Shown: positions 1 to 64,000 of the stretch, in pieces
Numbering within the stretch: position 1 is the stretch's first letter
Layout of the letters: every line of letters starts with the position of its first letter
From: Nocardioides anomalus
GTDB taxonomy: Bacteria > Actinomycetota > Actinomycetes > Propionibacteriales > Nocardioidaceae
Length of the DNA stretch: 64,000 nt
Direction: 5' to 3'
Assembly: GCF_011046535.1 (NCBI RefSeq)
Contig: NZ_CP049257.1
Coordinates: forward strand, 2,108,001-2,172,000
Made by a program: the position numbers and the translations under genes
The notes under the pieces: generated by a model
What the model saw: only the letters and a program-made list of their open reading frames with translations
Told to the model about the DNA's origin: nothing
Database searches by the model: none

Positions 1-2
1 AC

Positions 3-1301
3 CCGATCGGCTACCTGGTGGCCGGCCTGAGCCGGCTCGCACAGACCGACGTGCTGGACCGGCTCGGCCTGCGCAAGCAGGCGGAGCAGGCGGTCTTCAC
101 CGTGACCCGGACCGGATTCGGCACCGTGACCCGGGCCAGCCGGACCTTCACCCGCAGCGGCTCGCGCGGCCGGGACGGCGTCCGGGCACCGTCGACCAGG
201 GCCAGCGGGCAGTTCGACCTCACGCCGACCGAGGACGAGCAGCTGCTGGTCGACGTGGTGACGGAGTTCGCCACCGAGGTGGTGCGCCCGGCCGCGACCG
301 AGGCCGACGAGGCCTGCGCGGCGCCGCAGGAGCTGCTGGAGGCGAGCCTGGAGATCGGGCTGCCCATCCTGGGCCTCCCCGAGACGCTGGGGGGCGTCGC
401 GGAGGAGCGCTCGGCGATGGCGGGGACCCTGGTGGCCGAGGCCCTCGCCCGCGGGGACCTGGGGCTCGCCGTCGCCGCGCTCGCCCCCGGTTCGGTGGCC
501 ACGGCCATCGGGCTGTGGGGCACCGACGAGCAGCAGCAGACCTACCTCCCCGCGTTCACGGGCGAGGACGTCCCCGCCGCCGCCCTGGCGCTGACCGAGC
601 CGCAGGTCCTCTTCGACGTGCTCTCGCCCGCGACCACCGCGGTCCGCGACGGCGACGGCTTCGTCCTCGACGGCGTGAAGTCGCTGGTCCCGCGCGGGGC
701 CGACGCCGAGCTGTTCGTGGTCGGCGCGCTCCTGGACGGCGCGCCGGTGCTCTTCCTGGTCGAGTCCTCCACCGACGGGCTCACCGTCGCGGGCGACCCG
801 GCCATGGGCGTGCGGGCGGCCTCGCTGACCAGGCTGACGCTGGACGGCGTCCGGGTCGGGCCGGACGCGGTCCTCGGGGCGACCGACGGCTCGACGTACA
901 CCGAGTGCGTGCGCCTGTCCCGGCTGGCCTGGTGCGCGCTCGCGGTCGGGACCGGCCAGGCCGTGCTCGACTACGTCACGCCGTACGTCAAGGAGCGCGA
1001 GGCGTTCGGGGAGCCGGTCGCGCACCGCCAGTCGGTGGCGTTCATGGTGGCCAACATCGCCATCGAGCTGCAGGCCATGCGGCTGCTGACCTGGAAGGCG
1101 GCCGCCCGGGCCGCGGCCGGGAAGGACTTCTCCCGCGAGGTCGCGCTGGCCCGGCAGGCCTGCAAGGAGCACGGGATGCGGATCGGCCTCGACGGCGTGC
1201 AGCTGCTCGGAGGCCACGGGTTCGTCAAGGAGCACCCGGTGGAGCGGTGGTACCGCGACCTCCGGGCCGTCGGAGTCATGGAAGGCGCGGTGCTGGTCTG
1301 A
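3..1301 (+). CDS. acyl-CoA dehydrogenase family protein (5' partial)
   Basis: Flavin-dependent alpha,beta-dehydrogenation of an acyl-CoA, as in beta-oxidation or sterol-like side-chain degradation. About 432 residues are visible and the frame is open to the window edge, so a few N-terminal codons are probably missing; a GTG at 18 is possible but falls inside plausible coding sequence. An N-terminal extension of about 65 residues (a basic helix, then a linker) precedes the ACAD N-domain, which starts near the FDLTPTEDEQ segment. The C-terminal alpha domain has the Q-LLGGHGF and RWYRDLRA segments. The Glu in the final MEG triplet sits where the catalytic base usually lies, but the protein ends only five residues later. 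It overlaps the next ACAD by 1 nt, so the two are probably co-translated and may form a heteromeric enzyme. Confidence 0.85.
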   Translation, partial: PIGYLVAGLSRLAQTDVLDRLGLRKQAEQAVFTVTRTGFGTVTRASRTFTRSGSRGRDGVRAPSTRASGQFDLTPTEDEQLLVDVVTEFATEVVRPAATEADEACAAPQELLEASLEIGLPILGLPETLGGVAEERSAMAGTLVAEALARGDLGLAVAALAPGSVATAIGLWGTDEQQQTYLPAFTGEDVPAAALALTEPQVLFDVLSPATTAVRDGDGFVLDGVKSLVPRGADAELFVVGALLDGAPVLFLVESSTDGLTVAGDPAMGVRAASLTRLTLDGVRVGPDAVLGATDGSTYTECVRLSRLAWCALAVGTGQAVLDYVTPYVKEREAFGEPVAHRQSVAFMVANIAIELQAMRLLTWKAAARAAAGKDFSREVALARQACKEHGMRIGLDGVQLLGGHGFVKEHPVERWYRDLRAVGVMEGAVLV

Positions 1302-2515
1302 TGCCCATCAACCTGGACGACCCGAAGAAGTTCAAGACGCTGGTGGGCCAGGCCCACCAGGTCGCGATGAACATGCTGCGCCCGATCAGCCGCAAGTACG
1401 ACCTCGCCGAGCACGAGTACCCCAAGGAGCTCGACATGCTCGCGGCGATGATCGACGGGCTCGCCGAGTCCGGCGCCTCGGAGGGTGCGGGCGCGGCCGG
1501 CGTCCGCCGCGGCTCGTCGGCCGAGGACGCCGGCAACAAGAACGGCACCAACCTGGCCTCGGTCATGTCCATCCAGGAGATGTGCTGGGGCGACGTCGGC
1601 CTGCTGCTCTCCATGCCGCGCCAGGGCCTGGGCAACTCGGCCATCGCCAGCGTGGCCGACGACGAGCAGCTCGAGCGCTTCGACGGCGTGTGGGCCGGCA
1701 TGGCCATCACCGAGCCCGGCACCGGCTCGGACTCGGCCAACATCAAGACCACCGCCGTCCTCGACGGCGACGAGTACGTCCTCAACGGCGAGAAGATCTA
1801 CGTCACCTCCGGCGACCGCGCCGACCACATCGTGGTCTGGGCGACCCTCGACCGCTCGCTCGGCCGGGCCGCGATCAAGTCGTTCGTCGTGCCCAAGGGC
1901 ACGCCGGGGATGCGCGTGGACCGGCTCGAGCACAAGCTCGGCATCCGCGCCTCGGACACCGCGACGATCATCTTCGAGGACTGCCGCGTGCCTGCCGCCA
2001 ACCTGCTGGGCTCGCCCGAGGTCGACCCCAAGCAGGGGTTCGCCGGCGCCATGGCCACCTTCGACAACACCCGCCCGCTGGTCGCCTCGATGGCCGTCGG
2101 CTGCGCCTCGGCGGCCCTGGACCTGACCCGCGAGCTGCTGGCCTCGGCCGGCGTGGAGGTCGACCACGACCGGCCGGCGTACGCCCAGTCCGCGGCCGCC
2201 GCCAAGTTCCTCCAGCTCGAGTCCGACCTCGAGGGCGCGCGGCTGCTCATGCTGCAGGCCGCCTGGATGGCCGACAACCGCCAGCCCAACTCGCTCGAGG
2301 CGTCGATGGCCAAGGCCAAGGCCGGCCGGGTCGGCTCCGACGTCACGCTGTCGTGCGTCGAGCTGTGCGGTGCTGTCGGCTACAGCGAGGGCGAGCTGCT
2401 GGAGAAGTGGGCCCGCGACTCCAAGATCCTCGACATCTTCGAGGGCACGCAGCAGATCCAGCAGCTCATCGTGGCGCGCCGGGTGCTCGGGCTGTCCAGT
2501 GCCGAGCTGAAGTAG
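1301..2515 (+). CDS. acyl-CoA dehydrogenase
   Basis: A 404-residue FAD-dependent acyl-CoA dehydrogenase, the usual family length. Visible motifs are the middle-domain flavin contact MAITEPGTGSDSANI near residues 126-140, VLNGEKIYVTSG, and the C-terminal catalytic-base region ILDIFEGTQQIQ, with Glu in FEGT. The ATG start shares its A with the TGA of the upstream ACAD. The tight pairing of two different ACADs resembles actinobacterial FadE pairs that form alpha2beta2 enzymes; this is inference from family knowledge. The substrate is not readable from the sequence. Confidence 0.9.
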   Translation: MPINLDDPKKFKTLVGQAHQVAMNMLRPISRKYDLAEHEYPKELDMLAAMIDGLAESGASEGAGAAGVRRGSSAEDAGNKNGTNLASVMSIQEMCWGDVGLLLSMPRQGLGNSAIASVADDEQLERFDGVWAGMAITEPGTGSDSANIKTTAVLDGDEYVLNGEKIYVTSGDRADHIVVWATLDRSLGRAAIKSFVVPKGTPGMRVDRLEHKLGIRASDTATIIFEDCRVPAANLLGSPEVDPKQGFAGAMATFDNTRPLVASMAVGCASAALDLTRELLASAGVEVDHDRPAYAQSAAAAKFLQLESDLEGARLLMLQAAWMADNRQPNSLEASMAKAKAGRVGSDVTLSCVELCGAVGYSEGELLEKWARDSKILDIFEGTQQIQQLIVARRVLGLSSAELK

Positions 2516-2539
2516 GGGCCGACGGGCACACTGGTGGGG

Positions 2540-2980
2540 ATGGACAACCCCTACCTCGGCCTGCGGGACAGCTTCCTGTCGTTGGCGCACGACCCCGATG
2601 CGCCGTACCTGCGGGCCGCGGCGCTCGAGGTCGGCTTCGGCGGCGGTACGGCGACCGTGGCGGCGATCTTCGACGGCAGCACCAGCATCTACTTCAGCGG
2701 GGGCCGTGGCCGGATCGGCTGCGGCGACCACGCGACGGTGCGGCGCGCGGCCGAGGCGTTCCGCGACCTGGTCCAGCTGCACCTGCACCTGCTGGTGCCG
2801 GTCGGCACCGTCCCGGTCCCGGGTGACGAGCAGGTGAACCTGGTCGCGGTCACCGCCGACGGACCGCTCGTGCTGCGCCTCGACGAGACCGCGCTGGCCC
2901 CCGACACCCCGGCCTGGACGCTGTACGCCGCCGGTCAGGAGGTCATCGCCCAGATCCGCCGGCTCGACGAGGCCGCCTGA
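2540..2980 (+). CDS. hypothetical protein
   Basis: A 146-residue soluble protein of unrecognised family. The ATG at 2540 is preferred over a GTG at 2534 because a CACACT box ends 7 nt before it, matching the leaderless promoter pattern seen at many gene heads in this window. The middle contains a glycine-rich segment (GFGGGTATVAAIFDGSTSIY) followed by SGGRGRIGCGDH, and the C-terminus is helical. No signal peptide or membrane segment is visible. It is separated from the ACAD pair by 24 nt and ends 2 nt before the stop of the convergent kinase/oxidoreductase gene. Confidence 0.7.
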   Translation: MDNPYLGLRDSFLSLAHDPDAPYLRAAALEVGFGGGTATVAAIFDGSTSIYFSGGRGRIGCGDHATVRRAAEAFRDLVQLHLHLLVPVGTVPVPGDEQVNLVAVTADGPLVLRLDETALAPDTPAWTLYAAGQEVIAQIRRLDEAA

Positions 2981-2982
2981 GC

Positions 2983-4392
2983 TCAGCGCAGCAGCGGGGC
3001 CAGCCGCTCGACGTCCTCGGGCCGCTCGAGGTCGGCCAGGCCGAGGAAGACCGTGTCCACCCCCAGCTCGGCGAGGCCGGCCCACCGGTCGCGGTGCTCG
3101 GCCGCGCTGCCGGCGTGCGTGCGCTCGGCGTACGCCGCCGCGGAGGTCCGCCCGCGCAGCCGCTCGACCCGCGCCCACGCGTCCTCGCGGTCGGTGCCGA
3201 CCGTCGGAAGGTCCAGGACCGTGAGGCGCACGGTCTCCGAGTGCCGGCGCAGGGCGGCGACGTACCCGTCCAGGGCCGGCCGCGCCGACGGCACGTTGGC
3301 GGCGTCGCCGAGGGTGGCCGCGATCCGCAGCGTGCGCGCGCCGGTGCCGCCGACCACGACCGGGAGCGGGCCGACCGGACGCGGATAGCTCGTGGTCTCG
3401 GGCAGCTCGGCCGCGGGCTTGGTGCCGGGCGCCCACAGCGCCCGCATGGTGGCGATGCCGCGCTCGAGGTCGTCCAGGCGCTGCCGGGGCGGCGGGAACG
3501 ACAGGCCGTACGCCGCGTGCTCGCGCTCGAACCACCCCGCGCCGACGCCGACGAAGGCCCGCCCACCGGTGAGGACGTCGAGGGTCGCGGCGGCCTTGGC
3601 GGTGATGCCCGGAGCGCGGAAGGTCACCGGCGTGACCAGGGTGCCGAGCTCGAGGCCCAGGTCCAGGCCGGCCACGGCCCCGAGCGTCACCCAGGGCTCG
3701 GGGATCGGCGCCCAGGCCCGGTCGACCTGCGGGATCTGGATCAGGTGGTCCATCACCGACAGTCCCGCGAAGCCGGCCGCCGCGGCCGCGCGGGCCACGC
3801 CGGTGAGCCAGGCCAGCGGCTCCTCGCCCCACGGGAACCGGCTGACCTGGAGCACCACGGCCAGGCCCTGCGAGGTGCGGCGGTCCGCTCGCGCCACCGC
3901 AGGCGCCGGTGCGGTCGGCGCGGGCGCCTCGGCGGTGACCGTCGCCACGACGTCCCAGCCCTCGAGGGCCAGGTGCGGCACCAGCGCACGGTGCCGCGCC
4001 AGCTGGGCGGCCAGCACCGGCGCGGGCACCGGCCGGTCGCGCGCCGCGTTGCGACGGCGGCACTCCGCGGCCGGCGTGTCGAGGACCACGAGCACGGCCG
4101 GCAGCCCGGCCTCCCGGGCGCGCGCGAGCCAGCCGCGCCGCCGCGCCTCGTCGGTGCCCAGCGTGTCCACGACCGTGGTCAAGCCGCGACCGGTGCGGGC
4201 CGCCACCACCCGCTCGAGCAGGTCGAACGCGTCCGCGCTGGCGTCCAGGTCGTGCGGACCGCTGCCCACGACCCCGCGCAGGGCGTCTGAGGACACGATC
4301 TCCTCGCCCCGGTAGCGCGCGGCGGCCCACGTCGACTTCCCGGAGCCCGACGGCCCCACCAGGACGACGAGCGCCGGGTCGGGGAGGGTCAC
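2983..4392 (-). CDS. P-loop kinase / F420-type LLM oxidoreductase fusion
   Basis: A 469-residue two-domain protein. Residues 1 to about 165 form a small P-loop kinase of the AAA_33/polynucleotide-kinase type, with Walker A GPSGSGKST at residues 13-21, a following EEIVSSDALR segment and a TVVDTLGTD strand. After an Ala/Pro linker, residues of about 180-469 form a luciferase-like monooxygenase fold of the class that usually binds F420 or FMN, with the segments LSVMDHLIQIPQV, LGTLVTPVTFRAPG and FVGVGAGWFEREH. The GTG start is supported by a CAGACT box ending 7 nt upstream. The kinase substrate and the oxidoreductase substrate are both unknown. The reading frame is continuous, so the fusion is real in this sequence. 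Confidence 0.85.
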   Translation of the reverse strand: MTLPDPALVVLVGPSGSGKSTWAAARYRGEEIVSSDALRGVVGSGPHDLDASADAFDLLERVVAARTGRGLTTVVDTLGTDEARRRGWLARAREAGLPAVLVVLDTPAAECRRRNAARDRPVPAPVLAAQLARHRALVPHLALEGWDVVATVTAEAPAPTAPAPAVARADRRTSQGLAVVLQVSRFPWGEEPLAWLTGVARAAAAAGFAGLSVMDHLIQIPQVDRAWAPIPEPWVTLGAVAGLDLGLELGTLVTPVTFRAPGITAKAAATLDVLTGGRAFVGVGAGWFEREHAAYGLSFPPPRQRLDDLERGIATMRALWAPGTKPAAELPETTSYPRPVGPLPVVVGGTGARTLRIAATLGDAANVPSARPALDGYVAALRRHSETVRLTVLDLPTVGTDREDAWARVERLRGRTSAAAYAERTHAGSAAEHRDRWAGLAELGVDTVFLGLADLERPEDVERLAPLLR

Positions 4393-4399
4393 GCGCCCG

Positions 4400-4405
4400 A
4401 GTCTG
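4400..4405 (-). promoter_or_regulatory. putative -10 box, kinase/LLM gene
   Basis: CAGACT on the minus strand ends 7 nt before the GTG at 4392. It fits the leaderless pattern of this window, with A at position 2 and T at position 6. Confidence 0.4.
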
Positions 4406-4654
4406 TCAGGGCTCGTCGGTGCTCGGACCGGCCCCGGCGGTGACCTCGGCCGGTCGCAGCATCCGCCACGGCGACGGCTCGCTCGCGGTGGACTGCGCGT
4501 CAGGCGGGTCGCCCTGGGTCCACCACAGGGCGAGGTAGGCGTAGCCGTCCCAGAGGACGCGGTCGTCCTTGAGGTAGGCGCGCTCGGGGTGCCACGCCGG
4601 GTAGGTGCCGGCCGCGACGGTCGGCGTGGGCTCCGGTGTCTCGCCCGGCAGCAC
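4406..4654 (-). pseudogene. CBM5/12-like (chitin-binding) domain, probable gene remnant
   Basis: The reading frame from 4735 down to 4406 encodes a carbohydrate-binding module of the CBM5/12 type. The signature is an AWHPERAYLKDDRV segment, then WDGYAYLALWWTQGDPP, which carries the exposed aromatic residues of chitin-binding modules. The only ordinary start is a GTG at 4654 (82 residues), yet the frame continues convincingly upstream (AESAAAWRLIGP, resembling the end of another such module, compare ASEPSPWRMLRP downstream) to an in-frame TGA at 4736-4738. This looks like the C-terminal end of a chitinase-like protein or lipoprotein that lost its N-terminus. It could still be expressed as a short protein. 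Confidence 0.5.
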
Positions 4655-4745
4655 GGGGCCGATCAGCCGCCACGCGGCCGCGGACTCCGCGCCTCGACCG
4701 CGATCTGCGTCGTCCTGCCGACCGCAGGCGCCGGCTCACGCGCCG

Positions 4746-4778
4746 CTGAGCCACCGGCCGGAGGACCCGGCGGCTCAG
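4746..4778 (-). terminator. hairpin terminator after the lysine-rich protein gene
   Basis: An inverted repeat with 7-bp arms, CTGAGCC and GGCTCAG, and additional inner GC pairing lies 13 nt after the stop of the lysine-rich protein gene. There is no U-tract, which is common for actinobacterial terminators. Confidence 0.55.
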
Positions 4779-4791
4779 CGCAGGAAGCCGG

Positions 4792-5607
4792 TCAGCCCTT
4801 GTCGGGGTCGGCGGCGGCTGCGCCGGTCTCGGCCTCGGCCTTGATCGAGGCGGTCAGTGACGGGTCGAGCAGGGGCGCGGTGCCGGGCTGCTGGAGGTCG
4901 GTCTCGGCGGTGTCCGGGTTGGTGCCCAGGTCCGCGCCGGTGGTGCCGACCGGCGTCTCGACGGTGTTGTCCTCGACGGCGGCCAGGGACGCCGCGCTCT
5001 TCGCGCTCTTCTTGGCCGCGGCCTTCTTCGCAGCCGCCTTGGCCGGGGCGGTGACCGCGGCCTTCTTGCTCGGCGCCTTCTTCAGCGGCGCCTTCTTGGC
5101 CGCTGCCTTCTTCGCCGGGGCCTTCTTGGCCACCGGCGCGGGCTCGGCCGGGGCCGGCGCGGGTGCCGGGGCCTTCGTGGCGGGCGCCTTCTTGGCCGGC
5201 GCCTTCTTCGCGACCGGCGCGGGCGCAGCCGGCGCCTTCCTCGCCGCCGGGGCCGGCACCGCGGCCTTCGTGGCCGGGGCCTTCGCGGGGGCCTTCTTCG
5301 CGGGCGCCTTCTTGGCCGCCAACTGGACCGGGTCGCCGTGCGGGCGCGTCGGCTCGGGCTGCGGCTGGGCGACGGGAGCCGGGGGAGCGGGAGCCTGCTG
5401 AGCCGCCTTCTGCGGGGCCTTCTTGGCGCTGCGCCGACGACCGGGCAGCTTGTCGGTGACGGCTCCGGCGACGGTCAGGGCCTGCCCGACGGCGCTCTCG
5501 ACGACCTTCTGGCCGGTGCCGACCGGCTTCTTCACGGTCTCCGTCGCGACGGCGACGGCGACGTCGGCGACGTCCTTGAGCTTGCCGAGCGGGTTCTTGC
5601 GGGCCAC
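4792..5607 (-). CDS. lysine/alanine/proline-rich histone H1-like protein
   Basis: A 271-residue protein. Residues 1 to about 60 look helical (NPLGKLKDVADVAVAVATET onward). Residues of about 65-215 are an extended low-complexity array of KKAPA, KKAPAKK and AKKAA units typical of eukaryotic H1 tails and of actinobacterial Hup/Lsr2-associated basic proteins. The C-terminal 60 residues are acidic and lysine-free. The GTG at 5607 is chosen because AGGA lies 8 nt upstream; a farther GTG at 5652 lacks such a site. A role in nucleoid binding is inferred from composition only. No signal peptide or membrane segment is visible. Confidence 0.75.
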   Translation of the reverse strand: MARKNPLGKLKDVADVAVAVATETVKKPVGTGQKVVESAVGQALTVAGAVTDKLPGRRRSAKKAPQKAAQQAPAPPAPVAQPQPEPTRPHGDPVQLAAKKAPAKKAPAKAPATKAAVPAPAARKAPAAPAPVAKKAPAKKAPATKAPAPAPAPAEPAPVAKKAPAKKAAAKKAPLKKAPSKKAAVTAPAKAAAKKAAAKKSAKSAASLAAVEDNTVETPVGTTGADLGTNPDTAETDLQQPGTAPLLDPSLTASIKAEAETGAAAADPDKG

Positions 5608-5698
5608 GGGGTGTCCTTCCGGTCCGAGGAGCAGCGGTTTCGAGTCAACCACGGGGGTTGTACCCGCCAGTAGCCACGTCCAGCGCGTGACGTGGGCC

Positions 5699-5989
5699 TC
5701 AGGAGACGGTGCGGAAGGGGTCGTGCTCGGCCAGGATCTTGTCCACCCGGGCCTGGTCGAGGCGGGTGACCACGGCCTGCGACTCCTGGGCGTCGCGGAT
5801 GCACTTGGCCAGCGTGAAGGCCGAGGTCGTGAGGTAGAGGGTGCCGAGTCCCAGGAACGCCCGGACCCAGGGGCCGACGGGCAGGTAGAGGATCGCGAAG
5901 CACATGGCCAGCAGGGCGACGGCGAAGGAGATGCCGGCCTGGGCGAAGAACGCGGAGGTGTTGCGGCTGCTGTTCGGGTTCGAGGTCAT
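5699..5989 (-). CDS. YiaA/YiaB-like two-helix membrane protein
   Basis: A 96-residue inner membrane protein. The first 16 residues are polar, two hydrophobic helices follow (AGISFAVALLAMCFAILYL and WVRAFLGLGTLYLTTSAFTLA), and the C-terminus is charged and cytoplasmic (KCIRDAQESQAVVTRLDQAR). The arrangement matches the YiaAB two-helix domain; its function is unknown. The start at 5989 (MTSNPN) is preferred over an in-frame upstream codon because the upstream residues are atypical. It is transcribed divergently from the DUF2252 gene. Confidence 0.75.
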   Translation of the reverse strand: MTSNPNSSRNTSAFFAQAGISFAVALLAMCFAILYLPVGPWVRAFLGLGTLYLTTSAFTLAKCIRDAQESQAVVTRLDQARVDKILAEHDPFRTVS

Positions 5990-6070
5990 GGGAGGAGCCT
6001 GGCCGCGCTCGGGTGCCGGGCGCACCGGCCGGCGTACCCGGTCCGGTCTGCGTACGGGTACTCATCTGGG

Positions 6071-7383
6071 GTGACCAGCAAGAGGGAGCGGGACCGCACC
6101 GACCTCATCGTGACCACGCTCGAGGACGCGTTCGCGCCCCTGATGGCGGCGGACCCGGTGGCCTTCCGCGGGAAGTTCCGCACCATGTCGGCCGATCCGC
6201 ACGCGTTCTACCGCGGCACGGCGTGCCTGTTCTACGCCGACGTCACCGCCGCCGAGGACCCGTACGTCGACGAGCGCAGCGGCCGGATCTGGGTGCACGG
6301 CGACCTGCACGTGGAGAACTTCGGGACCTACCTCAACTCCGACGGGCTGCTGGTCTTCGACGTCAACGACTTCGACGAGGCCTACCTCGGGCACTTCACC
6401 TGGGACCTGCAGCGGTTCGCGGCGTCGCTGGCCCTCGTCGGCTGGCAGAAGGCGCTGCCGGAGGACGACGTGCGCCGGCTGGTCGCCCGCTTTCTCCGCG
6501 CGTACCTCAGCCAGGTCGACGAGTACGAGGGCAGCGCGGACGACGACTTCGCGCTGCACCTGGACAACACCGACGGACCGGTCCACGAGGCCCTGGTGGT
6601 GGCGCGCACGATGCGCCGCTCGGACCTGCTGGAGGAGGCCACGGTGCGCGACGGCGGCGAGCGGCGCTTGGTCGAGGACGCCACCACGCGGCGGTTGGGG
6701 AAGCAGGAGCGCCGGCGGGTCGAGGCCGCCTACGCCTCGTACCTCGAGACGATCCCCGCCCACAAGCGGTGGTCGCGCTCGCTCTTCTACGAGCTGCTCG
6801 ACGTGTGCGGCAAGAGCGGCTTCGGCATCGGCTCGGCCGGGCTGCCGGCGTACAACCTGCTCATCGAGGGCAACAGCCAGGCGCTGGACAACGACGTGCT
6901 GCTGTCCATGAAGCAGGCCAACGTGCCGGCGATCTCGCGGTTCGTGGACTCCGAGGCCGTCGAGTCGTACTTCGACCACGAGGGCCACCGCACCGTGGTC
7001 AGCCAGCGCGCGCTGCAGAAGCACACCGACCCGCTGCTCGGGCACACCGAGCTGGACGGGGTGGGCTACGTCGTGGCCGAGGTCTCGCCGTACGAGGTGG
7101 ACCTGGACTGGTCGAACCTCACCGAGCCCGACGAGATCGCCGCCGTCGTCGACCTGCTCGGCCGGGCCACGGCCAAGATCCACTGCGCCTCCGACGAGGA
7201 CAGCGACGAGGACCTGGTCGACTTCCAGGTCGAGAGCGCGATCCGGGAGTCGCTGCACCGGCGCCGCAAGGAGTTCACCGGCTGGGTCACCGACTTCGCC
7301 CTGGAGTACGCCGGGCGCGTGCGCGCCGACCACGCCCTCTTCGTCGACGCGTTCCGGGCCGGGCGGATCGGGGTCTCCGCCAC

Positions 7384-7387
<4 letters not shown>
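6071..7387 (+). CDS. DUF2252 family protein
   Basis: A 438-residue protein with the DUF2252 fold, which resembles aminoglycoside-phosphotransferase or protein-kinase-like enzymes. Motifs include FRGKFRTMSADPHAFYRGT near residues 34-52, GRIWVHGDLHVENFGTY near 75 (the HGDLHxxN catalytic-loop-like segment) and FDVNDFDEAYLGHFTWDL near 95-115. The length is normal for the family. The biological substrate is unknown. The GTG at 6071 is the first codon of the conserved part. The stop codon shares the palindrome CTAG with the stop of convergent galK. Confidence 0.85.
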
Positions 7388-10001
<2,614 letters not shown>

Positions 10002-10577
10002 TCAGCGGCTGCTGCGCTCGCGGCGCCCGCGCACGATCCCGACGAACGCCTGCGGCAGCTCGCCGTCGTTCTCGACCAGCCAGGCCAACCCGACGGCGGT
10101 CGTGGGCAGGTCGGTGACCACGCGGTAGGTCGCGTCGCGCCGGTGGTGGAGCCGGGCCAGGGACATCGGCACGATGGCCACGCCGGTGCCGGCGGCGACG
10201 GTCTCGACCGCGTCCTGCTCCGACATGGGCGGCCAGGGCAGCTGCTCGGCCGTCGGCCGCCAACCCGAGCGCTCGGGCCGCACCAGCTGCTCGTCGGCCA
10301 GGTCCTCGGTCGTCAGCTCGTCGGCCAGGGTGAGCAGGTGCTCGGTGCTCATCACCGCGACCGGCAGCTCGTCGTACAGGTGGACCAGGTGCAGGCCCTC
10401 GCGGTCGACCGGGAGCCGGACGATGGCCATGTCGACCGCACCGGCCCGCAGCACCCGCTCCTGGTCGGCCTCGCTGACCGGCACCAGCTCGATGGGCTCG
10501 CGGCGACGTCCGCGCCAGGTCTCCACCCAGCGGTCCGGCATCGCGCCGGTGACGAAGCCGATCCGGAACGGGGTCAC
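10002..10577 (-). CDS. LysR-type effector-binding domain protein lacking HTH
   Basis: A 191-residue protein that starts directly in the first strand of a LysR substrate-binding domain (FRIGFVTGAMPDRWVETW). It continues through the two periplasmic-binding-protein-like lobes, including AVETVAAGTGVAIVPMSLAR near residue 130. The winged-helix DNA-binding domain of full LysR regulators (about 85 residues) is absent, and there is no upstream coding sequence for it. It may act as a ligand sensor or as a partner of another protein. A GACACT box 6 nt before the GTG supports this start. Confidence 0.8.
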   Translation of the reverse strand: MTPFRIGFVTGAMPDRWVETWRGRRREPIELVPVSEADQERVLRAGAVDMAIVRLPVDREGLHLVHLYDELPVAVMSTEHLLTLADELTTEDLADEQLVRPERSGWRPTAEQLPWPPMSEQDAVETVAAGTGVAIVPMSLARLHHRRDATYRVVTDLPTTAVGLAWLVENDGELPQAFVGIVRGRRERSSR

Positions 10578-10583
10578 GACACC

Positions 10584-10589
10584 AGTGTC
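10584..10589 (-). promoter_or_regulatory. putative -10 box, LysR-domain gene
   Basis: GACACT on the minus strand ends 6 nt before the GTG at 10577. It overlaps the left arm of the katG terminator hairpin. Confidence 0.35.
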
Positions 10590-10617
10590 CGCCGCCGGCC
10601 GGAGCCGACGGCGGACA
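10586..10617 (-). terminator. hairpin terminator after katG
   Basis: Perfect 9-bp arms TGTCCGCCG and CGGCGGACA flank a 14-nt loop, 28 nt downstream of the katG stop codon. It would end the furA-katG transcript. Confidence 0.6.
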
Positions 10618-10644
10618 GGTGGTCGTGCGGGTGGTGCGAGTCGC

Positions 10645-13387
<2,743 letters not shown>

Positions 13388-13394
13388 GTCCTGC

Positions 13395-13424
13395 ACTCAA
13401 CCGCATTTCCTTGAACGGTTCAAG
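13395..13424 (-). promoter_or_regulatory. furA promoter with Fur-type operator
   Basis: The palindrome CTTGAACGGTTCAAG (13410-13424, 7-bp arms with a 1-bp centre) contains the -35 hexamer TTGAAC on the minus strand. The -10 is TTGAGT (13395-13400) after a 17-bp spacer. A repressor bound to the palindrome would block furA-katG transcription, so autoregulation by FurA is inferred. Confidence 0.65.
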
Positions 13425-13482
13425 ACTTCGCGCGGCGCGTCCGACTCCGTCCGCGATGGATGCACAGGTGTGGACGTTCCGC

Positions 13483-13517
13483 TTGACGCGTTCGAACACG
13501 TGTTCGAAACTGTCTCC
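13483..13517 (+). promoter_or_regulatory. SOS promoter of imuA'-imuB-dnaE2 with perfect LexA box
   Basis: The 18-bp perfect palindrome TTCGAACACGTGTTCGAA (13491-13508) contains the actinobacterial LexA consensus TCGAAC-N4-GTTCGA. It fills the spacer between a -35 TTGACG (13483-13488) and a -10-like GAAACT (13506-13511, 17-bp spacer). The start codon follows 6 nt later, so the mRNA is predicted to be leaderless and tightly LexA-repressed. Confidence 0.85.
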
Positions 13518-14192
13518 ATGACCCTCGCCGCCACCCTGGACCCGGACCGCCCGGTCCTGGACCAGCTGCGCGAGAAGGTCTCGGCGCTGGAGGGCGGGCC
13601 GGCGAGGCTACCGGTGCCGGTGCTGCCGGCCCTGTCCGGCCTGGTCGCGCTGCGCACGGGCGGGTCCTACGGCGTCGACTCCGCCTCGCTCGGGCTGGCG
13701 CTGGCGGCCGGCGCCTCGGCGGCGGGGGAGTGGATCGGCTTCGCGGGATGGCCGGACTTCGGGGCCGAGGCGGCGGCCGACCTCGGGGTCGACCTGGAGC
13801 GGACGGTGCTGGTGCCCGACGTGGGCGAGCACTGGCTCGAGGTCACCGCGGCGCTCGTCGACGTGCTCCGTGTGGTGGTGCTGCGCCCGCCGGCCCGGGT
13901 GGACGCCCGGGCGGCTGGGGTCCTCGACGCGCGGCTGCGCAAGCGGTCCTCGGTGCTGGTGGTCTGGGGTGACTGGCCACGGTGCGAGGCCCGGCTCAGC
14001 CTGGAGGACGCGCGCTGGACCGGCCCCGAGCAGGGCCAGGGCCGGCTGCGCTCGCGCCAGGTGCGGGTCGCGGTCCGACGTGGGACGGCGCCGCCGGTGC
14101 GCGCCGACCTGGCCTTCCCCGGCGACGGGGCGCCCATCTCGCTGGTCTCGACCGACGCGCCGGCGGCGACGGGCTGGCGGCGGTCCGGGTGA
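13518..14192 (+). CDS. imuA': ImuA' mutasome accessory protein (RecA/SulA-like)
   Basis: A 224-residue protein at the head of the imuA'-imuB-dnaE2 cassette. It is a diverged RecA-like fold. The Walker A region is degenerate (RTGGSYGVDSASLG near residues 52-65), and later strands include EWIGFAGWPDFGAEAAADLGVDLER. In mycobacteria ImuA' is needed with ImuB and DnaE2 for damage-induced mutagenesis. Identification rests mainly on gene order, length and this weak RecA-like pattern. The ATG at 13518 has no Shine-Dalgarno sequence but sits 6 nt from a -10 box. The gap to imuB is 7 nt. Confidence 0.83.
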   Translation: MTLAATLDPDRPVLDQLREKVSALEGGPARLPVPVLPALSGLVALRTGGSYGVDSASLGLALAAGASAAGEWIGFAGWPDFGAEAAADLGVDLERTVLVPDVGEHWLEVTAALVDVLRVVVLRPPARVDARAAGVLDARLRKRSSVLVVWGDWPRCEARLSLEDARWTGPEQGQGRLRSRQVRVAVRRGTAPPVRADLAFPGDGAPISLVSTDAPAATGWRRSG

Positions 14193-14199
14193 GGGCGCC

Positions 14200-15750
14200 G
14201 TGAGGGTCCTGGTGGTGTGGTGTCCGGACTGGTCGGTCGTGGCCGCGCTGCGCGAGGCCGAGCGGTCGCCCCAGGAGCCGGCGGCGGTCCTGGCGGCCGG
14301 CGTGGTCGAGGTGTGCAACGCCGCCGCCCGCGAGGAGGGGGTCCGCCGTGGCCAGCGCCGGCGCGACGCCCAGGCGCGGTGCCCCGAGCTGGTCCTGCTG
14401 GAGGCCAGCCCCGACCGCGATGCCCGCCACTTCGAGCCCGTGCTCGAGACGGTCGAGGCGCTGCGCCCGGGGGTGGCCTGCCTGCGCCCGGGGCTGCTGG
14501 CCGTGCGGGCGCCGGGCCGGTGGTTCGGCGGCGAGGCCCAGGCCGCCGCGGTGGTGGCCGAGACGCTGGTCGAGGCCGACGTGTGGGACGTGCGGCTGGG
14601 CGTGGCCGACGACCTGTTCACCGCCGAGCAGTCCGCGCGTCGCGCGGCGGTCCAGGAGTGCGAGGTGGTGCCGGTCGACGGCTCGGCGGCCTACCTCCAG
14701 CAGCTGCCGGTGGAGGTGCTCGAGGCCGACGGGTCGGAGGGCCGGGAGGCCGTCAGCCTGCTGCGCCGACTCGGGCTGCGCAGCCTCGGTGACCTGGCCG
14801 CGCTGCCGCTCGACGCGGTCCAGGGCCGCTTCGGCCGCTACGGCGCCGGCGTGTGGCACTCCGCCCGCGGCGAGGGGCGCAGCCACCTCGCTGCGCGGCA
14901 GCCACCGCCCGACCTCACCGCCGAGATCTCCTTCGAGCCGCCGCTGGACTCGGTGGAGGCCATCTGCTTCAGCGTGCGCACCACCGCCGAGCGGCTGGTC
15001 ACCGACCTGGCGTCTCGGCAGCTGGTGGCCACAGGTGTGCGCATCGAGGCCGAGCACGACGGGGCCGTGGCCTCCGCGCGCACCTGGCTGCACCCGCGCT
15101 ACTTCTCGGTGCGCGACCTGGTCGACCGGGTGCACTGGCAGCTCCAGGGCGGCGCGGCGCTGCGCTCGCGGCAGGATTCCGGCGCGGTGCGGGCGCCGGT
15201 CGAGCGGGTGCGGTTCCTGCCCGAGGTGGTCGAGCCCGCCTCGGCCCACAGCGACGGGCTCTGGGGCGGCAGCGGCGCCGAGCTGGTCGAGCGGGGGGTG
15301 GCCCGGGTGCAGGCCATGGTCGGCTTCGACGCGGTCACGCGCCCGGTGCTCCAGGGCGGCCGCGGTCCGGCCGACCGGCAGGCGGCGGTGCCGTGGGGCG
15401 AGCGGGCCACCGGCCTGCGTCCGCGCGAGCGTCCCTGGCCCGGGCAGCTCCCCGGTCCGGCGCCCAGCCGGGTCTTCGCCGCGCCGCTGGTCGCGGAGGT
15501 CCGCGACCAGGCCGGTCGGGCGGTGGCCGTGACCGCCCGCGGGGCCGTGAGCGGCGAGCCGAGCCGGTTCCGGCTCGACGGGTCGTGGCAGCCGGTGGCC
15601 GCCTGGGCCGGTCCCTGGCCGGTCGACGAGAGCTGGTGGGTCGAGGGCGGGCGACGGGCCTCGCGGTTCCAGGTCGTCGGTGCCGACGGCCGGGCCTGGC
15701 TGCTCACCTGCACCGGCGACGGGTGGCTGGTGGAAGCGGGATACGACTGA
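14200..15750 (+). CDS. imuB: ImuB, catalytically inactive Y-family polymerase-like protein
   Basis: A 516-residue Y-family DNA polymerase homologue that acts as the adaptor of the mutasome. Active Y-family enzymes start with an Asp-containing DxDxFF motif; here it is replaced by LVVWCPDWSVVAAL at the N-terminus. The usual SxDE motif is replaced by an LRPGLLAVRAPGR segment near residues 97-109, so catalysis is not expected. A helix-hairpin-helix-like LGLRSLGDLAALPLDAVQGRFG (near 190-211) and little-finger-like regions are present. In mycobacteria ImuB links DnaE2 to the beta clamp. The GTG start lies 7 nt after the imuA' stop, and the 3' end overlaps dnaE2 by 1 nt. Confidence 0.9.
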   Translation: MRVLVVWCPDWSVVAALREAERSPQEPAAVLAAGVVEVCNAAAREEGVRRGQRRRDAQARCPELVLLEASPDRDARHFEPVLETVEALRPGVACLRPGLLAVRAPGRWFGGEAQAAAVVAETLVEADVWDVRLGVADDLFTAEQSARRAAVQECEVVPVDGSAAYLQQLPVEVLEADGSEGREAVSLLRRLGLRSLGDLAALPLDAVQGRFGRYGAGVWHSARGEGRSHLAARQPPPDLTAEISFEPPLDSVEAICFSVRTTAERLVTDLASRQLVATGVRIEAEHDGAVASARTWLHPRYFSVRDLVDRVHWQLQGGAALRSRQDSGAVRAPVERVRFLPEVVEPASAHSDGLWGGSGAELVERGVARVQAMVGFDAVTRPVLQGGRGPADRQAAVPWGERATGLRPRERPWPGQLPGPAPSRVFAAPLVAEVRDQAGRAVAVTARGAVSGEPSRFRLDGSWQPVAAWAGPWPVDESWWVEGGRRASRFQVVGADGRAWLLTCTGDGWLVEAGYD

Positions 15751-18700
15751 TGGGGTGGAACAACCCCGCGATGTCGTGGTCCGAGCTGGAGCGGCGCCTG
15801 ACCGGGCTGCCCGGTGCCGACGACGCGCCGGTCTCGCGACGCAAGCGGCAGCGTCCGGTGGCGCGCGACGTCGCCCCGGCGCTGGGCGCCGAGCGCACGC
15901 CGTACGCCGAGCTGCACTGCCACAGCCACTACAGCTTCCTAAACGGTGCGTCCTCGCCCGCCGAGCTGGTCGAGGAAGCGGTGCGGCTCGGGCTGCACGG
16001 GCTGGCGATCACCGACCACGACGGCTTCTACGGCGCGCCGATGCTGGCGGAGGCCGCCGCGGCGTACGCCGGCACGCAGCTGCGCACGGTCTACGGCGCC
16101 GAGCTGTCCCTCGGGTTGAGCGGGCCGCAGAACGGCGTGCCCGACCCCGAGGGCCACCACCTGCTCGTGCTGGCCCGGGGCGTGGAGGGCTACCACCGGC
16201 TCGCCGCGGCCATGACCGCCGCGCACCTGCGCGGCGACGAGAAGGGCCGGCCGGTCTACGACCTCGACGAGCTGGCCGACCGCGGCCGCGGCCACTGGGT
16301 GGTGCTGACCGGCTGCCGCAAGGGCACGGTCCGCGGTGCGCTGGCCGACGGCGGCCCGCGCGCCGCCGCCGAGGAGCTCGACCGGTTGACCGGACTCTTC
16401 GGGCTGGACTCGGTGGTCGTCGAGGTGTCGCCGGCGCCGGGTCCGGCCGCCGACGAGACCAACACGGTGCTGGCGGGGCTGGCCGCCGACCACGGGCTCG
16501 GGCTCGTCGCGGCCGGCAACGTCCACCACGCCAGCCCGGCGTCGGCGCGACTGGCCTCGGCCATGGCCGCGGTGCGCGCCCGGCGCAGCCTGGGCGACAT
16601 GGACGGGTGGCTGGAGCTGTCCGGCAGCGCCTTCCTGCGCAGCGGCGCCGAGGTGGCCCAGGCCCTGCGCCGCTGGCCGGACGCGGTGGCCCGCAGCGTC
16701 GAGCTGGCCGACGAGCTCGCCTTCGACCTGCGCAAGGCCTCGCCCCGCCTGCCCAAGCACCGCATCCCGGACGGGCACACGGCCGACTCCTGGTTGAGCG
16801 AGCTGGTGTGGCGAGGCTTCGAGGAGCGCTACGCCGCCACCCCGCACGCCGAGGAGGCCCGCCGGCGCATCGAGCACGAGCTGCGGGTCGTGGCCGAGAA
16901 GGACTTCTCCGGCTACTTCGTCATCGTCCACGACATCGTCGACTTCGCCCGCAGCCGCCGCATCCTGTGCCAGGGCCGGGGCTCGGCGGCCAGCTCGGCC
17001 ATCTGCTACGCCCTCGGGATCACCGCGGTCGACGCCGTGTTCTACCGCCTGCCCTTCGAGCGCTTCATCTCCGCCCACCGCGACGAGGAGCCCGACATCG
17101 ACGTCGACTTCGACTCCGACCGGCGCGAGGAGGTGATCCAGTGGGTCTACGACACCTACGGGCGGCACAACGCCGCGCAGGTGGCCAACGTGATCAGCTA
17201 CCGCCCGCGGATGGCGGTCCGCGACGCGGCCAAGGCGCTCGGCCACTCCCAGGGCCAGCAGGACGCGTGGTCCAAGCAGATCGACGGCTGGCAGGGCGTC
17301 GTGACCGGCGACGCGGGCGACCCGCAGGCCCACGACGTCCCCGCGCCGGTGGTCGCGCTGGCCGACCAGCTGATGGGGGCGCCGCGCCACCTCGGCATCC
17401 ACTCCGGCGGCATGGTGCTCACCGAGCGGCCCATCGGGGAGGTCTGCCCGATCGAGCGGGCCCGGATGGACAAGCGCACCGTCCTGCAGTGGGACAAGGA
17501 CGCCTGCGAGGCCATGGGTCTGGTGAAGTTCGACCTGCTCGGCCTCGGCATGCTCGGCGCGCTCGACCACATGATGCAGCTGGCCGCCGAGCACACGGGA
17601 GAGTCGTGGGACCTGGCCACGATGCCCAAGGAGGAGCCGGCGGTCTACGACATGCTTTGCCGAGCCGACTCGGTTGGCGTCTTCCAGGTCGAGAGCCGTG
17701 CCCAGATCGGCACGCTGCCGCGGCTGCGGCCGCGTGAGTTCTACGACCTGGCCATCGAGATCGCGCTCATCCGGCCCGGGCCGATCCAGGGCGGCGCGGT
17801 GCACCCCTACGTCCGCCGCGCCACCGGCCAGGAGCCGGTGACCTACGAGCACCCGGACCTGGTCCCCGTCCTGGAGCGGACCCGGGGGGTCCCGCTGTTC
17901 CAGGAGCAGCTGATGGCCATGGCGGTGGCGCTCGGCGACTGCTCGCGCGACGACGCCGACCTGCTGCGCCGGGCCATGGGCTCCAAGCGCGGGGTGGAGC
18001 GGATCGAGAGCATCAAGGCGACGCTCTACGCCGGCATGGCTCGCCGCGGCCTGGTCGGCGACGCCGCGGACGCGATCTACGTCAAGATCCTGTCCTTCGC
18101 CAACTTCGGCTTCGCCGAGTCCCACGCGCTGAGCTTCGCGCTGCTGGTCTACGCGAGCTCGTGGTTCAAGCTGCACTACCCGGCCGCGTTCCTGGCCGGG
18201 CTGCTGCGCAACCAGCCCATGGGCTTCTACTCACCGCAGTCCCTGGTCGGCGACGCCCGCCGGCACGGCGTCGAGGTGCGCCGCCCGGACCTCCAGCTCT
18301 CCGGCGCCCGCGCCGGACTGGAGCTGGTGGACGGCGCCGACCAGCCCGGTCCGACCGGGTTGGACGAGTGCCGGCAGCCGCACTTCGAGCGCACCGAGTG
18401 GTCGGCCGACACCCCCGACCCGACGCTCACCCACCGCCGCGACGGCCGCCACGCGGTCCGGCTGGGCCTCGACTCGGTGCGCGGCACAGGGCTCGACGTG
18501 GCCGAGCGGATCGTGGCCGCGCGCGCCGAGCGGCCGTTCGCCGACGTCACCGACCTGTCCCGCCGCGCCGGCCTGACCTCGGTCCAGCTCGAGGCGCTGG
18601 CCACCGCCGGGGCGTTCGACTCCTTCGGTCTCGACCGGCGCCAGGCCTTGTGGGCCGCCGGGGCCGCCGAGCGCGGCGACCACCTGGCCGGCACCACCCC

Positions 18701-19169
18701 GGCGCCCACCCCGCCACCGCTGCCGAGCATGACCGAGGTGGAGCTCACCCTGGCCGACCTCTGGGCCACCCGGGTCTCGCCCGAGCGCCACCCCGTCGAG
18801 CACCTGCGCGAGGAGCTCGCCCGCGCCGGCATCAGGTCGGTGGCCGACCTGGCCACCGCCGAGTCCAACCGTCGCGTGCACGTGGCGGGCCTCATCACCC
18901 ACCGGCAGCGGCCCGGCACCGCCCAGGGCACGACATTCCTCAACCTCGAGGACGAGACCGGCATGCTCAACGTCGTCGTCTCCGTGGGCGTGATGCGCGC
19001 CCACCGTCAGGCGGCCCGCAACAAGGTCGCGGTCGTCGTCCGCGGGATCCTCGAGCGCGAGGAGGGCGCCACGAACCTCATCGCCGATCGGGTCGAGGGC
19101 ATCGACGCCGTGGTGCCCGGCGCCGGTGCCGTCCTCCAGGCCCGCGCCCAGTCCCGGGACTTCCGGTGA
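15750..19169 (+). CDS. dnaE2: error-prone DNA polymerase III alpha subunit DnaE2
   Basis: A 1139-residue C-family polymerase for translesion synthesis and damage-induced mutagenesis. The PHP domain begins with ELHCHSHYSFL near residues 53-63. The palm carries the catalytic acidic cluster EEPDIDVDFDSDRREE near residues 447-460. FANFGFAESHA near 785 and a C-terminal OB fold (HVAGLITHRQRPGTAQG, then TFLNLEDETGMLNVVV near 1045-1085) follow. DnaE2 is shorter than replicative DnaE1 and lacks its C-terminal tau-binding region. Co-translation with imuB is indicated by the TGATG overlap. Control is by the LexA box at 13491-13508. Confidence 0.95.
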   Translation: MGWNNPAMSWSELERRLTGLPGADDAPVSRRKRQRPVARDVAPALGAERTPYAELHCHSHYSFLNGASSPAELVEEAVRLGLHGLAITDHDGFYGAPMLAEAAAAYAGTQLRTVYGAELSLGLSGPQNGVPDPEGHHLLVLARGVEGYHRLAAAMTAAHLRGDEKGRPVYDLDELADRGRGHWVVLTGCRKGTVRGALADGGPRAAAEELDRLTGLFGLDSVVVEVSPAPGPAADETNTVLAGLAADHGLGLVAAGNVHHASPASARLASAMAAVRARRSLGDMDGWLELSGSAFLRSGAEVAQALRRWPDAVARSVELADELAFDLRKASPRLPKHRIPDGHTADSWLSELVWRGFEERYAATPHAEEARRRIEHELRVVAEKDFSGYFVIVHDIVDFARSRRILCQGRGSAASSAICYALGITAVDAVFYRLPFERFISAHRDEEPDIDVDFDSDRREEVIQWVYDTYGRHNAAQVANVISYRPRMAVRDAAKALGHSQGQQDAWSKQIDGWQGVVTGDAGDPQAHDVPAPVVALADQLMGAPRHLGIHSGGMVLTERPIGEVCPIERARMDKRTVLQWDKDACEAMGLVKFDLLGLGMLGALDHMMQLAAEHTGESWDLATMPKEEPAVYDMLCRADSVGVFQVESRAQIGTLPRLRPREFYDLAIEIALIRPGPIQGGAVHPYVRRATGQEPVTYEHPDLVPVLERTRGVPLFQEQLMAMAVALGDCSRDDADLLRRAMGSKRGVERIESIKATLYAGMARRGLVGDAADAIYVKILSFANFGFAESHALSFALLVYASSWFKLHYPAAFLAGLLRNQPMGFYSPQSLVGDARRHGVEVRRPDLQLSGARAGLELVDGADQPGPTGLDECRQPHFERTEWSADTPDPTLTHRRDGRHAVRLGLDSVRGTGLDVAERIVAARAERPFADVTDLSRRAGLTSVQLEALATAGAFDSFGLDRRQALWAAGAAERGDHLAGTTPAPTPPPLPSMTEVELTLADLWATRVSPERHPVEHLREELARAGIRSVADLATAESNRRVHVAGLITHRQRPGTAQGTTFLNLEDETGMLNVVVSVGVMRAHRQAARNKVAVVVRGILEREEGATNLIADRVEGIDAVVPGAGAVLQARAQSRDFR

Positions 19170-19204
19170 CCGGGTCGGCCCAGGGCCCTGGCCCCGGCCG
19201 TCGC

Positions 19205-20686
19205 TCAGCCCCGCCGCGGGCTCAGCAGCGCGGTCAGCGGGGCGACGATCGCCATGACCGCGGCGAGGACCACCGCGGTCCAGACGAAGGCGTGCGCGGC
19301 GTCGAGCCCGAAGTAGATCGAGCCCACCACCGCCGAGCCCGAGCCCAGGCCGGCCTGCATCGTGGTGAGCAGCAGGCCGCCGCCGAGCCCGGCCAGGTGA
19401 CCGTGCACCTGGCTCAGGATGACGCCCATCAGCGGCGACCAGACCAGGCCCATGCCCACGCCGACCAGGACCATCGGCCCGGCCACGTGCATCGCGCCGT
19501 ACGTCGTGACGGCCGCGATGCCGTCGACCACCAGCCCGATCCAGACGAAGCCCACGGCGGTCAGCGCCGCGCCCGCGCCCAGGACGGCCACGCCGAAGCG
19601 CGGCACCAGCCGGCCCGAGGCCACCGAAGCGGCCAGGAAGCCCAGCGACATCGGCAGCAGGCTCAGCCCGATGTGCAGCGGGGTGAGGCCGTGGCTGCCG
19701 GCCATGAAGGAGTAGACGAACATGAAGCCGCCGAAGGCGACGTAGACCGGGAGGGCCACCAGCAGCCCGATGCGCACCGACCGGAACGCGAACAGCTCCG
19801 GCGGCACCAGCGGCAGCCCGCCGCGGCGCTGCACGCGCAGCGCCCACCAGACCACCGCGACCCCGCCCACCGGTACCGCGACCAGGCAGGCCCAGGTCCA
19901 GGCCGGCCAGCCCGTGGCCCGCCCCTCGGTCAACGGCAGGATCAGCAGCGTCATGGTGGCGCCCAGCAGCACCGCGCCCGGCCAGTCCAGCCGGCTGCGG
20001 GTCGGGGCCTTGGTCTCGGGCAGGTACCTCGCCACGCCGATGGCCACGAGCGCGGCCAGCGGAGCGTTGACCCAGAACACGGCCCGCCAGCCGAGGTCGG
20101 AGCCGGCCAGGCTGCCGCCGACCAGGAAGGCCAGCGACGTGGCCAGCCCGGCCGTCGCGCCGAACCACGCCAGCGCCCGCGACCGGTGGTGGCCGTCGGA
20201 GTTGGCGTGGATGCTGGCCAGCACCTGCGGCGAGAGCACGGCGGCCGACAGGCCCTGCGCGAAGCGGGCCACGACCAGCTGGTCCGGGCTCTGCGCGATC
20301 GAGCAGAGCAGGCTGGTGGCGGCGAACAGCCCGAGCCCGGTCAGCAGGAGCCGCTTGCGGCCGTAGGAGTCGCCGAGGCGGCCGCCGATGACGACGAGCG
20401 CGGCGTACACCACGCCGTACGCCGCCACGACGAGCTGCAGCGTGCCGGCCGAGGCGCCGAGCTCGGTGCCGATCTGGCGCAGCGCCACGTTCACGCTGAA
20501 GACCGACATGATCGGCACCACGACCGCGGTCAGCGCGGCGACGAGCGCGACCGGGTGCATCCGGCGCAGCTCGGGGACGTCGCCCCCGGTCGGGTCGGGA
20601 GCCACCGGGGTGCCGGCGGCACCGGCGGCAGCGGGAGCGCCGGGTGTCGCGGGCACGCCGGCAGGGAGGGTCAGGTCGTGGGTCAC
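19205..20686 (-). CDS. MFS transporter, DHA2-like drug/metabolite exporter
   Basis: A 493-residue integral membrane protein with about 14 predicted transmembrane segments, as in DHA2 drug:H+ antiporters. A proline/alanine-rich cytoplasmic N-terminus of about 40 residues precedes TM1 (VALVAALTAVVVPIMSVFSV). The MFS loop motif between TM2 and TM3 is GGRLGDSYGRKRLLL, at about residues 100-114. Motif C-like glycines lie in TM5. The substrate is unknown. It is divergent from an XRE-type regulator across a 101-bp region with repeats, so the regulator probably controls it. Confidence 0.88.
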   Translation of the reverse strand: MTHDLTLPAGVPATPGAPAAAGAAGTPVAPDPTGGDVPELRRMHPVALVAALTAVVVPIMSVFSVNVALRQIGTELGASAGTLQLVVAAYGVVYAALVVIGGRLGDSYGRKRLLLTGLGLFAATSLLCSIAQSPDQLVVARFAQGLSAAVLSPQVLASIHANSDGHHRSRALAWFGATAGLATSLAFLVGGSLAGSDLGWRAVFWVNAPLAALVAIGVARYLPETKAPTRSRLDWPGAVLLGATMTLLILPLTEGRATGWPAWTWACLVAVPVGGVAVVWWALRVQRRGGLPLVPPELFAFRSVRIGLLVALPVYVAFGGFMFVYSFMAGSHGLTPLHIGLSLLPMSLGFLAASVASGRLVPRFGVAVLGAGAALTAVGFVWIGLVVDGIAAVTTYGAMHVAGPMVLVGVGMGLVWSPLMGVILSQVHGHLAGLGGGLLLTTMQAGLGSGSAVVGSIYFGLDAAHAFVWTAVVLAAVMAIVAPLTALLSPRRG

Positions 20687-20708
20687 GCCACCAGGCTGGG
20701 GCCCGCGC

Positions 20709-20750
20709 GATGCTGGTGGTGAGAGTCTGCTGATGCTGGTACTGACAGCA
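20709..20750. promoter_or_regulatory. candidate operator between exporter and XRE regulator
   Basis: GATGCTGGT occurs twice (20709-20717 and 20732-20740), 23 bp apart. The second copy is part of an inverted repeat TGCTG-N7-CAGCA (20734-20750). It lies between the divergent exporter and XRE genes and is a plausible binding site for the regulator. Confidence 0.45.
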
Positions 20751-20752
20751 CC

Positions 20753-20781
20753 TGGACAACCCCCGTGGGTGAGGTGACCAT
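20753..20781 (+). promoter_or_regulatory. putative promoter of the XRE regulator
   Basis: A -35-like TGGACA (20753-20758), a 17-bp spacer and GACCAT (20776-20781) end 6 nt before the GTG at 20788, consistent with a leaderless transcript. Confidence 0.4.
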
Positions 20782-20787
20782 GGTGCG

Positions 20788-21639
20788 GTGACCGTCTCCA
20801 GGCGCACCGAGCTCGCGGACTTCCTCCGCACCCGCCGCGAGCGGCTCAGCCCCGACGACGTCGGCCTGCCCGCGGGCGGTCGGCGCCGGACCCCGGGCCT
20901 GCGCCGCGAGGAGGTCGCGCTGCTCGCCGGAGTCGGCGTCACCTGGTACACCTGGCTCGAGCAGGGCCGCGAGATCAACGCCTCGGTGCAGGTCCTCGAG
21001 GCCATCGCCCGCACCCTCAAGATGGATGCGCAGGAGCGCTGGCACCTCTTCCAGCTCGCCGGCGTCACCGTCGTGGCCCCGACCTCGCAGTGCGACGTGC
21101 TCAGTGACGCGACGTACGCCGTGCTGGAGCAGCTCGACCCGTTCCCGGCCGTGGTGCTCTCGCCGCGCTACGAGATCCTGGCCTACAACCGCGCCTACAA
21201 CCAGGTCACCGGCGACCTCGACGCGGTCGACCCGAGCGAGCGCAACCACCTGTGGCTGTTCTTCACCCACCCCTACTTCCGCACCCTGTGCCTCGGCAAC
21301 CGCCCCGAGGCCGCCGCCCACCTGGTCGGCGGCATGCGCGTGGCCATGGCCGGCGACCTGGACGACCCGCTGTGGGGCGAGCTGGTGCGCCGGCTGCGCG
21401 AGGCCTCGGAGGAGTTCGACGACCTCTGGCGCCGCCACGACGTGGTCAGCCGCGCCATGCCCGCCAAGGACTTCACCAGCCCGGTCGGCGACCTGCACCT
21501 GCACCTCATGCGCCTCGGCGTCGGCGACCTCCCCGGCGGCACCCGCCTGATGGTCTACACCCCCCGCGACGAGGCCACCCGCGAGCGCCTCGAGCAGCTG
21601 GTCTCGCTCGACGCCGCCCAGCAGAGGCGCGCCGGCTGA
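20788..21639 (+). CDS. helix-turn-helix transcriptional regulator, MmyB-like ligand-binding domain
   Basis: A 283-residue regulator. The N-terminal XRE helix-turn-helix lies at about residues 5-80 and includes RRRTPGLRREEVALLAGVG and TWYTWLEQGREINAS, the signature of the actinobacterial MmyB group. Residues of about 105-270 form the MmyB ligand-binding domain, a PAS-like fold suspected to bind fatty acids or related molecules. The likely target is the divergent MFS exporter gene. The ligand is unknown. Confidence 0.88.
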   Translation: MTVSRRTELADFLRTRRERLSPDDVGLPAGGRRRTPGLRREEVALLAGVGVTWYTWLEQGREINASVQVLEAIARTLKMDAQERWHLFQLAGVTVVAPTSQCDVLSDATYAVLEQLDPFPAVVLSPRYEILAYNRAYNQVTGDLDAVDPSERNHLWLFFTHPYFRTLCLGNRPEAAAHLVGGMRVAMAGDLDDPLWGELVRRLREASEEFDDLWRRHDVVSRAMPAKDFTSPVGDLHLHLMRLGVGDLPGGTRLMVYTPRDEATRERLEQLVSLDAAQQRRAG

Positions 21640-21654
21640 GGGCCGTGCGTTGAG

Positions 21655-21680
21655 CCGGGCGACTGGACCGGGCGACTGGA
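21655..21680. repeat. tandem 13-bp repeat, two copies
   Basis: CCGGGCGACTGGA is repeated perfectly at 21655-21667 and 21668-21680, in the gap between the XRE regulator and the deaminase gene. Its function is unknown; it may be replication slippage or part of the deaminase promoter region. Confidence 0.6.
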
Positions 21681-21708
21681 GCGCAGGGGAGCGGGGAATG
21701 ATCTCCCG

Positions 21709-22188
21709 GTGACGTCCTCCCCACCCGACCTCGACCACCTGCGCCGCGCCATCGCGCTCTCGCAGGCGGCCCGCGACCACGGCAACCACCCGTTCGGCGC
21801 CCTCCTGGCCGACGCCGACGGCCGCGTCGTCCTCGAGGCCGAGAACACCGTCGTCACCGGCGCCGACGTCACCGGCCACGCCGAGACCAACCTGGTCCGC
21901 CTCGCCTCCCGCGACCTCGCCCCCGACCTGCTCGCCACGCACACCCTCTACAGCAGCTGCGAGCCCTGCGCCATGTGCTCCGGCGCCGCCTACTGGGCCG
22001 GCATCGGTCGCGTGGTCTACGCCCTGAGCGAGGCCGGCCTCGCCCGCCTCACCGGCCCCCACCCGGACAACCCCACCCTGGACCTCCCGAGCCGCGACGT
22101 CCTCGCGGCCGGCAGCCGTCGCGTCGAGGTCGACGGGCCGCTGCTCGAGGACGAGGCCGCGGTCCCGCACCAGGGCTTCTGGGCCTGA
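21709..22188 (+). CDS. nucleoside/nucleobase deaminase, CDA fold
   Basis: A 159-residue zinc-dependent deaminase of the cytidine/deoxycytidylate deaminase superfamily. The zinc motifs are GHAETN (His and catalytic Glu) near residues 64-69 and SSCEPCAMCSGA near 84-95. The arrangement resembles guanine deaminases and TadA-like proteins, but the chromosomal tRNA adenosine deaminase usually has a longer C-terminal helix, so a small-molecule substrate is more likely. The GTG at 21709 follows a weak AATGAT box by 6 nt. It is upstream of, but not overlapping with, the ten-gene catabolic operon. Confidence 0.82.
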   Translation: MTSSPPDLDHLRRAIALSQAARDHGNHPFGALLADADGRVVLEAENTVVTGADVTGHAETNLVRLASRDLAPDLLATHTLYSSCEPCAMCSGAAYWAGIGRVVYALSEAGLARLTGPHPDNPTLDLPSRDVLAAGSRRVEVDGPLLEDEAAVPHQGFWA

Positions 22189-22293
22189 TCCCCGGGCCGG
22201 ACCTGGCGGCCTGAGCCCGTAGCGTCGCCAGCGCTCGGCGCGCGCTCGGTCGCGACGTCACAGGACGTTTACACACGACTTCGGACCAGACCC

Positions 22294-22350
22294 TTGACTG
22301 CGCAATCGTTATTCCTGTTGTCTGCCTCTGTCGGAAAGAACGTTTGCGCA
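22294..22350 (+). promoter_or_regulatory. operon promoter with paired LacI-type operators
   Basis: TGCGCAATCGTT (22299-22310) is repeated in inverted orientation as AACGTTTGCGCA (22339-22350), identical at 11 of 12 positions when reversed. Each has a central CG and a TGCGCAA arm, like operators of actinobacterial LacI-family repressors. A -35-like TTGACT (22294-22299) touches the first site, but the -10 is unclear. The region precedes the operon encoding a LacI regulator (29528-30532), so autoregulation is inferred. Confidence 0.6.
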
Positions 22351-22364
22351 GAGAGGCGGACCGC

Positions 22365-23336
22365 GTGCGGGTGGCTGTGGTGGCGACGGGCGGGACGATC
22401 GCGTCCCGCCGCGACGACCGGGGGGACGTGGTTCCCGTCGACGGTGCCCGCGAGCTGTTCGCCTCGGTGCCGGTCGACCCCCGGCTGGACGTGGAGTACG
22501 TCGACCTGGCCCCGGTTCCGAGCTTCGCGGTGGGACTCGACGAGATGGTCGCGGTGGTGCTGAGGGTCCGCGGGCTGCTGGCCGGGGGGCATGAGTCCGT
22601 CCTGGTCACCCACGGGACCGATTCGCTGGAGGAGATGGCCTTCCTCGTCTCGATGCTGATGCCCACCGACGCCCACGTGGTCCTCACCGGCTCGCAGCGT
22701 CCGGCCGACGACCCGCACTCGGACGCCGCCGGCAACCTCGCGGACTCGCTGACCGCTCTCCAGGCCGGGCTCGGGCCGTGCGTGGTCATGGGTGGGTACG
22801 CCGTGGCCGCGTTCGAGGCGCGCAAGGTGCACACCTCGGCGACGGCCGCGTTCTCTGGTGGGGCGGCCGGTGCGATCGCGCTGATCGACGGCCCCGACGT
22901 GGTGCCGCTGTCTCGTCCGTGCCGCGGCGGGAACTTCGCCGACGTCACCCCACCCACCCTGCCCCGGGTCGACCTGGTCAAGCTCGGGGCCGGCACCGAT
23001 GGCGCTCACGTCGACGCGTCCGTCGCCGCGGGTGCAGCCGGCGTCGTCCTGGAGGCCTTCGGACGCGGCAATGCCGGGCCCGGCCTCGTCGACGCCGTCG
23101 AGCGCGCGACCACCGCAGGCGTGCGCGTCCTCGTGTCGAGCCGTGTCGGCCACGGGCTGGTGCGGCCGGTGTACGGCCAGGGCGGCGGCGCCGACCTGGC
23201 GCGCGCCGGCGCGGACTTCGCCGGTGACCTCACCGCCCCTCGAGCCCGCGTCGCGCTGGGCCTCGCGCTGGCCCACCCCGAGCTCGGGCCGGTGGACAAG
23301 CAACTGGAGATGGTGTGGCGGGGGCAGAGCGCATGA
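22365..23336 (+). CDS. asparaginase-family amidohydrolase
   Basis: A 323-residue type I/II asparaginase fold. The first catalytic Thr is in AVVATGGTIASR near residues 4-14, and the second Thr-Asp pair is in VTHGTDSLEEMAF near 82-94. TGSQRP near 114 and the C-terminal domain (EAFGRGNAGPGLVDAVERA) are present. There is no signal peptide, so it acts in the cytoplasm. The family hydrolyses amides of aspartate or related acids. The GTG at 22365 has GAGG 8 nt upstream; a TTG at 22344 is an alternative. It is the first gene of a ten-gene operon and could hydrolyse a half-amide produced by the PuuE-like enzyme two genes later (inference). Confidence 0.85.
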   Translation: MRVAVVATGGTIASRRDDRGDVVPVDGARELFASVPVDPRLDVEYVDLAPVPSFAVGLDEMVAVVLRVRGLLAGGHESVLVTHGTDSLEEMAFLVSMLMPTDAHVVLTGSQRPADDPHSDAAGNLADSLTALQAGLGPCVVMGGYAVAAFEARKVHTSATAAFSGGAAGAIALIDGPDVVPLSRPCRGGNFADVTPPTLPRVDLVKLGAGTDGAHVDASVAAGAAGVVLEAFGRGNAGPGLVDAVERATTAGVRVLVSSRVGHGLVRPVYGQGGGADLARAGADFAGDLTAPRARVALGLALAHPELGPVDKQLEMVWRGQSA

Positions 23337-24367
23337 GGACCCAGGCAGTGGTGATGCGTGAGCTCGGCGACGAGTCCGTGCTGCACCTGGAGGACGTCGA
23401 GCTGGCCGCACCCGGTCCGGGGGAGGTGCTGCTGCGCGTGCTCGCGGTGGCGGTCAACCACCTCGACCTCGAGCTGCGTGACGGACGCTCTCGCATGCCC
23501 CTGACCTTTCCTCACGTCCTGGGCCGCGAGCTGGTCGGCGAGGTCGTGGAGGTGGGCGACCCGGCCGGCTCCGAGTGGAGCGCCGGCGATCGCGTCGTCC
23601 TGCTGCCCCACGTGCCGTGCGGCCGGTGCCGGCACTGCCTCACCGGCTCGGCGAACATCTGCCTGGCCGGCTGGATGCCCGGGATCCACGGGTGGGGTGG
23701 GTACGCGCGTCACGTCCTGGCCCCCGTGCGCGGACTGCGCCACGTGCCGGACCTCCCCGTCGAGGTCCTGGCGGCTCTTCCCATCTCGTTCGGCACGGCC
23801 TGGCGGGCCCTGCACTCCGCGGCCTCGGTCGTCACCGGGGACTGGGTCCTGGTCCCCGGCGCCGGAGGCGGGCTCGGCCACGCCTCGGTGCAGGTCGCCG
23901 CGCTGGCCGGAGCCCGGGTCATCGGGTTGGTCCGGTCCGCGGCGAAGGCCGACTTCGTGAAGGCGTGCGGCGCCGAGCACGTCGTGCTGACCGACACCGA
24001 CGGCTGGCCGGACGAGGTGCGCGGACTCACCGACGGCCGGGGAGTGGACGTGGTGGTCGAGCACGTCGGCGGCGACAGCTTCGAGGGCTGTCTCGCGGCG
24101 CTGGCCCCTCGGGGCACGCTCGTCGTGGCGGGTGGCCATGGGGGCGAGCACCCCCGTCTGGACGTCATCGAGGTCTTCCGCAACGAACTGCGCGTCCACG
24201 GCGTGCGCAGTCAGCGACCCGACGACGTCGAGCGCGTGCTGGACCTCGCTGCCGCGGGCCGGCTGCGCCCGCAGGTCGACCAGGTGTTCAGCCTCGAGCA
24301 GGCCGCGGACGCGCACCGACGCGTGGCCAGCCGCCAGGCCGTCGGGAAGGTCGTCCTGGTCCCGTGA
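23333..24367 (+). CDS. zinc-type medium-chain dehydrogenase/reductase
   Basis: A 344-residue MDR-superfamily oxidoreductase with a GroES-like N-terminal domain and a Rossmann domain. The structural-zinc loop is intact (HVPCGRCRHCLTGSANIC near residues 88-105). The catalytic zinc Cys of typical alcohol dehydrogenases is replaced by Asn in AVNHLDLELRDG near 45, a pattern of quinone- or enone-reducing relatives. The nucleotide-binding region is VPGAGGGLGHASVQVAALAGA near 176-196. It overlaps the asparaginase-family gene by 4 nt (ATGA). The substrate is unknown; redox of an intermediate in the operon's pathway is inferred. Confidence 0.85.
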   Translation: MRTQAVVMRELGDESVLHLEDVELAAPGPGEVLLRVLAVAVNHLDLELRDGRSRMPLTFPHVLGRELVGEVVEVGDPAGSEWSAGDRVVLLPHVPCGRCRHCLTGSANICLAGWMPGIHGWGGYARHVLAPVRGLRHVPDLPVEVLAALPISFGTAWRALHSAASVVTGDWVLVPGAGGGLGHASVQVAALAGARVIGLVRSAAKADFVKACGAEHVVLTDTDGWPDEVRGLTDGRGVDVVVEHVGGDSFEGCLAALAPRGTLVVAGGHGGEHPRLDVIEVFRNELRVHGVRSQRPDDVERVLDLAAAGRLRPQVDQVFSLEQAADAHRRVASRQAVGKVVLVP

Positions 24368-24411
24368 GCGCCCCACCCGAACCGTCCGGAGCAGGAGAAG
24401 AGAGGTCGAAG

Positions 24412-25347
24412 GTGAGCACCGTCCGACAGCAGACCCGGGACTTCATCGGCTACGGCCGCGACGCGCCCGCCATCGAGTGGCCCGGCGGCGCGAAGGTCGC
24501 GGTGAGTCTCTGCCTCAACTACGAGGAGGGGGCCGAGCACAGCATCCTCGACGGCGACGACCGCAACGAGTGGGTGGGCGAGATCGCCTACACCCCGGCG
24601 GACGCCAGCCGGCGTGACCTGTCGCAGGAGTCGGTCTACGAGTACGGCAGCCGGGCCGGCATCTGGCGACTGATGCGGCTCTTCGACCGGACCCAGGTCC
24701 CGGTGACCTTCTTCGCGGCCGCCCAGGCCCTCGAACGCAACCTCGAGGTCGCACGCGCCATCGTGCCGGCCGGCCACGAGGTCTGCTCGCACGGGCTGCG
24801 CTGGGTGGAGCCCGCGTCCATGACTCCGGAGGAGGAGCGCGACCAGGTGCTCCGCGCCGTCGAGAGCCTGGAGCGGACCACAGGTGAGCGGCCGGTCGGC
24901 TGGTACTCCCGCTACGCCCCGTCGGAGCACACGCGCCGGATCCTCGTCGACCAGGGCGGGTTCCTCTACGACTCCGACGCCTACAACGACGACCTGCCGT
25001 ACTGGACCTCCGTCAGCGGCCAGCGGCACCTGGTGGTGCCGTACACCCACACCTACAACGACGGCCGCTTCGCCTTCAACCCTGGCTACTCCCAGCCCGG
25101 GGACTTCCTCGAGAACGTCCGCAGGGGGATCTCCTACCTCATCGAGGAGGGGGAGACGCACCCCAAGATGATCTCGGTCGGGCTCCACGCGCGACTGGTC
25201 GGCCAGGCGGGCCGGACCTCCGCGCTCGCCGAGCTCATCGAGTGGTGCCAGTCGACCGGCGCCGTCTGGTTCGCCCGCCGACGCGACATCGCCCAGTGGT
25301 GGAGCGACCACTACTCCGACCTTCCCACGCTTGGAGGTGACGACTGA
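24412..25347 (+). CDS. PuuE-like allantoinase / cyclic imide hydrolase family protein
   Basis: A 311-residue polysaccharide-deacetylase-fold protein of the branch that includes metal-independent allantoinase PuuE and cyclic imide hydrolases. Diagnostic segments are RDFIGYGRDAPAIEWPGGAK near residues 8-27, CLNYEEGAEHSILDGD near 34-49, VTFFAAAQALERN, and EVCSHGLRWVEP near 123. There is no signal peptide, which argues against a cell-wall deacetylase. The enzyme probably opens a cyclic amide, imide or ureide ring. The GTG at 24412 is preceded by GAGAGGTCGAAG; a GTG at 24364 overlapping the previous stop would add 16 residues. The 3' end overlaps the ABC ATPase gene by 1 nt. Confidence 0.82.
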   Translation: MSTVRQQTRDFIGYGRDAPAIEWPGGAKVAVSLCLNYEEGAEHSILDGDDRNEWVGEIAYTPADASRRDLSQESVYEYGSRAGIWRLMRLFDRTQVPVTFFAAAQALERNLEVARAIVPAGHEVCSHGLRWVEPASMTPEEERDQVLRAVESLERTTGERPVGWYSRYAPSEHTRRILVDQGGFLYDSDAYNDDLPYWTSVSGQRHLVVPYTHTYNDGRFAFNPGYSQPGDFLENVRRGISYLIEEGETHPKMISVGLHARLVGQAGRTSALAELIEWCQSTGAVWFARRRDIAQWWSDHYSDLPTLGGDD

Positions 25348-26141
25348 TGCGCGTCGAGATCGACCGGATCAGCAAGTCCTACCGGACGCCCGAAGGGGCG
25401 CCGCTGCCCGTCGTCGACGGGCTGTCGGCCACGATCGAGGAGGGGGAGTTCGTCTGCATCATCGGCCCGAGCGGCTGCGGCAAGAGCACGCTGCTCGGCA
25501 TGCTCGGCGGGCTGCACGCTCCCGACTCCGGGGCCGTTCGGTTCTCAGGTCGGCGCAGCGCCCAGGGCGAGATGACCTCCATCGTCTGGCAGGACTACGC
25601 CCTCATCCCGTGGCGCACGATCGTGGACAACGTCGCCATCGCTCTCGAGCTGCGCGGCGTGCCCAGGCGCAAGCGGCGAGCGGTCGCCCTGGAGCACCTC
25701 GAGACGATGGGCATCGAGGCCTTCGCCAAGTCGCGGCCGCAGCAGCTCTCGGGTGGCATGCGCCAGCGCGCAGGCATCGCGCGCGCCCTGGCCAGTGACC
25801 CCGAGGTCCTGCTGATGGACGAGCCGTTCGCGGCAGTGGACGCCCAGACCCGGACCCTGCTCCAGGAGGAGCTCCTCGACGTCTGGGAGAAGCACCAGAA
25901 GACGGTGCTCTTCATCACCCACGGCATCGAGGAGGCGCTGCTCCTCGCCGACCGGGTCCTGGTCCTGAGCGGCCGCCCCACGAAGGTCGTCGAGGATCTC
26001 CGCGTCCCCTTCGCCCGGCCCCGCGGTACGGCCACGACCGAGGACCCCCGCTTCGCCGAGCTCAAGACCCACCTGTGGGAGCGGCTGCGCGACGCGACGC
26101 TGGCCGCGGAATGGGCCGAGGCCGAGGAGGTGTCGGCATGA
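25347..26141 (+). CDS. NitT/TauT-family ABC transporter ATP-binding protein
   Basis: A 264-residue ABC ATPase. Walker A GPSGCGKST is near residues 42-50, the Q-loop VWQDYALIPW near 79-88, the signature LSGGMRQR near 135-142, Walker B VLLMDEPF near 155-162 and the switch His in FITHGIEEA. The Q-loop followed by LIPWRTIVDNV is typical of nitrate/taurine/sulfonate-type importers. It energises the permease and binding protein encoded next. The ATG overlaps the preceding stop. Confidence 0.92.
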   Translation: MRVEIDRISKSYRTPEGAPLPVVDGLSATIEEGEFVCIIGPSGCGKSTLLGMLGGLHAPDSGAVRFSGRRSAQGEMTSIVWQDYALIPWRTIVDNVAIALELRGVPRRKRRAVALEHLETMGIEAFAKSRPQQLSGGMRQRAGIARALASDPEVLLMDEPFAAVDAQTRTLLQEELLDVWEKHQKTVLFITHGIEEALLLADRVLVLSGRPTKVVEDLRVPFARPRGTATTEDPRFAELKTHLWERLRDATLAAEWAEAEEVSA

Positions 26142-26998
26142 GCGCGACGTCCACCCCTGCGCCGACCGAGGCGGCCGCACCAGCCGTCGTCTACGGACCG
26201 AGCCGACGCGGCACCAGGGGGCCGAGCCGTGCGTTCCGCTTCATGGCGAGCCCCGCCGGCAGCCTGGTCCCGGTCGTGGTGATCCTCGCCGTGTGGCAGC
26301 TCGGATCGCGAGCAGGGCTGATCGACGAGACCTTCTTCCCGGCGCCGTGGGACTGCGCCGTGGCCCTGAAGGACCTCCTGGCCGACGGAGACCTGCTCTC
26401 CAACATCTGGATCACCGTGCAGCGGATCCTGGCCGGATTCGCTCTGGGTGTCGTCCCGGCCGTCGTCGTCGGGATCATGATGGGCCTGGTCCCGTGGCTC
26501 AAGGTGGTCCTCGACCCGGTGATCGCGATCCTCTACCCGATCCCGGCCGTGGCGATCCTGCCGCTCCTGCTCGTCATCTTCGGCACCGGCGGTACGCCGA
26601 TCATCGTGCTCGGCGGGATCATCTCGTTCTTCCCCTCGGCGGTGAACGCCATGGCGGGCGTCCAGCAGAACGACCAACGCCTCGTGCTCATGGCCCGCAA
26701 CATGGGCGCCTCCCGCGCCCAGATCCTGTGGAAGGTCGTGCTGCCCGGCGCGCTCCCGTCGATCTTCGCAGGCATCCGCCTCTCGGCCGGCCTCGCGCTG
26801 CTCGGTGTCATCGCCGGTGAGTTCCTCGCCGGCTCCGACGGCATCGGCTCGCTCACCTGGCAGTACTGGCAGGTGTACCAGATCAGCAACATGTACGCGA
26901 CGCTCGCGGTCATCGCGGCCATGGGATTCGCCCTCACCACGGTGACGCTGCGAGTGCAGCGTCGCTTCTTCAACTGGACGGAAGGAAGCACGCGATGA
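26138..26998 (+). CDS. NitT/TauT-family ABC transporter permease
   Basis: A 286-residue permease with six predicted transmembrane helices. The first is SLVPVVVILAVWQLGSRAGL, near residues 41-60. The EAA-type coupling loop is ARNMGASRAQILWKVVLPGALP near 187-208, and the last helices lie around MYATLAVIAAMGFALTTV. It forms the membrane channel of the importer for an unknown, probably small anionic or heterocyclic solute. It overlaps both neighbours by 4 nt (ATGA). Confidence 0.92.
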   Translation: MSATSTPAPTEAAAPAVVYGPSRRGTRGPSRAFRFMASPAGSLVPVVVILAVWQLGSRAGLIDETFFPAPWDCAVALKDLLADGDLLSNIWITVQRILAGFALGVVPAVVVGIMMGLVPWLKVVLDPVIAILYPIPAVAILPLLLVIFGTGGTPIIVLGGIISFFPSAVNAMAGVQQNDQRLVLMARNMGASRAQILWKVVLPGALPSIFAGIRLSAGLALLGVIAGEFLAGSDGIGSLTWQYWQVYQISNMYATLAVIAAMGFALTTVTLRVQRRFFNWTEGSTR

Positions 26999-28080
26999 CC
27001 CCGAAGAAGGCCCTGTCCGCGTTCCTCGTGGCCGGGTTCGCCCTGGCCGTGACGGCTTGCGGCAGCGACTCCGGTGACGACGACTCCGCCTCGGGTGACG
27101 GGATGCAGAAGGTCACCGTGAACACCCTGCCCATCGTGGCCCTGGCGCCGATGTTCGTGGCGGAGGACAAGGGGTTCTTCGAGGAGGAGGGCGTCGAGAA
27201 CTCCTACACCGACTCCGACATCTACGCCCAGCTCGCGCTGCAGAGCCAGGGCAAGCTCGACGTCAACATCCCGGGCCTGGGTGGCGCGTTCTACAACGCC
27301 ATCAACCAGAACCTGGAGCTCAAGGCCGTCGCCGACCGCAACCAGTACACGTGCTCCTCCGACAGCATCCTGCTGGTCGGCACCAAGGCCAAGGAGGCCG
27401 GGCTCGAGACGGTGGCGGACCTGAAGGGCAAGAAGGTCGCGATCCTGGCCCGGGGCTCGTCGACCGAGTACTGGCTGAGCCGGGCCCTCGAGGACGAGGG
27501 ACTGACCATCGACGACCTCGGCGGGCTGACGACGCTCGGCTACCCCGACATCGCCAACGCGCTCAAGACCGGCGCCGTGGACGCCGGCTTCATGACCGAG
27601 CCCATCGCCTACGGGCTGATGGCCGACGGCGACGCCGAGCGCATGCTCGCGACGTACGAGATCGTCCCGGACAACCAGCAGGGCGTGATCTCGATGTCGC
27701 AGGACTTCATCGACAAGCGCCCCGAGGTGGCCGCGAAGTGGATGGCCGGCTGGCTCAAGGGCGTGCGGTACTTCCAGGACCCAGCCAACAGGGACGAGGT
27801 CGTCAAGATCATCGCGGACAACACCCAGGTGCCCGTCGAGACCGTCGACGCGCTCTACGGGACCGACCAGTGGCCCTACCAGAACCCGAACGGCGAGGTC
27901 GACACCGAGCGGGCCACCGCGGACGACGGTGCCTGGCTGGTGGACAACGGCGTCATCGAGGAGATGCCGGACACCGACGAGTGGTACGACGACTCGGTCG
28001 TCAAGGCCGCCCTGGAGGAGGTCGGCACCGTCGACTCCGAGCGTGACTGCTCCACCGTGCAGCCCCTGCAGGTCCCGTGA
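26995..28080 (+). CDS. NitT/TauT-type ABC transporter substrate-binding lipoprotein
   Basis: A 361-residue secreted lipoprotein. The signal peptide ends in a VTACGSD lipobox with Cys at about residue 22. The mature protein is a NMT1/ThiY-like two-lobe binding protein (TVNTLPIVALAPMFVAEDKGFFEEEGV near 40-66). The second-lobe segment ALKTGAVDAGFMTEPIAYG resembles proteins that bind sulfonates, pyrimidines or related small molecules. It supplies specificity for the importer. The exact ligand cannot be read from the sequence. Confidence 0.9.
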   Translation: MTPKKALSAFLVAGFALAVTACGSDSGDDDSASGDGMQKVTVNTLPIVALAPMFVAEDKGFFEEEGVENSYTDSDIYAQLALQSQGKLDVNIPGLGGAFYNAINQNLELKAVADRNQYTCSSDSILLVGTKAKEAGLETVADLKGKKVAILARGSSTEYWLSRALEDEGLTIDDLGGLTTLGYPDIANALKTGAVDAGFMTEPIAYGLMADGDAERMLATYEIVPDNQQGVISMSQDFIDKRPEVAAKWMAGWLKGVRYFQDPANRDEVVKIIADNTQVPVETVDALYGTDQWPYQNPNGEVDTERATADDGAWLVDNGVIEEMPDTDEWYDDSVVKAALEEVGTVDSERDCSTVQPLQVP

Positions 28081-28859
28081 TCGGCTCGGCCAACAAGGTG
28101 GTCGCCGCCCTGGAGGAGGGCCGGCCTGCCTTCGGCAGCCTCACGCTCCTCCAGGAGCCGGCGGTGGGGGAGATCCTCGGTCGCTGCGGCTACGACTTCC
28201 TCGTCATCGACAGCGAGCACGCGGCGGCCGACGAGCAGTCGGTGCTGGCGATGGTGCGCGGTGCCCAGTCGGCAGGCTGCACGCCGATCGTCCGGGTGCG
28301 GCACGCCGAGCGCAAGGAGATCCTCTGGGCGCTCGACACGGGAGCCGGAGGGGTCCTCGTGCCCGTCCTGGAGTCGGGGGAGCAGGCCCGGGCCGTGGTC
28401 GACGCGGCGCACTACCCACCGCGCGGGCGGCGTACGGTCTGTTCCGCCACGCGTGCCGCCGGCCACGGAACGGCGCGCCGGGACTTCGGTGAGTACCTCG
28501 CCTGGGCCGAGCGCAACGTCCTCACGATCGGGCTGGTCGAGACCCGTCGCGGGGTCGAGGAGCTCGACGCGATCCTGGCCTCGGGTATCGACGTGGTCAT
28601 GCTCGGCCGCGCCGACCTGTCCCTCGACATGGGGCTGGGCTACGCCCCGTGGCACCCGGACGTGGTCGCCGCGTCGTACGACGTCGTGGAGCGGGCGCTC
28701 GCCGCCGGAGTGACGCCCGGGGTGCTGGCCTACAGCGTCGAGGAGGCGCACGAGTGGATGGCGCGCGGCGTCTCCTTCGTCGTCTTCTCCCAGCCCGAGA
28801 TGCTCCTGAGTGACGCCTACCAGCAGGCCATCGCCGGGTTGCGCGGAGGCGCCTCGTGA
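28077..28859 (+). CDS. HpcH/HpaI-family aldolase
   Basis: A 260-residue TIM-barrel class II aldolase/lyase. Expected catalytic and metal ligands are visible: His in DSEHAAAD near residue 46, Arg in IVRVRHAERKE near 71, Glu in IGLVETRRGVEELDAI near 146, and Asp in LGRADLSLDMG near 172. The substrate-binding segment YPPRGRRTV is near 113. The family cleaves 4-hydroxy-2-oxoacids or related 2-hydroxy acids to pyruvate or glyoxylate plus an aldehyde or acid. In this operon it would deliver central metabolites from the ring-opened substrate (inference). It overlaps the binding-protein gene by 4 nt (GTGA). Confidence 0.88.
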   Translation: MIGSANKVVAALEEGRPAFGSLTLLQEPAVGEILGRCGYDFLVIDSEHAAADEQSVLAMVRGAQSAGCTPIVRVRHAERKEILWALDTGAGGVLVPVLESGEQARAVVDAAHYPPRGRRTVCSATRAAGHGTARRDFGEYLAWAERNVLTIGLVETRRGVEELDAILASGIDVVMLGRADLSLDMGLGYAPWHPDVVAASYDVVERALAAGVTPGVLAYSVEEAHEWMARGVSFVVFSQPEMLLSDAYQQAIAGLRGGAS

Positions 28860-29518
28860 GCCTGCTGGTGACCGGCGGAGCGCAGGGCATCGGCGCGGCG
28901 ATCGTGGACAAGGCGCGCTCGACAGGAGAGCGTGTCGACGTGCTGGACCTCGAGCTCGGCGTGGACGCGGCCGATCCGGCCGCGGTCCGCGAGTTCGTCG
29001 AGTCCGTCCCGACCCCGACCAGGGTGGCCCACATCGCCGGCGTGGTGGGCCGGGGCGGGCTCGGCGAGGTGGAGCTGTCCGACTGGGACCGGGTGATCCG
29101 GGCCAACCTGACCTCGGCCTTCGTGGTGACCAACGAGGTCGTGCCACGCATGGCCGAGGCCGGGGGCGGCGCGGTGGTGCTGATGAGCAGCCTGAACGCC
29201 CGCGACGGCGGGACGACCATGTCGGGCGTGGCCTACGCCAGCGCCAAGGCCGGCGTCCTCGGGCTCGCACGGCACGCCGCCAAGCACTGGGGTCCGCACG
29301 GCGTCCGCGTCAACGCGATCGCCCCGGGCCCCGTCCGGACCCGCGTGCACGACCGGCTCACCGCCGAGCAGCGGGCCGGGCTGCTGGCCGCGATGCCGCT
29401 GCCTCGTGTGTCCGAGCCGCAGGAGATCGCCGACATCGTGCTCTTCCTGCTCTCCGAGTCGTGCGCGAGCGTCACCGGCATGACGTTCGACGTCAACGGC
29501 GGAAGCCACCTGAGCTAG
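28856..29518 (+). CDS. short-chain dehydrogenase/reductase
   Basis: A 220-residue classical SDR with the cofactor motif TGGAQGIG at residues 6-13, the NNAG-equivalent HIAGVVG near 58, catalytic Ser in VLMSSLNARDG near 105, and YASAK near 126. It is short by about 25 residues compared with typical 245-residue SDRs because the region after the first strand is compact. It probably oxidises or reduces a hydroxy/oxo intermediate of the operon's pathway. It overlaps the aldolase gene by 4 nt (GTGA) and precedes the regulator by 9 nt. Confidence 0.9.
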   Translation: MSLLVTGGAQGIGAAIVDKARSTGERVDVLDLELGVDAADPAAVREFVESVPTPTRVAHIAGVVGRGGLGEVELSDWDRVIRANLTSAFVVTNEVVPRMAEAGGGAVVLMSSLNARDGGTTMSGVAYASAKAGVLGLARHAAKHWGPHGVRVNAIAPGPVRTRVHDRLTAEQRAGLLAAMPLPRVSEPQEIADIVLFLLSESCASVTGMTFDVNGGSHLS

Positions 29519-29527
29519 GAGCCCTGC

Positions 29528-30532
29528 GTGCCGACCCCAGTGACTCTGCGCGACGTCGCCGCCGCGACCGGTGTGCACGCCTCGACGGTGTCGCGCATCC
29601 TGCGCGGCGACCGGCACCGGGTGCGGCCGGAGACCGCGGAGCGGGTCCTCAGCTACGCCGCGGAGGTGGGCTACACCGCGAACCGCTGGGCCGCGAGCCT
29701 GCGCAGCGGGCGGACCAACGTCCTGGGGATGCTGGTGCCGCGCATCACCGACGCTGTGCTGGCGACGGTCTTCGAGTCGTTCGAGCAGGCCGCGGCCCGA
29801 GCCGGGTTCATGTCGCTGGTGGCGAGCACCCGGGACGTCCAGGAGAACCGCGCCGAGGGGATCCGACGCTTCGTCGAGCAACGCGTCGACGGCATCGTGG
29901 TCGCCGACGCCCGGCTCACCGATCCCGAGCTGCTCGCGATCCACGCGGCCGGCACCCCCCTGGTCCTGGCGAGCAGGCGTACCGCCGGCATCCCCTTCGT
30001 CGTCAGCGACGACGTCGGCGGCGGTCGACTGGCTGGTCGCCACGTGGGCGACTCCGGGGCCCACCGGGTCGCCGTGCTGGCCGGACCGGAGTACGCGAGC
30101 ACGGCGACGGAGCGGACCGAGGGCTTCCTGGCGGGCCTGGCCGAGTCCGGAGGGCCGCACGAGGTGACGGTGCGGCACTCGGGCTTCGACCTCGAGGCCG
30201 GTCAGGCGACCATGGAGGAGATCCTCAGCCACGAGGAGAAGCCGGACGCGGTCTTCGCCGTCAACGACTTCGCGGCGATCGGCGCGATGTCGACGCTGGC
30301 TCGGCACGGACTCCAGCCCGGCCGCGACGTCGCGGTCGTGGGCTACAACGACATCGCCATCAGCGGCGAGCTGCTCGTCCCCCTGACCAGCGTCCGTGCC
30401 GACCTCGACGCCATGGGTCGGCTCGCCTTCGAGTCCGTCCGCAGCGCGATCGAGGGCCAGCCGGTACCGGACCACCTCGTCCCGACCGAGCTGGTGGTCC
30501 GAGAGTCCAGCGTCGGTCCGGGACGCCGGTGA
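29528..30532 (+). CDS. LacI-family transcriptional regulator
   Basis: A 334-residue repressor. The N-terminal helix-turn-helix is VTLRDVAAATGVHASTVSRIL near residues 5-25, and the hinge helix region is NRWAASLRSGRTNVLG. A periplasmic-binding-protein-like effector domain extends to about residue 325 (AVNDFAAIGAMSTLARHG and VVGYNDIAISGELL). AGGAG lies 6 nt before the GTG. It is the ninth gene of the operon and probably binds the paired sites at 22299-22350. The effector is likely the imported compound or an intermediate. Confidence 0.92.
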   Translation: MPTPVTLRDVAAATGVHASTVSRILRGDRHRVRPETAERVLSYAAEVGYTANRWAASLRSGRTNVLGMLVPRITDAVLATVFESFEQAAARAGFMSLVASTRDVQENRAEGIRRFVEQRVDGIVVADARLTDPELLAIHAAGTPLVLASRRTAGIPFVVSDDVGGGRLAGRHVGDSGAHRVAVLAGPEYASTATERTEGFLAGLAESGGPHEVTVRHSGFDLEAGQATMEEILSHEEKPDAVFAVNDFAAIGAMSTLARHGLQPGRDVAVVGYNDIAISGELLVPLTSVRADLDAMGRLAFESVRSAIEGQPVPDHLVPTELVVRESSVGPGRR

Positions 30533-31860
30533 GCCTCGAGGGCTCCTGGTCCCGGTGGCGCTCCCGCTTGGCGGACCGTCTGCGGCGTGATCCGTTGGCC
30601 GATCCTGCGGTACGCCGCAAGGCCACCCTGGTGCTGGTCGACGACCTCGCCGGCGGGCTCGCGGCCACGGCCCACCCGGAGGTCTCGGCGTTCGCACACC
30701 GAACCGGTCACCGGACCGGCGGCGAGGCGACGGTGCTGGCCGGCGGCCGGGGGTCCCGGGAGCGGGCGGCCGCGGCCAACGCGGTCGCGATCGGCTGGGA
30801 CGAGCTCGACGGCGGGTACCGCCCCGCGCCGTGCCACGGCGGGCTGTACGCCGTCCCGGCCGCGCTCGCGGAGGCGGAGGCCACCGGCGCCCGCGTCGAC
30901 GACCTCCTGTCCGCTCTCGTGGTCGGCTACGAGCTGGCCGCTGCGGTGGCCGAGGCGTTCCCCCCGGCGCCGGCCCTCGAGCTCCACCCCCACGCCGCCC
31001 TGGCGCCCGTCGGTGCCGCTGCCGCGGTGACCTGGCTGCGCACCCGGAGCTCCGCCGCTGTGCTGGCGGCCGGCGACGCCGCGATCACCCTCGGTGCCCG
31101 GGGTCCCTTCCAGCACGCCACGCGGGGGCTCCTGGTCCGCAACGTGTGGGCCGGGGCGGGCGCCCAGCAAGGGTTCCTGGCCGCGGACGCGGCCGGTGCG
31201 GGTCTCGGGGCCGACGCAGGCGCCCTGCTGGACGTGCTGGCTCCTCGCACGCCGTTCGTGGACGCCCTGCCCGACACCGACTGGGCCGTCCTGGCGGCGT
31301 ACCACAAGACCTACGCGGCCTGTCAGTACGCACACGCCGCCATCGAGGCGGCCCTCGCCCTCGCAGCGACGGTGCGGCCCGAGGACGTCCGCGAGGTCGC
31401 GGTCGAGACCCACCCGCTCGCCCTGGCCCTCGAAGGAACCGCACCGCAGACCGTGCTGGCCGGGAAGTTCTCCGTCCCCCACGCGGTCGCCGCGGTGCTC
31501 GTCGCCGGGCGAGCAGACCCGGACGTGTTCGGCGCGGAGCTCCTGCACCACCCGGCCGTGGCCGCCCTCCGCACTGCGACGTCCTTGGGCCCCCTCCAGC
31601 CCCTGCCGGCGCCACCCCACGACCGGGCGGCCCGCGTCACCGTGCACCTGGTCGGCGGCGGTGTGCGCACCGAGACGTGCCTGAGCGCGAAGGGCAGCCC
31701 GGACCGGCCGCTGAGCGAGGCCGACGTCCTCGACAAGGCCGGCCGGCTCACCACGGGAGTGGCTCCGGGCTTCGTCGGCGAGGCGACCCGCACGCTCTCC
31801 GGCGTGCGTGGTGACGTCACCGCGGGTGACTGGCTGCGCTCCCTGATCGCGCCGGCCTGA
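30529..31860 (+). CDS. MmgE/PrpD family protein
   Basis: A 443-residue member of the MmgE/PrpD family, which includes 2-methylcitrate dehydratase, cis-aconitate decarboxylase and iminodisuccinate epimerase. The all-helical large domain contains the conserved GWDELDGGYRPAPCHGGLYAVPAALA segment (near residues 85-110) with the Asp-rich and His-containing active-site patch. The C-terminal lid domain contains KTYAACQYAHAAIEAALAL near 263-281. In this context it could dehydrate, isomerise or epimerise a dicarboxylate released by the hydrolases (inference). It overlaps the LacI gene by 4 nt (GTGA) and is followed by a hairpin. Confidence 0.87.
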   Translation: MSLEGSWSRWRSRLADRLRRDPLADPAVRRKATLVLVDDLAGGLAATAHPEVSAFAHRTGHRTGGEATVLAGGRGSRERAAAANAVAIGWDELDGGYRPAPCHGGLYAVPAALAEAEATGARVDDLLSALVVGYELAAAVAEAFPPAPALELHPHAALAPVGAAAAVTWLRTRSSAAVLAAGDAAITLGARGPFQHATRGLLVRNVWAGAGAQQGFLAADAAGAGLGADAGALLDVLAPRTPFVDALPDTDWAVLAAYHKTYAACQYAHAAIEAALALAATVRPEDVREVAVETHPLALALEGTAPQTVLAGKFSVPHAVAAVLVAGRADPDVFGAELLHHPAVAALRTATSLGPLQPLPAPPHDRAARVTVHLVGGGVRTETCLSAKGSPDRPLSEADVLDKAGRLTTGVAPGFVGEATRTLSGVRGDVTAGDWLRSLIAPA

Positions 31861-31867
31861 GCCGGCC

Positions 31868-31889
31868 CCGCTCGCGGTGGACCGAGCGG
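31868..31889 (+). terminator. hairpin terminator of the ten-gene operon
   Basis: Perfect 7-bp arms CCGCTCG and CGAGCGG enclose an 8-nt loop, 7 nt after the last stop codon. A 13-nt direct repeat, TGAGCCGGCCCCG (31858-31870 and 31891-31903), flanks it. Confidence 0.6.
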
Positions 31890-31937
31890 CTGAGCCGGCC
31901 CCGAGGGGGTCGGCGAGCACCGGTCGTGTGCTGTTCC

Positions 31938-32025
31938 TGGTGTCCGAGGGGGGACTTGAACCCCCACGCCCTATACGGGCACTAGCACCTCAAGCTAGCG
32001 CGTCTGCCAATTCCGCCACCCGGAC
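31938..32025 (-). tRNA. tRNA-Leu (anticodon GAG)
   Basis: An 88-nt class II tRNA read on the minus strand. The acceptor stem GTCCGGG pairs with CTCGGAC, with one G-U pair. The anticodon stem CTAGC/GCTAG encloses the loop TTGAGGT, giving anticodon GAG for CUC codons. A long variable arm (GTGCCCGTATAGGGCGT) follows, then the T-loop GGTTCAAGTCC. The discriminator A is followed by an encoded CCA (31938-31940). Confidence 0.95.
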
Positions 32026-32089
32026 GAGTGCGCCGGGAACGATAGCAAACGCCGGCCCCCGTCCCCGCATCGCGGGAGGGGGTCCGTGA

Positions 32090-32095
32090 CATGCT
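32090..32095 (+). promoter_or_regulatory. putative -10 box, M20 peptidase gene
   Basis: CATGCT ends exactly 6 nt before the ATG at 32102, and no Shine-Dalgarno sequence is present. A leaderless transcript is predicted. Confidence 0.4.
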
Positions 32096-32101
32096 CGGGC
32101 C

Positions 32102-33415
32102 ATGGCTGACCAGAGCGCGGAGCAGAGCGCCGGGGAGGCGGAGGTCGTCGAGCTGTGCCGCGACCTGATCCGCATCGACACCAGCAACTTCGGGGACGAC
32201 TCGGGGCCGGGGGAGCGCAAGGCGGCGGAGCACGTGGCGGCGCTGCTCGAGGAGGTCGGGATCGAGACCCGGACCTACGAGTCCGAGCCCGGCCGTACGT
32301 CGGTCATGGCCCGGTGGGGCGGCGAGGAGGGCGAGGGGCTGCTGCTCCACGGCCACCTCGACGTGGTGCCGGCCGAGGCCTCGGACTGGCGCCACGACCC
32401 GTTCGCGGGCGAGGTCGAGGATGGCTACCTGTGGGGCCGCGGCGCGGTGGACATGAAGGACTTCGACGCGATGCTGCTGGCCGTGGTGCGCCAGCGCCAG
32501 CGCGAGGGCCGGGTGCCGTCGCGGCCGGTGGTGCTGTGCTTCACCGCCGACGAGGAGGCGGGCGGCCACCGCGGCGCGGAGGTGCTGGTCAACGAGCACC
32601 GTGAGGAGTTCGAGGGCGTCACCGCGGCGGTGGGCGAGGTCGGTGGCTTCAGCACCACGGTGCGCGACCAGCGGATCTACCTCATCGAGGCGGCCGAGAA
32701 GGGCATGGCCTGGATGAAGCTCACGGCCCGGGGGACGGCGGGCCACGGCTCGATGATCAACCCGGACAACGCGGTCACCCGGATCACCGCGGCGGTGGCC
32801 CGACTGGGCGCCCACGAGTGGCCGGTGCGGCTGACGCCCACCATGCAGGTGCTGCTCGGGGTGGTCGCGGACCTGGCCGGCACCGAGGTGACCCCGGAGA
32901 ACGCCCGCGAGCTGGTCGGTGAGTTCGGCGGCGCCAGCCGGATGCTCGGCGCCGTGCTGAGCAACACCGTCAACCCGACGATGCTCGGCGCCGGCTACAA
33001 GGTGAACGTCGTGCCGACCGAGGCCACTGCGCACGTCGACGCGCGCAGCCTGCCCGGCTACGAGGACGAGTTCCGCGACACCCTGCGCGAGCTGCTGGGC
33101 GACGGGATCGACGTGGAGTACCTCTCCGACCAGCAGCCCTGGGAGACGCCGTACGACGGCGAGCTGGTCGACGCGATGCACCGCAGCCTGCTGGCCGAGG
33201 ACCCCGGGGCCGTCGTGGCGCCGTACCTCATGAGCGGGGGCACCGACGCCAAGCACTTCCGCAAGCTCGGGATGCGCTCCTACGGCTTCGCGCCGCTGCG
33301 GCTGCCCGCCGACCTGGACTTCACCGCGCTGTTCCACGGCGTCGACGAGCGGGTCCCGACCGACGCGCTGGAGTTCGGCGTCCGGGTCATGGACCGGTTC
33401 CTCGAGGAGATCTGA
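32102..33415 (+). CDS. M20/M25/M40 family metallopeptidase
   Basis: A 437-residue di-zinc peptidase/deacylase. The first zinc His is in LLLHGHLDVVP near residues 80-90, the bridging Asp is in GAVDMKD near 115, and the catalytic Glu pair is in FTADEEAGG near 149. The dimerisation domain spans about residues 200-320, and the final zinc His lies in MSGGTDAKHFRKLG near 380. The length suits a dipeptidase or acylase that processes peptides or N-acyl amino acids in the cytoplasm. The exact substrate is unresolved. It abuts the convergent DUF5703 gene with no gap. Confidence 0.92.
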   Translation: MADQSAEQSAGEAEVVELCRDLIRIDTSNFGDDSGPGERKAAEHVAALLEEVGIETRTYESEPGRTSVMARWGGEEGEGLLLHGHLDVVPAEASDWRHDPFAGEVEDGYLWGRGAVDMKDFDAMLLAVVRQRQREGRVPSRPVVLCFTADEEAGGHRGAEVLVNEHREEFEGVTAAVGEVGGFSTTVRDQRIYLIEAAEKGMAWMKLTARGTAGHGSMINPDNAVTRITAAVARLGAHEWPVRLTPTMQVLLGVVADLAGTEVTPENARELVGEFGGASRMLGAVLSNTVNPTMLGAGYKVNVVPTEATAHVDARSLPGYEDEFRDTLRELLGDGIDVEYLSDQQPWETPYDGELVDAMHRSLLAEDPGAVVAPYLMSGGTDAKHFRKLGMRSYGFAPLRLPADLDFTALFHGVDERVPTDALEFGVRVMDRFLEEI

Positions 33416-33634
33416 CTAGGCGGTCCGCACGGCCCGGATGATCCGGCGCCGCAGGATGACCCGGCGGGTGCCGTCGGCGGTGATCCGGACCCGGTCGAGC
33501 TCCCAGCCGCCGTGCTCGGCGCGCTCGACCAGCAGCTTGGTCACCACGTTGCGCGAGAACTCGCGGCTGAAGGTGACCTTGTCGAACTCCCACTCGACCC
33601 CGCGCCCCAGGCGCGCCGCGTGCCGGTTGCTCAC
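33416..33634 (-). CDS. DUF5703 family protein
   Basis: A 72-residue small protein. A basic N-terminus is followed by VEWEFDKVTFSREFSRNVVT and then ERAEHGGWELDRVRITADGTRRVILRRRIIR, the typical DUF5703 pattern of a short beta-rich domain with a WEL core. The function is unknown. The GTG overlaps the stop of the aldo/keto reductase gene by 4 nt (GTGA), so the two are co-transcribed. Confidence 0.82.
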   Translation of the reverse strand: MSNRHAARLGRGVEWEFDKVTFSREFSRNVVTKLLVERAEHGGWELDRVRITADGTRRVILRRRIIRAVRTA

Positions 33635-34578
33635 CGGCGCTCCGCGGACGCGTCGTCGAGGGCCTCCATCAGCTCCGGAGGCAGGGTGCGCTGCTCCACG
33701 GCGAGCACCTGGCGCAGCTGGCCCGCGGTCCGGGCGCCGACGATGGGCGCGGTGACGCCGGGCCGGTCGCGCACCCAGGCGATCGCGACCTCCGGCGGCT
33801 TCCAGCCGAGCCCGTCGGCCGCCTTGACCACCGCCTCCACGACGTACGACGAGCTCTCGTCGCGGTAGCCGTCGACCCACTGCGACATCTCCGAGGCGCC
33901 GCGGGAGTCGGCCGGCGTGCCGGAGCGGTACTTGCCGGTCAGCACCCCACGCCCCAGCGGCGACCAGGGCAGGATGCCGAGGCCCAGCTCCTGCGCGGCC
34001 GGGACGACCTCGTGCTCGATGCCGCGGTTGAGCAGGGAGTACTCCACCTGGGTCGAGACCAGCGGCGCCCGGCCGAGGGCCTGCTGCCAGGTCGCGGCCT
34101 GGGCGGTGCGCCAGCCGGACCAGTTCGACACGCCGACGTACGCCGCGCGCCCGGACGACACCGCGGTGTCCAGGGCCGACAGCGTCTCCTCGACCGGGGT
34201 GGCGTCGGACCACACGTGCACCTGCCACAGGTCGACCGAGTCGAGCTGGAGACGCCGCAGCGACTCGTCCAGGCAGCGCAGCAGGTAGCCGCGCGAGGTG
34301 TCCATGACCCGCTGGCCGCGCCGCATCCCGACGCCGGCCTTGGTGGCGACGACCACGTCGTTGCGGTCCACGACCGTGCCGAGCAGCCGGCCGAGCAGCT
34401 CCTCGGAGGCGCCGCCGGCGTAGGTGTGGGCGGTGTCGAGCAGCGTCCCGCCGGCGTCGACGAACGCCGTCAGCTGCTCGCGCGCCTCGTGCTCGTCGGT
34501 CTGGTTGCCCCAGGTCATCAGCCCCAGGCCGAGCCGCGAGACCGAGAGTCCGGAGCGACCGAGGGACCTGTGCTGCAC
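33631..34578 (-). CDS. aldo/keto reductase
   Basis: A 315-residue NADPH-dependent aldo/keto reductase barrel of the YajO/YghZ-like group. The catalytic tetrad is visible: Asp and Tyr in TLLDTAHTYAGGASEELLG near residues 47-65, Lys in VVVATKAGVG near 78, and His in LWQVHVWSDATP near 118. The cofactor segment IVGARTAGQLRQ is near the C-terminus. The GTG at 34578 is preferred because a TAGGTT box ends 7 nt upstream; longer frames are non-conserved. Confidence 0.88.
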   Translation of the reverse strand: MQHRSLGRSGLSVSRLGLGLMTWGNQTDEHEAREQLTAFVDAGGTLLDTAHTYAGGASEELLGRLLGTVVDRNDVVVATKAGVGMRRGQRVMDTSRGYLLRCLDESLRRLQLDSVDLWQVHVWSDATPVEETLSALDTAVSSGRAAYVGVSNWSGWRTAQAATWQQALGRAPLVSTQVEYSLLNRGIEHEVVPAAQELGLGILPWSPLGRGVLTGKYRSGTPADSRGASEMSQWVDGYRDESSSYVVEAVVKAADGLGWKPPEVAIAWVRDRPGVTAPIVGARTAGQLRQVLAVEQRTLPPELMEALDDASAERR

Positions 34579-34585
34579 GCCCACC

Positions 34586-34591
34586 AACCTA
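34586..34591 (-). promoter_or_regulatory. putative -10 box, aldo/keto reductase gene
   Basis: TAGGTT on the minus strand ends 7 nt before the GTG at 34578, predicting a leaderless or near-leaderless mRNA. Confidence 0.45.
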
Positions 34592-34644
34592 GTAGGTGCC
34601 CTCCACCCCGGAGCGCCCGCGACACGGTCTGGGACCGGGGGCAC

Positions 34645-34650
34645 TAGCGT
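34645..34650 (+). promoter_or_regulatory. putative -10 box, uppP
   Basis: TAGCGT ends 8 nt before the GTG of uppP, with no ribosome-binding sequence between them. Confidence 0.4.
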
Positions 34651-34658
34651 GGCCCACC

Positions 34659-35483
34659 GTGTCCGAGTTCCTCAAGGCCGTGGTGCTCGGCGTCATCCAG
34701 GGGCTGACGGAGTTCCTCCCGATCTCCAGCAGCGCCCACCTGCGCATCTACCCCGAGCTGTTCGGCTGGGGCGACCCCGGCGCGGCGTTCACCGCGGTCA
34801 TCCAGATCGGCACCGAGCTCGCCGTGCTCCTCTACTTCCGCCACGACATCTGGCGGATCGTGAGCACCTGGGTGCGGTCGCTGTTCAAGCCGGAGTACCG
34901 CGGCCACCTGGACGCCCGGATGGGCTGGTACATCATCCTCGGCACCCTCCCGATCGTGGTCCTGGGCGTGCTGCTCCAGGACACCATCGAGTCCCACTTC
35001 CGCAGCCTCTGGCTGATCGGGACGACCCTCATCGTGCTCGGCGTCGTGCTCGGCGTCGCCGACCGCGTCGGGCCCACCGACCGCACCATCAAGCAGCTCA
35101 CCCTGCGCCACGCCGTGCTCATGGGGCTGGCCCAGGCGCTGGCCCTCATCCCGGGCGTCTCGCGCTCCGGCGCCACCTTGTCCATGGGCCGCTTCCTGGG
35201 CTACGACCGCGAGGCCGCGACCCGCTACGCGTTCCTGCTGGCCATCCCGGCGGTCATCGGGGCCGGCGTCTTCGAGCTCAAGGACGTCCCGGGCGGCGAC
35301 AACCCCTACGGCTGGGGGCCGACGATCGTGGCCACGGTGGTCTCCTTCGTCGTCGGGTACGCCGCGATCGCGTGGCTGCTGCGCTACGTCACCACCCGCT
35401 CGTACACGCCGTTCGTGGTCTACCGCATCGCCCTCGGCGCGCTGACGCTGATCCTGGTCGGCGCCGGCGTCATCGCGGCGTGA
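34659..35483 (+). CDS. uppP: undecaprenyl-diphosphatase
   Basis: A 274-residue polytopic membrane phosphatase (BacA/UppP family) that recycles undecaprenyl pyrophosphate for cell-wall synthesis and confers bacitracin tolerance. The two signature motifs are GLTEFLPISSSAHLRI near residues 16-31, with catalytic Glu and Ser, and ALIPGVSRSGATLSMGRFLG near 161-180. About eight membrane segments are present. The GTG at 34659 follows a TAGCGT box. The 3' end lies 4 nt from the stop of convergent corA. Confidence 0.94.
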   Translation: MSEFLKAVVLGVIQGLTEFLPISSSAHLRIYPELFGWGDPGAAFTAVIQIGTELAVLLYFRHDIWRIVSTWVRSLFKPEYRGHLDARMGWYIILGTLPIVVLGVLLQDTIESHFRSLWLIGTTLIVLGVVLGVADRVGPTDRTIKQLTLRHAVLMGLAQALALIPGVSRSGATLSMGRFLGYDREAATRYAFLLAIPAVIGAGVFELKDVPGGDNPYGWGPTIVATVVSFVVGYAAIAWLLRYVTTRSYTPFVVYRIALGALTLILVGAGVIAA

Positions 35484-35487
35484 GCGG

Positions 35488-36468
35488 CTAGAGCCAGCCG
35501 CTGCGCTTGAACAGCACCCACAGGAAGCCCGAGATCCCGAACATCAGCAGCACCGCGAGCGGGTAGCCGAACTCCCAGCCCAGCTCGGGCATGTGCTGGA
35601 AGTTCATGCCGTAGACGCCCGCGATCAGCGTCGGGGCGGCGGCCAGGGCGACGCCGGCGGAGATCTTGCGCATGTCGTCGTTCTGCTGGACGGTGATCCG
35701 CGCCAGGTGGGCGTCGAAGGCCGTGGAGAGCAGCGCGTCGAGGCTGTCCACGACCTCCGCGGCCTGGTTGAGGTGGTCGAAGACGTCGCGGAAGAACGGC
35801 GCGGAGTCGCGGGTCACGCCGTGGACCAGCCCGTCGGCGAACTTGCGCATCGGCTCGCGCAGCGGCATCACCGCGCGCCGGACCTCGGCGATCTCGCGCT
35901 TGAGCACGTAGATGCGGGTGGAGTCGTTGGTGCGGGCGGGGGAGAAGACCGAGGTCTCGATCTCGTCCACGTCGACCTGGAGGTCGTCGACCACCTCGAC
36001 GTAGCCGTCGACCACGGAGTCGCACACGGCGTAGATGACCGCGGACGGCCCGTGGTCGAGCACCGCGGCCTGGCCCTCGAGGCGGCTGCGGGCCGAGTGC
36101 AGCTCCGAGCCGCGGCCGTGGCGCACGGTGATGACGAAGTCGGCGCCGGCGAACAGGTTGATCTCCCCGGTCTCGACCGCGTCCTCGGCGTCGACGTACC
36201 AGAGCGTCTTGAGGGTAAGGAACAGGCTGTCGTCGTAGCGCTCGAGCTTGGGCCGCTGGTGGGAGTTGAGGGCGTCCTCGACGGCCAGCGGGTGCAGCCC
36301 GAAGGCCGCGGCGACGTCGCCGAGCTCGCCCTCGCTGGGCTTGTAGAGCCCGACCCAGACGAAGTCGCCGGCCTCCTCGACCCCGGCCCGCAGCTTGTCG
36401 AACTCGTGCGGGAAGCAGTCGACCTCGACCCGCTCGCCCTTGCGGTAGAGCGCGCTGTCGACGATCAC
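35488..36468 (-). CDS. corA: CorA-family magnesium/cobalt transporter
   Basis: A 326-residue CorA channel. The large cytoplasmic N-domain contains GLHPLAVEDALNSHQRPKLE near residues 57-76. The C-terminal pair of transmembrane helices includes the pore motif YGMNF near 292 at the end of TM1, and TM2 (LAVLLMFGISGFLWVLF) follows. It imports Mg2+ and possibly Co2+. The GTG at 36468 is decided by a TACCGT box that ends 6 nt before it; a TTG at 36507 would run into the divergent phosphatase gene. Confidence 0.92.
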   Translation of the reverse strand: MIVDSALYRKGERVEVDCFPHEFDKLRAGVEEAGDFVWVGLYKPSEGELGDVAAAFGLHPLAVEDALNSHQRPKLERYDDSLFLTLKTLWYVDAEDAVETGEINLFAGADFVITVRHGRGSELHSARSRLEGQAAVLDHGPSAVIYAVCDSVVDGYVEVVDDLQVDVDEIETSVFSPARTNDSTRIYVLKREIAEVRRAVMPLREPMRKFADGLVHGVTRDSAPFFRDVFDHLNQAAEVVDSLDALLSTAFDAHLARITVQQNDDMRKISAGVALAAAPTLIAGVYGMNFQHMPELGWEFGYPLAVLLMFGISGFLWVLFKRSGWL

Positions 36469-36474
36469 CCTCCC

Positions 36475-36480
36475 ACGGTA
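36475..36480 (-). promoter_or_regulatory. putative -10 box, corA
   Basis: TACCGT on the minus strand is followed by GGGAGG and then the GTG at 36468, exactly 6 nt of spacing. Confidence 0.45.
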
Positions 36481-36487
36481 GTGCCCG

Positions 36488-36493
36488 TACTGT
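36488..36493 (+). promoter_or_regulatory. putative -10 box, histidine phosphatase gene
   Basis: TACTGT ends 7 nt before the GTG at 36501. It lies 8 bp from the opposing corA -10 box, so the two promoters are back to back within 32 bp. Confidence 0.45.
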
Positions 36494-36500
36494 TCCCGGC

Positions 36501-37244
36501 GTGGCAACGGTGATCCTCGTGCGACACGGGCGGACGACGGCCAACTCCTCGGGCGTCCTGGCCGGTCGTACGCCGGGCGTGCGGCTCGACGACGTGGGCA
36601 CGGCCCAGGCCCAGCGCACGGCCGAGCGGCTGGCGGTGGTCCCGCTGGTCGCGGTGGTCAGCAGCCCGCTCGAGCGGTGCCGGCAGACCGCCAAGGCCAT
36701 CCTCAAGGCCCAGGAGGGCACCCCGACGACGGCCACCGAGCGCGGGATCACCGAGTGCGACTACGGCACCTGGCAGGGGCGCTCGCTGCGCGACCTGGCC
36801 AAGGAGCCGCTGTGGAAGACCGTCCAGCAGCAGCCGTCGGCCGCCGCCTTCCCCGAGGGGGAGTCGATGGCGACGATGCAGGCGCGCTCGGTGTCCGCCG
36901 TACGCCGGCTGGACGCGCTCCACGAGGCCGAGCACGGCCCCGGCTCGGTGTGGGTCGCGGTCAGCCACGGCGACATCATCAAGTCGGTGCTGGCCGACGC
37001 CCTGGGCATGCACCTGGACCTGTTCCAGCGCATCCAGGTGGACCCGGCGTCGGTGTCGATCGTGCGCTACACCGGGACCCGGCCCTACGTGCTGGCCACC
37101 AACACGCACGCCGGCGACCTGTCCTGGCTGAAGCCCCCGCCGCCCGCGAAGCGGACCCGGAAGAAGGCCGGGTCCGGGACCGCTGCGGACGGCGGGCAGG
37201 ACGCCGCCGTGGGTGGAGGCGCCGGTCCCTCCGCGGGCGCGTGA
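36501..37244 (+). CDS. histidine phosphatase family protein (MSMEG_4193-like)
   Basis: A 247-residue phosphoglycerate-mutase-like phosphatase with the RHG motif ILVRHGRTTAN at residues 5-15, VVSSPLERCRQTA near 52-64, catalytic acid Glu in ERGITECDYGTWQG near 85, and the second His in WVAVSHGDIIKS near 152. A low-complexity, lysine- and alanine-rich tail covers the last 40 residues. This is the first gene of a conserved actinobacterial block with DUF3090, SCO1664 and mshC. Its physiological substrate is not established. Confidence 0.88.
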   Translation: MATVILVRHGRTTANSSGVLAGRTPGVRLDDVGTAQAQRTAERLAVVPLVAVVSSPLERCRQTAKAILKAQEGTPTTATERGITECDYGTWQGRSLRDLAKEPLWKTVQQQPSAAAFPEGESMATMQARSVSAVRRLDALHEAEHGPGSVWVAVSHGDIIKSVLADALGMHLDLFQRIQVDPASVSIVRYTGTRPYVLATNTHAGDLSWLKPPPPAKRTRKKAGSGTAADGGQDAAVGGGAGPSAGA

Positions 37245-37254
37245 CCGGCCTGCC

Positions 37255-37260
37255 TAAGGT
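37255..37260 (+). promoter_or_regulatory. putative -10 box, DUF3090 gene
   Basis: TAAGGT ends exactly 6 nt before the ATG at 37267, so this gene may have its own leaderless transcript within the block. Confidence 0.45.
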
Positions 37261-37266
37261 GTCAGC

Positions 37267-37851
37267 ATGCCGCTGATCCACGGATTCGACCCGCCGGAGC
37301 GCTTCGTCACCGGCACCGTCGGCCCGCCCGGCCAGCGCACCTTCTTCCTGCAGGCCCGCAGCGGCGCGCGCATCACCAGCGTGTCCCTGGAGAAGCAGCA
37401 GGTCGCGGCCCTCAGCGAGCGGATCGACCAGCTCCTCGACGAGGTGATGACCAGCGACTCGACCGAGTCGGTCGTCCCCGCGGTCGCCCCGCTGGGGCTG
37501 GAGGACTCCGCCCCGCTGGAGCAGCCGATCGAGGAGGAGTTCCGGGCCGGGACCATGACGCTGTCCTGGGACCCCGACGACGAGCGCGTGGTCATCGAGG
37601 TCTTCCCCTACACCGAGGCCGCCGTGGTCAGCCCCGATCAGCTCGACGAGGAGCTGACCGAGCCCGAGCCCGACGAGGTCTTCCTGGTCCGGCTCGACGC
37701 GGGCGCGGCCCGCGCCTTCGTCAAGCGCGCCGAGCAGGTGCTGGAGGCGGGGCGGCCGAACTGCCCCTTCTGCGGCAACCCGATCGACCCCGAGGGTCAC
37801 CTGTGCGTGCGCGCCAACGGCTTCCGGCGACGGGACCCCACCGGCTCGTGA
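37267..37851 (+). CDS. DUF3090 family protein
   Basis: A 194-residue protein of the DUF3090 family, conserved in actinobacteria next to an SCO1664-type gene. It starts MPLIHGFDPPERFVTGTVGPPG, has an acidic central part (PIEEEFRAGTMTLSWDPDDE) and ends with a zinc-ribbon-like NCPFCGNPIDPEGHLC. No enzymatic motif is recognised. It overlaps the next gene by 4 nt (GTGA), suggesting a functional pair. Confidence 0.88.
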   Translation: MPLIHGFDPPERFVTGTVGPPGQRTFFLQARSGARITSVSLEKQQVAALSERIDQLLDEVMTSDSTESVVPAVAPLGLEDSAPLEQPIEEEFRAGTMTLSWDPDDERVVIEVFPYTEAAVVSPDQLDEELTEPEPDEVFLVRLDAGAARAFVKRAEQVLEAGRPNCPFCGNPIDPEGHLCVRANGFRRRDPTGS

Positions 37852-38633
37852 CCGGCTCGACCGGCGGTGCGCCCACCGCGGAGCTCCAGGACGGCGAGCT
37901 CGTCCTCCACGGCCGGATCATGCCGGCGTCCAACGCCACCTTCCTCGGCGAGATCGACGGGGCCAAGGTGGTCTACAAGCCGGTCTCGGGCGAGCGTCCG
38001 CTCTGGGACTTCCCGGACGGGACCCTGGCCGACCGCGAGGTGGCGGCGTACCTCGTCTCCGAGGAGCTCGGCTGGGACGTCGTGCCGCCGACCTGGCTGC
38101 GTGAGGGCCCGCACGGGCTCGGCATGGTCCAGCTGTGGCGCGAGCCGGACCCGGACCAGGAGGCGGTGACCCTGGTCCACGAGGGCGAGCTGCCCCCGGG
38201 CTACCTGCACGTCTTCGACGGCGTGGACGGCCGCGACCTGCCGGTCTCGCTGGTCCACGAGGACACCGAGCCGCTGCGCCGGATGGCCGTCTTCGACGTG
38301 GTGGTCAACAACGCCGACCGCAAGGGCGGCCACGTCCTGGAGATGACCGACGGCCACCGGCACGGCGTCGACCACGGCATCACCTTCCACGTCGAGCACA
38401 AGCTGCGCACCGTGCTGTGGGGCTGGCTCGGCTACGCGATCCCGTCGGAGGACCTCGAGGAGGTGCTGCGCGTCGGCCAGGCGCTCGCCGGCCCGCTCGG
38501 CGACACGCTCTCGGCGCACCTGACCGACCTGGAGATCGAGACGGCGGCGACCCGGTGCCGGCGGCTGGTGGAGCGCGCGGTCATGCCGGCGCCCCGGGGC
38601 TCCTACCCGGCCATCCCCTGGCCGCCCTTCTGA
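37848..38633 (+). CDS. SCO1664-family kinase-fold protein
   Basis: A 261-residue protein with a phosphatidylinositol-kinase-like fold. The ATP-binding Lys region is NATFLGEIDGAKVVYKPVSGERPLWDFPDGTL near residues 30-62. The catalytic-loop-like FDVVVNNADRKGGHVL is near 148-163, and the DFG-equivalent is HGVDHGITFH. Neither the protein nor lipid substrate is known for the family. It pairs with DUF3090 by a GTGA overlap and sits before mshC, as in many actinobacteria. Confidence 0.85.
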   Translation: MTGSTGGAPTAELQDGELVLHGRIMPASNATFLGEIDGAKVVYKPVSGERPLWDFPDGTLADREVAAYLVSEELGWDVVPPTWLREGPHGLGMVQLWREPDPDQEAVTLVHEGELPPGYLHVFDGVDGRDLPVSLVHEDTEPLRRMAVFDVVVNNADRKGGHVLEMTDGHRHGVDHGITFHVEHKLRTVLWGWLGYAIPSEDLEEVLRVGQALAGPLGDTLSAHLTDLEIETAATRCRRLVERAVMPAPRGSYPAIPWPPF

Positions 38634-38655
38634 CCTCGCCGTGACCGCCCACCCT

Positions 38656-38661
38656 TAGGCT
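38656..38661 (+). promoter_or_regulatory. putative -10 box, mshC
   Basis: TAGGCT ends exactly 6 nt before the ATG at 38668, predicting a leaderless mshC mRNA. Confidence 0.45.
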
Positions 38662-38667
38662 TCCGGC

Positions 38668-39909
38668 ATGCGTGCGTGGACGGCCCCCGAGGTCCCTGAG
38701 CTCCCCGTGGCGGGACCGCCGGTGGTGCTCTTCGACACCGCGACGCAGACCGAGGTGGAGACCCGCCCCGACGGCCCGGCCCGGATGTACGTCTGCGGCA
38801 TCACGCCGTACGACGCCACGCACATGGGCCACGCCGCGACGTACGTCGGCTTCGACCTGCTCAACCGCGCGTGGCGCAACGCCGGGCACGAGGTCGTCTA
38901 CACCCAGAACATCACCGACGTGGACGACCCGCTGCTCGAGCGCGCGACCAAGGTCGGCGTGGACTGGACCGAGCTGGCCGAGCGCGAGACCGAGCTGTTC
39001 CGCCAGGACATGCAGGCCCTGCGCGTGCTCCCGCCCGACCACTACATCGGCGCGGTCGAGTCGATCCCGCTCGCCGTGGCCATGATCGAGCGCCTGCAGG
39101 AGAAGGGCGCGGTCTACCGGGTCGAGGACGACCTCTACTACTCCGTCACCGCCGACCCGGCCTTCGGCCAGGAGTCCGGCTACGACCGCGAGAAGATGCT
39201 CGCGCTGTTCGGTGAGCGCGGTGGCGACCCCGACCGGCCCGGCAAGAGGGACCCGCTCGACTGCGTCGTCTGGCGCGGTCCGCGCGAGGGCGAGCCGTCC
39301 TGGGACAGCCCGCTCGGCCCCGGGCGCCCCGGCTGGCACATCGAGTGCGCCGCCATCAGCCACGAGACCCTCGGCGTGGCTTTCGACGTCCAGGCCGGCG
39401 GCAGCGACCTGGTCTTCCCACACCACGAGATGTGCGCCGGCCACGCCCAGGTCGCCGACCCCTCCGGGCCGTTCGCCCAGGTGTACAGCCACGCCGGGAT
39501 GGTGGCCTACGACGGCGAGAAGATGTCGAAGTCCAAGGGCAACCTGGTCTTCGTCTCGGCGCTGCGCAACAGCGACGTCGACCCCATGGCCATCCGCCTG
39601 GTGCTGCTGCGCCACCACGTCCGCTCGGACTGGGAGTGGCTGGACAGCGAGCTCTGGGAGGCCGTCGACACGCTCGCCGACTGGCGACGCGCGCTGGCCC
39701 TCGGCGCCGGCGCCCCCGCCGAGCCGGTCGTCACCGAGGTGCTGGCCGCGCTGGCCGACGACCTCGACGCCCCGCGCGCCGTCGCCGCCGTCCAGGGCTG
39801 GGTGGACGCCACCCTCGGCGTCGCCGGTCACCTGGCCGACGCCAGCGACGAGAACGCGGCGCCGCAGGTCCACGCCGTCCTGGACGCGGCCCTGGGGCTC
39901 GCGCTGTAG
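38668..39909 (+). CDS. mshC: cysteine:GlcN-Ins ligase (mycothiol biosynthesis)
   Basis: A 413-residue ligase joining cysteine to glucosaminyl-inositol with ATP, the third enzymatic step of mycothiol synthesis. It is a paralogue of cysteinyl-tRNA synthetase. The zinc/cysteine site starts at [17 protein letters not shown] (near residues 40-56) with a HIGH-like HMGH, and HHEMCAGHA follows near 252. The KMSKS loop is at about 285 (EKMSKSKGN). The tRNA anticodon-binding domain of CysS is reduced, which with the ITPYDATH form identifies MshC. Mycothiol is the main thiol buffer of actinobacteria and fits the peroxide defence genes in this window. Confidence 0.94.
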
Positions 39910-39912
39910 GAG

Positions 39913-40758
39913 CTACTCGCCCTGGCGCCGCTTGAGGTAGCGCTCGAACTCCCGGGCGATGGCCTCGCCCGAGGCCTCGGGGAGCTCGGTGGTGTCGCGG
40001 GTCTCCTCCAGCGAGCGGACGTACTCCGCGACGTCCTCGTCCTCCTCGGCCAGCTCGTCGACGCCGCGCTCCCACGCGCGGGCGTCCTCGGGCAGGTCGC
40101 CGAGAGGGATCGAGGCCTCGAGCAGGTCCTCGAGCTGGCCGAGCAGCGCGAGCGTGGCCTTGGGGCACGGCGGCTGGGCGACGTAGTGGGGGACCGCGGC
40201 CCAGTAGGACACCGCGGGGATGTCGAGCCGGCCGCAGGCGTCCTGGAGCACCCCGACGATGCCGGTCGGCCCCTCGTACGTCGACTCCTGCAGCTTGAGC
40301 CGGTCGACCAGCTCGGGCTCGGTGGCGGTGCCGGAGACGGGGATCGGCCGGGTGTGCGGGGTGTCGGCGAGCAGCGCGCCGAGGGTGACCACGAGCTGGC
40401 CGCCCAGGTCGTCGCAGGCGGCGAGAAGCTCGGCGCAGAACAGCCGCCACTTCATGTTCGGCTCGATGCCGCGCAGCAGGATGATGTCGCGGTCCAGGTC
40501 GGGCGGGGACGCGATGGCGATCTGGGTGCCGGGCCAGGTGACGCTGCGGTGGCCGGCGGGGTCGGTGCCGACCAGCGGCCGGTTGACCTGGAAGTCGTAG
40601 TACTCGTCCGGGTCGATGGCCCCGACGACCCGCGCGTTCCACACCCGCATGAGGTGGTCCACGGCCGAGGAGGCGGCGTCCGCGGCGTCGTTCCAGCCCT
40701 CGAACGCCGCGATGACGACGGGGTCCACCAGCTCGTGGACGTCGTCGAGCTCAATCAC
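39913..40758 (-). CDS. PAC2 family protein
   Basis: A 281-residue PAC2-domain protein, related to eukaryotic proteasome assembly chaperone 2 and to archaeal and actinobacterial homologues of unknown role. It starts with VIAAFEGWNDAADAASSAVDHL near residues 14-35. LLADTPHTRP and EPELVDRLKLQESTYEGPTGIVGVL (near 155-180) follow. The last 60 residues are acidic and helical. The bacterial function is unknown, although this genome does carry a proteasome. TAGACT 6 nt before the GTG supports the start. It diverges from metH. Confidence 0.9.
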   Translation of the reverse strand: MIELDDVHELVDPVVIAAFEGWNDAADAASSAVDHLMRVWNARVVGAIDPDEYYDFQVNRPLVGTDPAGHRSVTWPGTQIAIASPPDLDRDIILLRGIEPNMKWRLFCAELLAACDDLGGQLVVTLGALLADTPHTRPIPVSGTATEPELVDRLKLQESTYEGPTGIVGVLQDACGRLDIPAVSYWAAVPHYVAQPPCPKATLALLGQLEDLLEASIPLGDLPEDARAWERGVDELAEEDEDVAEYVRSLEETRDTTELPEASGEAIAREFERYLKRRQGE

Positions 40759-40764
40759 TCCTCG

Positions 40765-40770
40765 AGTCTA
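40765..40770 (-). promoter_or_regulatory. putative -10 box, PAC2 gene
   Basis: TAGACT on the minus strand ends 6 nt before the GTG at 40758, with CGAGGA between them. Confidence 0.45.
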
Positions 40771-40885
40771 GATCTGTGCCGTCAATTCGGGTCGCGGCGC
40801 CGCGCGGTGCCACCATTCGGATAGGCGTTCCACCAGGTGGACGCGGGTCCGTAGCGTGGGAACCGACCTCGGGGAGGAGTCCGGC

Positions 40886-44617
<3,732 letters not shown>

Positions 44618-44621
44618 GCCC

Positions 44622-45263
44622 GTGCAGGCGGTCCTCTGGGACATGGACGGGACGCTGGTCGACACCGAGCCGTACTGGATCGAGGTCGAGCACGGCATGG
44701 CCGCGAAGTACGGCGGCGAGTGGACCGACGCCGACGCCATGCAGATGGTCGGCAACAACCTGGTGGACTCCGGGCGCTACATGCAGCAGCGCTGGGGCGT
44801 CGACCTCACCCCCGAGCAGATCGTCGAGGAGCTCCTCGACGGGGTGGTGGCGATGGTGCAGTCCGACGTGCCCTGGCGTCCCGGCGCCCGGGAGCTGCTC
44901 GACGAGCTCGTGGCCGACGGCGTGAGGTGCGCGCTGGTCACCATGTCCTACGAGCGCTTCGTGGCCCCGATCCTGCGCCAGCTGCCGCCGGAGACCTTCC
45001 GGGTGGTGGTCACCGGCGACCAGGTCGAGTTCGGCAAGCCCCACCCGGAGCCCTACCTCACCGCCGCCGCCGCCCTCGGCGTCGAGCCCGGCGAGTGCGT
45101 GGCCATCGAGGACTCCAACACCGGCGCCAAGTCCGCGGAGGCCGCCGGCTGCACCGTGCTGGTGGTCCAGCACCACGTGCCGGTGCTCGAGGGCCCGCGC
45201 CGGGTCTTCCGCGACACGCTGGCCGGGATGGGCGTCGCCGACCTGCGCTCGCTGTCGGTCTAG
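44622..45263 (+). CDS. HAD-superfamily hydrolase, subfamily IA
   Basis: A 213-residue phosphatase/phosphomutase-like HAD protein. The nucleophile motif WDMDGTLVDTE is at residues 6-16, the motif II Thr is in CALVTMSYERF near 107, the motif III Lys lies in FGKPHPEPYLTAA near 137, and the motif IV acid is in CVAIEDSNTGAKSA near 164. A small helical cap spans residues 17-85, as in beta-phosphoglucomutase relatives. The substrate is unknown. It follows metH by 4 nt and is probably co-transcribed. Confidence 0.9.
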   Translation: MQAVLWDMDGTLVDTEPYWIEVEHGMAAKYGGEWTDADAMQMVGNNLVDSGRYMQQRWGVDLTPEQIVEELLDGVVAMVQSDVPWRPGARELLDELVADGVRCALVTMSYERFVAPILRQLPPETFRVVVTGDQVEFGKPHPEPYLTAAAALGVEPGECVAIEDSNTGAKSAEAAGCTVLVVQHHVPVLEGPRRVFRDTLAGMGVADLRSLSV

Positions 45264-45265
45264 GG

Positions 45266-46864
45266 CTACTGGCCCCGGCTGTCCGGGTCCACACCCGCGA
45301 AGCGCAGGAAGCCGGTGAGGTCGTAGCCCGACCCACCCGGACCGAGCGTCGGCGTCCACGACGGCTGCCGGTTGAGGTACGACGTGGGGTCGGCCAGCAG
45401 CAGCCCGAGCACGGTCTCGGCCACGATCCGCCCGCCGACCGGCCCGAGGAACTGGCCGTCGTTCACCAGGTCGGCCTCACGCAGGACGTAGAGCCACAGC
45501 GGCGTGGAGCGGTCCAGCCGGTGGCCGTACGCCGCGAGGTCGGCCAGGTCCGCCCGGGCGAGCGGCTCGACGCCGAGCTCGCGCGCCACCGCCTGCCCGC
45601 TGGGCAGCGACCAGGTGAGGTGCCGCAGCAGGGTGCGCTGGGGGAGGGCGGTCGGGCCGGGCGCGCCGGGGACGTGGGCGATGGCCGAGGTCGGCAGCGC
45701 GAACAGCGGCGTGGACAGCGTGGTGTCGATGACCTTGTTGGGTCGCACGTCCGCCGCGTGCGTGCCGCCGAAGTCGAAGAACGTCTGCCACCCGACGAAG
45801 CGCCGCGGCGCACGAAAGCCGCCGCGCAGGTCACCCGGGTCGCTCGCCGGGCCCTGCCCGTCCGGCACCACGACGCGGGAGTCGAAGACCAGGCCGAAGA
45901 ACGGGCTCCCGCCGTCGCCGGCCAGGTTGGCCCGGTAGGACGGGCGGACCATGCTGTGGCCGAAGCGGTACGCCGCGCCGGAGAACTCGACGGGCACCGC
46001 ACCGCCCTGCCGCGCGGCGTACGCCCGGGCGCCGTGGCGCAGCACCCGCCCCACGAGCCGGTCGCCAACGAAGTTCGGCAGCACCCGGTTGACCACCAGC
46101 CACTGCCAGTGCCACACGGTGAGCCCGCGGGCACGCTCGAAGCTGTCCTGCGGGTCCTCGCCGGCCACCCGGGTGGCGTCGACGGCCCGGTTGTGGAAGC
46201 ACAGGAACGCCGCGTGCAGGCCGCTCACGATGAGGTTGGAGTCGTTGCGCGGGTCGGCGACCACGGCCGAGCCGTCCGCGCGGCGCGGCAGGTCCTCGAA
46301 CTGCCCGCCGCTCTCCACCCGCAGCTTGACCGGGTCGGCCGGGTCGTAGAGCTCGCTCTGGGCCACCGGCCCCAGCCCGTAGACCGAGTCCAGGTCCAGC
46401 CGCGGCGAGCGCACGTTGGTGGTGCGACCCGGCTCGGTCGCCACCGCGAGCCGGGAGGTGGCGTCGAAGGTCAGGTCGTGGTCGAGGAACTGCCCGACGA
46501 AGGTCATCCCCGCCGTGTCGTGCGGGTTGTTGCGGTTGACCAGGCTCAGTGCCGGGTCGGTGATGAGCTTGACCGGACCGCCGTCCGGGCCGAACAGGTC
46601 GTCGCCCGCGTCGAGCGGTCCGCCGGGCGCGCCGATCGCCGTCAGCGCTGCGCGCAGGGACGCGGTGTTGTCGGCGAACGCCGGCAGCCGCGGGAACATC
46701 CGGCCGAACGTCGTCGGGTCACCGCCGCCGGCTGACCCGCCCCCCATCGGGCAGCCGCCGGCGGCGTGGGCCGTCCCGCTCGTCGTGGTGCGGGCCAGGG
46801 CGGCCGCCCCGACCCCGGAGGCCAGGCCCGCCTGGAGCAGGCGGCGGCGTGGGAGCTCGGCCAT
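45266..46864 (-). CDS. secreted heme peroxidase, animal peroxidase/cyclooxygenase-like
   Basis: A 532-residue protein of the animal heme peroxidase superfamily. A Tat-like signal (PRRRLLQAGLASGVGAAALA) covers about residues 5-24. Distal histidine is in FVGQFLDHDLTFD near 122-134, the catalytic Arg region follows, and the proximal histidine is in AYRFGHSMVRPSYRAN near 305-320. It is presumably exported folded with heme and oxidises phenolic, halide or lipid substrates outside the membrane; the substrate is unknown. GAGAGGA upstream of the ATG serves as the ribosome-binding site. Gene ends 2 nt from the convergent HAD gene. Confidence 0.88.
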   Translation of the reverse strand: MAELPRRRLLQAGLASGVGAAALARTTTSGTAHAAGGCPMGGGSAGGGDPTTFGRMFPRLPAFADNTASLRAALTAIGAPGGPLDAGDDLFGPDGGPVKLITDPALSLVNRNNPHDTAGMTFVGQFLDHDLTFDATSRLAVATEPGRTTNVRSPRLDLDSVYGLGPVAQSELYDPADPVKLRVESGGQFEDLPRRADGSAVVADPRNDSNLIVSGLHAAFLCFHNRAVDATRVAGEDPQDSFERARGLTVWHWQWLVVNRVLPNFVGDRLVGRVLRHGARAYAARQGGAVPVEFSGAAYRFGHSMVRPSYRANLAGDGGSPFFGLVFDSRVVVPDGQGPASDPGDLRGGFRAPRRFVGWQTFFDFGGTHAADVRPNKVIDTTLSTPLFALPTSAIAHVPGAPGPTALPQRTLLRHLTWSLPSGQAVARELGVEPLARADLADLAAYGHRLDRSTPLWLYVLREADLVNDGQFLGPVGGRIVAETVLGLLLADPTSYLNRQPSWTPTLGPGGSGYDLTGFLRFAGVDPDSRGQ

Positions 46865-46948
46865 GGACGTTCCTCTCGACGCATCCCCGCGCGGTCAGGT
46901 CGAGAGCGAGGAGCGCCGACGAGCTGAGCCTGATACGTCAAGAGGGGC

Positions 46949-47812
46949 TCAGCTGCCCCGCAGTCGCCTCCGCAGCCGGCGCCAGCGCCGCCGCACGTCC
47001 CGACGGAGCCGGGTCCAGCGGGTCGGCGGCGCGGGCATGGGCAGCACCTGGCCGCCGAAGGCCGGGCAGTGGGCCTTGTAGTCGCACCAGTCGCACTGGC
47101 GGCCGGGGCTGGGCTCGAAGACGCCGGTGCGCCGCGACTCCTCGATGGCGGCCCAGATCGCGTCGACCTTGCGCTCGGTGGCCAGCAGGTCCTGCTCGTC
47201 GGGCTCGTAGCGGACCATCTCGGAGGTCTCGCCGAGGTAGACCAGCTGGAGCATGGACGGCACGACCCCGCGGCTGCGCCACAGCACGAGCGCGTAGAGC
47301 CGCAGCTGGAACAGCGCCTTCTGCTCGAAGCCCTCGCGGACGGCCGACGCGGTCTTGTAGTCCACGATGCGCAGCGACCCGTCGGGCGCCTGGTCGAGCC
47401 GGTCGATGACGCCGCGCAGGGTGAGCCCGGAGGGCAGGGTGGCCTCGACCCACGCCTCGCGCTCGGCCGGCTCGAGGCGGGTCGGGTCCTCCAGGACGAA
47501 CCAACGGTCGATGACCTCGTGGGCCGAGGCCAGCCAGGTCGGCTCGTCGAGGGTCGCGGCCACGTCGCGCACCTGCGCGGAACGCGCGCGGAGCGCCTCC
47601 CAGGCCGGGTCGACCAGGGCGTGGGCGGCGGCCGGGGTCCGCTCCGGCGCGGGCAGGTCGAAGATGTCCTCGAGGACCTGGTGGACCAGCGTCCCGCGCA
47701 CCGCGTCGGGCGAGGAGGAGCTGGGCAGCCGGTCGATGGTGCGGTAGCGGAACAGCAGCGGGCAGGACAGGAAGTCGCCCGCGCGGCTGGGGGAGAGCGC
47801 GGCACCGACCAT
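46949..47812 (-). CDS. RecB-family exonuclease (PD-(D/E)XK, Fe-S type)
   Basis: A 287-residue Cas4/AddB-C-terminal-like nuclease. The N-terminal segment is ALSPSRAGDFLSCPLLFRYR, with the first cluster Cys near residue 17. The catalytic motifs are GVIDRLDQ near 140 and LRIVDYKTAS near 150-159. A C-terminal RQCDWCDYKAHCPAF near 245-259 supplies three further Cys for an iron-sulfur cluster. A very basic arginine-rich tail ends the protein. It is typically encoded next to the M50 protease gene in actinobacteria. The ATG at 47812 follows a TAGCGT box by 7 nt. Confidence 0.9.
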   Translation of the reverse strand: MVGAALSPSRAGDFLSCPLLFRYRTIDRLPSSSSPDAVRGTLVHQVLEDIFDLPAPERTPAAAHALVDPAWEALRARSAQVRDVAATLDEPTWLASAHEVIDRWFVLEDPTRLEPAEREAWVEATLPSGLTLRGVIDRLDQAPDGSLRIVDYKTASAVREGFEQKALFQLRLYALVLWRSRGVVPSMLQLVYLGETSEMVRYEPDEQDLLATERKVDAIWAAIEESRRTGVFEPSPGRQCDWCDYKAHCPAFGGQVLPMPAPPTRWTRLRRDVRRRWRRLRRRLRGS

Positions 47813-47819
47813 GAGCGGC

Positions 47820-47825
47820 ACGCTA
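47820..47825 (-). promoter_or_regulatory. putative -10 box, RecB-like nuclease gene
   Basis: TAGCGT on the minus strand ends 7 nt before the ATG at 47812. Confidence 0.45.
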
Positions 47826-47850
47826 GCCGGGGCCACGGACAGCGGTCGGA

Positions 47851-47856
47851 TAGCGT
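47851..47856 (+). promoter_or_regulatory. putative -10 box, M50 protease gene
   Basis: TAGCGT ends exactly 6 nt before the GTG at 47863. With the opposing box at 47820-47825 it makes a divergent leaderless promoter pair. Confidence 0.45.
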
Positions 47857-47862
47857 TCGGGT

Positions 47863-49008
47863 GTGTCCGGCACCCAGGCGAGCCCCAAGGCGCCGCGCCC
47901 GGCGGGCACCATCAAGATCGGCACCCTGGCCGGCAGCGACGTGCTGGTCTCCTCCTCGTGGTTCGTGATCGCGGCCATCATCGCGGTGGCGGTCGCCCCG
48001 CGCGCGGAGGAGGCGCACCCCGGCCTGGGCGCGTGGGCGTACGTCGCGGGCTTCGTCTTCGCCGTCGTCCTCTACGGCTCGGTGCTGCTGCACGAGGCCT
48101 CGCACGCCTACGTCGCGCGGCACTACGGCTTCCCGGTCACCGCCATCACGCTGCACTTCCTGGGCGGGCTGACCTCGATCGACGCCGAGGCCAAGAAGCC
48201 GCGCCAGGAGTTCTGGATCGCCGTGGTCGGCCCGCTGACCAGCCTCGCGGTCGGGTTCGCCGCGCTCGGCCTGTGGTTCGTCGTGCCCGACGGCCTGCTG
48301 CTCCTGGTCATCGAGGGCCTGGCCTTCGGCAACCTGATGGTGGGCGCGCTCAACCTGGTGCCGGGCCTGCCGCTCGACGGCGGCCGGGTGCTGAAGTCCG
48401 CGGTCTGGCAGGCCACCGGGAGCGTCCACCGCGGCACGGTCGTCGCCGCGTGGGGCGGCCGGGTGACCGCGATCGCGGTGCTGCTCTGGCCGTTCCTGCG
48501 CCGCGCGCTGTTCGGCATCGACCCCCAGCTGTTCGACCTGATCCTGGCCTTCGTCATCGCCTTCTTCCTCTGGAACGGCGCCAGCGCGTCGCTGCAGTCC
48601 GCGCGCATCCGCCGCCGGCTGCCCGCCCTCGTGGCCCGCCGCCTGGCCCGCCCCGCCCTGTCGGTCCCCGAGGACCTCCCGCTCGCCGAGGCCGTGCGCC
48701 GCGCGCAGGAGGCAGCCGCGACCGCCATCGTCACCGTGACCAGCGCCGGACGCCCGGTCGGGGTGGTCAACGAGGCGGCGCTGGCCGCGACACCGGAGGA
48801 GCGCCGGCCCTGGCTGGCCACGTCCACCGTCGCCCGCAGCGTCGACGACGGCCTCACCCTGCCCGTCGGCCTGGCCGGCGAGGACCTGGTCCGCGCCATG
48901 AACCGCGCCCCCGCCTCGGAGTACCTCCTCGTCGAGGACGACGGCTCGGTCTTCGGCGTCCTCACCACCGCCGACGTCGACCGCGCCTTCCGCGAGGTCC
49001 CCGCATGA
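47863..49008 (+). CDS. site-2 protease family (M50) metalloprotease with CBS domains
   Basis: A 381-residue intramembrane metalloprotease. Membrane segments surround the zinc motif His77-Glu78-x-x-His81 (LLHEASHAYVA), and the third ligand Asp is in NLVPGLPLDGGRVL near 165-178. Two CBS-like segments occupy about residues 265-381 and may sense nucleotides. The family cleaves membrane-bound substrates such as anti-sigma factors; the target here is unknown. It overlaps trmI by 4 nt (ATGA). Confidence 0.92.
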   Translation: MSGTQASPKAPRPAGTIKIGTLAGSDVLVSSSWFVIAAIIAVAVAPRAEEAHPGLGAWAYVAGFVFAVVLYGSVLLHEASHAYVARHYGFPVTAITLHFLGGLTSIDAEAKKPRQEFWIAVVGPLTSLAVGFAALGLWFVVPDGLLLLVIEGLAFGNLMVGALNLVPGLPLDGGRVLKSAVWQATGSVHRGTVVAAWGGRVTAIAVLLWPFLRRALFGIDPQLFDLILAFVIAFFLWNGASASLQSARIRRRLPALVARRLARPALSVPEDLPLAEAVRRAQEAAATAIVTVTSAGRPVGVVNEAALAATPEERRPWLATSTVARSVDDGLTLPVGLAGEDLVRAMNRAPASEYLLVEDDGSVFGVLTTADVDRAFREVPA

Positions 49009-49955
49009 CCCAGGAGACGGGCGGGGGCACGGAGCCGGGCACCGAGGACTGGTCGGGCGTGCACCGCGGACCCCTGCGCCCCGGCGAGTGGGTGCGGCTC
49101 ATCGACAGCAAGGGCCGCAAGCACAACTTCTGCCTCGAGGCGGGCAAGCGCTTCTTCTCCAACAAGGGCCACCTCGAGCACGACGAGCTCCTCGGCCGCG
49201 AGGAGGGCTTCACCGTCAAGTCCTCCGGCGGCGGCGAGTACCTCGTGTTCCGGCCGCTGCTCTCGGAGTTCGTCATCTCGATGCCGCGCGGCGCCGCGGT
49301 CGTCTACCCCAAGGACTCCGCCCAGATCATCGCCATGGCCGACGTCTTCCCGGGCGCGCACGTGGTCGAGGCCGGCGTGGGCTCCGGGGCGCTCACCTGC
49401 TCCCTGCTGCGCGCGGTGGGCCCGACCGGGCGGGTCTCCTCCTTCGAGCGGCGCGAGGAGTTCGCCGACGTCGCCCGCCGCAACGTCATCCAGTTCTTCG
49501 GCGGCGACCACCCCGCCTGGTCGCTGCGGGTCGGCGACCTGGCCGAGGAGCTGCCCCGCTCCGGCGAGCGGGCCGACCGGATCATCCTCGACATGCTGGC
49601 GCCCTGGGAGTGCCTCGAGGCGGCCGCCGACGCGCTGCGCCCCGGCGGCATCGTCTGCGCGTACGTCGCCACGACGACCCAGCTGAGCCGCTTCGTCGAG
49701 ACCGTGCGCCTGCACGGCGGCTTCACCGAACCCGCCGCCTGGGAGTCGCTGGTCCGCGACTGGCACGTCGAGGGCCTCGCGGTCCGGCCCGGCCACGCCA
49801 TGATCGGGCACACGGCGTTCCTCGTCACCGCCCGCCGGATGGCACCGGGGGAGAGGACGCTGCTCAAGAAGCGCCGCCCGGCGCCCGGCGCCTACGGCCC
49901 GGACTACCAGGGCCCGCGCCCGCCCGGCGTACCCGTCGAGGACCCGGAGAGCTGA
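49005..49955 (+). CDS. trmI: tRNA (adenine-N1-)-methyltransferase TrmI
   Basis: A 316-residue SAM-dependent enzyme that makes m1A58 in tRNA. An N-terminal beta domain (PLRPGEWVRLIDSKGRKHNFCLE near residues 24-46) precedes the Rossmann methyltransferase with SAM motif VVEAGVGSGALTCSLLRAVG near 122-141. DRIILDMLAPWECLEAA is near 190, the substrate-pocket region. It is conserved immediately upstream of the proteasome ATPase gene in actinobacteria. Confidence 0.93.
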   Translation: MTQETGGGTEPGTEDWSGVHRGPLRPGEWVRLIDSKGRKHNFCLEAGKRFFSNKGHLEHDELLGREEGFTVKSSGGGEYLVFRPLLSEFVISMPRGAAVVYPKDSAQIIAMADVFPGAHVVEAGVGSGALTCSLLRAVGPTGRVSSFERREEFADVARRNVIQFFGGDHPAWSLRVGDLAEELPRSGERADRIILDMLAPWECLEAAADALRPGGIVCAYVATTTQLSRFVETVRLHGGFTEPAAWESLVRDWHVEGLAVRPGHAMIGHTAFLVTARRMAPGERTLLKKRRPAPGAYGPDYQGPRPPGVPVEDPES

Positions 49956-49957
49956 GC

Positions 49958-49984
49958 GCAACAGCGGGGCAACCTGCTGGCAAC
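49958..49984. repeat. three GCAAC repeats with 11-bp period
   Basis: GCAAC occurs at 49958-49962, 49969-49973 and 49980-49984, so the copies are on the same helix face, about 70 bp upstream of the mpa/arc -10 box. It is a possible activator or regulator site. Confidence 0.4.
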
Positions 49985-50028
49985 CGGCACGGTGTTCATT
50001 TCGTGACCAACACCGCGTGGACTTCCGC

Positions 50029-50056
50029 TTGGTGGACGAGTTTGCGCGAGTAGGGT
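50029..50056 (+). promoter_or_regulatory. putative promoter of mpa/arc
   Basis: TTGGTG (50029-50034), a 16-bp spacer and TAGGGT (50051-50056) lie upstream. The predicted transcript has a short leader with an AGGAGGT ribosome-binding site 7 nt before the ATG, unlike the leaderless neighbours. Confidence 0.45.
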
Positions 50057-50083
50057 CGAAAGCACCCACAGGAGGTGACACCC

Positions 50084-51832
50084 ATGACTGCCTACGACGG
50101 TTCCACGGGCGGCCGCAGTGCCGAGGAGCTCACGAGCCAGGTGCGCTTCCTCGAGGCCGAGGTCGCCGACCTGCGCCGCCGCCTCAACGAGGCGCCCACC
50201 GGCTCGCGCGGGCTCGAGCTCCGGCTCGCCGACGCGCAGCGCTCGCTGGCCGCCGTGACCAGCCAGAACGAGCGGCTGGCCGGCACCCTGCGCGAGGCGC
50301 GCGACCAGATCACCAAGCTCAAGGAGGAGGTCGACCGGCTGGCCCAGCCGCCGGCCGGCTTCGGCACCTTCCTGGCCCGCAACGACGACGACTCCATCGA
50401 CGTGTTCACCGGCGGGCGCAAGCTGCGGGTGAACGTCAGCCCCAGCGTCGACCTCGACACCCTCCAGAAGGGGCAGGAGGTCATGCTCAACGAGGCGCTG
50501 AACGTCGTGGCGGCGCTGGAGTTCGAGAAGGCCGGCGAGGTCGTGATGTTCAAGGAGCTGCTCGCCGACGGCGACCGCGCCCTGGTCATCGCCAGCGCCG
50601 ACGAGGAGCGCGTGGTGCGCCTGGCCGAGCCGCTCAAGCAGGACACCATCCGCGCCGGCGACTCGCTGCTGCTCGACCCCCGTGCGGGCTACGTCTACGA
50701 GAAGGTCCCGAAGTCCGAGGTCGAGGAGCTGGTCCTCGAGGAGGTCCCGGACATCGCCTACGAGTCGATCGGTGGCCTCAAGGGCCAGATCGAGACCATC
50801 CAGGACGCCGTCGAGCTGCCCTACCTGCACCCCGAGCTGTTCAAGGAGCACGAGCTCAAGCCGCCCAAGGGCGTGCTGCTCTACGGCCCGCCCGGCTGCG
50901 GCAAGACCCTCATCGCCAAGGCCGTGGCCAACAGCCTGGCCAAGAAGGTCGCGGCCAAGACCGGCCAGGAGGGCAAGTCCTACTTCCTCAACATCAAGGG
51001 CCCCGAGCTGCTCAACAAGTACGTCGGCGAGACCGAGCGCCACATCCGCCTGGTCTTCCAGCGGGCCCGGGAGAAGGCCAGCGAGGGCACGCCCGTCATC
51101 GTGTTCTTCGACGAGATGGACTCGCTGTTCCGCACCCGTGGCTCGGGCGTCTCCTCCGACGTGGAGAACACCATCGTCCCGCAGCTGCTGAGCGAGATCG
51201 ACGGTGTCGAGCTGCTGGAGAACGTCCTGGTCATCGGCGCCTCCAACCGCGAGGACATGATCGACCCCGCGATCCTGCGCCCCGGGCGCCTCGACGTGAA
51301 GATCAAGATCGAGCGGCCCGACGCCGAGTCCGCGCGCGACATCTTCAGCAAGTACCTCACCACCACGCTGCCCCTGCACGCCGACGACCTCGGCGAGTTC
51401 GGCGGCGACCGCGACGCCACGGTCAACGCGATGATCCAGGCCACCGTCGAGCGGATGTACACCGAGACCGAGGAGAACCGCTTCCTCGAGGTGACCTACG
51501 CCAACGGCGACAAGGAGGTCCTGTACTTCAAGGACTTCAACTCCGGCGCGATGATCCAGAACATCGTCGACCGGGCCAAGAAGATGGCCATCAAGGACTT
51601 CCTCGACCTCCAGCAGCACGGGCTGCGCGTCTCGCACCTGCTCCAGGCCTGCGTGGACGAGTTCAAGGAGAACGAGGACCTCCCCAACACCACCAACCCC
51701 GACGACTGGGCCCGGATCTCCGGCAAGAAGGGCGAGCGGATCGTCTTCATCCGCACGCTCATCACCGGCAAGCAGGGCACCGAGCCCGGCCGCTCGATCG
51801 ACACCGTCCCCAACACCGGCCAGTACCTCTAG
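50084..51832 (+). CDS. mpa: proteasome-associated AAA ATPase (Mpa/ARC)
   Basis: A 582-residue hexameric unfoldase that binds Pup-tagged proteins and feeds them to the 20S proteasome. An N-terminal coiled coil covers residues of about 10-90 ([19 protein letters not shown] onward), for Pup binding. Two OB domains follow, then the AAA module with Walker A GPPGCGKT near 268-275 and Walker [11 protein letters not shown] near 342. The C-terminus ends in GQYL, the Tyr-containing gate-opening motif. It is the first proteasome-system gene of the locus. Confidence 0.96.
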
Positions 51833-51932
51833 TCCGGAACCTTCTCCCGCCGTACGCCGAAGCGAAGGCCTAGTCTGGGAACTCCTGACGGCGCTCGCGC
51901 GTCGGAAGGGGACAACCCGTCTGGGAGGCGTC

Positions 51933-52112
51933 GTGGTCGCACTGCTGGTGGTCGTCGGGATCCTCGTCGTGGTCGGCGCGCTCGGCTGGTGGGGCTCTCG
52001 CCGGTCCAGGCGTCAGCTCCCCGGCCCCGGGAACGCGCAGGACTCGGCCCGCGGCGAGGCCTACCTCCGCGGGCAGCAGCACCACGTGGACGACCTGGGC
52101 CCGCACCTGTGA
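51933..52112 (+). CDS. small single-pass membrane protein (first of three)
   Basis: A 59-residue protein with one N-terminal transmembrane segment (VALLVVVGILVVVGALGWWG), a basic stop-transfer cluster (SRRSRRQ) and a polar tail ending in EAYLRGQQHHVDDLGPHL. GGGAGG lies 4 nt before the GTG. It overlaps the next small gene by 4 nt (GTGA). All three small genes share a GxWW/AWW motif at the end of the membrane helix, and a tail Tyr-x-Arg is shared with the third, so they look paralogous. No known family is recognised. Confidence 0.75.
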   Translation: MVALLVVVGILVVVGALGWWGSRRSRRQLPGPGNAQDSARGEAYLRGQQHHVDDLGPHL

Positions 52113-52291
52113 CCGGGTCCCTCGTGGCGCTCGCGGTCGTGCTGCTGACCGTCGGCGGCGTGGCCTGGTGGGGCCTGTCCGCACCCCGCCCCACGGGCTC
52201 GCGCCTCCAGCGCTCGGCCGAGCGGGCCGATCGGCCCGGGCAGGAGCCGCGGCGCCAGCCCGGCGACGCCGGCACCGGGCTCATCCTGTGA
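52109..52291 (+). CDS. small single-pass membrane protein (second of three)
   Basis: A 60-residue protein with a transmembrane segment (LVALAVVLLTVGGVAWWGL) followed by a Pro/Arg-rich, highly charged tail (RLQRSAERADRPGQEPRRQP). Its GTG overlaps the previous stop by 4 nt. The tail looks disordered and unlike those of its two neighbours, although the membrane helix matches theirs. Confidence 0.72.
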   Translation: MTGSLVALAVVLLTVGGVAWWGLSAPRPTGSRLQRSAERADRPGQEPRRQPGDAGTGLIL

Positions 52292-52304
52292 CCAGGAGGA
52301 CGCG

Positions 52305-52487
52305 ATGACGTTCTGGATCGTGGCGGCCGCCGTGGTCGCGGTCCTGGGGGCGCTGGCCTGGTGGACCAGCGGTCGCTCGAAGCGGACCGCGTTCGACCCG
52401 CACAGCAGCCTGCTCGGGTCCGACGCCTACCGGCGCTCGGTCGAGAACCAGACGCGGTTCGACCCGGGCGGCCCGTTCAGCCAGTGA
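52305..52487 (+). CDS. small single-pass membrane protein (third of three)
   Basis: A 60-residue protein with the membrane helix IVAAAVVAVLGALAWWTSGR and a tail GSDAYRRSVENQTRFDPGGP. AGGAGG lies 5 nt before the ATG. The AWW at the helix end and the Ala-Tyr-x-Arg in the tail match the first small protein. The last 11 nt overlap the end of the convergent YbaK gene. Confidence 0.75.
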   Translation: MTFWIVAAAVVAVLGALAWWTSGRSKRTAFDPHSSLLGSDAYRRSVENQTRFDPGGPFSQ

Positions 52488-52941
52488 CGTCGGCGACGGT
52501 CGCGTCCAGCGCGACCAGCAGCGCGCCGGCGTCGACGGTGAGACCGACCCCGGGCGCGCCCGCGCCGAGGCTGATCCGCCCGCTGATGGAGGCGTCGGCC
52601 ACCACCCGGAGCGCCGTCCGGCTGCCGAGTGGCGTGATGGTCCCGCGGCGGTAGCCCGTCACGTCGTACGCCGCGTCCGCGGACGCCATGGTCAGCCGGT
52701 TGACACCCAGCAGCGCACGCAGCTGGGGCCAGGCGATCTCGCGGTCGCCGGGCACCAGCACGAAGACGTGCTCGTCCGCGCTGACGCGGACCACCATCGT
52801 CTTGACCAGCTGGTGCGGGGAGACGCCGCGGGCCGCCGCGGCCTCGGCCAAGGAGCCGACCGGCCCGTGGCGCGCCACCTCGTAGGCCAGGCCCAGCGCG
52901 TCGGCGGCGGCCGCCGCCGGGACGTCGGGGTCCGCGCTCAC
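52477..52941 (-). CDS. YbaK/EbsC-family aminoacyl-tRNA deacylase
   Basis: A 154-residue editing-domain protein that hydrolyses misacylated tRNA, usually of the YbaK, ProX or related type. Key features are SPHQLVKTMVVRVSADEHVFVLVPGDRE (near residues 41-68), where the invariant Lys lies in LVKTMV, DVTGYRRGTITPLG near 93-106, and a glycine-rich end GAPGVGLTVDAGALL. The precise amino-acid specificity is not readable. It overlaps the methyltransferase gene by 4 nt and the third miniprotein gene by 11 nt at its 3' end. Confidence 0.87.
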   Translation of the reverse strand: MSADPDVPAAAAADALGLAYEVARHGPVGSLAEAAAARGVSPHQLVKTMVVRVSADEHVFVLVPGDREIAWPQLRALLGVNRLTMASADAAYDVTGYRRGTITPLGSRTALRVVADASISGRISLGAGAPGVGLTVDAGALLVALDATVADVTG

Positions 52942-53561
52942 GCCCGCACCGCCACCGCCCGCGTGGTGAACCCCCACGGCCGGCTCGCCGCCGGGCCGGG
53001 CAGGTAGGACTGCTCGACGCCGGTGACCCGGAAGCCGGCGGCCGCCAGGAGCGCGGGCACGTCGCGGGTCAGGTGGCAGCCGCCGGCGACCCGGCGCTGC
53101 AGCGGCTCGAGGCGGCGCTGCCAGCGCGCGACCCCTGGCTCGGGCGCGAGCCCGTGCTCCAGGACGTGCAGCGTGCCACCGGGGCGCAGCACGCGGCGCA
53201 CCTCGCCCAGGGCGGTGGCCGGGTCGGGGAGGGTGCAGAGCGTGAACGTCGCCAGCGCCGCGTCGTACGTCGCGTCGGGGGCCTCGAGCCGCTGGCCGTC
53301 GAGGCCGGTGCGCTCGACGGGCACGGGTGAGCCCGCGCGCCGCCCGGCGGAGAGCGCCCACGCGCGCTCGGACGGCTCGACGGCGTCGACCGCGGTGACG
53401 GCGTCCGGGTAGGCGCCGACGTTCAGGCCGCTGCCGAAGCCGACCTCGAGCAGCCGGCCGGAGAGCCCGGCGCAGACCTGCTCGCGCAGCCGCATGACCG
53501 GGCGGGTCGAGAGGGAGCGGTCGACGCAGTGCGGCAGCACGCGCTCGGACCACCAGCCCAC
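52938..53561 (-). CDS. class I SAM-dependent methyltransferase
   Basis: A 207-residue methyltransferase of the UbiE/COQ5-like group. The SAM-binding motif LLEVGFGSGLNVGAYP is at residues 37-52, the acidic strand-2 end is VEPSERAWALS near 61, TFTLCTLPDPATALGEVRRVLRPGG is near 105-129, and HVLEHGL follows. The substrate is unknown. It is divergent from dop with 28 nt between start codons and is co-transcribed with the YbaK gene. Confidence 0.87.
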   Translation of the reverse strand: MGWWSERVLPHCVDRSLSTRPVMRLREQVCAGLSGRLLEVGFGSGLNVGAYPDAVTAVDAVEPSERAWALSAGRRAGSPVPVERTGLDGQRLEAPDATYDAALATFTLCTLPDPATALGEVRRVLRPGGTLHVLEHGLAPEPGVARWQRRLEPLQRRVAGGCHLTRDVPALLAAAGFRVTGVEQSYLPGPAASRPWGFTTRAVAVRA

Positions 53562-53577
53562 GTCCTGACGCTACCCG

Positions 53578-53583
53578 TACGCT
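53578..53583 (+). promoter_or_regulatory. putative -10 box, dop
   Basis: TACGCT ends exactly 6 nt before the ATG of dop, predicting a leaderless transcript. Confidence 0.45.
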
Positions 53584-53589
53584 GAACGC

Positions 53590-55098
53590 ATGTCGGTCCG
53601 ACGGGTCATGGGCACGGAGGTCGAGTACGGCATCTCGGTGGTCGGCCAGCCGCTGGCCAACCCGATGGTCGCGTCCTCGCAGGTCGTGAACGCCTACGCC
53701 TCGGCCACGGTGCGCGCCCGGCGTGCCCGGTGGGACTTCGAGGAGGAGTCACCGCTGCGCGACGCCCGCGGCTTCGACATGTCGCGCCAGATCGCGGACC
53801 CGAGCCAGCTCACCGACGAGGACCTCGGGCTGGCCAACGTCATCCTCACCAACGGGGCCCGGCTCTACGTCGACCACGCCCACCCGGAGTACTCCACGCC
53901 CGAGGTCACCACGCCGCGCGACATCGTGCGCTGGGACAAGGCGGGGGAGCAGGTCATGCTCGACGCCGCGCGGCGGGCCGGCCAGCTGCCCGGGGGCACG
54001 GCGATCGTGCTCTACAAGAACAACACCGACAACAAGGGCGCGTCGTACGGCGCGCACGAGAACTACCTGATGCGGCGCTCCACGCCGTTCGCCGACATCG
54101 TGCGGCACCTGACGCCGTTCTTCGTGAGCCGCCAGGTCGTCACCGGCGCCGGCCGGGTCGGGATGGGCCAGGACGGGCGCGAGCACGGTTACCAGATCAG
54201 CCAGCGCGCGGACTTCTTCGAGGTCGAGGTCGGCCTGGAGACCACCCTCAAGCGGCCGATCATCAACACCCGCGACGAGCCGCACGCCGACCCGGAGAAG
54301 TACCGCCGCCTGCACGTCATCATCGGCGACGCCAACCTGGCCGAGGTCTCGACGTACCTCAAGATCGGCACCACCGCGCTGGTCCTGGCCATGATCGAGG
54401 ACCGCTACCTCTCCCGCGACCTCACCGTCGACGGCCCGGTCGCCGCCCTGCGCGCGGTCTCGCACGACCCGACGCTCAAGCAGACGATCACGCTGGCCGA
54501 CGGCCGCACGCTCACCGGCGTCCAGCTGCAGCTGGAGTACCTCGACCTGGCCAAGAAGTACGTCGAGGACCGGCTCGGCGCCGACGCCGACGAGCAGACC
54601 CTCGACGTCCTGGCGCGCTGGGAGTCGGTGCTGGACCGGCTCGAGCGTGACCCGATGCTGTGCGCCTCCGAGCTGGACTGGGTGGCCAAGCTCAAGCTGC
54701 TCGAGCAGTACCGCTCGCGCGACGGCCTGGACTGGGACGACGCCAAGCTGCAGCTCATCGACTACCAGTACTCCGACATCCGGCCCGAGAAGGGGCTCTA
54801 CAACAAGCTCGCCGCGGCGGGCCGGATCGAACGGCTGCTCGACGACGCCGAGGTCGACGCGGCCATGCACGACCCGCCGGAGGACACCCGCGCGTACTTC
54901 CGCGGCCGCTGCCTGGAGAAGTTCGCCCCCGAGGTCGCCGCGGCGTCGTGGGACTCGGTCATCTTCGACCTGCCCGGGCGCGAGTCGCTGCAGCGGGTGC
55001 CGACCATCGACCCGCTGCGCGGCAGCAAGGCGCACGTCGGGGAGCTGCTGGACCGCTCCGAGACGGCCGAGGCCCTGGTCGCCGAGCTGACCCGCTGA
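53590..55098 (+). CDS. dop: Pup deamidase/depupylase
   Basis: A 502-residue carboxylate-amine-ligase-fold enzyme that removes Pup from substrates and, where Pup ends in Gln, deamidates it. The N-terminal GTEVEYGI motif is at residues 8-15. A Dop-specific loop follows ([19 protein letters not shown], about 41-59). The catalytic Asp95 is in [15 protein letters not shown], and [18 protein letters not shown] is near 236-253. Length and loop separate it from PafA. Here Pup already ends in Glu, so only the depupylase activity should be essential. Confidence 0.95.
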
Positions 55099-55149
55099 GC
55101 CACCCGGTCCGGAACGCCACACCGTCCCCCGACTGTGGGTGGTGGCGGC

Positions 55150-55155
55150 TAGGTT
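55150..55155 (+). promoter_or_regulatory. putative -10 box, pup-prcB-prcA
   Basis: TAGGTT ends exactly 6 nt before the ATG of pup. It suggests a leaderless transcript for pup-prcB-prcA separate from dop. Confidence 0.45.
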
Positions 55156-55161
55156 GGAGCC

Positions 55162-55359
55162 ATGGCCCAGGAGCAGAAGCAGCCGCGCAAGTCCTCGGAG
55201 ACGGAGGAGGCGCCGCAGGACGTCACCGAGACCGACGTCGCCGAGCGCAAGGAGGCGCTGGACGACGACGTCGACGCGATCCTCGACGAGATCGACGACG
55301 TGCTCGAGACCAACGCCGAGGACTTCGTGAAGTCGTTCATCCAGAAGGGCGGCGAGTGA
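55162..55359 (+). CDS. pup: prokaryotic ubiquitin-like protein Pup
   Basis: A 65-residue, mostly disordered modifier that is ligated through its C-terminal Glu to lysines of target proteins. The C-terminal helix [20 protein letters not shown] (residues 35-54) binds the Mpa coiled coil. The tail is [11 protein letters not shown], ending in Glu and not Gln, so the gene product is ligation-competent without deamidation. The stop codon overlaps the prcB start. Confidence 0.97.
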
Positions 55360-56228
55360 GCACCACCGACCCTCGCCTCCCCGCGGCGTACCTCCAGCCC
55401 GGCGTGTCCTCGTTCGCCGACTTCCTGGCCGACCAGGCGCCCGACCTGCTGCCCGCGCGCCGCGCGGTCCCGCAGGGCAACGCCGGCGACCTGGCGCCGC
55501 ACGGCACGACCATCGTGGCCGCGACGTTCCCCGGCGGTGTGGTGATGGCCGGTGACCGGCGCGCCACCATGGGCAACGTCATCGCCCAGCGCGACATCGA
55601 GAAGGTCTTCCCGGCCGACGAGTTCTCCGCGGTCGGCATCGCCGGCACGGCCGGGATCGCGGTCGAGATGGTGCGGCTGTTCCAGGTCGAGCTCGAGCAC
55701 TACGAGAAGATCGAGGGCACCACGCTCTCCCTCGACGGCAAGGCCAACCGGCTCTCCGCGCTCATCCGCGGCAACCTGGGCATGGCCATGCAGGGCCTGG
55801 CCGTCGTCCCGCTCTTCGCCGGCTTCGACCTCGACACCGGCCAGGGCCGGATCTTCAGCTACGACGTCACCGGCGGCCGCTACGAGGAGACCGCGTTCCA
55901 CTCCGTGGGCTCCGGCTCGATGTTCGCCCGCGGTGCGCTGAAGAAGCTCTACCGCGGCGACCTCGAGGTCACCGGCGCGGTGGAGGTCGTGGTCCAGGCG
56001 CTCTACGACGCCGCCGACGACGACTCCGCCACCGGCGGGCCCGACCTGACCCGCCGGATCTTCCCGGTCGTGCAGATCATCACCGTCGAGGGCGGCCGAC
56101 GACTCGCCGACGACGAGGTGGCCGAGGTGGCCGACCGCGTCATCGCGGCCCGGATGACCCGGCCCGACGGCCCGGCCGCGCCGCTGACCACGAGCTCGAC
56201 GGCCACGACGGGGGGTGCCTCGGCATGA
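55356..56228 (+). CDS. prcB: proteasome subunit beta
   Basis: A 290-residue catalytic subunit of the 20S proteasome. A 50-residue propeptide ends in APHG, and cleavage exposes the nucleophile Thr51 ([21 protein letters not shown]). The catalytic Asp/Lys equivalents are in GDRRAT (near 67) and [10 protein letters not shown] (near 83). GTGA overlap with pup and ATGA overlap with prcA indicate translational coupling for stoichiometric assembly. Confidence 0.96.
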
Positions 56229-57169
56229 GCATGCCGTTCTACGTCTCGCCCGAGCAGCTGATGAAGGACCGGGCCGACTTCGCGCGCAAGGGCATCTCAC
56301 GCGGGCGGTCCATGGTCGCGGTGCAGTACGCCGACGGCATCCTGCTGGCCTCGGAGAACGTCTCCCAGGCCCTGCACAAGATCTCCGAGATCTACGACCG
56401 CATCGCCTTCGCCGCGGTCGGGCGCTACAACGAGTTCGAGAACCTCCGCATCGCCGGCGTCCGGCTGGCCGACATGCGCGGCTACGCCTACGACCGCCGC
56501 GACGTCACCGGGCGCGGGCTGGCCAACGCCTACGCCCAGACCCTCGGCACGATCTTCTCCAGCGGCGGCGAGAAGCCCTACGAGGTCGAGATCTTCGTGG
56601 CCGAGATCGGCGACACCGCCGAGCAGGACCAGATCTACCGGCTGACCTACGACGGCCAGGTGGCCGACGAGCACGGCTACGCCGTCGTCGGCGGCGCCGC
56701 CGACGTCGTCTCGGCCTACCTGTCCGAGCACTACCGCGAGGGCGCGACGCTGACCGAGGCGGTCACGCTCGCGGTGTCCGCGCTCGGCCGCACCGCCAAC
56801 GAGCGCGGCGAGTCCGACGACCGCACCATCCCGGTCAAGGACCTCGAGGTGGCCGTGCTCGACCGGACCCGCGCGCGGCCGCGCAAGTTCAGCCGGATCG
56901 GGCCCCACCGGCTCGAGTCGTTGCTCGGCGACCGCGGCCCGACGGAGTCCAACCCGGTCAAGGAGGGCACGGAGCGCACCGAGGAAGGCACCGAGGAGCA
57001 CACCGAGCACCCGCCCGGCCCGGCCTCCTCCGACGTCACCCCGGATGATCCCGCCGACCCCACCGACCAGACCTCGGGCGACGTGCCGCCGCTCGTGGAC
57101 CCAGTGGCGCCGCCACCCCCGCCGTCCTCCCCGGGCGAGGGCGACGACCGGCCTCCGGTGGCGCCCTGA
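56225..57169 (+). CDS. prcA: proteasome subunit alpha
   Basis: A 314-residue alpha subunit that forms the outer gated rings. The gating N-terminus is [20 protein letters not shown], followed by the alpha-subunit core ([23 protein letters not shown] near residues 24-46). The core ends near residue 245. The last 70 residues form a disordered acidic and proline-rich tail ([18 protein letters not shown], then [18 protein letters not shown]), longer than in mycobacterial PrcA. An ATG two codons downstream is an alternative start. Confidence 0.95.
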
Positions 57170-57717
57170 GCGACGCACGGGCCTGGACGAGCGTCGGGCC
57201 CGACCGGCCGGCACACGACGGGTTCCTGCGGATCGTGCAGCGCACCGTCCGGCTCCCCGACGGCACCGAGGCGGTCTGGGAGCTCGACGACACCCCGGCC
57301 ACCGTCACCGTGCTGCCGCTGACGCCCGACGGCGACGTCGTGTGCGTCGAGCAGTTCCGGCCCGGCCCCGACGTGGTCCGCCTCTCGCCGCCCGGTGGCT
57401 TCGTCGACGACGGCGAGGACCCGGTGGCGGCCGGTCTGCGCGAGCTGCGCGAGGAGACCGGCTACGTCGCGGACTCGGCCGAGCTCGTGGTCACGGCGCC
57501 GGTCAACAACAAGACCCACCCGCGCCACGTCGTGGTCGCGCGCGGCTGCCGGCTGGCGGGGGACCAGGAGCTGGACGACCTCGAGGACATCACGGTCCGC
57601 CTCGTCGGCGTGGGTGAGCTGCGGGCCGAGCTGCGGGCCGGGCGGCTCGGTGCGGCCCTCGAGACCTACCTGGCCCTCGACCACGCCGGGCTGTTGACCC
57701 CCGGTGCTGCGCCCTGA
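57166..57717 (+). CDS. NUDIX hydrolase (ADP-ribose pyrophosphatase-like)
   Basis: A NUDIX enzyme of about 183 residues. The Nudix box [20 protein letters not shown] begins near residue 84 counted from the CTG start, and the ensuing EETGYV completes the GX5EX7REUXEEXGU pattern. It probably hydrolyses ADP-ribose or a related nucleoside diphosphate. The first standard start is a GTG at 57235, but the frame upstream encodes a sensible N-terminus ([20 protein letters not shown]) back to a CTG that overlaps the prcA stop (CTGA). No ATG, GTG or TTG exists there, so a CTG start is proposed. The insertion of this gene between prcA and pafA is unusual. Confidence 0.83.
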
Positions 57718-57721
57718 CCCG

Positions 57722-57727
57722 TAGGGT
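57722..57727 (+). promoter_or_regulatory. putative -10 box, pafA
   Basis: TAGGGT ends exactly 6 nt before the GTG of pafA, predicting a leaderless transcript. Confidence 0.45.
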
Positions 57728-57733
57728 TGTGGT

Positions 57734-59095
57734 GTGGACCGCCGGATCTTCGGGATCGAGAACGAGTACGGCGTCACCTGCACGTTCAAGGGCCAGCGTC
57801 GGCTGAGCCCCGACGAGGTCGCCCGCTACCTGTTCCGCAAGGTGGTGAGCTGGGGTCGCAGCAGCAACGTCTTCCTGCGCAACGGCGCCCGGCTGTACCT
57901 CGACGTGGGCTCGCACCCGGAGTACGCCACGCCCGAGTGCGACGACGTCGTCGAGCTGGTCACCCACGACAAGGCGGGGGAGCGGGTCCTGGAGGGGCTG
58001 CTCCTCGACGCCGAGCAGCGGCTGCACGACGAGGGCATCGCGGGCGAGATCTACCTGTTCAAGAACAACACCGACTCCGCGGGCAACTCCTACGGCTGCC
58101 ACGAGAACTACCTCGTGGGCCGCGCCGGTGAGTTCAGCCGCCTGGCCGACGTCCTCATCCCGTTCCTGGTCACCCGCCAGATCGTGGTCGGCGCCGGCAA
58201 GATCACCCAGACGCCCCGCGGCGCGTCGTACAGCGTCTCGCAGCGCGCCGAGCACATCTGGGAGGGCGTCTCCAGCGCCACCACCCGCTCGCGCCCGATC
58301 ATCAACACCCGCGACGAGCCGCACGCCGATGCCGAGAAGTACCGCCGCCTGCACGTCATCGTCGGCGACTCCAACATGAGCGAGACCACCACCATGCTCA
58401 AGGTGGCCTCCTGCGACCTGGTGCTGCGGATGATCGAGGAGGGCGTGGTGATGCGCGACCTCACGATGGAGAACCCCATCCGGGCCATCCGCGAGATCAG
58501 CCACGACGTCACCGGCCGCCGGAAGGTCCGCCTGGCCAACGGTCGCGAGGCCAGCGCGCTGGAGATCCAGGGCGAGTACCTCGCCAAGGCCCGCGACTTC
58601 GTCGACCGCCGCCAGATCAGCACCCCGACCATCGAGGCCGCCCTCGACCTCTGGGAGCGCGGCCTCAAGGCCGTCGAGTCCGACGACCTCGGCCTGGTCG
58701 ACCGCGAGATCGACTGGGTCATCAAGTGGAAGCTGATCGACCGCTACCGCGCCAAGCACGGCCTGCCCCTCGGCCACCCCCGCATCGCCCAGCTCGACCT
58801 GGCCTACCACGACATCCACCGCGGCCGCGGCCTCTACTACCTGCTGGAGAAGCGCGGCGCCGTCGCCCGCGTCACCAGCGACCTGAAGATCTTCGAGGCC
58901 AAGTCCGTCCCGCCCCAGAACACCCGCGCCCGCCTGCGCGGTGAGTTCATCCGCCGCGCCCAGGAGCGCCGGCGCGACTTCACCGTCGACTGGGTCCACC
59001 TCAAGCTCAACGACCAGGCCCAGCGCACCGTCCTCTGCAAGGACCCCTTCCGCGCCCACGACGAGCGCGTGCAGAGGCTCATCGACGGCATGTGA
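57734..59095 (+). CDS. pafA: Pup-protein ligase
   Basis: A 453-residue enzyme that uses ATP to activate the C-terminal Glu of Pup and attach it to substrate lysines. It is a carboxylate-amine ligase related to glutamine synthetase. The N-terminal motif is FGIENEYGV at residues 6-14, the catalytic Asp57 is in [36 protein letters not shown] is near 103, and the C-terminal beta domain has the basic [12 protein letters not shown] end. It lacks the Dop loop. A hairpin follows the stop codon. Confidence 0.96.
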
Positions 59096-59133
59096 GGAGG
59101 CCGCGCCTCGCGGGATGCCGCCGGCGCGCCTCC
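59096..59133 (+). terminator. hairpin terminator after pafA
   Basis: GGAGGCCGCGCC (59096-59107) pairs with GGCGCGCCTCC (59123-59133), 11 bp with one bulged base, immediately after the pafA stop. Confidence 0.55.
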
Positions 59134-59252
59134 ACGCCCGCCCGCGGTGGCGGGGGGCGGGTCCCTGCACAGGACCGGCCGCCGGGCCGGGGTCGTCACC
59201 CGGACCGTGCGTGCCGTTGCGGGGCGGGGCGGGCGGCGTCGTACCGACCGCG

Positions 59253-59284
59253 TTTGTCCAGTTCTCAGGCTCGGCCATTAGGGT
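59253..59284 (+). promoter_or_regulatory. putative promoter, FKBP lipoprotein gene
   Basis: A -35-like TTGTCC (59254-59259) and a -10 TAGGGT (59279-59284) end exactly 6 nt before the GTG at 59291. The rest of the 195-nt gap from 59096 holds the pafA hairpin and GC-rich sequence with no other visible feature. Confidence 0.45.
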
Positions 59285-59290
59285 TCCGGC

Positions 59291-60295
59291 GTGCTCCTGA
59301 CAGGTCGCCCTGCCTCGCGGACGCGGTCGCGCGCCCGACGGCTCGCCACGATCCCGGCCCTGCTGGCCTGCGCCGCGCTGGTGCTCAGCGCGTGCGGTGA
59401 CGACGGCGGCGGGGGCGGCGACGACCCGCTGGGCGTCAGCGAGGGCGCGGCGGAGCGGCTGGACGCGGTCACCATCTCCGGGGACGTCGGCACGGCGCCG
59501 GAGGTGAAGTGGAAGGGCGAGATGCAGGCCGGCAAGGTCGAGACCGAGACCCTGACCGAGGGCGACGGTGACGCGCTCAAGGGCCAGGACGACGTCATGG
59601 CCCAGCTGTGGATCGGCAACGGCTACTCCCAGCGCGAGGTCTACAGCACCTACACCGACAAGAAGGCCGAGCTGCTGACGGTCAACAACCAGCTGCCGGA
59701 CTTCCTGGCGGGGATCCGCGACGCGAAGATCGGCAGCCGGCTGGCCATCACGGCCTCGGCGGAGGAGATGTTCGGCCAGGCCGGCAACTCCCAGCTCGAC
59801 ATCGGCAACAAGGACTCCGTGCTGGTCATCGTGGACCTGGTCTCCAAGGTCCTGGACAAGCCGGAGGGCGAACAGACGGCGTACCCGGCCTGGATGCCCA
59901 AGCCCAACTTCGAGAAGGGCGTCATCAAGAGCTGGGACTTCACCGGCACGCCGCAGCCCACCGACAAGCTCCTGCGCACCCAGCTGATCAAGGGCACCGG
60001 CCCCCGGGTCAAGAAGGGCCAGACCATCGCGGTCCGCTACCTCGGGCAGGCGTTCGGGGGCGACAAGCCGTTCGACCAGAACTACGGCGACGACGGCCAG
60101 GGCGCCCCGACGACGTTCAGCATCGGCACCGGCGCGGTCATCAAGGGCTGGGACCAGGGCCTGGAGGGCGTGCCCGTGGGCTCGCGCGTGGTCCTCGAGG
60201 TCCCGCCGGACCTGGGGTACGGCGAGCAGGGCAGCGACGGCATCCCGGCCAACGCGACGCTGGTCTTCATGATCGACGTGCTGGGCGCCGCCTGA
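59291..60295 (+). CDS. FKBP-type peptidyl-prolyl isomerase lipoprotein
   Basis: A 334-residue exported lipoprotein. The basic N-terminus and hydrophobic stretch (LATIPALLACAALVLSACGDD) end in an LSAC lipobox with Cys near residue 35. Two FKBP-like modules follow: a degenerate one (about 60-190) and a canonical one (about 225-334) with GQTIAVRYLGQAFGG, GAVIKGWDQGLEGVPVGSRVVLEVP and DLGYGEQGSDGIPANATLVF. It should assist folding of exported proteins. Its place between pafA and pafB is common in actinobacteria. Confidence 0.92.
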   Translation: MLLTGRPASRTRSRARRLATIPALLACAALVLSACGDDGGGGGDDPLGVSEGAAERLDAVTISGDVGTAPEVKWKGEMQAGKVETETLTEGDGDALKGQDDVMAQLWIGNGYSQREVYSTYTDKKAELLTVNNQLPDFLAGIRDAKIGSRLAITASAEEMFGQAGNSQLDIGNKDSVLVIVDLVSKVLDKPEGEQTAYPAWMPKPNFEKGVIKSWDFTGTPQPTDKLLRTQLIKGTGPRVKKGQTIAVRYLGQAFGGDKPFDQNYGDDGQGAPTTFSIGTGAVIKGWDQGLEGVPVGSRVVLEVPPDLGYGEQGSDGIPANATLVFMIDVLGAA

Positions 60296-60339
60296 ATGTC
60301 GTGAGGGGTCCGGCCGCCCGAGGTGGCAGGATCTGAGCC

Positions 60340-61302
60340 ATGGCGGCGGAGAAGAGCGAACGGCTCCTCAACCTGCTGATCATGCTGCTGGTGCAGCGCA
60401 CCTACGTCGCCAAGGAGCGGATCCGCGAGATCCTCTACCCGGGGTCGACGCCGGAGGCGTTCGAGAAGATGTTCGAGCGCGACAAGGACGAGCTGCGCAG
60501 CCTGGGCGTGCCCATCGAGGTGGGCCAGATGGACGCCTTCTTCGACGACGAGCCGGGCTACCGGATCCGCCCCGACGAGTTCGCGCTGCCCGACATCAGC
60601 CTGACCGCCGACGAGGCCGCCGTGGTGGGCCTGGCCACCAAGGTCTGGCAGCACGCCCGGCTGGCCGAGGCGACGACCGAGGCGGTCCGCAAGCTGACCG
60701 CGCTCGGGGTCGACGTCGACCTCGGCGCGCTCGACATCGTCGAGCCGCGGCTCAGCGCGGACGAGCCGTCGTTCGACGTGTTCTGGGAGGCCACCCAGGA
60801 CCGCGTGCCGGTGGTCTTCGACTACGTGCGCTCGGGCGAGACCGAGCAGCGCACCCGCCACCTCCAGCCCTGGGGCGTGGCCCGCTACTCCGGGCGGTGG
60901 TACGTCGTCGGCTTCGACACCGACCGCCGGGCCGAGCGGATCTTCCGGCTCTCGCGGGTGGTCGGCAAGGCCACCAAGCGGGGCCGGCCGGGCTCCTACG
61001 AAATCCCGCCCGGGACCGACGTGAGCGAGGTGGCCCGCCGCCTCGCGCCCGAGCCGTCCACCACCCGTGTGGTCCTGCTGGTCCGCAAGGGCGCCGGCCA
61101 CACCTTGCGCCGCGGCGCGGACAGCGTGGAGGAGGGCGTGCCCGGCCCCGACACCGAGTCCACCTGGGACCGGCTGGTCCTCGAGCGCGGCTCGGTCGGG
61201 CTGGCCGACGAGGTCCTGGGCTACGGCGCGGACGCCTACGTCGAGGAGCCCGTGGCCCTGCGCGAGGCGGTCGTGGGCCGGTTGCGGGAGGCCGTAGCGT
61301 GA
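60340..61302 (+). CDS. pafB: WYL-domain transcriptional activator PafB
   Basis: A 320-residue regulator with an N-terminal winged helix ([24 protein letters not shown] near residues 7-30), a linker domain ([19 protein letters not shown]) and a WYL ligand domain. [12 protein letters not shown] (near 185-196) corresponds to the WYL signature. With PafC it activates the LexA-independent DNA-damage regulon in mycobacteria, responding through the WYL domains. It overlaps pafC by 4 nt (GTGA). Confidence 0.93.
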
Positions 61303-62288
61303 GCGCCCCCGCGAGCGCGAAGGACCAGGTCGCGCGGCTGCTGACCCTGGTGCCCTACCTGCACGCCCACGGCGAGGTCCGCCTCGACGAGGCCGCGCAG
61401 GCCCTCGGCGTGGCGCCCGACCAGCTGTTCAAGGACCTCAAGGTCCTCTTCATGTGCGGCCTGCCGGGCGGCTACCCCGACGACCTGATCGACGTCGACA
61501 TCGACGCGCTCGAGGGCCCGGACGGTGTGCGGACCGACGGCGTCATCAAGGTCTCCAACGCCGACTACCTGGCCCGGCCGCTGCGACTGAGTCCCACCGA
61601 GGCCTCGGCGGTGATCGTGGCGCTGCGGGCGCTGCGCAACGGCGCCAAGGACGACACCCGCGAGGTCGTGGACCGCGCGCTGGCCAAGCTGGAGACCGCG
61701 GCCGCGGAGGGTGGCGCGGGCGCCCAGATCGACCCGGGCGCCGCCGCCGACACCGACCTGGCCCTGCTGGGCAAGCGGCTGCAGACCGCGGCCGACCGGG
61801 GCCGGCAGGTCCGGCTGTCCTACTACGTGGCCAGCCGCGACGAGCAGTCCGAGCGGGTCGTGGACCCCAAGGGGGTGGTGACCCACGTCGGCCACCTCTA
61901 CCTCGACGCCTGGTGCCACAGCGCCGAGGCGCCGCGGCTGTTCCGACTGGACCGGATCGACCGTGCCGAGGTGCTCGACGACCCCGTGGAGACCCCCCAG
62001 GAGGGCCCCCGCGACCTGGGCGACGGCATCTTCAGCCAGTCCTCCGAGGTCACCCCGGTGACGCTGCTGCTGGAGCCGGAGGCCCGCTGGGTCACCGAGT
62101 ACTACCCCGCCGAGGAAATCCGCGACGTGGGTCAGGACCGAACAGAGGTCGTCCTGCTCGTCGCCGACGAGCGCTGGTTGACCCGCCTGCTGCTGCGGCT
62201 CGCGCCGTACGCGACGGTGGTCTCGCCCGCGTCGTACGCCGACACGTTCACGTCCGCCGCTCAGCGGGCGCTCAGCCTCTACGGCTGA
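61299..62288 (+). CDS. pafC: WYL-domain transcriptional activator PafC
   Basis: A 329-residue partner of PafB. The winged helix is [38 protein letters not shown] near residues 9-46. The central domain is [25 protein letters not shown] near 90-114. The WYL domain ([25 protein letters not shown] near 198-222) has LYLDAW in place of the canonical WYL. The pair is encoded within the proteasome locus in most actinobacteria. It lies 48 nt upstream of tatA. Confidence 0.93.
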
Positions 62289-62335
62289 GGGGCGAGTACG
62301 CTGGAAACGACTCCACCGACCTTGTGAGGACACTC

Positions 62336-62644
62336 ATGATCACCCCGCTCATCGCCAACCTCGGCCCCACCGAGCTGATCCTGATCGTCCTGGTCATCGT
62401 CCTGCTCTTCGGCGCCTCCAAGCTGCCCGAGCTGGCCCGCGGCAGCGGTCGCGCGCTGCGGATCTTCAAGGCCGAGACCAAGGGACTGATGGACGACGAC
62501 GACGAGGCTCCGGCCACGTCGGCCACCCCGGCGTCCCAGACCCAGGCGCAGCTCGAGATCGAGGCCAAGCAGCGCGACCTGGCCGCACGGCAGGCTGAGC
62601 TCGACGCCGAGGCGGAGAAGCTCCGCCGCGGCGAGACCGCCTGA
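62336..62644 (+). CDS. tatA: Sec-independent protein translocase subunit TatA
   Basis: A 102-residue Tat component. A short N-terminal transmembrane helix ([26 protein letters not shown] at residues 9-34), a hinge with FGASKLPEL and an amphipathic helix ([16 protein letters not shown]) are followed by an acidic region and a charged helical tail. GTGAGGA lies 6 nt before the ATG. It oligomerises into the transient pore for folded, twin-arginine proteins, such as the heme peroxidase in this window. Confidence 0.95.
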
Positions 62645-62654
62645 CCTCCAGCAC

Positions 62655-63494
62655 TTGATCAAGCGCCTGGCCGGGCTCCTCAGCACGAGCCCCCAACACC
62701 CCGTCGGTGCCGACGGGCGGATGGCCCTCTCCGACCACCTGCGCGAGCTGCGCGCGCGACTGATCCGCTCCGTGCTCGCGGTCATCGTCATCTTCTGCGT
62801 GGCGCTGTACTTCTACGGCCACCTGCTCGACCTGATCCTGGTGCCCTACAACGACGCCCGCGAGCGGCTCGGCGGCGAGGTCCAGACCCAGGCCGTGGTC
62901 AACGACGTCACCGGCCCGCTCCTGCTGCAGCTCAAGCTGTGCGGCGTGGTGTCGGTGATCGCGGCGGCGCCGTACTGGCTGTTCCAGATCTGGGCCTTCA
63001 TCCTCCCCGGCCTGCACCCCTCGGAGCGCAAGTGGAGCCGGGTGTTCGCGGCCATCGCCGGCCCGCTGTTCTTCGCGGGCGTGGCCGTCGGCTACTACGT
63101 CCTGCCCAAGGCCATCGAGGTGCTGATCGGGTTCACGCCCGACAACGTCACCAACCTCGTGGAGTTCGGCAAGTTCTTCTCCTTCATCACCCGCATGCTG
63201 CTGGTCTTCGGCATCTCCTTCGAGATCCCGCTGTTCGTGGTGATGCTCAACCTGGCCGGAGTCGTCTCCGGCAAGGCGCTCGGGCGCTACCGGCCGTGGA
63301 TCGTCATCGGCACCTTCGTCTTCGCCGCCGTCGCGACGCCGTCGACGGACCCGTTCTCCATGCTCTTCCTCGCCGTGCCGATGCTGGTCCTGTTCATCAT
63401 CGCCGAGATCATCGCCCGGCTCTCCGACCGCGCCCGTGGACGGGGGCAGAACTCCACCGAGCAGTGGGCCGACGACGAGGTCTCGCCGCTGTGA
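62655..63494 (+). CDS. tatC: Sec-independent protein translocase subunit TatC
   Basis: A 279-residue, six-helix membrane protein that recognises twin-arginine signals. The conserved cytoplasmic N-terminus is DHLRELRARLIRS near residues 27-39. YWLFQIWAFILPGLHPSERK lies near 102-121, and VFAAVATPSTDPFSM near 224-238. The TTG at 62655 is the start of the long frame; an ATG 22 codons in lies just before the conserved DHLRELR, and the extra residues resemble other actinobacterial TatC proteins. It follows tatA by 10 nt. Confidence 0.94.
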   Translation: MIKRLAGLLSTSPQHPVGADGRMALSDHLRELRARLIRSVLAVIVIFCVALYFYGHLLDLILVPYNDARERLGGEVQTQAVVNDVTGPLLLQLKLCGVVSVIAAAPYWLFQIWAFILPGLHPSERKWSRVFAAIAGPLFFAGVAVGYYVLPKAIEVLIGFTPDNVTNLVEFGKFFSFITRMLLVFGISFEIPLFVVMLNLAGVVSGKALGRYRPWIVIGTFVFAAVATPSTDPFSMLFLAVPMLVLFIIAEIIARLSDRARGRGQNSTEQWADDEVSPL

Positions 63495-63877
63495 CCTCGG
63501 CGGCGACCGAGCTCGACCCCTTCGACCTGCCCGACTGGCTGGGCGACGGTGACGTGGTGTGGGCCTCGACCGCGGGGCTGTCCGGTCACGCCGTGGCCGG
63601 CTCGCTGGCCGGTCCGGGTGACACCCTCGCCTGTGACCTGCTGGCCGTGGACCAGGCCTACCCGGCGCCTGTGCTGGACGAGCCGACCCGGACGCGGGTG
63701 CACCAGGTCTGGCGGCACGGGCAGGTGCTGCTGCTCAGCGTGGACGAGCGGGCGACCGTCGCGGCCCCCGGTACGTCGTGGAGCGCGGACGGCGTGCTCG
63801 AGACGCTGACCCGGGTGGCCCGGGCCGTCGGCGCCGACCCGGCACGGTGGTCGGTGCGGCTGGGCCTGCGCCCCTAG
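63491..63877 (+). CDS. hypothetical protein downstream of tatC
   Basis: A 128-residue soluble acidic protein with no recognised family. Notable segments are DPFDLPDWLGDGDVVWAST near residues 9-27, LACDLLAVDQAYPAPVLDEPTRTRVHQVWRHGQVLLL, and GADPARWSVRLGLRP at the end. The GTG overlaps the tatC stop by 4 nt (GTGA), so it is translationally coupled to the Tat genes. Confidence 0.75.
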   Translation: MTSAATELDPFDLPDWLGDGDVVWASTAGLSGHAVAGSLAGPGDTLACDLLAVDQAYPAPVLDEPTRTRVHQVWRHGQVLLLSVDERATVAAPGTSWSADGVLETLTRVARAVGADPARWSVRLGLRP

Positions 63878-63880
63878 CGC

Positions 63881-64000
63881 TCAGGCGGGTCGGACCGCCG
63901 CGACCCGGGAGACCAGCTCCTCGCCGGCGCGGACCACGGTGTCGCGGTGGTAGGTCAGGGCGTACTCGAAAGTCCGCTCCATCTCCGGGCCGTCGTCGCC
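63881..64000 (-). CDS. unidentified protein, C-terminal end only (partial)
   Basis: The reverse strand is open from the window edge to a TGA at 63881-63883, encoding the last 39 residues of a protein (EMERTFEYALTYHRDTVVRA, then GEELVSRVAAVRPA). The helical end gives too little to assign a family. The stop lies 3 nt from the convergent hypothetical gene. Confidence 0.6.
   Translation of the reverse strand, partial: GDDGPEMERTFEYALTYHRDTVVRAGEELVSRVAAVRPA

Follow-up and report, generated by a model that had tools for sequence, protein, structure and literature searches.

The 64,000-nt stretch of Nocardioides anomalus DNA analysed here (the window; contig NZ_CP049257.1, positions 2,108,001 to 2,172,000) carries ten co-directional genes on the + strand between 22365 and 31860, and every reading frame was confirmed. 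With the start of the PuuE-like gene placed at 24364, neighbouring genes overlap by 1-4 nt at eight of the nine junctions; the sole non-overlapping junction, between the SDR and LacI genes, is a 9-nt gap. The family named for each gene is backed by Pfam and NCBIfam, so that the largely overlapping gene run and the family names of the preliminary description both stand. The GC-rich hairpin it placed after the last gene is also present (31861..31910, + strand), but is weak evidence for a terminator: its folding z-score is -1.42, equally good folds arise in 16 of 200 shuffles, inspection by eye shows no T run behind it, and a scan of 22150-32100 returned no terminator-like or sigma-70-like sites. 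A tRNA-Leu (gag) gene lies downstream on the - strand (31938-32025). Base composition gives no clear sign of recent transfer, as the GC content of 4-kb steps touching the operon (0.698-0.745) lies inside or just beside the values for the remainder of the window (0.701-0.761).

Ahead of the first gene lie two LacI-type palindromes: operator 1, TGCGCAATCGTTATTCCT (22299..22316, + strand), and an inverted copy, operator 2, GGAAAGAACGTTTGCGCA (22333..22350, + strand), just 5′ of the coding sequence. These are the only two exact matches to the operator core in the 5.12-Mb genome. Operator 1 overlaps the end of a TTGACT sequence (22294-22299) that, read by eye, could be a -35 box; the sigma-70 scan picked up no site there. 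The operon encodes its own LacI-family regulator (29528..30532, + strand; Pfam/NCBIfam), which is matched mainly by models of sugar or nucleoside regulators. A regulator gene is thus found together with a palindromic operator containing a central CG before the first gene, and the regulator is presumed to bind both operators. The LacI gene and the operator pair co-occur in all ten clusters found, and the operator region described earlier is therefore both real and conserved.

These ten clusters come from Nocardioides, Microbacterium, Homoserinibacter and Micromonospora-type genomes. In each of them, nine genes keep the same order and strand: those for the asparaginase-like enzyme, the MDR, the PuuE-like protein, three ABC importer components, the HpaI-like aldolase, the SDR and LacI. 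Because this arrangement holds in 10/10 clusters, the association of these genes is more than chance, and the co-conservation in other actinobacteria that the preliminary description had proposed as a check is borne out. The operon is one dedicated regulon, rare and patchily distributed. Catalytic motifs are retained across the 9 or 10 aligned rows of cluster proteins. Furthermore, in two class samples, close matches of the binding protein and of the HpaI-like protein came from the same three genomes (G000, G152 and G295); the two proteins go together.

The first gene (22365..23336, + strand) encodes an asparaginase-type amide hydrolase (PF00710 and PF17763), a candidate half-amidase. Its GGTIAS, THGTD and RK motifs, which hold what we take to be the catalytic Thr, Thr-Asp and Lys, do not vary across the 9 or 10 aligned rows. 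Family membership is clear, but the protein falls short of all the asparaginase cut-offs compared (101.4 of 314.3 bits for the best asparaginase model), and its best match of all is GatD (107.6 of 310 bits). Two oxidoreductases would handle redox chemistry. The MDR protein (23333..24367, + strand), proposed to act on a C=C bond or a carbonyl, keeps four Cys of the structural-zinc type; its catalytic-zinc ligands appear to be absent (NHL and GRE at what we presume to be the ligand positions). The other is a short SDR of 220 aa (28856..29518, + strand), assigned by Pfam and by its TGGxxGIG and YxxxK motifs, to which we assume the usual SDR meanings apply; Asp 31 suggests that it uses NAD.

Between these lies a complete NitT/TauT-type importer set, comprising an ATPase (25347..26141), a permease (26138..26998) and an NMT1/SsuA-like substrate-binding protein with a lipobox, VTAC, recognized by eye (26995..28080), all on the + strand. 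They were assigned from Pfam and NCBIfam, with none of the three over its NCBIfam cut-off. Fold matches of the binding protein span pyrimidine, sulfonate, nitrate and bicarbonate binders, too broad a range for a substrate to be deduced. Its nearest relative outside the clusters (34%, locus L090) lies, by eye, among genes for a Rieske-type oxygenase and other transporters, and we likewise rejected that context as a guide to the substrate. One relative of the binding protein (31%) was found on plasmids.

The HpcH/HpaI aldolase (28077..28859, + strand) is the candidate for a retro-aldol step yielding pyruvate and an aldehyde. It exceeds the PF03328 cut-off (96.8 bits against 25), and the residues that we take to be metal-binding or catalytic are present in 10/10 clusters. 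It is not HpaI by the equivalog model TIGR02311 (160.5 of 368.8 bits); the HpaI, 2-dehydro-3-deoxyglucarate and 2-keto-3-deoxy-L-rhamnonate aldolase models score 160, 131 and 118 bits. The last gene (30529..31860, + strand) encodes a MmgE/PrpD-family enzyme, the family of 2-methylcitrate dehydratase, and is proposed to be a hydratase, dehydratase or epimerase. Its N and C domains score 82.2 and 92.3 bits (cut-off 32.1), no NCBIfam model matches, and only one solved structure does (33.5 bits); D94, H103, H155 and K260 are invariant in 26 rows. Such a gene is present in nine of the ten clusters, at four positions and from two subfamilies 27-35% alike, and for this reason it seems that PrpD activity is wanted, beyond the neighbourhood itself. 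The remaining cluster, L004, has no PrpD gene nearby, and the only match elsewhere in that genome scores 52 bits. PrpD relatives are found in other contexts too; those at L093-L099 accompany other enzyme sets, from which no substrate follows.

The proposed ring-opening enzyme is a PuuE-like hydrolase with the polysaccharide deacetylase fold (24364..25347, + strand; an alternative start is 24412, and the conserved part begins at about 24433). It scores 347 bits against the PuuE allantoinase model TIGR03212, below the cut-off of 424.6. In a tree rooted at midpoint, the cluster proteins form their own clade (support 100/100) within a 37-row side, and all 28 urate-linked or solved rows fall on the other, 49-row side (100/97). 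The surroundings differ as well: uraD occurs in 0/7 cluster locus flanks versus 25/73 other loci. OHCU decarboxylase is found in only 3/8 cluster genomes tested. A urate oxidase and an AllB of the host, both above cut-off, are encoded about 463 kb from the operon. Given the score below the family cut-off, the separate clade and this separate host pathway, the PuuE-like protein is unlikely to be an allantoinase, consistent with the earlier view that the operon does not serve ordinary allantoin breakdown. The nearest solved structures are nonetheless allantoinase-type chains (314 and 306 bits), versus 67.6 bits for HpPgdA. The second motif of metal-type imidases, HGxxH, whose second His we take to be functionally important there, does not occur in the PuuE-like protein, which reads HGLRW where 3qbu has HGYSH.

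Neighbourhoods of other PuuE relatives offer mixed indications. On the cluster's side, 12/27 other loci have a gene of amidase, asparaginase or isochorismatase type no more than 6 kb away, versus 1/46 on the urate side, in a count whose seeds came from the cluster-side group. Locus L009, for example, has a run of MDR, CitE-like lyase, CoA-transferase, isochorismatase-type hydrolase, PuuE and amidase genes. The cluster's side of the tree also includes L100, with an allantoin-permease-like NCS1 gene and DUF6986, a family that adjoins urate genes in the host too, and L101, with a HydA gene; this side may therefore hold ureide enzymes. OHCU decarboxylase also turns up somewhere in 14/19 tested genomes of the other loci on this side. 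On the other side, L103 adjoins HydA and L102 a hydantoin-racemase-family gene.

Together, these features lead us to propose, with middling confidence and from sequence evidence, that the operon is devoted to taking up and degrading a single small cyclic amide, with a substituted cyclic imide as the likeliest candidate. Import of the ring compound would fall to the binding protein and ABC components, the PuuE paralogue would hydrolyse a ring C-N bond to give a half-amide, and the asparaginase-type enzyme would free the amide nitrogen as ammonia. The MDR and SDR enzymes would adjust C=C or alcohol/ketone groups, the MmgE/PrpD enzyme would hydrate, dehydrate or epimerise the resulting acid, and the HpaI-like enzyme would yield pyruvate and an aldehyde by cleaving a 4-hydroxy-2-oxo acid. 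The proposal does not fix the sequence of the steps from ring opening to retro-aldol cleavage. LacI would be released from both operators by the compound or one of its products. We infer an imide rather than a hydantoin because an amide hydrolase follows the ring-opening hydrolase and the conserved set holds no carbamoylase. Counting against the proposal are the closeness to allantoinase-type structures, the ureide-type neighbours and OHCU decarboxylase on the cluster's side of the tree, the L004 cluster without PrpD, and the broad fold matches of the binding protein. The preliminary description is supported in part: the genes form one broadly catabolic unit that brings an importer and a repressor of its own, but the cyclic imide class of substrate is a tentative reading of the gene set, since other PuuE relatives adjoin hydantoin- or allantoin-type genes as well as amidases, and a hydantoin or some other lactam may be the substrate instead.

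The same ring-opening enzyme could instead act on hydantoins or other cyclic ureides, converting a 5-substituted hydantoin to an N-carbamoyl acid while the remaining genes degrade the side chain. Allantoin, on which PuuE itself acts, is a hydantoin; the closest solved relatives are allantoinase-type and share the NYEEG and HGxRW motifs, and hydantoin- or allantoin-type genes adjoin the relatives at L100 to L103. The conserved set, however, has no carbamoylase, racemase, urease or ureidoglycolate gene, all ten clusters retain the asparaginase-type gene, and we know of no action of such enzymes on carbamoyl groups, and we consider this pathway unlikely. The idea that the operon simply degrades allantoin with an unusual set of genes draws on the same relationship to PuuE, and we reject it as barely credible in view of the cut-off, clade, uraD and OHCU decarboxylase results and the AllB and urate oxidase elsewhere in the host.

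A sugar-acid-like substrate would be a polyhydroxylated lactam or amide from which the PuuE-like and asparaginase-like enzymes strip the nitrogen. MDR, SDR, HpaI and LacI proteins are a usual kit for sugar acids, and both the three aldolase models and the LacI matches fit such a role, but sugars are not usually taken up by NitT/TauT importers and no sugar-acid dehydratase or kinase family is in the set, which makes this quite improbable. That there is no single breakdown pathway at all, the enzymes being separate co-travellers or a biosynthetic set, accords with the other contexts of PrpD relatives; we judge it very improbable given nine genes, their order and operators constant in 10/10 clusters, with the importer inside the unit. 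An isonicotinate/citrazinate route was dropped, with no gene evidence and no title on the route from a literature search. Tetrapyrrole-derived maleimides were not adopted either, since HpaI chemistry does not suit the methylisocitrate-type cleavage they would entail.

The fixed nine-gene unit offers a testable handle on the cyclic amide pathway proposed here, and its binding protein and LacI regulator are two independent routes to the compound. It also defines sharply a PuuE subclade that similarity-based annotation could easily label allantoinase. Tentatively, the operon may encode an aerobic route not described before. A paralogue of the metal-free allantoinase would have turned to opening the ring of a substituted imide or lactam, such as a succinimide or glutarimide bearing hydroxyl or alkyl groups; an asparaginase-type half-amidase, a MmgE/PrpD enzyme of non-standard type and a pyruvate-yielding HpaI variant would then take over, under a private LacI switch. 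If the substrate is an imide, this would add a PuuE-type enzyme as a second means of opening cyclic imides.

Several of the candidate enzymes resemble known ones, with differences. Like 4-hydroxy-2-oxoheptanedioate aldolase HpaI (4b5s), in which the equivalent residues are H45, R70, E149 and D175, the HpaI-like protein has H48, R73, E155 and D180; in 10/10 clusters, however, LVE replaces QIE and GRADLS replaces GPADLS. The MmgE/PrpD enzyme shares both Pfam domains with the IDS epimerase 2hp3 but has RN at its Lys-Pro. Similarly, the PuuE-like protein is close to Pseudomonas PuuE allantoinase (3cl6, 1z7a; TIGR03212) at 305-314 bits, with NYEEG, HGxRW and many invariant residues in common, and differs in L213H, D214T and M218G beside the invariant N216-D217, in its score below the cut-off, in its own clade and in having no uraD nearby. 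PuuE is reported to bind no metal. The logic of the proposed pathway is shared with nicotinate breakdown in Aspergillus nidulans, where the ring is reported to be opened by a cyclic imidase, HxnM, and the nitrogen then freed by an amide hydrolase, HxnN (PMC9304392). The same source places HxnM close to the Pseudomonas putida cyclic imide hydrolase (CIH), with a structure close to HpPgdA, and describes HxnN as FAAH-like, whereas the amide hydrolase of the window is asparaginase-like (PMC9304392). With HpPgdA standing in for HxnM and CIH, the PuuE-like protein scores 67.6 bits and has no second His, compared with 314 bits for the PuuE type, so that the two systems would share a cyclic imidase followed by an amide hydrolase while drawing on different enzymes for both steps.

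The ten genes of the operon span positions 22365-31860 of the window (G000:C1:2108001-2172000, from a 5.12 Mb single-contig genome), all on the + strand. As the preliminary description had proposed, these co-directional genes mostly overlap, by 1-4 nt at 8 of 9 junctions (counting PuuE from its first start, 24364), with a 9-nt gap at the remaining one. Pfam models identify asparaginase N and C domains, an MDR oxidoreductase, a polysaccharide deacetylase, an ABC ATPase and permease, an NMT1-type binding protein, an HpcH/HpaI protein, an SDR, a LacI regulator and both MmgE/PrpD domains. No operon protein reached a curated NCBIfam cut-off among the matches listed (the best 25 for the MDR, ATPase and SDR), and the PrpD protein had zero NCBIfam matches; sigma-70 and terminator scans returned no site in the operon region. 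Immediately upstream on the + strand, ahead of the operators, lies a cytidine-deaminase-family gene (21709-22188). It was not seen beside the other clusters (ORF lists, by eye) and is therefore probably outside the unit.

Using the PuuE-like protein as query in one scan of genome contigs, we identified 485 relatives and retained the best 80 loci. All core nine genes (the operon without PrpD) are present in seven of these (L002 from Nocardioides, L003 from Microbacterium, L004 from Homoserinibacter and L005-L008 from Micromonospora; 71-86% identity in the PuuE-like protein); the other 73, all at or below 56% in this protein, lack the full set. The binding protein as query added two clusters, L088 (genome G295) and L089 (G152). 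Synteny in other actinobacteria, suggested earlier as a check, is borne out: with the window's cluster counted, the core nine are collinear on a single strand in 10/10, though these represent about six lineages because the five Micromonospora-type clusters are closely related. L004 and L088 have an extra SDR gene, divergent and upstream, that is 62% alike between the two. In L002, a DHDPS-family gene (L002:17758-18705) sits upstream of PrpD on the same strand and may belong to this strain's version of the pathway.

The expectation that PrpD would be co-conserved holds in 9/10 clusters, at various positions, and fails in L004, which has none nearby and whose genome has a sole match elsewhere, of 52 bits. 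PrpD follows the core genes in the window (same strand) and in L002 (opposite strand); in L003 and L088 it precedes them in divergent orientation. In L005-L008 and L089 it sits between the MDR and PuuE genes, and the PrpDs of these five form their own subfamily (27-35% like other cluster PrpDs). The window's subfamily occurs in 10/294 family genomes at E 1e-60 (own genome and G029 counted), with differing gene contexts outside the clusters. In one such unassigned set (L094:7892-16871), Pfam identifies a second PrpD gene, an FAD enzyme and an OYE-family reductase; inspection by eye adds an aldehyde dehydrogenase and a GntR regulator, and shows a similar gene order in L096 and L098. PrpD and SDR genes are also present in L095, L097 and L099. 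Close to a PrpD relative in L093 is a methylisocitrate-lyase-type gene (L093:14119-15051; 300 bits, cut-off 354.4), with an MHS-type transporter also present (by eye).

Paired palindromic sites with the outline TGNNCAAACGTTTGNNCA precede the first gene in all ten clusters, with start-to-start spacing of 27-35 bp. Our operator matrix derives from 14 distinct sequences among these same 20 sites, so these sites do not score independently. Only the two operator sites reach 9 or more anywhere in the 64 kb window. On the other hand, single matches in L090 (13.1) and L097 (12.0), two of the nine control loci, outscore the second L003 site (11.6), and L006, L008 and L089 each contain one additional weak match (9.9-10.6). 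Across the window's own genome, TGCGCAAWCGTT occurs exactly twice, each time at the operon, and five times elsewhere with one mismatch; its reversed control pattern has one match.

The cluster is rare in the overlapping genome samples that we counted. At E <=1e-30, the binding protein is found in 2/58 relatives and 4/394 class genomes (own genome counted in both), one of the four being a 34% match in unrelated context; at <=1e-45, it occurs in 2/396 phylum genomes (own counted) and, for two families, 2/200 and 2/299. HpaI at 1e-45 is found in 3/306 class genomes, the same three that have a close binding protein. A protein search scoring 8000 candidates gave 49 protein clusters at 44% identity or more among the 90 listed, with next values of at most 39%. 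We conclude that the operon is a real, dedicated regulon that is carried rarely, and the ten-gene set very probably forms one unit. Among the titles and abstract openings listed by our searches of open-licence papers, none names this set.

For the function of the operon, we consider import and breakdown of a small cyclic amide, most likely an imide, with the PuuE-like protein as proposed ring opener. In a midpoint-rooted PuuE tree of 86 rows (48 in no group), the ten cluster rows form a single clade (support 100/100) inside a 37-row side, the cluster's side. All 28 urate-linked or solved rows (25 loci with flanking uraD and three solved chains, including 3s6o, whose function is not given) fall in the 49-row urate side. 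Flanking uraD is found at 25/73 other loci vs 0/7 cluster loci, over unequal flank lengths. Twenty-two alignment columns tell the groups apart (at least 90% and at least 85% uniform), two in a C-terminal extension; among the 22 are L213H, D214T and M218G, which adjoin the invariant N216 and D217 and may line the pocket. An amidase, asparaginase or isochorismatase-type gene lies within 6 kb of PuuE at 12/27 other cluster's-side loci vs 1/46 on the urate side (9/19 vs 0/22 with both flanks at least 4 kb), and an M20-type gene at 10/27 vs 0/46. The Fisher p for the side comparison is 1e-5, but seeds were drawn from the cluster's side and the loci share ancestry. Neither HpaI nor PrpD is near PuuE at any of the 73 other loci. 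An uncultured Rhodospirillales bin holds a second unassigned PuuE-linked set (L009:1774-8161), in which genes for an MDR, a CitE-like lyase, a CoA-transferase III, an isochorismatase-type hydrolase, a PuuE-like protein and an amidase are consecutive.

Near 2.604 Mb, the host itself encodes urate oxidase (295.8 bits, cut-off 168.4), AllB allantoinase (513.8, cut-off 357.85), OHCU decarboxylase and HIU hydrolase; a DUF6986 gene near 2.606 Mb (L091:2765-3403) adjoins the first two. OHCU decarboxylase was detected in 3/8 cluster genomes tested (own, L003's and L006's) vs 17/18 on the urate side, but its presence alone carries little weight, since it also occurs in 14/19 tested genomes of other cluster's-side loci (L013 left out). 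Two cluster's-side loci count against an imide: L100, from a Paenarthrobacter plasmid and placed here by a quick tree, carries beside its PuuE-like gene an allantoin-permease-like gene and DUF6986 (L100:8365-9642; a weak match to the HpcH/HpaI model), which the host urate locus also has, and L101, on Rhizobium plasmid pRL12, has HydA. The latter stretch (L101:6733-15556) also holds a dihydroorotase-family gene, a PuuE annotated as allantoinase, a TPP enzyme and three SDRs, with no uraD annotated (the plasmid gene table is incomplete). The PuuEs of L103, which has HydA, and of L102, with a hydantoin-racemase-family gene, group with urate-side rows. Weighed against all alternatives combined, a cyclic-amide pathway, most likely for an imide, stands about evenly balanced.

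All 9 or 10 aligned rows keep the asparaginase motifs and the SDR YxxxK unchanged, and HpaI H48, R73, E155 and D180 are retained in 10/10; these positions have catalytic or motif roles in their families. The MDR rows (9 or 10 aligned) have N and R at the positions taken by Cys and His in catalytic-zinc enzymes. The binding protein's predicted model (pLDDT 91.6) matches the fold of 3qsl, a pyrimidine-precursor binder, a thiamine binder, TauA, SsuA, NrtA and CmpA. Compared with 4b5s, the cluster HpaI has LVE in place of QIE and GRADLS in place of GPADLS. PrpD residues D94, H103, H155 and K260 are retained across 26 rows, whereas RN replaces the Lys-Pro of 2hp3. The closest solved chains to the PuuE-like protein are 1z7a (314 bits) and 3cl6 (306 bits), in contrast to 67.6 bits for HpPgdA (3qbu); it shares the NYEEG and HGxRW motifs with PuuE and has Trp at the position of the second His of 3qbu. 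According to PMC3084791, HpPgdA binds a metal and PuuE none, and the substrate of PuuE is termed a small cyclic imide.
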